Below are positions 1 through 34,974 of a DNA stretch of 34,974 nucleotides, piece after piece. Both the position numbers and the translations under genes were made by a program. The notes beneath the pieces were generated by a model. It searched no databases. It had not been told where the DNA came from and worked only from the letters and a program-made list of their open reading frames with translations. Origin of the DNA: Actinomycetota bacterium (GTDB lineage: Bacteria > Actinomycetota > Aquicultoria > CAJVYJ01 > JAUVQD01); NCBI GenBank assembly GCA_030679975.1, contig JAUXSL010000124.1:1-34974 (forward strand), read 5' to 3'. The first letter of the stretch is position 1; each line of letters starts with the position of its first letter.

Positions 1-92
1 TGGGGAACGACTATCTCAGCTTCAGCATAGACAAAAAGTGCATTTGGGTCGCTGAGCAGCACATTCGTGTCTATTACTACGATTGTTTTCAT
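1..92 (-). CDS. PhoH-like / PIN-domain protein, N-terminal fragment (runs off window)
   Basis: Reverse-strand translation from ATG at 92: MKTIVVIDTNVLLSDPNALFVYAEAEIVVP..., a PIN-domain start as in PhoH2/YlaK-type proteins. Confidence 0.7.
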   Translation of the reverse strand, partial: MKTIVVIDTNVLLSDPNALFVYAEAEIVVP

Positions 93-160
93 GCTGTTTT
101 CAACTCACCGAGTATTATAAAGGTTTTACGATGATATGTAGAGGCGCGGCCCCAACGACG

Positions 161-535
161 CTACAGGCCGGCGTTTAACGGCAGGTCGACCTGGCCTCGT
201 GCGGAAAGATACGGCTTCAAGCTCTCTATCCGGTGCGCCACCCAGGTTGTCTTAGACGGAATCTCGATAGATACCCGCACAGCGGTTTGCGTTATTTGGA
301 ACCCGGTCAAAACAGCCCCGCTTTGCTCGGCTTTTATCTGAGCGGCCCTCAATGCCTGCTCCTGGGAATGGCTGAACAACTTGTAGTTGCGCAACGCTTC
401 TTCCGCCACGCGCTGAGTTTCGTCGCCTATGCGATAGTAGGTCATGATAACGCTGCCGCCGTCGTTGACCAGGGTGGCGGCGATCATGGCGGCGATGATT
501 ATTTTCACCCAAAAGCTAAAGAAGTCGGATCTCAT
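161..535 (-). CDS. Hypothetical membrane-anchored protein
   Basis: 124 aa ORF with N-terminal hydrophobic segment; start overlaps the stop of the upstream ORF (532-535). Confidence 0.65.
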   Translation of the reverse strand: MRSDFFSFWVKIIIAAMIAATLVNDGGSVIMTYYRIGDETQRVAEEALRNYKLFSHSQEQALRAAQIKAEQSGAVLTGFQITQTAVRVSIEIPSKTTWVAHRIESLKPYLSARGQVDLPLNAGL

Positions 536-2505
536 GCGCGTCTCCCTCTTTTAAAGATCAACGTCGTGACCCCCATTATCGATAAAGTAGTTATGGCAAC
601 CACCAAGTATCTAAGCATATTACTAACTCTTACCTCGATATTTCGGCTGGCTATAGTTCGCGTACCGACAAGAACCGTCACCTTCAATTTTGACAAACCC
701 ACGAACCCGGCGGTGATATCGTAAGAAATCAGATTCTCCTTGGGCATCAACGTGACCTCTTCCTTTTTATCGTCGGAAAACACAAAGTTCTTACCGGCTA
801 AATGGACGCGGGCTTTTATCGGGTAGCCGGCGCGGTTGACTATGGCCACCGGAATCTTCCCATTCTTTGTTGAAAAGGTGATCTTCGATGGCGGGACCAA
901 TTCAAGCTTAGAAAATTCCGAGTCGATCGTGCGGTGAATGTTGTCGGCGTAGATTTTGCCCATCGGCGGGATCTGAGGATCGTTCCCGAGCCAATAATCG
1001 ATCGACTCGCTGACGTATAATTGATGCTCAAGCTGTCGTCGCAGCTCATTAGAGGAAGAGACCCCGGCAGTGAAATCGAGCAGGTCCCGGCGGCTGCGCT
1101 CCACACTATTCTTATAGGCCCGGCTCGCGCTCGCCGGCGCTTTACCGGTGGCAAGGTTAGCCGGTGATTTTGGTTGATCCATAAGCGATGCCAGGGTAAC
1201 GGTCTTAGCCCATGGAATCCGCGCCAGGGCTTGGTAAACCTGGCGAAGTAAGTCCGGGCTGGGTAGAGAGTGGGCTTCGTCGGGGGCGATAGTCACGACT
1301 TTATCGGCATCCCCAGCCAGCAGGCGTTGCGCCAGTAAAGCGGTCAATTCCTGGCCGGCTTTTTCCGGAGAAGCGATGTGGAGCCAACCCGTTATTTCAG
1401 GATCGCTTTGCAGAATCGTTAAATGGCGGCGGCCCAGCTTAAAATCGAGCGGCGGCAGTGGTTTCGCGACCGCGACGCCGGCATTGGGGGCGGTTGAGCG
1501 GGCCACCGCATATTTGACGTTGCTTTTGACGAGCCACGGCGCCGATCGCTTATCAAGCATAAGGCCGGGCAAGTACAGTCCGGGCAAGGGACTGTCAAGC
1601 GCTAATATTTTTTTGCTGGCGGTTCCGGCTGCCTGGAGCTGACCGAGGGCGTCACTTTCCCACCCCAGAGCCGCCAGGGTCGGCAGGGGAGATTGGCCGT
1701 AGGGCGATGTCAGTATCTCAGCCTGCCCGCCGGCGACGATTTTTTTCAGGGACTCCAGCCAATTCCCGGCGTCTTGCGCCGACTCGCCGTCACGCGCCAC
1801 TACTTTGGATGACCGGCCTTCATGCCAAGTGTACCCGGCGGCCATTGAGGATAGTTGCTCAAGCAAAACAGGGCTGACGGCTAAATTGGCTTTTACGGTC
1901 GGTAACTCGCCGAGAGCCGACAGTTGTTGGCTTAAAAGGCCTTGATTCTCGGGCCTATTCGCGACGAGACCGGCCAAGGCGTTGTCAAAAAAAGTCCCGT
2001 CCGGCAGTCGCCGCTCCGGTTGATGGAGATTCCAGACGACCGCGACCGGCATCTGCCGATCTTTCGGCCCGAGCACGACCAAATAAGACCGGTCGACGAC
2101 CGTTTCGCGGCCGGCCAGGGTAAGGCTTAGTTCCGCCGGATAGACGCCTTCGTTAAGCTTGAGCGTTTGGAGACTCCGGGATAGGCTGACGCTTGTAGTG
2201 CCCGGCAAGATGGTTGTGAACCAACTTTGATGGATTACAGGCGGGCCGGGGTTGCCAAAGGCTTTACTGAGAGCGGTCCCCGGTCCCGCGGCCGGGAAAA
2301 CAGAGAGAGTCAGGCGATTGTATCGAAGGTTCACCGCTGACGCGTTTGTTATGGTCGCCGTGGCCGTGAAGGTCTCGCTCGGGCCGTAGAAGTTCTTGTC
2401 AAAAACCAGCTTCACTGTCGGAATGGGCTGTGCCGGAGCCGGGGTGGGCTGGATAACTAAAGCAGCCAGAAGTATTACCAAAAGCATTCGCAAATAAGTG
2501 TTCAC
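532..2505 (-). CDS. Secreted/membrane-anchored GH57-like protein
   Basis: 657 aa; signal peptide, central segment VVWNLHQPERRLPDGTFFDN.. resembling the GH57 N-terminal region, C-terminal TM helix followed by RGRRA. Confidence 0.6.
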   Translation of the reverse strand: MNTYLRMLLVILLAALVIQPTPAPAQPIPTVKLVFDKNFYGPSETFTATATITNASAVNLRYNRLTLSVFPAAGPGTALSKAFGNPGPPVIHQSWFTTILPGTTSVSLSRSLQTLKLNEGVYPAELSLTLAGRETVVDRSYLVVLGPKDRQMPVAVVWNLHQPERRLPDGTFFDNALAGLVANRPENQGLLSQQLSALGELPTVKANLAVSPVLLEQLSSMAAGYTWHEGRSSKVVARDGESAQDAGNWLESLKKIVAGGQAEILTSPYGQSPLPTLAALGWESDALGQLQAAGTASKKILALDSPLPGLYLPGLMLDKRSAPWLVKSNVKYAVARSTAPNAGVAVAKPLPPLDFKLGRRHLTILQSDPEITGWLHIASPEKAGQELTALLAQRLLAGDADKVVTIAPDEAHSLPSPDLLRQVYQALARIPWAKTVTLASLMDQPKSPANLATGKAPASASRAYKNSVERSRRDLLDFTAGVSSSNELRRQLEHQLYVSESIDYWLGNDPQIPPMGKIYADNIHRTIDSEFSKLELVPPSKITFSTKNGKIPVAIVNRAGYPIKARVHLAGKNFVFSDDKKEEVTLMPKENLISYDITAGFVGLSKLKVTVLVGTRTIASRNIEVRVSNMLRYLVVAITTLSIMGVTTLIFKRGRRA

Positions 2506-2687
2506 ATTGCCTCCGAGCAGAACAACTGGTCTCTATTATAGGATAACCGCCGGTCAGTACAACTTTTCAAAAGGCGCTCCCCGCTGTAGGTCGAATCATC
2601 CCGACCGGCGATGGATGTGCGTTTAGGCTAGCGCTTTTTTGTTTTTTATTTATAATTGGATGGAATCTTTAAGCAAGGAGAACTTCA

Positions 2688-5045
2688 GTGGCGGATATCA
2701 GCGGTAAGGAAGTGGTCAGTGTCCCGGACATCTTACCCTTAATCCCATTAAGGGATCTAATCATATTCCCCAATCTCGTCGTGCCGCTTTTTGTCGGCCG
2801 CGACCGCTCGATCAAGGCGCTCGAGGACGCGATGCGCACAGACCACATAGTGGCTCTCGTAGCCCAAAAAGAAGCGGAGACACAGGACCCGGCATCGAAA
2901 GATCTCTATGAAATCGGGTCGGCCGCGACGGTAATGCAGGAGCTGAAATTGCCCGACGGGACGGCAAAAGCCCTTGTCGAGGGGATCGTTCGGATAAAGA
3001 TAGAGGAATTCGTCCAGATCGACCCATTCTTTAAAGTACGGGTATCCGTGGTCGAAGAGCCGATCAAAAAAACCATTGAAACAGAGGCCCTGATGCGCAA
3101 CCTGGTGGCGCAGTTCGAGCAAACGGCGAGGCTTGGCAAGCCGATTCCGCAAGAAGTCCTCTTAGCGTCGATGAATATCGAGGAACCCGGCCGCTTGGCC
3201 GACTTTATCGCTTTTCATTTGAATCTGCGCACGGACGAAAAACAACGGATACTGGAAGCTGTCAGCGCGGACTCGCGCCTTGAATTGGTCGGATCTTATC
3301 TTGGAAAAGAGCTTGAAATCCTGGAGATAGGCAGCCGCATCCAGTCACGCGTTAAAGAGCAGATGACCAAGACCCAGCGTGAGTACTTTTTGCGCGAGCA
3401 GATGAAAGCTATCCAAAAAGAGTTGGGGGTTATGGATGAGCAGCAGGCGGAAGTCGAGGAGCTGCGGACCAAAATAAAAGAAGCCGAAATGCCGGAAGAA
3501 GTAGAGGAAAAGGCCTTAAAAGAACTTGGCCGCCTCGAAAAAATGCCGGCGGCGGCGGCTGAAACGGCGGTTATCAGGACTTATCTGGACTGGTTGATCG
3601 GGGTGCCGTGGAAAAAAGAGACTGAAGAGAAACTCAACATCAAGGAAGCGCAACAGATATTGGACGAAGATCATTACGGTCTGGAAAAGGTAAAAGAAAG
3701 AGTCCTTGAATATTTAGCTGTTCATACTCTGACTGGAAAGATGCGCGGGCCGATCCTTTGTTTTGTGGGGCCGCCCGGCACGGGCAAGACATCGATAGGC
3801 AAGTCGATCGCCAGGTCTTTGAACCGCAAATTCATCCGCGTCTCACTTGGGGGCATCAGGGACGAAGCCGAGATACGGGGTCACCGGCGCACGTATGTCG
3901 GCGCCCTGCCGGGCCGCATCGTCCAGTCGATAGTGCGGGTGGATGCTCGCAACCCTGTCTTCATGATGGATGAGGTGGACAAGGTCGGCATGGATTTCCG
4001 GGGAGATCCGACCTCGGCTTTGCTTGAGGTCCTCGATCCTGAACAGAACAATGCTTTTAGCGACCACTATCTTGAAGTGCCGCTCGATCTTTCCGATGTT
4101 ATGTTTATCACAACGGCCAATCTGCTCGATCCTATCCCGCCGGCGTTGAAAGACAGAATGGAAGTGATCCACTTTGCCGGCTACACGGAAGAAGAGAAAA
4201 TAAAGATAGCTCAGCAATACCTGGTGCCCAAGCAAACAAAAGCGCACGGCTTGAAAGAAAGGCATCTGGTTATCTCGCCGGACGGCCTGCAAAAGATCAT
4301 TCGCGAGCACACGCGTGAAGCAGGGGTGCGAGGTCTTGAACGCAAGATAGCCGCTATCTGCCGGCAGGTGGCCCGGCGTATAGTCGAGGGCAAGACCAAG
4401 AGCGTAAAAGCCACCGCCAATAACATCCATCGGTTTTTGGGGCCGACCCAATTCCGTTATGGGATGGCTGAAGAAGAAGACCAAGTCGGTGTCGCCACCG
4501 GCTTGGCCTGGACCGAAGTCGGCGGCGATGTCATGTCGGTCGAGGCTACGGTTTTAACCGGCAAAGGCGATCTCTTACTGACGGGCCGGCTTGGCGACGT
4601 AATGAAAGAATCCGCTCAGGCAGGGGTAAGCTATATCCGCTCCCGCGCCGAGCAACTGGGGATACCTGACGATTTTAATAAGCACTTCGATATCCACATA
4701 CACGTGCCTGGAGGGGCCATACCCAAGGACGGCCCCTCAGCCGGTATCACCATGGCTATCGCGTTGATCTCGGCGCTGACCAAGCAACCGGTGCATCGCG
4801 CTGTCGCGATGACCGGAGAAATAACTTTGCGCGGTCGGGTTCTGGCGATAGGCGGTCTTAAAGAAAAAGTTTTAGCGGCCCATCGCGCCGGAATAAAGGA
4901 AGTCATTATGCCCAGGGACAATGAGAAAGACCTTGAGCTTGTGGCGAAAAACGTTAGAAGCGAACTTAAATTCGTTTTCGTCGACCATATGGATGAAGTG
5001 GTGGCCGCGGCGCTCAAGCCGCCGCGGCGCTTGAAGAAGAAGTAA
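2688..5045 (+). CDS. lon: ATP-dependent Lon protease
   Basis: 785 aa; Walker [22 protein letters not shown] catalytic Ser motif; GTG start after AAGGAG. Confidence 0.97.
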
Positions 5046-5092
5046 AAAGCCTTCGTTTTCCCCGACTAAGACATTGGGTAATTATCTCTACT

Positions 5093-5311
5093 ATGAAGCC
5101 CGTGATCGATCAAGACCTATGCCTAGGTGACGGTATCTGCGAGGATATCTGTCCCGAAGTGTTCGAACTTCGGGAAGACGGTCTGGCGCATGTTATTGAT
5201 GCCCGGCCCGGTGAAGGTCTGTGGGTCAGAGTTGAAAAGGCGTCGGTCGAATGCCCGACCGACGCCATTTATTTAGAGGAGTACGGCCCCGAGGAAGAGG
5301 CCGCTGCTTGA
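5093..5311 (+). CDS. Small ferredoxin with Asp replacing the second cluster Cys
   Basis: CLGDGICEDICP ... CP motif. Confidence 0.88.
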   Translation: MKPVIDQDLCLGDGICEDICPEVFELREDGLAHVIDARPGEGLWVRVEKASVECPTDAIYLEEYGPEEEAAA

Positions 5312-5480
5312 GATACGCGGCCGAAAACTCCGTCTGCGGCGTTTTCCTCGCCCTCGGTTCGGTCACGTAATCACACATACGCTCCCTCGCCTCGGACTTG
5401 CACCCCACAAGACCAAGTCCGTCTTGCGGGGACCCCGCGTTCGTCAGCCTTGCATCCGGGGCTTTGGGCCGCGTTTCTCA
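5312..5480. repeat. Dispersed imperfect-palindrome intergenic element, copy A (with nested insertion)
   Basis: ACGCGGCCGAAAA...CGTTTTCCTCG..GTCACGTA..TACGCTCC.TCGC..CAGCCTTGCATC...TTTGGGCCGCGTTT; same order of blocks as copy at 31142-31265. Confidence 0.65.
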
Positions 5481-5494
5481 TTCACTTACCTGTC

Positions 5495-5686
5495 TTATTC
5501 CTCGACGGTTATCGCTGAAGTCGGGCATTCCTCGACGGCTTCTTCTACTTTATCAAAGAGGCTGTCGTCAGGGTCTTCTTCGATGACATATGCCAGGCCG
5601 TCGTCTCTTAATTCAAAGACTTCAGGGCAAATCTCCTCGCAGATGCCATCCCCTATGCATTCATCGTGATTGATTTTTGGCTTCAT
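5495..5686 (-). CDS. Small ferredoxin, paralogous to 5093-5311
   Basis: 63 aa, CIGDGICEEICP ... CP; closely similar N-terminal half to the convergent ferredoxin. Confidence 0.9.
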   Translation of the reverse strand: MKPKINHDECIGDGICEEICPEVFELRDDGLAYVIEEDPDDSLFDKVEEAVEECPTSAITVEE

Positions 5687-5890
5687 ATTTGTACTTCCCT
5701 CCCGAATCCGCGGCGCCTTCTACTTAAGTCTTGGGCACTGATTTCCGCATTATATGGTAATGTTTTAAAAAAAACCAGAAGTAATTCCGGGAATCTTCTC
5801 GGCAAGAAGCAAAAGAGTTAAACTTAAGATAAGCTGAGACTCCTATTGTCCGGCAGGTATGGTGGGAGCGGACTAAAAAAAGGGGGGCAG

Positions 5891-6301
5891 ATGAACGAAG
5901 AGTCTAATGTTTCCAGCCACATCTATGGCGGCCTGGCCACGATCATGAGATTACTGGTCGTTGCTTCAATCGCCGTGGGGATTTTGCTTCTGGCGCGAAT
6001 TATCTTGCTCTTCTTCGAGTCGCTTAAAACCGTCCCCGGGTACGAACAAGTAGTGGCGATAACCGGTTCTTTCATCGGGCCGCTCAAGAGCGTTGCTCCG
6101 GTCAAAACGCCATACGAAGGCATTTTCGACATTGCCGCTACCGGCGCTCTTCTCGTCGCGTTGGTGCTGGAATTTGTTTTTCAGAGCGTCCAGAACTATC
6201 TGGAGAAGCAATCCGTTCGGGCTGGTACCGCTCGCCCCGCAGGCACATCGACCGCCGCGTCCGGCATGCCTAAGATCGAAGATGACTTAGTGAAGAAATA
6301 G
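5891..6301 (+). CDS. YggT-like membrane protein
   Basis: Two hydrophobic segments flanking a polar loop, YggT-like layout; ATG at 5891 preferred over the 5846 start (GGGGGG run upstream). Confidence 0.55.
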   Translation: MNEESNVSSHIYGGLATIMRLLVVASIAVGILLLARIILLFFESLKTVPGYEQVVAITGSFIGPLKSVAPVKTPYEGIFDIAATGALLVALVLEFVFQSVQNYLEKQSVRAGTARPAGTSTAASGMPKIEDDLVKK

Positions 6302-6311
6302 GAAAGTTTCT

Positions 6312-7589
6312 ATGCCTAAGTATCAATTTGATAAGTGGACAGACCTATACGCAAATCGAACCGGCAGGCTGAAGTCCTCAGCCATCCGTGATCTCCTGAG
6401 CGTCACCCAGCGCAGCGATATAATATCGCTGGCAGGCGGCACGCCCTACACCCGCGACTTTAAGCTTGAGAAGATAGTTTCGGCCACGACCGCCTGTATG
6501 TTGAACCAAGGTAATGACGCTCTGCAATACGGCGGTTCCGAGGGGCATGTCGGGCTCAAGAAACATATAGTGAAGATGATGAGCGCCGACGGCATCAATG
6601 TGGACACGGAGGATTTCATCGTTACGGGCGGCTCGCAGCAAGCTCTCGACTTGATAGGAAAAATATTTATCGACCCCGGCGACGTAATTCTGGTTGAGGC
6701 GCCCAGCTATCTCGGAGCCCTGGATGCCTTTACCTGTTACGAACCGAAGGTGGTCAGTATCCCGCTTGATGAGGACGGCGTGCGCGTCGATGAACTTGAA
6801 GCCCGATTGCGGGAGCTGGCCGCGGCCGGTATCAAGCCAAAGTTTATGTATCTTGTTCCTAATTTCCATAACCCGGCCGGCGTTACTCTCAGCGCCGAGC
6901 GACGCCGCCGGCTTATCGAGCTCTCGCGTGAGTTCGGGCTTCTGTTGGTGGAAGACAACCCGTATGGGCGTCTGCGCTTTGAGGGGGAGGACATCCCGTC
7001 GTTGCGGGCCCTGGATGAACATGTGATCTATTTAAGCACTTTTTCCAAGATATTTTCTCCGGGCATCAGGTTGGGCTGGATAATGGCGCCTCACCCGATA
7101 TTGGAGAAGATAATCTTCGCCAAGCAATCAGCCGATCTGTGCTCGAGTTCTTTTACGCAGCGGGTCGTTGAGGAGTTTCTCAACGAAAATGAGCTCGACC
7201 CTTACTTGAACCAGTTGGTTAAGACATATAGAAGCCGCCGCGACGCGATGTTGGCGGCGCTGGACGAGTTCTTTCCTCCGGAGGCCACATGGAGCCGGCC
7301 CCGGGGGGGCTTTTTTGTCTGGGCTCGGTTGCCGGAATTTATTGACACCACTGAAATGCTGGCTGAAGCGATAGGCCAAAAGGTCGCTTACGTACCGGGC
7401 CGGGCGTTCTTTGCCGACGGCAGCGGGGCGAATTTTATGCGGCTGGCATTCTGCTACCCGAGTGAAGAAGATATTCACGAAGGCATTAAGCGGCTTGCGG
7501 GCGTTGTAAAAGACCAGATTTCTCTTTACCATTCAGTCGCCGGCCTCTTGCGTGCGCCGGCACAGACAGAAGAAAAGGCGGGTAATTGA
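6312..7589 (+). CDS. PLP-dependent aminotransferase (class I/II, LysN/MocR-like)
   Basis: GGSQQALDL, NFHNPAG, EDNPYGRLR, STFSKIFSPGIRLGW motifs. Confidence 0.92.
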   Translation: MPKYQFDKWTDLYANRTGRLKSSAIRDLLSVTQRSDIISLAGGTPYTRDFKLEKIVSATTACMLNQGNDALQYGGSEGHVGLKKHIVKMMSADGINVDTEDFIVTGGSQQALDLIGKIFIDPGDVILVEAPSYLGALDAFTCYEPKVVSIPLDEDGVRVDELEARLRELAAAGIKPKFMYLVPNFHNPAGVTLSAERRRRLIELSREFGLLLVEDNPYGRLRFEGEDIPSLRALDEHVIYLSTFSKIFSPGIRLGWIMAPHPILEKIIFAKQSADLCSSSFTQRVVEEFLNENELDPYLNQLVKTYRSRRDAMLAALDEFFPPEATWSRPRGGFFVWARLPEFIDTTEMLAEAIGQKVAYVPGRAFFADGSGANFMRLAFCYPSEEDIHEGIKRLAGVVKDQISLYHSVAGLLRAPAQTEEKAGN

Positions 7590-7590
7590 C

Positions 7591-8532
7591 ATGGCGGCTA
7601 AAATTGCGGTCCTCATGGGTGGGCGTTCGCTGGAGCGCGAGGTTTCCCTGAAAAGCGGCCATCGCGTCTGCGAGGCCCTGGCGGCAAAAGGTTATGATTT
7701 TATCTCTTTTGATGTCGACGAGCAGTTGGTCGACAATCTCATGGTCGCCGCACCTGATGTCGTCTATATCGCGCTGCACGGCAAATATGGTGAAGACGGC
7801 ACGGTACAAGGGTTGTTGGAACTCTTGGGCCTACCCTATACCGGTCCCGGCGTCTATGCCAATATTGCCAGTTTCGATAAAGTCCTGGCCAAAGAGATAT
7901 TTGTCCGCCATGATATCCCCACCCCGCCCTGGTTGACCTTAAGCGCCGACTCTTTTAAAGAGATGGGGGCGGCCGGCGCTCTGGACAAAGCAGTCGATCT
8001 TCTGGGCCTGCCGATCGTGGTCAAACCCGCCGGGCAGGGTTCGGCGCTGGGCATCAAAATTGTCCACAAACGAGAAGACCTACCAAAAGCTTTGATCGGA
8101 GCTTTGAGTTACGACACCAAGGTCGTTCTGGAAAAGCACATCAAGGGAACGGAATTGGCCGTTAGTATACTGGGCAACGATCCACCGCGGGCATTGCCGA
8201 TCGTCGAGATAGTCACGACCAGAGAATTTTTTGATTTTGAATCGATGTATCGCATGGGAGCGACCGAATACTTCGTGCCGGCCCGGCTTGAGCCACAGAC
8301 GGCCGCGGCTGTACAGCAGATATCGGTTGACGTGCATACATCGCTTGGTTGCCGGGATGTCTCGCGCGTGGATATTATCTTGTCCGAGGGTGTGCCATAC
8401 GTTTTGGAGCTAAATACGAGTCCCGGAATGACGGAAACCAGCCTCTTGCCGATGGCGGCCGCCGAAGCTGATATCCAGTTTGTCGATTTGGTCGACCAAC
8501 TGGTGCTGATGGCGTTGGCCCGGAAGAAATAA
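7591..8532 (+). CDS. ddl: D-alanine--D-alanine ligase
   Basis: AVLMGGRSLEREVSLKSG, ATP-grasp motifs, LELNTSPGMTETSLLP; ATG at 7591 preferred. Confidence 0.95.
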   Translation: MAAKIAVLMGGRSLEREVSLKSGHRVCEALAAKGYDFISFDVDEQLVDNLMVAAPDVVYIALHGKYGEDGTVQGLLELLGLPYTGPGVYANIASFDKVLAKEIFVRHDIPTPPWLTLSADSFKEMGAAGALDKAVDLLGLPIVVKPAGQGSALGIKIVHKREDLPKALIGALSYDTKVVLEKHIKGTELAVSILGNDPPRALPIVEIVTTREFFDFESMYRMGATEYFVPARLEPQTAAAVQQISVDVHTSLGCRDVSRVDIILSEGVPYVLELNTSPGMTETSLLPMAAAEADIQFVDLVDQLVLMALARKK

Positions 8533-8567
8533 CCACGGACGCTGGTTGTGTATAATGTTATCAGGAG

Positions 8568-8939
8568 GTGATGTCAGTGAGCGGAAGATTGTCTAGTTTT
8601 GTCTGGGGCGGATTGATAGGTCTGGCTGTAGGTGTTTTGTATGCGCCGAAGTCCGGCAAAGAAACCCGCGATGAGTTAAAAAAACGGGCCGATGAGTACT
8701 TGGAGCAAGGCTTGGAAGAATATGAGGTCCAGAAGGATAGAGTGCTTGAGGCTGTGGAGATGGGGCGCCGGAGCGCGATAGACACAAGCGAAGATCTTAA
8801 GAGCAAGATCCAGGAAACCCGGGATAAGCTAAAAGCCCAGGTGGACGCGGCGACTGAAGCGGCCAAAGAGAAGATAAACGTGGCTGCCGGCAAAGTCAGG
8901 GATGTAACTGAAACACCGGCGCCCGAAGCGCCTGAATAA
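8568..8939 (+). CDS. YtxH domain-containing protein
   Basis: GGLIGLAVGVLYAPKSGKETRDELKKRADEY; AGGAGG RBS just upstream. Confidence 0.85.
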   Translation: MMSVSGRLSSFVWGGLIGLAVGVLYAPKSGKETRDELKKRADEYLEQGLEEYEVQKDRVLEAVEMGRRSAIDTSEDLKSKIQETRDKLKAQVDAATEAAKEKINVAAGKVRDVTETPAPEAPE

Positions 8940-9556
8940 TGGGCCGCAGGTCGATTGTCCCCGTCACGCTGGAGCGGCTGCCCGCCCTGCCCGCCCCATG
9001 CGGTTGTTGCGGTTTTTGGGAAAATAGAGAGCCGGCCTCGCTGGATATTGATTTTGCCGCCGGCAACACAGATAAAAAAGACTGGTACGAAAACGTGCTG
9101 ACCCATTGGGGCTCGTGCGGTCGGCTTGTACTTGAGGCCGAGCAAGCGCTGGCTTATGCCCAGTATGCTCCGGCCGACTTCTTCCCCCAGCTTCAATACT
9201 ACGCGCTCGGCCCTGTCAGCCCTGACGCTATTTTCTTGTCCTGCCTTTTTGTGCCGGACCGATTTCGCGGGCGCGGCCTGGGCAAACTACTGGTCAATAC
9301 GGTGCAAAAGGATTTGATCAAGCGCGGTTACCGGGCCGTTGAAACATTTGCCCGCCGGGCGCCGGCTAAAAATCCATCCGGCTGGACGGAATTTTATCTG
9401 GCCAACGGCTGGCAGGTCATCAGAGAATCAAGCTTGATGTCCCTGCTCCGTCTTGATCTGCGAACCGTGGTGAGCTGGCAGATAAATTTGGATTCAGTTT
9501 TGGAGAGCCTGTCCATCCCGGTGCCGCGCCAGGCAAAAATGCCTGTTCCCGGCTAA
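8939..9556 (+). CDS. GNAT family N-acetyltransferase
   Basis: LFVPDRFRGRGLGKLLVNTVQKDLIKRGYRAVETFA acetyl-CoA binding motif. Confidence 0.85.
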   Translation: MGRRSIVPVTLERLPALPAPCGCCGFWENREPASLDIDFAAGNTDKKDWYENVLTHWGSCGRLVLEAEQALAYAQYAPADFFPQLQYYALGPVSPDAIFLSCLFVPDRFRGRGLGKLLVNTVQKDLIKRGYRAVETFARRAPAKNPSGWTEFYLANGWQVIRESSLMSLLRLDLRTVVSWQINLDSVLESLSIPVPRQAKMPVPG

Positions 9557-9596
9557 GATTGAAAAATCCGGTGCCTTCCGGTACTTTAAACTTATC

Positions 9597-10421
9597 TTGG
9601 CGAACAAATTAGGTTTTGACTTCATAGTCGACCTTTATCGTCGTTTTTCCGAAGACGCCGGTAGTTTTCTGGCGGCGACGATCTCTTATTATGCGCTCTT
9701 TTCGATATTTCCCCTGCTTTTGGTGGCTATTTCTATCGCCGGCTACGTTGTTACCTACGCGGATAAAACCGAGGTTCTCCGTTACACGAGCGGGGTTTTC
9801 CCCCAGTTCAGCAAGGAGATTGCGGCCAATATCCGCTCGATAGCGGCCAACCGTCGCTCGACCGGTCTTGTCGGCCTTGTGGTTTTGATGTGGTCGGGCG
9901 CCGCTGTTTTCGAGGCTATTGAGTTCGCGCTGAACAAGGTCTGGAAAGTGCCGGTCGGACGCCATTTTATCCTATCAAAGCTGTTATCGCTCGCCTCGGT
10001 CATCGCGGTGATCGTTTTGCTCTTGTCGACCACATTGATCTCAGTCGGGTATGAAACCTTTCAAAACTATTGGCGGGCGGTGTTCACGACGAACCCGCCG
10101 CTGGCGGCTCTGTGGCTCAGTGCCTTTTTAGGGGGACTGGTGATAACGTTTTTGGCTTTGGTCGTCATCTATTCCGTCGTGCCGAACCTGAAGCTTGGCT
10201 TGAGAGATGTCTGGCCGGGGGCCGCCTTTGCCGCCATCGCCTGGGAGGCGGCAAAGCGCCTGTTTGCTATTTATATATCCCGGGCCGCGCGATTCAATGC
10301 CGTATACGGCTCGGTCGGCGCCTTTGTCGGCCTGTTGTTCTGGCTCTACATCACCGGCGTTATCTTGGTGCTGGGGGCGGAGATTAATGCCGCGCTGGCG
10401 GGGCGAACTAAATCGCCTTGA
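9597..10421 (+). CDS. YihY/virulence factor BrkB family membrane protein
   Basis: SFLAATISYYALFSIFPLLLVAISIAGY...; TTG start. Confidence 0.9.
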   Translation: MANKLGFDFIVDLYRRFSEDAGSFLAATISYYALFSIFPLLLVAISIAGYVVTYADKTEVLRYTSGVFPQFSKEIAANIRSIAANRRSTGLVGLVVLMWSGAAVFEAIEFALNKVWKVPVGRHFILSKLLSLASVIAVIVLLLSTTLISVGYETFQNYWRAVFTTNPPLAALWLSAFLGGLVITFLALVVIYSVVPNLKLGLRDVWPGAAFAAIAWEAAKRLFAIYISRAARFNAVYGSVGAFVGLLFWLYITGVILVLGAEINAALAGRTKSP

Positions 10422-10442
10422 CAACCCATCAATAAGATAATA

Positions 10443-10464
10443 TATATTCGTATATATGAATATA
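10443..10464. promoter_or_regulatory. Operator-like dyad overlapping ArsR start (TATATTC-N8-GAATATA)
   Basis: Perfect 7-bp inverted arms at 10443-10449 and 10458-10464. Confidence 0.55.
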
Positions 10465-10788
10465 CAAAATGACTTGATCTACGTTATGCATGCCAATATT
10501 TGTAAGACTTTCACGAGCCCGACCCGGATCATGATTATGGACGAGCTTCAAAACGGTGAACGCACCGTCTCCGAGCTAGAAAAGGCGCTTGACGTTCGAC
10601 AGGCAACCTTGTCGCAACACTTGGCCGTCCTAAGGGAAAAAGGGATTGTGATTGCGAATCGCCGAGGGCATAACGTTCATTACCGGATATCCAACCCTAA
10701 AATTCTTGAGGCCTGTCGCTTGATGCGCGAGGTCTTGCTGGAACAGATAGAACAAAATAGTCGACTTTTGCGGTCAAAGGAAGGGTAG
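10456..10788 (+). CDS. ArsR-family transcriptional regulator
   Basis: Winged HTH SELEKALDVRQATLSQHLAVLREKGIV; likely real start is internal Met at 10486. Confidence 0.88.
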   Translation: MNIQNDLIYVMHANICKTFTSPTRIMIMDELQNGERTVSELEKALDVRQATLSQHLAVLREKGIVIANRRGHNVHYRISNPKILEACRLMREVLLEQIEQNSRLLRSKEG

Positions 10789-10791
10789 AAA

Positions 10792-11124
10792 ATGAAGGTG
10801 CACGAGATAACGGACCAAAATTTTGAAGTCGAGGTCCTTAAAGCGGAATTGCCGGTAATCGTTGATTTTTGGGCGCAGTGGTGCGCGCCATGCCTGCGCC
10901 TTGGTCCGATCATCGATGAGCTGGCGAAAGACCATAGAGATACGTTGAAGGTGACCAAGTTGAACGTCGATGAAAACCAGGAGACGCCGCGCTCCTTCGG
11001 GGTCCAAGGCATCCCCACGATCATCTTTTTTAAGAAGGGAAAGGAAGCAAAGAGAATCGTTGGCGCCAGGGAAAAAACCGAACTGGAAAAGGAGCTTGGC
11101 TTAAACGGGGCTTTGGAGGTCTGA
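10792..11124 (+). CDS. trxA: Thioredoxin
   Basis: VIVDFWAQWCAPCLRLGPIIDELAKDH ... GIPTIIFFKKG. Confidence 0.93.
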   Translation: MKVHEITDQNFEVEVLKAELPVIVDFWAQWCAPCLRLGPIIDELAKDHRDTLKVTKLNVDENQETPRSFGVQGIPTIIFFKKGKEAKRIVGAREKTELEKELGLNGALEV

Positions 11125-11534
11125 TGGAGAGCCTGCTGATCGTCCTGAACGAATTGCCCTATAAAACGGACAAAGCCTATAACGCTTTACGAATGGCCGG
11201 CGTGGCCGCGGACAACGGCACGAAGGTTGTCGTTTTCCTAATGGGTGATTCCATATACGTCGCCCGCAAGGACCATAGCCCTCCGGAGAACTTTCCCAAT
11301 CTCGAAGAGATGGTTATCGAGTTAATGAACAAAGGTGTAAAATTCAAACTGTGCACCACTTGCGTCAACGCCCGTGGCTTTGAGCCGAAAGAGGGGGAGG
11401 TCAGTTCGTGCTTTATTGGCTCAAAGGCCGACGGCGGCCTGACGCCGGGCGATTTGATCTACGGCTCGGAGATGTCGACAATGGTCGACTTTGTAATTCT
11501 CGTCGATGTCAGCGAGAAAGTGATAAGTTTTTAG
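11124..11534 (+). CDS. DsrE/DsrF-like family protein
   Basis: DsrE fold-type sequence with LCTTCVNARG Cys motif; start overlaps trx stop. Confidence 0.75.
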   Translation: MESLLIVLNELPYKTDKAYNALRMAGVAADNGTKVVVFLMGDSIYVARKDHSPPENFPNLEEMVIELMNKGVKFKLCTTCVNARGFEPKEGEVSSCFIGSKADGGLTPGDLIYGSEMSTMVDFVILVDVSEKVISF

Positions 11535-11565
11535 CGTTGGCGGTCAACGCGGTTAGGAGGTTCCG

Positions 11566-11763
11566 ATGTTTTTAATGCCTATTTTTTGGCTGCTTATTTT
11601 AGTCGGCGCCATTATCGTTGTCGTCGCTGCGGCGCAAAGCGGGAGCGGGACAACCGCTCCCCAATCACCCGAAACGGCGCTCGATATCTTGAAAAAAAGA
11701 TACGCCCGCGGTGAAATCGGCGCGAAAGAGTACGAAGAGAAGAAAAGCGAGTTGATAAAATGA
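11566..11763 (+). CDS. SHOCT domain small membrane protein
   Basis: N-terminal TM, C-terminal ALDILKKRYARGEIGAKEYEEKKSEL; AGGAGG RBS. Confidence 0.85.
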   Translation: MFLMPIFWLLILVGAIIVVVAAAQSGSGTTAPQSPETALDILKKRYARGEIGAKEYEEKKSELIK

Positions 11764-12281
11764 ACAAGAATAGTTTGCTGATTACAGGCTTGGTTTTTAT
11801 CGCCGTGGGCGTGGTCGGCCTCATTGTCAGCGGCTTTTGGTACGGGTCGAACGGCTGGTCGGGTTGGGGCGGCATGATGGGCGGTCAAGGCATGATGGGC
11901 GGCGGCGCCCGCCCGAGCTCTTTCTCGTCGAACGGCGAGCGGATATATTACACGGCGACCAGTGACTCGGGCGATAATATCAGCGCTTCCATGGGCGGTA
12001 TGACAATGGCTTCGCCAATGATGAGTTGCGTTAATTGTCACGGCCAAGACGGACAGGGCGGTCGCGTATCGATGCCCATGGGGACTTTTACTGCCGCCGA
12101 CATCACCTACAAACAACTGACCCAACGGGAAAAGCCGCCTTTCACGGACGAGCTGATCAAAAGGGCGATAACTAAGGGTCTGGACCAAAAAGGCCGGCGC
12201 TTGAGCACGATGATGCCAAGATGGAAAATGAGCGACCAAGATCTGAATGACTTGGTCGAGTATTTAAAGACCTTGGATTAG
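11760..12281 (+). CDS. Membrane-anchored monohaem cytochrome c with Met-rich segments
   Basis: N-terminal TM, CVNCH haem motif, GGMMGGQGMMGGG and MGGMTMASPMM. Confidence 0.82.
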   Translation: MNKNSLLITGLVFIAVGVVGLIVSGFWYGSNGWSGWGGMMGGQGMMGGGARPSSFSSNGERIYYTATSDSGDNISASMGGMTMASPMMSCVNCHGQDGQGGRVSMPMGTFTAADITYKQLTQREKPPFTDELIKRAITKGLDQKGRRLSTMMPRWKMSDQDLNDLVEYLKTLD

Positions 12282-12289
12282 GAGACCCT

Positions 12290-13459
12290 ATGACGGAAAA
12301 AACTATTTGCGTCCTGGGCGGCGGGATTGGCGGCGTCGCGGTTGCCAATCGCCTGAAATCGGCGCTCGGCGACGCCGGTCGAGTCGTGATAATCGACAAG
12401 AGCCCGGACCACGTTTTCGCCCCGTCTTTCTTGTCGGTGTTGACAGGGGATAGGCGTCCGGCCGACATAAAGCGCCCACTGGCAGGCCTGAGTCGCAAAG
12501 GCATTGAGTTCATCAATGCCGAGGTCAAGGCCATCAAGCCGGAAGAAAGCCTGATTTTAGCCGGCGACGAGCAAATCCGGTATGATTATCTTATCGTCGC
12601 TCTGGGCGCCCGCGCGAACCTCGCCGCCGTCGAAGGGTTGGCCGATGCGGCGATAAATCTTTACAGTCTTGACGGAATTCTCAAGCTGAAAGAAAGAATC
12701 GAAACATTTGGCGGCGGCGAGGTCGTCATTCTCATACCTTCGATGCCGTACAAGTGCCCGGCGGCCCCTTATGAGGCCGCCTTCATGCTGGACGCCGCCT
12801 TTCGGCGCCGGGGTCTAAGGGAGAAGGCAAACATTAGCGTTTACACTGTCGAACCTCTGCCCATGCCTACCGCCGGGCCGCAAGTCGGCCAGGCGATCAA
12901 GGGGATGCTTGCCGGGCGGAAGATAGATTTTAAGCCGCAGATGACGATTAAATCGGTGAGCGCGGGCAAGGAACTGGTCTTCGCCGACGGCACGACCAAG
13001 CGCGCCGATCTGCTGGTGACAATTCCGCCTCATAAAGCGCCGGACGTTGTTAAAGCCGCCGGCCTGACGAACGAAGCCGGATGGATACCGGTTGACCCGA
13101 AGACGCTCAAAACGAAATTTGACAATGTTTTTGCCCTCGGCGATGTGACCGCCGTCAAATTGGCCGGTCAATATAAGCCCGACAAGCCGCTGATGTTGCC
13201 AAAAGCCGGGGTCTTCGCCCACGCTGAGGCCGAAATCGTGGCGGCTAATATCGTGGCCGACATCACAGGGCGCGGGACGCGCCGCGAATTCGACGGCCAT
13301 GGCTCATGCTTCTTGGAGCTTGGCGACGGCACGGCCGGCTACTCCAAAGGCGACTTCTTTGCGCTGCCTCACCCAGAAGTCAGCATGAAGGGGCCGGCGC
13401 GCCGGTTTCGCCTCTACAAAATCCTCTTCGAGAAATGGTGGTTTTGGCGCTCGTTTTAG
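12290..13459 (+). CDS. Sulfide:quinone oxidoreductase-like FAD/NAD(P) oxidoreductase
   Basis: CVLGGGIGGVAVANRL Rossmann motif, SMPYKCPAAPYE, FALGDVTAV, GSCFLELGDG. Confidence 0.85.
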   Translation: MTEKTICVLGGGIGGVAVANRLKSALGDAGRVVIIDKSPDHVFAPSFLSVLTGDRRPADIKRPLAGLSRKGIEFINAEVKAIKPEESLILAGDEQIRYDYLIVALGARANLAAVEGLADAAINLYSLDGILKLKERIETFGGGEVVILIPSMPYKCPAAPYEAAFMLDAAFRRRGLREKANISVYTVEPLPMPTAGPQVGQAIKGMLAGRKIDFKPQMTIKSVSAGKELVFADGTTKRADLLVTIPPHKAPDVVKAAGLTNEAGWIPVDPKTLKTKFDNVFALGDVTAVKLAGQYKPDKPLMLPKAGVFAHAEAEIVAANIVADITGRGTRREFDGHGSCFLELGDGTAGYSKGDFFALPHPEVSMKGPARRFRLYKILFEKWWFWRSF

Positions 13460-13502
13460 CCGGGACTGGCCCTTGCTTCCATTGTTGCTCTTGATTGACA
13501 AT

Positions 13503-13521
13503 TTTGAAGCAAGGCTTCAAA
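13503..13521. promoter_or_regulatory. Operator-like perfect dyad TTTGAAGC-AAG-GCTTCAAA
   Basis: 8-bp inverted repeat, 3-nt spacer, immediately upstream of the CDF gene and just 3' of TTGACA (13495-13500). Confidence 0.55.
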
Positions 13522-13530
13522 GTCATTTAG

Positions 13531-14562
13531 ATGTACGATAGAGGCTCCCATAAGGTTGCCGGGCCGCGTGAACGTGGTCGTAGACACTCTGAGCATAGCC
13601 ATATCCACGGTGTTGTGGACCCGTCCCTATTTACGGCGCAACGCGGCATCCGGGCGGTTAAATGGTCATTTCTGGCGCTAATCGCCACAGCCCTTTTTCA
13701 ACTCGCTGTTGTCTTTCTTTCCGGAAGTGTGGCGCTTCTCGCCGACACCATCCATAACTTTGGGGATGCCGTGACCGCCGTTCCGTTGTGGGTCGCCTTC
13801 GCGCTCTCGCGCCGCAAACCGAGTAAGCGGTTCACATACGGCTATGGCCGCTTGGAAGACCTAGCCGGCGTAACTATCGTGCTGGTTATCTTATTAAGCG
13901 CCGTCATTGCCGGCTACCAGTCCATCAATCGGCTTTTCCATCCACAGAACGTGAGCTATATTTGGGCTGTGATCGCGGCATCGGCGATCGGCTTCGTCGG
14001 CAACGAGGCGGTGGCGGTGTTTAGGATCAAGACCGGCAAAGCCATCGGCAGCGCCGCCCTGATCGCCGATGGGTATCACGCCCGCGTCGACGGCATCACC
14101 AGTCTGGCGGTGCTTTTCGGCGCCGTCGGGGTATGGCAGGGGTATCCATTGGCCGACCCTATCGTCGGCCTTCTTATTACTGTGGCCATTTTGCGAATCG
14201 TGTGGGAGTCCGGTAAGGTTGTTTTTACGCGCTTACTCGATGGGGTGGACCCGGACATAATCGATGAGATCAAGCATGCGGTGAATCACACCCACGGCGC
14301 CAGAGGTGTCACTGAGGTCCGGGTAAGATGGTTGGGCCATGGGCTTCACGCGGAAGTAAATATTTCAGTAGACGAAAAACTCACCGTTGAAGAAGGGCAC
14401 GAGATAGCCATCGCGGTGCGCCACGAACTTTTGCATCGGTTGCGCTATCTGTCCAACGCGACAATTCATGTTGATCCCGCGAATGCCTCGGGAGAGGAAT
14501 ATCATCGTGTTGTCGAACACGAACATGATGATGTACCACCTCATTCGCATCAAGGGCTTTGA
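13531..14562 (+). CDS. Cation diffusion facilitator (CDF) family transporter
   Basis: GSVALLADTIHNFGDAVTAVPLW, His-rich termini. Confidence 0.92.
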   Translation: MYDRGSHKVAGPRERGRRHSEHSHIHGVVDPSLFTAQRGIRAVKWSFLALIATALFQLAVVFLSGSVALLADTIHNFGDAVTAVPLWVAFALSRRKPSKRFTYGYGRLEDLAGVTIVLVILLSAVIAGYQSINRLFHPQNVSYIWAVIAASAIGFVGNEAVAVFRIKTGKAIGSAALIADGYHARVDGITSLAVLFGAVGVWQGYPLADPIVGLLITVAILRIVWESGKVVFTRLLDGVDPDIIDEIKHAVNHTHGARGVTEVRVRWLGHGLHAEVNISVDEKLTVEEGHEIAIAVRHELLHRLRYLSNATIHVDPANASGEEYHRVVEHEHDDVPPHSHQGL

Positions 14563-14643
14563 CACGCTCATCAAGGCGACGCCATGGAGCGCCTCTGCAA
14601 TGGAGCAAATGTCATGCCATCGCATAATTGCTACAATGGCTTT

Positions 14644-15195
14644 ATGGATTTAATCGCTATGCGTCAAGAACTGCGCCGTCTGACCATGGCCGCTGTCCAC
14701 AAAGGGCCGGTGACCTTGGCGTCCGGCAAGATCAGCGATTTTTATATCGATGGGCGCCTGGTTACGCTAAGCGCTGAGGGTCTTTATTTGACCGCCTGCT
14801 TGATGGCCGACCTCCTCAAGGATGATGACTTCGACGCCGTCGGCGGCCCGACCATGGGGGCGGACCCGCTCGTCGGGGCTCTTCTTTATCACTTTTGGTC
14901 GACTGAACAAAGACGGATCGACGGTTTTATCATCCGCAAGGAAGCCAAAGGCCATGGGATGCAAAAGATGATCGAGGGCCTCCCGCTTCCCGAGGGCGCT
15001 CGCGCCGTGCTCGTTGAAGACATTGTCACCAGCGGCGGGTCGATCATCAAAGCGGCTAAAGCTGTCGAGGAAGCCGGCGCGCACGTCGTTAAGATGCTGG
15101 CCCTGGTCGATCGCGAAGAAGGGGCGCACGAGACACTCGCGGCGGCCGGGTACGACTTCGAGGCGATATTTACCCGGAGTGAACTTATTTCCTGA
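14644..15195 (+). CDS. pyrE: Orotate phosphoribosyltransferase
   Basis: LASGKISDFYIDGR, VLVEDIVTSGGSIIKA PRPP motif; ATG at 14644 preferred to 14584. Confidence 0.9.
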   Translation: MDLIAMRQELRRLTMAAVHKGPVTLASGKISDFYIDGRLVTLSAEGLYLTACLMADLLKDDDFDAVGGPTMGADPLVGALLYHFWSTEQRRIDGFIIRKEAKGHGMQKMIEGLPLPEGARAVLVEDIVTSGGSIIKAAKAVEEAGAHVVKMLALVDREEGAHETLAAAGYDFEAIFTRSELIS

Positions 15196-15235
15196 CTTGC
15201 CCGAAAGAAGGGTATCAGCGGAAAGCGGCCGGAAG

Positions 15236-16270
15236 ATGTTTAAACCGAATTGGCAAAACAGTAATAGGATAGTTAAGAATTTAACGGCGATCGCCGAGGC
15301 CCGCGCGATTGTATTAAGCGCGCCGCTCGTTCCCAAGTGGGAAGTGTCGCTGCGCCGGGATGCCGTCTTGAGAAGCGCCCATTCATCTACGGCGATTGAA
15401 GGCAACAGGCTGTCGCTGGAAGAAGTCAGCGCTCTGGCTGAAGGCCGGGAAATTATGGCCGCCCGCAAGGACAAGCAAGAGGTGCTAAATTACCTTGAAG
15501 CCCTCGACAAGTTGCCGCGGTTTGCCAAGAAAGATTCTTTCACGACCAAGGATTTCTTGAAGCTTCATAAGTTGGTGACCAAGGAGACACTGGACAACCC
15601 TCTCCATGAAGGGGCTTTCAGGCCGGTACAGGTGTACGTCGGCAACCGGGCCGGCGAGGTCGTTTTTATGCCGCCGCCCACCGCGGAAGTGCCCCGCTTG
15701 GTTGATGATCTCTTGGCTTGGCTCAATGCGCCTCAAATTAATGAGATAGACCCGGTCATCGGAGCCGGCATCACCCACTATGAGATAGCGCGCATCCATC
15801 CGTTTGTCGACGGCAACGGCCGCACGGCCCGCGTCATGGCCGCGCTTGTGCTTTACAAACGCGGCTTTGACGTTAAGCGCTTCTTCGCCCTCGATGATTA
15901 TTACGACCAGGACCGGCCTGCTTACTACGCCGCGCTGAAAACCGTCGATCAGAAGACACTAGACTTGACCGGCTGGCTGGAATATTTCACCGATGGTGTG
16001 GCCGTCAGCCTCAAGGCCGTGAAGGACAAGGTCGTCGGCCTAAGTAAAGACATCAAAGTGCTGAAAGAAAAGGGCCAGGTAGCCCTGACCGAGCGGCAGA
16101 TGAAGATTGTCGAGCACATCGTTCAAAACGGCCAAATCTCAAACAAAGACGTGCGCGCGATGTTCGATCTATCCGATGAGGGGGCCCGCAAAGAAATATC
16201 CAAGCTTGTGAATCTGGATGTCTTAGTGAGTGAAGGCAAAGGCCGCGCGTTCCACTACGTTTTGAATTAA
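15236..16270 (+). CDS. Fic family protein with N-terminal inhibitory motif and C-terminal winged helix
   Basis: HPFVDGNGRTAR Fic motif; SSTAIEGN inhibitory motif; ATG at 15236. Confidence 0.92.
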   Translation: MFKPNWQNSNRIVKNLTAIAEARAIVLSAPLVPKWEVSLRRDAVLRSAHSSTAIEGNRLSLEEVSALAEGREIMAARKDKQEVLNYLEALDKLPRFAKKDSFTTKDFLKLHKLVTKETLDNPLHEGAFRPVQVYVGNRAGEVVFMPPPTAEVPRLVDDLLAWLNAPQINEIDPVIGAGITHYEIARIHPFVDGNGRTARVMAALVLYKRGFDVKRFFALDDYYDQDRPAYYAALKTVDQKTLDLTGWLEYFTDGVAVSLKAVKDKVVGLSKDIKVLKEKGQVALTERQMKIVEHIVQNGQISNKDVRAMFDLSDEGARKEISKLVNLDVLVSEGKGRAFHYVLN

Positions 16271-16272
16271 AT

Positions 16273-16308
16273 GGTTGGCGATTAGGTTGGCGATTAGGTT
16301 GGCGATTC
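16273..16308. repeat. Three tandem 12-bp units GGTTGGCGATTA/C
   Basis: Direct reading 16273-16284, 16285-16296, 16297-16308 (last base differs). Confidence 0.9.
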
Positions 16309-17151
16309 CGCGATCCCGGCCAGGCTTCTCAGGACTTCCAGATTTCGTATATCATCCCCCGCTTCCGGCCGGGGCGTCTCAATAATAAAAGTCATCTCTT
16401 GAAACTCCGGACGCTTTAAGATGGCGCGGAAGCCATCTCTGCCGATAGCGCCGTGGCCGATCTGTTCGTGGCGGTCGAGGTGGTCGCCGAGGGTTCCCCG
16501 GCAATCATTGGCATGGATCACGCCGATCCGGTCGAGACCGATGAGGTCGTCTAATTTTTTGATGAAGTCATCGAGGGTCGCCGGGTCGCTCAGATCGTAG
16601 CCGGCCGCATAGGCGTGGCAGGTATCCAGGCAGATGCCGAGCCGCGGGTCCTTATCTAAGTCGTTGACTATCTCCGCTATCTCTTCAAGGCGACTCCCCA
16701 GGGTAAAGCCGGCCCCGGCCGTGTTTTCCAGGAGCAACTTTGCCCGGCCAAAATCAGATGTAAGGACCTCCTTGAGGCCGGCATTTATCCTCTGAAGCCC
16801 ATACTCGCGGCCCGCTCCGACATGGCTGCCGACGTGTACGACCAGGAAATCGGCATCGACCAGTACTGCCTTGGCCAGGGAATCTTTAGTTGCGGCGATC
16901 GACGCCTCAAAAACCCGGTTGGTGGGCGCGCCCAAGTTGACAAGATAGGGAAGATGGATGACAAGCGGTCGGATGTCCGCTAACTCGCGGCGCCGCCGGA
17001 ATTCATCGAGGTCCGCCAGGTCAAAATAGCTCGAGTGCCAGCCGCGCGGATTGCCCGGGAATATCTGCATCGCGTCGCAACCAATAGATGCGGCCCGGTC
17101 GACGGCGTCATAGAGATGATTGGCTATGGAAACGTGAGCGCCGAATCTCAT
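16294..17151 (-). CDS. nfo: Deoxyribonuclease IV (AP endonuclease Nfo)
   Basis: MRFGAHVSIANHLYDAVDRAASIGCDAMQIFPGNPRGW, GICLDTCHAYAAGYD, IHANDC. Confidence 0.95.
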   Translation of the reverse strand: MRFGAHVSIANHLYDAVDRAASIGCDAMQIFPGNPRGWHSSYFDLADLDEFRRRRELADIRPLVIHLPYLVNLGAPTNRVFEASIAATKDSLAKAVLVDADFLVVHVGSHVGAGREYGLQRINAGLKEVLTSDFGRAKLLLENTAGAGFTLGSRLEEIAEIVNDLDKDPRLGICLDTCHAYAAGYDLSDPATLDDFIKKLDDLIGLDRIGVIHANDCRGTLGDHLDRHEQIGHGAIGRDGFRAILKRPEFQEMTFIIETPRPEAGDDIRNLEVLRSLAGIAESPT

Positions 17152-17185
17152 TGGGTCAGGATATCCCATATGGTAAGCTCAAACA

Positions 17186-18313
17186 ATGCGCCGATTTCTT
17201 TACTTCATCAGAGATGCCCTTGCCGGCAATACCGCTGTCAGGGTAGCGTTTGGCTTTTCAGCATTTTTGCTCGCGGAAGCCTGGCTTTATCCTGCCGGCT
17301 TCTCCGCGCCGGTTTTAATCAATGGGCGCTTATTTGTAATAGATAGGCCGGCGGTCGTCGAGAAAGTTTTACAGAGGGCCGGCTACCGGACCGGCCATGG
17401 AGACCTTCTCGATGTCGACGGCCGGATATTTAAGCGCGGCGCCGGCGCCGCTCCAAAGATAAGCATCAATGGACGGGCGGCGGATATGCTCGCGCCTGTA
17501 GCGCGGGATGACGCGGTCACTTTTATTCCCGGGCGCGACCGGACTGAGCCGACAAGGACCGCGATCGAAGCGGTGGTTCTGGCCTCCAGAGTCAACGGCC
17601 AAGGCGAATATGTAATCGTTAAGTCAGCGGGCAGACCCGGCGAAAAACTGGTGGCTCGGGGGACTTTGAGCGGGAAGATAGTCTCCGCGCGCACGTTGTC
17701 CGAAGCTCAACCGATGGTCGTTGTCCGCACCGATGTCCGGCCGGAAAAAATCATCGCCCTCACATTTGACGACGGTCCGAATCCGCCGTTCACGGGGCAA
17801 ATCGTTCAGATACTAAAAGACGCGCAGGCGACGGCGACGTTTTTCATGCTCGGACGCCAGGTCGTTCTCTATCCGAAACCGGTCAGAAAAGTGTGGAACG
17901 CGGGCTTTCAGATAGCCAACCATTCGTTTTCACATAGGCGGCTTGACCATGTCCCGGCGCCGGACTTGACGCGCGAGCTGGACGACACTAGGAACTTGCT
18001 TTTTCCAATCACCGGCGTCGAACCTAAATGGTTTCGATCCCCCTATGGCGCGGAAAGCCCGGCTCTGAAAGCCGTGGTCGAGGCGAAGGGATATCGCGTC
18101 GTCGGGTGGAACGTCGATACCCGCGATTGGGAGGCCGCCAACTCGGATGATATTGTCAATCAAGTCATCAATGCCGCATTTCCGGGCGCTATTGTCCTGA
18201 TGCACGACGGCGGCGGGAACCGGACCAAAACGGTCATGGCGCTGCCCAGGATAATCCAGACGTTGCGTGAACGAGGCTATACGTTTGTGACGCTTGATCA
18301 ATTAGTAAAGTGA
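17186..18313 (+). CDS. Polysaccharide deacetylase (NodB domain), N-terminal anchor
   Basis: IALTFDDGPNPPFTGQI, NHSFSHRRL, WFRSPYG, VLMHDGGGNR. Confidence 0.93.
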   Translation: MRRFLYFIRDALAGNTAVRVAFGFSAFLLAEAWLYPAGFSAPVLINGRLFVIDRPAVVEKVLQRAGYRTGHGDLLDVDGRIFKRGAGAAPKISINGRAADMLAPVARDDAVTFIPGRDRTEPTRTAIEAVVLASRVNGQGEYVIVKSAGRPGEKLVARGTLSGKIVSARTLSEAQPMVVVRTDVRPEKIIALTFDDGPNPPFTGQIVQILKDAQATATFFMLGRQVVLYPKPVRKVWNAGFQIANHSFSHRRLDHVPAPDLTRELDDTRNLLFPITGVEPKWFRSPYGAESPALKAVVEAKGYRVVGWNVDTRDWEAANSDDIVNQVINAAFPGAIVLMHDGGGNRTKTVMALPRIIQTLRERGYTFVTLDQLVK

Positions 18314-18454
18314 ATCTTGCATGTCATTCCTATCTGCGAAGCTTGTCCCTGACTACGATCAGGGAGCGGGAACCCATAAAGCATGAAGCCCGCCAAGTAA
18401 CTGCTTAAAAAGCGCTACTCGTGCGGGCTCCATTTATGGTTGAGCGGTTTGGTG

Positions 18455-18523
18455 TCATGCTCGGGACCAGAGATTACAACCTGAATCACAGTGTGACACG
18501 CGCGGAATAGTATATCTTTTCAT
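18455..18523 (-). CDS. Candidate small ORF MKRYTIPRVSHCDSGCNLWSRA
   Basis: 22 codons + TGA; AAAGGAGGTG SD (18531-18540) with 7-nt spacing, overlapping the ArsR stop codon. Confidence 0.4.
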   Translation of the reverse strand: MKRYTIPRVSHCDSGCNLWSRA

Positions 18524-18538
18524 TTGTTCTCACCTCCT

Positions 18539-18889
18539 TTAAACTAAGCCTATATCGCTCGTCTTAGCTTCTTTATTTACAAATAAGCCGTTACAACACT
18601 CAAAACGCTTAAAATACTCGTGACAAAAACTTTTCAAGTTCTCGCATTCCAGAGAGTAAAAAACTTGCTGGCCCCGCCGCTCGTCTCTGACCAAACCCGC
18701 ATTCCTTAAGACCGCCAGATGTTTGGAGATAGACGACTGCGACAAGTGGGATGAATCGACCAACTCGCTGACGCAGCAGTCCTTTTCCTGCAAGTGCCAG
18801 AGTATCTTTTGCCTTTGTTTGTCCGATATCGCTTGAAATAATCTACAAAAATCATTCATATACATAACACCATATTCACATATTCCCAT
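18539..18889 (-). CDS. ArsR-family transcriptional regulator (Cys-rich)
   Basis: ELVDSSHLSQSSISKHLAVLRNAGLV; KDCC, FCHEYFKRFECC; likely real start at internal Met (18865 or 18859). Confidence 0.88.
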   Translation of the reverse strand: MGICEYGVMYMNDFCRLFQAISDKQRQKILWHLQEKDCCVSELVDSSHLSQSSISKHLAVLRNAGLVRDERRGQQVFYSLECENLKSFCHEYFKRFECCNGLFVNKEAKTSDIGLV

Positions 18890-18898
18890 AAGTGAATA
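18873..18898. promoter_or_regulatory. Operator-like dyad TATTCAC-N12-GTGAATA overlapping ArsR start
   Basis: Perfect 7-bp inverted arms at 18873-18879 and 18892-18898. Confidence 0.5.
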
Positions 18899-18974
18899 TA
18901 TTCAAACGGCCGGAGGATGTCAAGTATTTTAGCAAAATTGGAGAACGCGGCAGACGGGGTTTTCGGTCGCGTTT

Positions 18975-19529
18975 CTAAAAGACCCGGCTCTCCGTCACCA
19001 CCAAGTCCATAGCCACATCGTGTTCGGCGATCGGCAAGATATCGATGGTCTGGATGTCAAAGGCGACGCCTATGGCGGTCGCTTCGACAGTCATTAGGAA
19101 GCGGTCGTAGTAGCCGACGCCATAGCCGAGGCGATGGCGGTGCAGGTCGAACGCGAGGCCGGGAACGATGACGAGGTTTATCGGATCATTCGCCGCTTCC
19201 CCGGTTTGCGGCTCGAGCAGACCGAACGGCCCGTCCGCCAGGGTCTCTGTCCGCCCGTCAAAAAGGCAGAACTCCAACCGGGCCGCGGCCTTGTTCACCC
19301 GCGGTAAGAATATCTTTTTGCCGGCGCCGAGGGCGAAAGCGATGAACGGCCTAAGATCGACCTCGTCTTCAAGGGGCCAGTAGGCGGCGATTCCCCGGGC
19401 GTTTTGGTAGGCGGCCACGGTCGGCAGAGTATCGGCTATTTCGCGGGATGCGCCGGCGCGGGCTTCGGCCCCGAGCGCCCTGCGCCGTTCGCGAAAGACC
19501 TCCCTTAAGCTTGCTTTATGTAATGACAT
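18975..19529 (-). CDS. 5-formyltetrahydrofolate cyclo-ligase
   Basis: KASLREVFRERRRALG, VIVPGLAFDLHRHRLGYGVGYYDRFL. Confidence 0.93.
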   Translation of the reverse strand: MSLHKASLREVFRERRRALGAEARAGASREIADTLPTVAAYQNARGIAAYWPLEDEVDLRPFIAFALGAGKKIFLPRVNKAAARLEFCLFDGRTETLADGPFGLLEPQTGEAANDPINLVIVPGLAFDLHRHRLGYGVGYYDRFLMTVEATAIGVAFDIQTIDILPIAEHDVAMDLVVTESRVF

Positions 19530-19590
19530 GGCGACTCCCGAGCGTTGGGGCGGCTGGCAAGAACCTACTTGTCTACTGTATTATACTCAC

Positions 19591-20556
19591 ATGATCGAGG
19601 TGCGGGAGATACAAAAAAGTTTTGGCGAGGTCGAGGCGGTCGCGGGCGTTACCTTCGATGTCGGCGGCGGCGAGATATTCGGCTTTTTGGGTCCGAACGG
19701 CGCCGGCAAAACTACCACCATAAACATTCTTTGCACCCTGGTCAGGCCCACTTCCGGGTCCGCCGCTCTGGCCGGGTACGATGTTGTCAGTAAAGCAAGC
19801 GAGGTCAGGGCGTCGATCGGTATCGTCTTCCAAGATCCGAGCCTGGACGAACGCTTGTCGGCCTATGAGAATCTCATTTTCCACGCGCTTGTCTACAGCG
19901 TGCCCAAGGATGTCCGCGAAGAGCGTATTGCTTCCGCCTTGGACATGGTTGGACTCTGGGAGCGGCGCCGGGATATCGTGCGCACTTTTTCCGGGGGGAT
20001 GAAACGGCGCCTCGAAATCGCCCGCGGGCTGCTTCATCACCCCAAAGTCCTCTTCCTGGACGAGCCGACCCTCGGTCTTGACCCGCAAACGCGAAACAAA
20101 ATATGGGAATTCGTCCACGACTTAAGGGAGAAGGAAAATATCACGATTTTCCTGACGACCCACTATATGGACGAGGCCGAAAACTGTAACCGCATCGCTA
20201 TTATCGACCACGGCCGGATAATCGCTCTGGACACGCCGGCCAAACTTAAGACTATGGTCGGCGGCGACGTCATCACCTTGAGCACCGCTGATGACGAGGC
20301 CGCCGCGGAACAAATAAAAGAACTCCACGGGCTTGAGGCGACGGCGCAAGACGCCAAGCTGATTCTGGAAGTGCCCGACGGCGAGAAATTCTTAGCGCCG
20401 CTCGTCCGCTCGCTCGACACGCCTATCAACTCGATCAGCCTGCGGCGCCCGACCCTGGAAGACGTTTTTCTCAAACTGACGGGTCGCACGATTCGCGACG
20501 AGAGCGCCGGCGCCCTTGATTCAATGCGCTCCCATGTGAGAATGAGGCGCCGGTGA
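19591..20556 (+). CDS. ABC transporter ATP-binding protein (DrrA-like exporter)
   Basis: GPNGAGKTTTINIL, TFSGGMKRRLEIARGL, VLFLDEPTLGLD; ATG at 19591. Confidence 0.95.
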   Translation: MIEVREIQKSFGEVEAVAGVTFDVGGGEIFGFLGPNGAGKTTTINILCTLVRPTSGSAALAGYDVVSKASEVRASIGIVFQDPSLDERLSAYENLIFHALVYSVPKDVREERIASALDMVGLWERRRDIVRTFSGGMKRRLEIARGLLHHPKVLFLDEPTLGLDPQTRNKIWEFVHDLREKENITIFLTTHYMDEAENCNRIAIIDHGRIIALDTPAKLKTMVGGDVITLSTADDEAAAEQIKELHGLEATAQDAKLILEVPDGEKFLAPLVRSLDTPINSISLRRPTLEDVFLKLTGRTIRDESAGALDSMRSHVRMRRR

Positions 20557-21326
20557 ACATGAACAACCTCCGCGCTGTCTACGCGATTTGGCTTCGGGAC
20601 GTCATCCGTTATAAGCGGGACAAGGCCCGGGTGGTCAGCTCGCTGGCCCAACCCGCGCTCTTTCTTTTTGTCTTCGGCAATGGCTTGGCCAGGGGGCTGT
20701 CTATAAATGTCGCTACAGGCGGCGCGCGGACCGGTTATGTCGCATTCATATATCCGGGCATTATCGGGATGACCCTCTTATTTACCTCGATGTTCACCGC
20801 CGTATCGATTGTGTGGGACCGCGAATTCGGTTTTCTGAAGGAAGTCATGGTCGCGCCCATATCGCGGGCGTCCGTGGCTATCGGCAAGGCGCTGGGAGGG
20901 AGCACCGTGGCGCTTATCCAGGGGGGCATCGTCTTATTATTATCGCCCTTTCTGGGCGTCAAACTTTCGCCCTTGCTGATCATCACTGTCCTGCCGGTGA
21001 TGCTTCTAATATCTTTCTCTCTGACTTCAATAGGTATTGTCATCGCCGCCAAGATGGAGAGTATGGAAGGCTTTCAAGTGATCATGAACTTTCTGATCAT
21101 GCCGCTCTTCGTTCTGTCCGGGGCGATGTTCCCGCTCACCCGGCTGCCGGTCTGGTTGAGGTCCCTGACGCGTGCCGACCCCTTAACCTACGGGGTCGAC
21201 GCTTTGCGCGGCTTGATACTCGGACCGAAGCTGGCCGAGTTTTCTCTGGCCTTGGATTTGACGGTCATCGCTTTGGTTGGTGCGATAATGATATCCGTGG
21301 CCGTCTATTTTTTTGAAAGGCAATGA
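20553..21326 (+). CDS. ABC transporter permease (ABC-2 type)
   Basis: ABC-2 membrane protein, overlaps ATPase stop; multiple TM segments. Confidence 0.92.
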   Translation: MNMNNLRAVYAIWLRDVIRYKRDKARVVSSLAQPALFLFVFGNGLARGLSINVATGGARTGYVAFIYPGIIGMTLLFTSMFTAVSIVWDREFGFLKEVMVAPISRASVAIGKALGGSTVALIQGGIVLLLSPFLGVKLSPLLIITVLPVMLLISFSLTSIGIVIAAKMESMEGFQVIMNFLIMPLFVLSGAMFPLTRLPVWLRSLTRADPLTYGVDALRGLILGPKLAEFSLALDLTVIALVGAIMISVAVYFFERQ

Positions 21327-21329
21327 TGC

Positions 21330-21428
21330 TTGATGCGACGCATCCCGTCGGTCGACAAAGTCTTAGGCGCGCCGGAAGTCGCCGGCGCGGTCGAGGGCCT
21401 GCCGCGCTCGAAGAAGGCGCGTTTATGA
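21330..21428 (+). pseudogene. selA: selA N-terminal remnant (truncated L-seryl-tRNA(Sec) selenium transferase)
   Basis: TTG/ATG-MRRIPSVDKVLGAPEVAGAVEGLPRSKKARL-TGA-TAG, SelA N-terminal-like (LR.(I/L)PSVD.(L/V)L); ends 37 bp before selB. Confidence 0.6.
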
Positions 21429-21465
21429 TAGCGGCGCCGGCGGCCGGGATAAAAAGGGCGATTAT

Positions 21466-23355
21466 TTGATTATCGGCACCGCCGGCCATATCGACCACGG
21501 CAAGACAGAGTTGGTCAAGGCTTTGACCGGCGTCGATACCGACCGCCTGGCTGAGGAAAAAAAGCGCGGGATATCGATAGACCTCGGCTTTGCCTCATTT
21601 TTTCTTCCCTCCGGTCTCGAGGCCGGCATCGTCGACGTTCCCGGCCACGAGCGGTTCATCAAGAACATGTTGGCCGGCTCCACGGGCATCGATTTAATGC
21701 TGTTGGTGGTCGCCGCCGCCGACGGCGTCATGGCCCAGACTATCGAACATCTGGCCATAGCCGAGCTCCTTGGCGTGGGCGCTGCCGTGGTCGCCGTCAC
21801 CAAAGCGGACTTAGCCGGCGCTGAGCGTCTGGACGAGGTCGAGGAGCAAGTGAGGGAATTGCTCGAATCAGGTTCATTTAAGGACGCGCCTATCGTCAGA
21901 GTTTCAGCCAAGCGCCGTCTTGGTCTCGAAGAGCTGGTCGCGGCCATTGAAACCCAAGCCGGTCTACGGACAGAGCGATTGCTCGATCTTCCGCCGCGAT
22001 TGCCCATCGACAGATCGTTTATCCTAGCCGGGGCAGGCCGGGTGGTGACCGGGACTCTTTGGTCGGGCGTGCTCGCGGCCACGGGTTTGCTGGAGCTGCT
22101 GCCAACAGGGGAAACCTGCCGGCCGCGCCGCATCGAAGTCCACGGCAACCCCGTCACCAAGGGCTTAGCGGGCCAGCGGGTGGCGGTGAACATAGTCGTT
22201 TCCGGACCGCCGCCACGGCGCGGAGATTGGCTCGTGCCCCCTGCCACCTTTAGTCTCACATCCGAACTGCTGGCTCGTGTGACGGTTGTCCCGCAGGCGC
22301 CCAGAGCTTTAAAGCGCCGCGCTCGCCTGCGCCTTTATCACGGCACCCGAGAAGTCGCCGCCGTTTTAAGTCCGATAGGCGAGGCCCAGATAGAGCCCGG
22401 CCGACAGGGGTATGCCCGCCTCGTCTTAGCGGAGCCGATAGTCGCTGTCTTCCGGGACAGGTTTATCTTGCGCTCTCTCTCGCCCATGGCCACGGTCGCC
22501 GGCGGGATCATTCTGGAGAACCGGACAAAAGGCCGAGGGGGCCAAGTCGATATAGACCATCTTGCCGCTCTGGCCGGCGATGACCGGTCGGCGGTAAGGG
22601 AGTTTTTTCAAGGGCGGCGTCTGCCGTTGACAGGCGATGAGGTGGCCGACGCGGTCCAGCTCGGCAGCCGGGCGACGGAAAAAGCCGTTGCCGAACTGGT
22701 TGGAGAAAATGCGATAACGCCGTTCAATGTCAGGCAGCGCGTCTACTATTTGGCTACCGAAGCGATCGCCGGCTGCGCCCGCGACCTCGATGCGCTGCTG
22801 GCGGGTTTTCACGCTGAACAACCCTACCGGTTCGGCATCGAAAAAGAGGCGGCCCAAAGGCGGCTGTGGCCCGAGCTCTCTCCTTCCCAGGCCGACATCC
22901 TGTTCGACTATTTCATATCGATGGGGTCGATAGTCCGCCGGGACGGGCGCCTGGCTGCGGCAGACCGGGTGCTTGACGCCATGGCTGTAAAGTTGGAGCA
23001 GATCGGACAGGAACTTCAGGGATTTTCTCCCCCCGACCTAAGAAAACTCGGTGAGGATACGGGCATCGCCGCCGCCGACCTCAAAGCTTTGCTCGGTCAG
23101 CTTCGGTCCGACGGGTCAGTCGTAGCCGCGGGCGGCGACCAATATTTTACCCGGGGCGCCGTTGATGAGGCGACCGGCAGATTGCTGGAGTTCTTGGCCG
23201 AAGCCGGCGAGATAACCGTCAGTCAGTTTAAAGACCTGCTCGGCACGACCAGAAAATACGCTGTCCTCCTGCTTGAATATTTCGACCGGCAGAAAGTGAC
23301 CAGGCGCGTTGGCGATGTACGGGTGGTCTATGATGCGCGGGTGGAAGAGCTATAG
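21466..23355 (+). CDS. selB: Selenocysteine-specific translation elongation factor SelB
   Basis: IIGTAGHIDHGKTELVKALTGVDTDRLAEEKKRGISIDLGFA, DVPGHERFIKNMLAG, C-terminal winged-helix repeats; TTG start. Confidence 0.96.
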   Translation: MIIGTAGHIDHGKTELVKALTGVDTDRLAEEKKRGISIDLGFASFFLPSGLEAGIVDVPGHERFIKNMLAGSTGIDLMLLVVAAADGVMAQTIEHLAIAELLGVGAAVVAVTKADLAGAERLDEVEEQVRELLESGSFKDAPIVRVSAKRRLGLEELVAAIETQAGLRTERLLDLPPRLPIDRSFILAGAGRVVTGTLWSGVLAATGLLELLPTGETCRPRRIEVHGNPVTKGLAGQRVAVNIVVSGPPPRRGDWLVPPATFSLTSELLARVTVVPQAPRALKRRARLRLYHGTREVAAVLSPIGEAQIEPGRQGYARLVLAEPIVAVFRDRFILRSLSPMATVAGGIILENRTKGRGGQVDIDHLAALAGDDRSAVREFFQGRRLPLTGDEVADAVQLGSRATEKAVAELVGENAITPFNVRQRVYYLATEAIAGCARDLDALLAGFHAEQPYRFGIEKEAAQRRLWPELSPSQADILFDYFISMGSIVRRDGRLAAADRVLDAMAVKLEQIGQELQGFSPPDLRKLGEDTGIAAADLKALLGQLRSDGSVVAAGGDQYFTRGAVDEATGRLLEFLAEAGEITVSQFKDLLGTTRKYAVLLLEYFDRQKVTRRVGDVRVVYDARVEEL

Positions 23356-23357
23356 CG

Positions 23358-23798
23358 CTAAGTAATTCTCCGGCTGTTTTCTTCTAAGGCTACCAAGAAC
23401 CGTCCACCTGCCGCAATCTCGATATCGCGGTAGCTTCTCAGCTCTAACAGATCGCTATCGCCGGAGACTACAAAGTCGGCTTGGCCTGCAACAGCGCAGG
23501 TAAGGAATTTGTCGTCGTCCGGATCGGAGCTAATGGGGGTTTTGATGTCCGCAGGTTCGACCAAGACGGCATATTTCTTTAGCAGGGCGATAACTTGTTT
23601 TCGCTTAGCCGGTGTCAAGCCATATTTATTGGCGATTTTTGGGTAGGCGAGCACTCGCTCGATTTCACTGATTATCTCTGTTGAGAGAAGCAACACAAAT
23701 TCGCGATGGCGCCAGGCTTTGAGGATATCGGCCGGCGTGCCACGTTTCGATATGAGGCCGCTGACGATGATATTGGTATCAAGAACGACCCGGAGCAT
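23358..23798 (-). CDS. PIN-domain toxin (COG1569-like)
   Basis: MLRVVLDTNIIVSGLISKRGTPADIL ... DPDDDKFLTCAVAGQADFVVSGDSDLL. Confidence 0.88.
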   Translation of the reverse strand: MLRVVLDTNIIVSGLISKRGTPADILKAWRHREFVLLLSTEIISEIERVLAYPKIANKYGLTPAKRKQVIALLKKYAVLVEPADIKTPISSDPDDDKFLTCAVAGQADFVVSGDSDLLELRSYRDIEIAAGGRFLVALEENSRRIT

Positions 23799-24075
23799 GA
23801 CGCTTTCTTACTTTTCGTACCGCTTCAGCCACATCTCTCTGTACTTCTTCAGGCGTGTATTGGGCCGCTTGTTCCCGAACTTGCTCCAACGCCGCAAAGT
23901 CTTTTTCGCGCTGTGCTTGCCAGCGCTCGTATTCTTGAATTGGGATTAAGGCCGCCATGGGTTTACCGGCGCGCTCGATAACAAACTCGTCGCCGCGGTA
24001 GTAGCTTTCCTCCAATAGTTGGCCGAGATTTTGTCGGGCCTTTATGGCGGTGGTCCGCTTAGTCATTCTTATCAC
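23779..24075 (-). CDS. Phd/YefM-type antitoxin
   Basis: TTAIKARQNLGQLLEESYYRGDEFVIERAGKPMAALIPIQEYE; overlaps toxin. Confidence 0.87.
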   Translation of the reverse strand: MIRMTKRTTAIKARQNLGQLLEESYYRGDEFVIERAGKPMAALIPIQEYERWQAQREKDFAALEQVREQAAQYTPEEVQRDVAEAVRKVRKRHAPGRS

Positions 24076-24084
24076 CCCTTAACC

Positions 24085-24124
24085 ATAATGATTGTTATTA
24101 TTATATCAATAATGATGATTATTA
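24085..24124. promoter_or_regulatory. Two 16-bp near-identical direct repeats upstream of TA operon (operator candidate)
   Basis: ATAATGATTGTTATTA (24085-24100) and ATAATGATGATTATTA (24109-24124), 14/16 identical. Confidence 0.5.
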
Positions 24125-24214
24125 AGCAATAGGTGACATCGCGAGCGAAAACCGAAAACCGATAGCCGACCGAACCGAAAGATTTCTCGGCTTTCGTGCC
24201 GCAGAAGCGGCCTG

Positions 24215-24305
24215 CGGAAGCGCCCAGGGATCGAACCTAGCCGAGAGGTCACCCTCTCACACTGGTGTTGAAGACCAGGCGGCCCACCAGGACCGAAGCG
24301 CCTCC
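24215..24305 (-). tRNA. selC: tRNA-Sec (anticodon UCA)
   Basis: Reverse strand: GGAGGCGC 8-bp acceptor with GCGCTTCC, long D stem GGTCC/GGGCC, anticodon arm CTGGT-CTTCAAC-ACCAG, long variable arm GAGAGG-GTGA-CCTCTC, T arm CTAGG-TTCGATC-CCTGG, discriminator G; CCA not encoded. Confidence 0.95.
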
Positions 24306-24324
24306 CTGTCGGTAGTCGGACCTA

Positions 24325-25089
24325 ATGATACAACTTCTCGCTCCAATGGAAAAAACCAAGTATATGAACCCCTTTAGACTTGCGGCCGTCGGCGATCTTC
24401 ACTGCTCGGAAACGAGCGCCGGCAGCTACCGTTATACGTTCGAGGACCTTAATCTGCGGGCCGATGCTCTCGCTCTCTGCGGCGACCTCACCAGTCGCGG
24501 TAAGATGTCGGAGATCGAGGTGGTTCTGGAAAACTTGGCCGAGGTGCGCATTCCCGTCGTGGCTGTACTGGGCAACCATGATTATCATGAACAGAACAAT
24601 CACCGCTTTCACGATCATCTGGAATCTGCCGGCGTCACCGTTCTGGACGGCGACTCGATGATGCTGACCATCGATAATCGCACGGTCGGTTTTGCGGGGG
24701 CCAAGGGCTTCGCCGGCGGCTTCGGACGGCGGGCCTTACCTGATTTCGGCGAGGAGATTTGGCGGGCTTTTTATCGCGAAACCCTGTCGGAAGCGGATAA
24801 GTTGCGCCGCGCTCTGGTATCCCTGGAAACCGACCTCAAGATCGCCGTCTTGCATTACGCCCCCATATTAAGCACTTTAACGGGTGAGGACCCGCAAATA
24901 TACGCGTTCATGGGCAGCTCGGAATTGGCTAAGGCCATAGATGACGGCGCCGCCGATCTGGCCCTTCACAGCCACGCTCACTTCGGTCAGGAGACGGGGA
25001 GCACTCCGGGCGGGGTGCCCGTCTACAACGTTTCCGAACCACTTATAGGCAGGTCCTACGCGATTTTTGAGCTGGAATTCCCCCGCTGA
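24325..25089 (+). CDS. Metallophosphoesterase
   Basis: AVGDLHCS, GDLTSRG, LGNHDYH, HSHAHFG motifs; internal ATG (24349, MEKTKYMNPFRL) also possible. Confidence 0.88.
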   Translation: MIQLLAPMEKTKYMNPFRLAAVGDLHCSETSAGSYRYTFEDLNLRADALALCGDLTSRGKMSEIEVVLENLAEVRIPVVAVLGNHDYHEQNNHRFHDHLESAGVTVLDGDSMMLTIDNRTVGFAGAKGFAGGFGRRALPDFGEEIWRAFYRETLSEADKLRRALVSLETDLKIAVLHYAPILSTLTGEDPQIYAFMGSSELAKAIDDGAADLALHSHAHFGQETGSTPGGVPVYNVSEPLIGRSYAIFELEFPR

Positions 25090-25682
25090 TAAATATCGAT
25101 CAGGTCGTCGATCACGCCGGGCGGAATAATGTGGCCGCCGGTCTTTTCACCGTAAGTCGATTCGGCGAAAAAGACAAAGCTTAAATATTTGGCGATGTAT
25201 TTGCCGGCTTTACCGATTACATAATGCCAGTCAAAGTCGGCGGCGTTTTCAATCACCGACAAGGCGTCATACCAATCGGCCGGCCGAATCTCTTTGGCCG
25301 CGAGAATTTTCATCATGACCAGATTTTCCGGGTCCATTACCCTAAAAGAAACGCCGGCTATATTCATCTGTCGGGCGCGGCCGAGAATCTCCGGCGTCAG
25401 CTTGATATCGCCTCTGGCCTCGAATATTAGATCGATATCCGAATGGTCCAATGACGCCTTGTAGAGCCAGCGGTGGTCGGTTTCCTCAGTCAAGAATCCG
25501 GCCCGGCCAAGCATATCCAAAGTGCGCTTGGCGTCTTCCCGGCGTATGAGCAGGTCGATGTCTTTAGTTTTGCGCCGCCGCCCATAAGCCCAGACCGCGA
25601 TACCGCCGAAAACCACATAGTCGATACTCGCGGCTTCAAGAACATCGGTGGCGTACTTAAATTGGCGTAGAAGTTCTTCCAT
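25056..25682 (-). CDS. Nucleotidyltransferase-like protein
   Basis: YVVFGGIAVWAYGRRRKTKDIDLLIRRED NTase-fold GG..DxD-type motif. Confidence 0.75.
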   Translation of the reverse strand: MEELLRQFKYATDVLEAASIDYVVFGGIAVWAYGRRRKTKDIDLLIRREDAKRTLDMLGRAGFLTEETDHRWLYKASLDHSDIDLIFEARGDIKLTPEILGRARQMNIAGVSFRVMDPENLVMMKILAAKEIRPADWYDALSVIENAADFDWHYVIGKAGKYIAKYLSFVFFAESTYGEKTGGHIIPPGVIDDLIDIYQRGNSSSKIA

Positions 25683-25723
25683 AAGGGAAATTCTTCCCCT
25701 GTCGCCCCTGTCTTTATCGGAGT

Positions 25724-26716
25724 TTAGTTGCGTCGCCGTCGGGGTTGACGGGCGACCAGCAGGTCGGCCGCCGGGGTGATCGCGAAGATCGCGTTGATCA
25801 GGTCCTCTTCCTTGTCGAGGGAGGCCAGGACGTTAAGTTCAAGGGCTTCGGCCCCGCGGGCCTTGCCGACCGGGGTCAGCCAGGCATCGGCGGCTCCCGC
25901 ATCCAGGAGTTTTTCAAGCAGCTGTGCCCCGGCCGCGTCATCGACTTTGTCGACAATCGCGGTGATCAGTGTCGCCGGATCAGCCGTCGTGGTTTCAGTC
26001 AACTCGCCGGTGACCAACCGCAGCACGTTAGGTACTTCCAGGTCGGCCCGGCCGGCTCCATAGCCGGTCTTCGCCACAATCATCGGCGGCATATCGCTGA
26101 ATTTTTGGACGTATGAGCGGGCGATCGCGGCGCCGGTGGGGGTGACCAATTCAGCGTGAAGGCCGGTGGAATAGACGGGCACACCGCTGAGTATCTCCAG
26201 CGTGACCGGGGACGGGATGGGCATCATGCCGTGGTCGGTCCGAGTCATACCCAGGCCCATCGGCAGCGGCGAACAATAGACCCGGTCAACGCCGAGCATA
26301 TGGAAGCCGATGGCGGCGCCGACGATATCCACAATAGAATCAATCGCCCCGACTTCATGAAAATGAATGGTTTCGACGTTCTTGCGGTTCACCTTGGCCT
26401 GGGCCTGCGCCAGCGTTTGGAAGATGGCCAGGCTCCGTTCCTTTACCTGTGTTTCAAGCCCGCTCTCTTCAAGAACCCGGCGGACATTGTGATAGGTGCG
26501 CACCAGGCCTTTTTCCGTGGCCTTAATAGAAACCTTGGTGGCGCCGATCCCGCCCCGGGTCACCGGTTTGGCGGCCATCACGTATTCGGTCAGCGGCAAC
26601 TTGGCCAATTCAGCCCGCAGCGCGTCGGAATCGACGCCGATATCAAGAAGCGAGCCCAGGACCATATCGCCGCTCAAGCCGGAAAAACAATCGAAGTAAG
26701 CAACTTTCATAATCAC
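25724..26716 (-). CDS. larC: LarC-like nickel insertion protein (shortened C-terminus)
   Basis: KVAYFDCFSGLSGDMVLGSLLDIG, FHEVGAIDSIVDIVGAAIG, TPTGAAIA. Confidence 0.85.
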   Translation of the reverse strand: MIMKVAYFDCFSGLSGDMVLGSLLDIGVDSDALRAELAKLPLTEYVMAAKPVTRGGIGATKVSIKATEKGLVRTYHNVRRVLEESGLETQVKERSLAIFQTLAQAQAKVNRKNVETIHFHEVGAIDSIVDIVGAAIGFHMLGVDRVYCSPLPMGLGMTRTDHGMMPIPSPVTLEILSGVPVYSTGLHAELVTPTGAAIARSYVQKFSDMPPMIVAKTGYGAGRADLEVPNVLRLVTGELTETTTADPATLITAIVDKVDDAAGAQLLEKLLDAGAADAWLTPVGKARGAEALELNVLASLDKEEDLINAIFAITPAADLLVARQPRRRRN

Positions 26717-26779
26717 ACTACTGCCTTCTGTACCCCGTTTTGTGTATAATCTTAAAGCAATTCCGAGGAGAAAGTAAGG

Positions 26780-27270
26780 ATGCCTGACCTCTCTTCAACA
26801 AACACGATTTTAGCAGCTCTAGCAGGCTTAACGTTGTTACTGCTGGTCTGGGTCATCTTGCTGAGCTTAGCGGTGCGCCGGCAAAACCGGGCTAAGCTAA
26901 AGGTTGTCAAGGCTCTGAAGGGGGAGACGGATATCATGGAGATCATCGCCAAGTCGCTCGACGACATAGAGAGTCTTTCCGCCCGGCAGGAGCAATTGAC
27001 GGCGACCGGGCTGGAGCACCGGGCGATGCTAAGCGAGGCCGTCAGGCGTGTGGGGGTTGTCCGATATGACGCGTTTCCTGAAGTCGGCGGGCGCCTCAGT
27101 TTTTCCGCGGCCCTTCTTAACGAAGGCGGCGACGGTGTCATCATCACCTCCATAAGCGGGCGCAGCGACAGCCGCGTTTACGCCAAACCTATTGTCGACA
27201 GACGATCGACCTATCCTTTGTCCGGAGAAGAAGAACAAGCGATGGCAGAGGCTTTTAAAGGTGCGAGGTT

Positions 27271-27274
<4 letters not shown>
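26780..27274 (+). CDS. DUF4446 family protein
   Basis: N-terminal TM, VRRVGVVRYDAFPEVGGRLSFSAALLNEGGDGVIITSISGR. Confidence 0.85.
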
Positions 27275-29432
<2,158 letters not shown>

Positions 29433-29572
29433 TAGCTATCTATTGCTTTTCTTGCCTGCTTTAGCTAATAGTAAACAAGAGAGCAAAGGTTCCCGCCGGC
29501 AAAACCGCTTCAACCAGTAGGCAAATTTGCCGATAGAAATAGAAGGCTTCGCTTACACAAGCAAAATGCTTT

Positions 29573-31141
29573 GTGGCGGGCATAAGTGGGCACATCGTGG
29601 GATGGTTTCAGAGAAGTCTTGATAAACAAATACGTCTCTTCTATCTGCCGCTCATCACGGGGGTCTCGGTTGCCTTTGCTTTGATGGCTGATTTGCCGAC
29701 TTTCAATAAATCCGGCGTGGTCTTAATCCTCCTCTTGACGGCCATCGTCCACTGGGACTTACGTGACGGAGGCGTCCTTTCCCGTTGGCTATACAGTCAC
29801 GGCGCCGGCTACGATATGCGGAGCTACATCACTGTCAGTGTCGCTTTTGGTTTAGTTACCTTAATCTTGGGCTTTGCTAACGCTTTCTACACCCCTCTGA
29901 TCATGCTTTATTATATCCCGATCGTGCTCTGCGCCATGCGGGGCGGTTATCGGATGACGCTACTCTTTGTCGGCATCCTCGCCGCTTCGACCTCAGCTTA
30001 TTACCAGGTCGGCTATCAAGTCTACGGGCGGGTTTACAAGGAAGGTAATTTGTACTTGTTGCTTTTCCTTGGTCTCGCGCTGGCATCCGGTTTTATCGCC
30101 GACCGCCTGAGAAGGGCGGCGGTCGACTTAAGCGCCTTGTATGAGACCGGCCGGGCGCTCAACTCCACCCTCAATGTTTCCGAGATCTACGCCCTCGCGT
30201 TGAACATCATCTCGATGGACCTGGCGCCCGATGTTTCGGCGCTCTTCATGATAGACAGCCAAAAACATCTGCAGTTACAGGCCCATCGGGGTCTCGATGA
30301 CAGCAGGGTCAAAGAGCTCAGTATTGAGATAGGCCGCGGCCTGATTGGCAAGGTCGCTGAAACGCGCACGCCGATGTCTATCTCCGAAACGAACCGCAAA
30401 TGGCAGCTTAGCTTTGCCCCTGACATAATTTCAGTGATGGCGGTGCCGGTCCGCGTCGGCGAAAAACTGCTCGGAGTGATGATGGTCGGCAAGCGGATGG
30501 CGCATGCTTACGGCTACGAGAATTTGAGGTTCCTGGAGGCGCTCGGCAGCCAGGCTGCCATCTCGATTCAAAACGCCTGGCTTTATCGCCAGACAAAAGA
30601 GTGGGCCTCACTTGACGCCTTGACCGGTATTTACAACTATCGCTACTTCTCCGAGCGCCTTGACAGCGAATGGAGCCGGGCGCTCCGGTACGAGAAACCG
30701 CTCTCATTTATCATGATCGACGTCGACTTGTTCAAGCAGGTAAATGACAATTACGGTCATCTTTGCGGCGACGAGGTCCTGCGGGAGATCGCCCATATGT
30801 TAAAGAAGCATACTCGTGACACGGATATTGTCGCGCGCTACGGCGGCGAGGAATTTGTCATTATCCTGCCGGAAACACATTATCAAGACGCTTATGTCGC
30901 CGGGGAAAAATTGCGCCGGTCGATTTATGAAGCCACGTTTACCGGCGGCAACAACAATCAAAAGATAAAATTGACGATCAGCTTAGGGATAGCCAACTAT
31001 CCGAGCACCGCCTTCAGTAAATCCGATCTTATCTACCAAGCCGACCAGGCCCTCTACCAAGCCAAGATTCAACGCAATACGCTGGCCAGCCCGCTCGATA
31101 CTAGCTGCCAGATTAACCTGAACCCTTCCGAAATCAGCTAA
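29573..31141 (+). CDS. Membrane GAF-GGDEF diguanylate cyclase
   Basis: Multiple TM, GAF-like region, RYGGEEFVIILPE active-site motif. Confidence 0.92.
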   Translation: MAGISGHIVGWFQRSLDKQIRLFYLPLITGVSVAFALMADLPTFNKSGVVLILLLTAIVHWDLRDGGVLSRWLYSHGAGYDMRSYITVSVAFGLVTLILGFANAFYTPLIMLYYIPIVLCAMRGGYRMTLLFVGILAASTSAYYQVGYQVYGRVYKEGNLYLLLFLGLALASGFIADRLRRAAVDLSALYETGRALNSTLNVSEIYALALNIISMDLAPDVSALFMIDSQKHLQLQAHRGLDDSRVKELSIEIGRGLIGKVAETRTPMSISETNRKWQLSFAPDIISVMAVPVRVGEKLLGVMMVGKRMAHAYGYENLRFLEALGSQAAISIQNAWLYRQTKEWASLDALTGIYNYRYFSERLDSEWSRALRYEKPLSFIMIDVDLFKQVNDNYGHLCGDEVLREIAHMLKKHTRDTDIVARYGGEEFVIILPETHYQDAYVAGEKLRRSIYEATFTGGNNNQKIKLTISLGIANYPSTAFSKSDLIYQADQALYQAKIQRNTLASPLDTSCQINLNPSEIS

Positions 31142-31265
31142 AAAACGCGGCCTAAAAGGCATCTGCCGCGTTATCCTCGACCTCGCCTCAGTCACGTACT
31201 TGATGTACGCTCCTTCGCTTCGCCCTTCGTCTGCCTTGCATCTGCACTTTTAGGCCGCGTTTTGG
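31142..31265. repeat. Dispersed imperfect-palindrome intergenic element, copy B
   Basis: AAAACGCGGCCTAAAAGG...GTCACGTACTTGATGTACGCTCC...CACTTTTAGGCCGCGTTTT; outer arms complementary; follows a stop codon. Confidence 0.7.
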
Positions 31266-31330
31266 ACATCGCGGCCGAAAGCCTCGTCGCTTGATTATTA
31301 AACAATTATCGGCTTGAAAATAATTCTGCG

Positions 31331-31361
31331 TCATTATTATGCTGCTTCCGCATAATAATGA
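31331..31361. repeat. Perfect 12-bp inverted repeat (hairpin)
   Basis: TCATTATTATGC-TGCTTCC-GCATAATAATGA. Confidence 0.8.
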
Positions 31362-31571
31362 TTATTTGAACATTATCAGCGCTCAAAGAGCTCAACTCGA
31401 GTTGGCCCCATTTCCATTGCCCATTTGGCGCCTGATTGCCTAAAATGCGATAAAACATAGAAGAAAGATAAAAGACACTGTTGTGTCCAATAACTAAGAA
31501 TTAGCACTTTACGCTCAGTTGGCTATAATCATCATAAGGCTGGTTTTTGCTCAAAATCCTGGGTTTGGGAT

Positions 31572-31760
31572 ATGAAAATACGTGATGTGATTAAATTGAT
31601 CGAATCAGACGGCTGGTTTCTGGTTGCGACCAAAGGAAGTCACCAGCAATATAAACACCCGGTAAAACCTGGAAGAGTTACGATTGCAGGCCAACCGGGT
31701 CATGATCTGGCACCCGGCACCCTAAACAGCGTGTTAAAGCAAGCACAAATCAAGAGGTGA
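31572..31760 (+). CDS. hicA: HicA-type toxin
   Basis: MKIRDVIKLIESDGWFLVATKGSHQQYKHPVKPGRVTIAGQPGHDLAPGTLNSVLKQA. Confidence 0.92.
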   Translation: MKIRDVIKLIESDGWFLVATKGSHQQYKHPVKPGRVTIAGQPGHDLAPGTLNSVLKQAQIKR

Positions 31761-31984
31761 GTTCCATGTATCGGTTTCTAGTGGTAATCGAAAAGACAAA
31801 CAATAATTACTCCGCCTACTCTCCTGATCTGCCTGGCTGTGTTGCGGCAGGCGACACCGTTGAAGACGTTGAGCGCAATATCCACGAGGCAATTGCAATG
31901 CATGTGAGTGGACTTAAAGAAGATAACGAGCCAATTCCTGTCTCTCACGCTATTGCCGAGTATGTTGCTGTCGATTCTGCTTGA
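31757..31984 (+). CDS. hicB: HicB-type antitoxin
   Basis: YRFLVVIEKTNNNYSAYSPDLPGCVAAGDTVEDVERNIHEAIAMHVSGL. Confidence 0.92.
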   Translation: MSSMYRFLVVIEKTNNNYSAYSPDLPGCVAAGDTVEDVERNIHEAIAMHVSGLKEDNEPIPVSHAIAEYVAVDSA

Positions 31985-32032
31985 AGGCTAATCCAACGCT
32001 GTTGGCGACGGCGACCGAAAAATAAAGGCCTG

Positions 32033-32113
32033 ACACAACAAGTCGTTCCAGCGGACATTTCAACGCGGCAAAAGCGGCCCCGTTAAAACGCCGCTGAACA
32101 TTAAGCGTTGGGC
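32033..32113 (+). other. attC recombination site 1
   Basis: R'' ACACAAC, L'' GTCGTTCCAGCGG, L' CCGCTGAACATTAAGC, R' GTTGGGC; 81 bp imperfect palindrome. Confidence 0.8.
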
Positions 32114-32486
32114 GACAAAATTAAAAGTTGGAAAACCGACGGCAAAAGCGACCGATCAGTTACTGGCTGCGGTCGCTAAGAAATGAGAGCAGTAAGTGCT
32201 CGGTTGCCTGCAAAAAAGCATCAATTGTTCACTATTGATTAAAGGCTTGGTTACCGGATTATCGTTGAGCCAGTGGCGTGGTTTCCGGCGAGCTCCCTAC
32301 CCTCGAACCTTGCTTCTTCAAGCCGGCGCTGTAGAATGAAAGCTTAGCTAAGAGAGACAAGGGGTTGGCGCTTCAAACCTAGAGTGAGCTTGATTGGCTG
32401 AATAAAAGACTGTGATAATGGTAGGGTGTGGGCCTGCCGACCACAGAAAGAGACGCTTATAAGGGAACAAGGACCTGATTGGAACC

Positions 32487-33011
32487 ATGAAAACATCACC
32501 GCATGGCTCTGTGTCAATGGATGTGTTAAGTCTATATTCGATCAATACTTGGTTGGCTTATGTGATAAATATGAAGTACTTCAGTGACCTGCATTACGTT
32601 TGGTGCGCCCCTTTTTTTACCGGCAACGCTAGAGCGCCCATAGACCTAACAAATCCTGCGTCGTCAATTCCAAGTCAGCGTTATTGGCGATTAGTTGAGG
32701 ATATCAAGAAAGGTGATCGTCACAGCGTACTAATCAAAGAAAATATTTTCGGGATAAAAAACGGTATTCTCGCAAAGGAGAAAGCCAAAATAATTACCCG
32801 GACACAAGGTGATGAAATTCGAAGTATTATACAAGAAGCACAAGTTTCAGATTTTAGACCTTTAATATATATCATTCCATTTACCAAGGCTGTAAGGGAA
32901 TTATGCATTCAACCTCATGTAAAAGAACGGGCGCATCCCTTGGCTGAAGAGTTCGTAATAAAAGAACTTCCGCGGTCAATGTTTGATATAATCGAGCTGG
33001 ATCATGTTTGA
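32487..33011 (+). CDS. Uncharacterised cassette protein
   Basis: 174 aa (or 164 aa from ATG 32517: MDVLSLYSINTWLAYVINMKYFSDLHYVWCAPFF...); overlaps next gene by 8 nt. Confidence 0.8.
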   Translation: MKTSPHGSVSMDVLSLYSINTWLAYVINMKYFSDLHYVWCAPFFTGNARAPIDLTNPASSIPSQRYWRLVEDIKKGDRHSVLIKENIFGIKNGILAKEKAKIITRTQGDEIRSIIQEAQVSDFRPLIYIIPFTKAVRELCIQPHVKERAHPLAEEFVIKELPRSMFDIIELDHV

Positions 33012-33999
33012 ACTCCTTAAGGAAAAATCACTAGAAAAAACAGTTGGGTTTGCGTACCAGTTATCTCGCATTCTGTTGGAGCGAGATTTTCGTGAAGCAA
33101 GCGAAATAGGGCCTTGGCTGATTGGCCTTGATGCGGATGAAAAAAGTGAAGTTAAAGAATTTCTTAGCGAGATAGAAAAGAGAGAAAATCTTACTATTGC
33201 TAATTTGAGCGAGTCAAGGGTGCAGGAGCTGGTTGATGAACTTGCTAAGCTGGTTAAGGATCAAGAGCTACATGAAGTACGCCTAAACAATCACACAGGC
33301 AAAGACTTGCTGGGGGAGCTTCATTCTCGACACAGCCAGTTGACATCTAGTTTGGAAACTGAAGCAGATCGTTTATGCAATGAGGGCGACCTAGTGGGAT
33401 CGGCAGAGCTATACCTTAAAATATTAGGTTTTGTTGCCTTGCCCCAAAATGATTCGAATCAAGTACGACTAAACCTAAAGTGCGGGCGAGTGTTTCATGA
33501 ACTTGGTCAATATAACAAAGCGCTAGATTTCCTTGTAAATGCATACAAGGGCACCGACGAAATTGCAGAGAAAATCGAACCGCTGGGTCTCATAATGTTA
33601 TTACACCTAGACGCCAAGCAACAGCGCCGAGGGCAAGAATCTCTTGAAAAATTAATCAGGTTCACAAACTGGGCTCATAATGAGGATATTGCAAAAGGTC
33701 AGGGCTTTCACTTTATTGGGAGATTCCATTCGCGGCTCGGAAATAATGAGGAAGCATTCCGCTTTTATAGCAGAGCCTATGAGGTTTTTGAAAATCATTC
33801 GTTTGATTTTGGCATCGCTTCGGTAAGCAATAATCTCGGCATACAATATTTTAAGCAAAAAGATTACGATAGTGCCTTAACTTGTTTCGACCGAGCTCTT
33901 AATATATTTAAGCGACTTGATATCAAGAAAGATGAAATGGCAGTGCAAGCAAACATCGAGACACTGCTCCAAGCGCGACAAGCACAGATAGAACCTTAA
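33004..33999 (+). CDS. TPR-repeat protein with helical N-terminal region
   Basis: 331 aa; C-terminal TPRs (GRFHSRLGNNEEAFRFYSRAYEVF, NNLGIQYFKQKDYDSALTCFDRALNIF). Confidence 0.85.
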   Translation: MFELLKEKSLEKTVGFAYQLSRILLERDFREASEIGPWLIGLDADEKSEVKEFLSEIEKRENLTIANLSESRVQELVDELAKLVKDQELHEVRLNNHTGKDLLGELHSRHSQLTSSLETEADRLCNEGDLVGSAELYLKILGFVALPQNDSNQVRLNLKCGRVFHELGQYNKALDFLVNAYKGTDEIAEKIEPLGLIMLLHLDAKQQRRGQESLEKLIRFTNWAHNEDIAKGQGFHFIGRFHSRLGNNEEAFRFYSRAYEVFENHSFDFGIASVSNNLGIQYFKQKDYDSALTCFDRALNIFKRLDIKKDEMAVQANIETLLQARQAQIEP

Positions 34000-34107
34000 C
34001 TGATTCTTTTGAACAAGAAAGACAAGGGTGGCCGTTCAACCCTACAGCTTAGCCCAAACGTTCCCCCCCTCGTTCGCTTCAGTTAAGATTTGTAAAACAA
34101 AGGACGC

Positions 34108-34190
34108 GCCCAACAAATCGTTCCAGCGGATGTTTACCTGCGTCATTTGGTCGCTCCGCAGCTAAACGCCGCTGAATTCAAGCGTTAGCC
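34108..34190 (+). other. attC recombination site 2
   Basis: R'' GCCCAAC, L'' AATCGTTCCAGCGG, L' CCGCTGAATTCAAGC, R' GTTAGCC; 83 bp; arms nearly identical to attC1. Confidence 0.87.
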
Positions 34191-34280
34191 CACAAGAGAA
34201 ATAATCCGCTGTTGCTTGTTTAGGCATTGAAATACACGAAACATATACGTATACTACACGTATACGGAATGGAGGTTTTA

Positions 34281-34511
34281 ATGCAAAAGAAGCTGACCAT
34301 AACATTAGACGAGGAAGTTTATGTGGGCCTTCGCAAGACCATCGGCCCGCGCAAAATCAGCAAATTTGTCGAGGAATTGGTTCGCCCGCACGTAGTGCGC
34401 CCGAATTTAGAATTAGCATACTCTCAAATGTCACAAGATAAAAAGAGAGAGGCAGAAGCCTTGGATTGGGCAGAGATGACTTTCAGGGACATGGCTCGTG
34501 AAAAAAGGTGA
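34281..34511 (+). CDS. Ribbon-helix-helix/MazE-like antitoxin
   Basis: [47 protein letters not shown] before ATG 34281. Confidence 0.85.
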
Positions 34512-34821
34512 GGTTTGGTGGGTTAACTTCGACCCCTCGGTTGGCGGAGAAATTAGAAAGAAACGCCCTGCTGTAATTGTTAGCAATGATGCATCGAACA
34601 AGTTTCTCAATCGCGTCCAGGTTGTTCCTTTAACAAGCAAGACAGATCGTCTTTATCCCAGCGAGGCGCTGGTTGTGTTAGATGGCAAAGAAAGTAAGGC
34701 GATGGCCGATCAGCTAGCTACTGTGAGCAAGTTGCGACTGTTTAAATTTGCCGGCGTCCTCTCGGAAGAAGATATACTCAAAATTAGTGAAACTATCAAA
34801 ATACAATTAGATATTTTCTGA
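34498..34821 (+). CDS. MazF/PemK-family toxin
   Basis: [30 protein letters not shown] ... [10 protein letters not shown]. Confidence 0.95.
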
Positions 34822-34827
34822 AAACCG

Positions 34828-34899
34828 GGCTAACAAGGCGTTCCACCCGACCGCTACCCGGCCGGTCAAAGTAGCGGCAGGTGAACGCAGGCGTCATGT
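34828..34899 (+). other. attC recombination site 3 (R' degenerate: GTCATGT)
   Basis: R'' GGCTAAC, L'' GCGTTCCACCCGACCGCTAC vs L' GTAGCGGCAGGTGAACGC complementary arms. Confidence 0.7.
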
Positions 34900-34954
34900 G
34901 CAAAACATTGACAAATTTCTATCGATAAGGGTAAAGTATTACTGGAGGTGTATC

Positions 34955-34974
34955 GATGGAATTAGTAAAAGTTT
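34955..34974 (+). CDS. Start of cassette-4 gene (MELVKV..., truncated by window)
   Basis: ACTGGAGGTG RBS, ATG at 34955; upstream TTGACA and TAAAGT promoter-like boxes. Confidence 0.45.

What the first reader, a model, noticed from the sequence alone, without database searches (positions are those of the whole stretch)
32107..34190. Uncharacterised two-gene cassette: unknown protein + coupled TPR protein, candidate defence or TA-like system
Cassette 2 is about 2.1 kb, large for a cassette, and carries two ORFs overlapping by 8 nt. The first (MDVLSLYSINTWLAYVINMKYFSDLHYVWCAPFF...GDRHSVLIKE...DFRPLIYIIPF) matches no family I can recognise. The second has a helical N-terminal region and C-terminal TPRs. 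Flanking cassettes are TA modules, and integron cassettes are known carriers of anti-phage genes, so a conflict role is plausible but unproven.
Basis: partly seen in the sequence, partly recalled or inferred. Interest (0 to 1): 0.85.

Follow-up and report, generated by a model that had tools for sequence, protein, structure and literature searches.

The report
Unnamed two-gene toxin-like cassette family
A mobile integron cassette carries a two-gene pair from an undescribed family found in several bacterial phyla; it looks like a toxin-antitoxin or phage-defence module, and here the second gene has gained a protein-binding TPR domain, but its activity is untested.

Summary
Cassette 2 (32108-34184) is bounded by two attC sites, in a genome that also encodes an integron integrase. 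It carries ORF A (174 aa) and ORF B (331 aa), overlapping by 8 nt. A matches no family in Pfam, NCBIfam, PADLOC (2023) or PHROGs. It belongs to a real, patchily spread family, found on about 26 loci from Pseudomonadota, Campylobacterota, Verrucomicrobia, Bacteroidota, a cyanobacterial MAG, a rhizobial plasmid and (pro)phages, and absent from the other sampled genomes (348 searched) of the window's phylum. In 22 of 22 other loci with intact A and a readable downstream gene, excluding two divergent viral loci, a small helical B gene follows at -23 to +10 nt. The N-terminal 115 aa of the window's ORF B is a diverged copy of that small B; the TPR tail is unique among 23 B proteins. A is conserved, B variable. 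Several relatives sit in prophages or beside CBASS, Qat-like and restriction genes; the other recognisable cassettes of this integron are toxin-antitoxin modules. Best reading: a toxin-antitoxin-like conflict pair with a sensor-extended partner. A's fold gives only weak ADP-ribosyltransferase-like hints; profile tests against DarT, KptA and RES were negative. Activity is unproven.

The parts
32108..34184 (+). integron gene cassette 2 (2077 nt)
   Evidence: bounded by two attC-like sites sharing a 42-nt, 79% identical block and GTTGGGC / GTTAGCC core sites read in the sequence
32028..32115 (+). attC of the preceding HicAB cassette (left boundary)
   Evidence: imperfect hairpin with complementary core boxes read by eye; genome pattern hit C29:32037; fold energy not beyond shuffles (z -0.11)
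34103..34192 (+). attC of cassette 2 (right boundary)
   Evidence: imperfect hairpin; core boxes read by eye; genome pattern hit C29:34112; z -1.39
32487..33011 (+). ORF A: conserved alpha/beta protein of an undescribed family, putative toxin or effector (start may be 32517)
   Evidence: 35-41% identical homologues in about 26 loci, plus one 25% phage homologue; AF2 pLDDT 84.8
33004..33348 (+). ORF B residues 1-115: conserved B partner domain, putative antitoxin or regulator
   Evidence: hhalign 62% to the B family; hmmsearch 13.3 bits against a maximum of 6.4 in 400 shuffles; same gene position as B elsewhere
33349..33999 (+). ORF B residues 116-331: TPR extension, unique to the window among 23 B proteins
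   Evidence: TPR_12 2e-18; about ten helices in the AF2 model; other B proteins are 111-131 aa
31572..31984 (+). neighbouring cassette: HicA toxin and HicB antitoxin
   Evidence: HicA_toxin 1e-21, HicB_lk_antitox 1.6e-14
34281..34821 (+). neighbouring cassette: small antitoxin-like ORF and PemK/MazF-like toxin
   Evidence: PemK_toxin 1.3e-25; the 76-aa ORF before it has no family match

Best explanation
The cassette is one member of an undescribed, horizontally spread two-gene conflict module. ORF A is most likely a small enzyme that acts as the toxin or effector. ORF B is its co-translated, fast-changing partner, which most likely binds and restrains it. In this copy B has a C-terminal TPR superhelix that probably serves as a sensing or docking arm (for example for a phage or host protein), so that ligand binding or loss of B frees A. 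Shown: the cassette, the two genes, their conserved pairing, B-domain homology, the TPR add-on, and the mobile and defence-rich settings. Inferred: A toxic, B antitoxic, TPR as sensor, and benefit through phage defence and/or cassette-array stabilisation.
For: A-B pairing in 22 of 22 other loci with an intact A and a readable downstream gene, at -23 to +10 nt; two divergent viral loci have an unrelated small ORF there. A is conserved (mean pairwise identity 65%) and B is variable (35%): A exceeds B in all 210 locus pairs and the two correlate at 0.91. Polar or aromatic residues S8, H26, Y27, W29, D67, H69 and E145 (numbered from M11) are kept even in a 25%-identical phage homologue, which fits an active site. 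B-domain homology. Contexts: CBASS cyclase 2e-124 and phospholipase effector 3.6e-94 upstream in Pedobacter; type II MTase 1.2e-144 downstream in an IMG/VR contig; QatC-like 2.2e-31 on the Sinorhizobium plasmid; NsnA-like 1e-19 in Verrucomicrobia; phage integrases among the neighbours 5 times and phage GPD/portal genes twice each; next to the portal gene in a Christensenellales phage. Only the window has it among 348 genomes of its phylum. The other recognisable cassettes here are TA-like: HicAB and PemK by profile; HigBA x2, HicBA, ParD/RelE-like, BrnA-like by eye.
Against: No experiment. A has no recognisable toxin fold (Foldseek best E 0.84 in PDB, 0.3 in viral). Neighbour enrichment was not compared with a matched background; several relatives have ordinary chromosomal neighbours such as GMP synthase and GroEL (by eye). 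B has no DNA-binding or known antitoxin domain. In two viral relatives (L007, L008) the second ORF is not recognisably B.
Confidence: 0.6

Rival explanations
1. The pair is an ADP-ribosyltransferase-type toxin system that works like DarTG: A is a diverged ART-fold enzyme that uses NAD to modify nucleic acid or protein, and B neutralises it by binding. (A special case of the best explanation: it fixes A's chemistry.)
For: The element order in the model, b1(LYS)-a-b2(HYxWCxP)-a-[helical insert]-b3(FRPLL)-a-b4(E145)-b5, follows the ART order (by eye). Top PDB match is KptA/Tpt1, with several more Tpt1/KptA entries in the first 50; top viral match is an ART-PolyVal-like protein. The motif SHEYILSDLPQSAFDIIRI recalls the ART catalytic-Glu strand (by eye, from memory).
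Against: All fold matches are insignificant (E 0.84 and 0.3, TM about 0.2-0.33). hhalign against DarT, KptA and RES profiles gives probability 0.1-0.2%. The position of the ART motif-I His/Arg is an invariant Ser.
Confidence: 0.3
2. It is a plain addiction module whose benefit is to stabilise the cassette array, not to fight phage.
For: It sits between two TA cassettes, and the other recognisable cassettes of this integron are TA modules. TA cassettes as array stabilisers in large integrons is established general knowledge.
Against: Relatives were found mostly in prophages, on a plasmid and beside defence systems. The TPR extension is more than a minimal addiction module needs.
Confidence: 0.3
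3. The roles are reversed or different: A is a sensor or nucleotide-binding regulator and the TPR protein is the effector or scaffold; no toxin is involved.
For: A has no proven catalytic fold; TPR proteins act as scaffolds in many conflict systems (general knowledge).
Against: TPR is absent from all other B proteins, which are small helical proteins; the strong conservation of polar residues lies in A.
Confidence: 0.15
4. It is an accessory or housekeeping function with no conflict role.
For: Several relatives have ordinary chromosomal neighbours.
Against: Patchy cross-phylum spread, phage and plasmid carriage, integrase neighbours, no housekeeping family match.
Confidence: 0.1

Closest known systems
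Type II toxin-antitoxin cassettes of integrons (HicAB, HigBA, ParDE/RelBE, MazEF-PemK)
   Same: two short, overlapping co-directional genes in an attC-bounded cassette, flanked by such modules in this very array
   Different: neither protein belongs to a known toxin or antitoxin family; B carries a TPR tail
DarTG and other ADP-ribosyltransferase toxins; KptA/Tpt1 fold
   Same: order of strands and helices and weak fold-search hits; toxin-first order as in DarTG (general knowledge)
   Different: no sequence-profile match to DarT, KptA or RES; Ser in the motif-I position; partner is not a macrodomain
Anti-phage defence cassettes of sedentary and mobile integrons (Darracq et al. 2025, Kieffer et al. 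2025; seen here only as references in PMC12409362 and PMC13092281)
   Same: an integron cassette carrying a candidate conflict gene pair
   Different: no defence-library match; defence not tested
CapRel-type toxin-antitoxin defence with a built-in phage sensor (from memory)
   Same: idea of a sensor module coupled to the antitoxin part
   Different: no homology known; single chain there, two chains here; sensing by the TPR is inference

Membership tests
Integron gene cassette | attC recombination sites at both ends | tested here: met
   two similar sites 2075 nt apart with core boxes; 7 genome hits against 0 reversed control
Integron gene cassette | integron integrase in the genome | tested here: met
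   TIGR02249, 405 bits against cut-off 265, on contig C124; linkage to this array not shown
Type II toxin-antitoxin system | two small adjacent, co-directional genes conserved as a pair | tested here: met
Type II toxin-antitoxin system | recognised toxin or antitoxin domain | tested here: not met
   no Pfam, NCBIfam or PADLOC match for A; window B has only TPR
Type II toxin-antitoxin system | toxicity of one protein, neutralisation by the other | not testable with these tools
   needs expression assays
ADP-ribosyltransferase (ART) toxin, DarT/KptA/RES type | sequence-profile similarity to an ART family | tested here: not met
   hhalign probability 0.1-0.2% for DarT, KptA, RES
ADP-ribosyltransferase (ART) toxin, DarT/KptA/RES type | ART fold | tested here: inconclusive
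   top but insignificant Foldseek matches to Tpt1/KptA and ART-PolyVal
ADP-ribosyltransferase (ART) toxin, DarT/KptA/RES type | motif-I His or Arg and catalytic Glu | tested here: inconclusive
   invariant Glu (E145) present; motif-I position is invariant Ser (correspondence by eye)
Known anti-phage defence system (PADLOC-DB 2.0.0) | match to a model of a defence gene | tested here: not met
   no significant match for A family or window B
TPR protein | tandem TPR motifs | tested here: met
   TPR_12 2e-18, TPR_1, TPR_2 over cut-off; AF2 helical pairs

The most novel reading that the evidence does not exclude
A founds a new family of toxin or effector enzymes with an unrecognised or extremely diverged ART-like fold, controlled by a modular B partner that can be extended with sensor domains such as TPR, spread by prophages, plasmids and integrons as an anti-phage system.
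Probability: 0.35. Interest if true: 0.75.

Novelty: new variant of a known kind. Interest (0 to 1): 0.55.

Why it matters
If A is a toxin, this adds a cross-phylum toxin or defence family missing from Pfam, NCBIfam, PHROGs and the 2023 PADLOC library, with defined invariant residues to test. The window copy would show how a small antitoxin-like partner gains a TPR arm, which bears on how such modules acquire triggers. It also supports the view that integron arrays store conflict genes outside the well-studied Vibrio and clinical integrons.

Tried and rejected
Pfam, NCBIfam, PADLOC and PHROGs for A: nothing significant. PDB by sequence or profile: nothing. DarT, KptA and RES by hhalign: negative; the first KptA run held one wrong-strand sequence and was repeated. 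PARP domain proteins were too rare in the sampled genomes to build a profile. E. coli genomes by DNA: no match. Three viral-contig scans with the larger alignment or L013 got no answer. My own attC scan of the relatives' loci found one self-overlapping candidate only and missed the window's own sites, so it is insensitive and says nothing. No Rfam match in the array. Short-Argonaute hits appear in the pooled neighbour scan, but I could not trace which locus they come from, so they are not used. The literature search found no paper describing this pair, which is weak evidence because subscription papers are missing.

Full report
OBSERVATION. The sequence at 31.5-34.97 kb is an integron cassette array that runs to the contig end. 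Cassette 2 lies between two attC-like sites that share a 42-nt block at 79% identity, spaced 2075 nt; taking the G/TT cut in GTTGGGC (32107) and GTTAGCC (34184) the cassette is 32108-34184. Both sites can fold as imperfect hairpins, but their energies are not remarkable against shuffles, so the boundary rests on repetition and motif. Across the genome the pattern AACAANNCGTTCCASC occurs 7 times against 0 for the reversed control, on contigs C1, C6, C25, C29 (three) and C49, and contig C124 encodes an integrase over the integron-integrase cut-off (405 against 265 bits). ORF A (32487-33011) and ORF B (33004-33999) overlap by 8 nt. The cassette is poorer in G+C (43.5%) than the 31 kb of chromosome before it (55.5%).

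GENE A IS A REAL, UNNAMED FAMILY. The window protein has no match in Pfam, PADLOC or NCBIfam at E up to 1, and the 23-member family alignment has none of significance in Pfam, NCBIfam, PADLOC or PHROGs. tblastn finds it on a Sinorhizobium plasmid (37%, 1e-24) and in a Christensenellales phage (24%, 6e-10), and pattern scans find 22 loci in public genomes (Pseudomonadota, Campylobacterota, Verrucomicrobia, Bacteroidota, one truncated cyanobacterial MAG copy) and three in IMG/VR. In 348 genomes of the window's own phylum only the window has it. So it is spread horizontally and is rare.

THE PAIR IS CONSERVED. In every other locus with an intact A and a readable downstream gene (22 of 22, counting the Sinorhizobium plasmid and merging the Serratia duplicate), except two divergent viral loci, a ~112-131 aa helical gene starts between -23 and +10 nt of A's stop. 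In the two viral exceptions (L007, L008) a small ORF sits there too, but without recognisable similarity to B. In Duganella CF517 (L021) both A and B are broken. A is much more conserved than B (65% against 35% mean pairwise identity, A above B in all 210 pairs, correlation 0.91), as expected for a pair that travels together with a constrained enzyme and a drifting partner.

THE WINDOW'S B IS THE SMALL B PLUS A TPR ARM. A profile of the other B proteins hits residues 1-115 of the window's ORF B at 13.3 bits, against a maximum of 6.4 in 400 shuffled controls; hhalign gives 62%. Residues 116-331 score below zero. That second part carries the TPRs. No other B among 23 has it. The homology is modest by score but is reinforced by identical gene position and close adjacency to A.

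FOLD AND MECHANISM OF A. AlphaFold2 gives a confident model (pLDDT 84.8, pTM 0.80) with b1-a1-b2-a2-a3-a4-b3-a5-b4-b5 and a low-confidence loop at residues 35-49. Foldseek finds nothing significant. The best PDB match is KptA/Tpt1 (E 0.84, probability 0.33) and other Tpt1 entries recur in the list; the best viral match is an ART-PolyVal-like protein (E 0.3). The order of elements and an invariant Glu at the start of b4 resemble ARTs by eye, but the motif-I His/Arg position is Ser, and profile comparison with DarT, KptA and RES is negative. I therefore do not file A as an ART; I keep it as a 0.3 rival about A's chemistry.

SETTING. Neighbours of relatives include a CBASS cyclase and phospholipase effector (L025), a type II methyltransferase (L008), a QatC-like protein (L006), an NsnA-like protein (L018), and an AAA protein weakly matching LmuB (L024); phage-type integrases and phage tail or portal genes recur; the Christensenellales phage copy lies next to the portal gene on the opposite strand. 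Other relatives have ordinary neighbours, and I ran no matched background, so this is suggestive only. In the window's own integron the other recognisable cassettes are TA-like: HicAB and PemK by profile, HigBA (two), HicBA, ParD/RelE-like and BrnA-like by eye. This raises the prior that A-B is TA-like.

VERDICT. A genuine, undescribed two-gene family, most likely a toxin-antitoxin-like conflict module; the window copy is a new variant with a TPR-extended partner. Mechanism inferred, confidence 0.6. Integron cassettes as stores of defence genes are known from the papers cited in PMC12409362 and PMC13092281.

Noticed in passing
genome G000 contig C124:700-1710 and attC hits on C1, C6, C25, C49: The same genome encodes an integron integrase and scattered attC-bounded cassettes that are nearly all toxin-antitoxin modules (HigBA x2, HicBA, ParD/RelE-like, BrnA-like, by eye); the array is split over contigs.
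   Followed up: partly
window 31141-31275: A ~120-nt imperfect palindrome after the GGDEF gene has about 32 matches across this genome at 75-90% identity, an intergenic palindromic repeat family; it also ties the contig to this genome.
   Followed up: partly
L021 6040-6525 and downstream: Duganella CF517 has a stop codon inside A and a frameshift in B: both genes of the pair are decaying together.
   Followed up: no
L028 1689-2820: The Onishia A-B pair is directly followed by a trypsin-like protease gene and a small overlapping gene, possibly a further conflict unit (by eye).
   Followed up: no
L022 201-881: The ORF just upstream of A-B in Pseudomonas sp. 8Z contains an IYRGC...WTTSLDVA stretch that looks like an ADP-ribosyltransferase motif (by eye).
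   Followed up: no
L008 5480-5815 and L007 8546-8914: Two viral relatives keep A but have an unrelated small ORF in the B position, hinting at partner exchange.
   Followed up: partly
window 32108-32486: The cassette has a long (about 380 nt) leader before ORF A with only a weak promoter-like site (32390-32419) and no Rfam match.
   Followed up: partly
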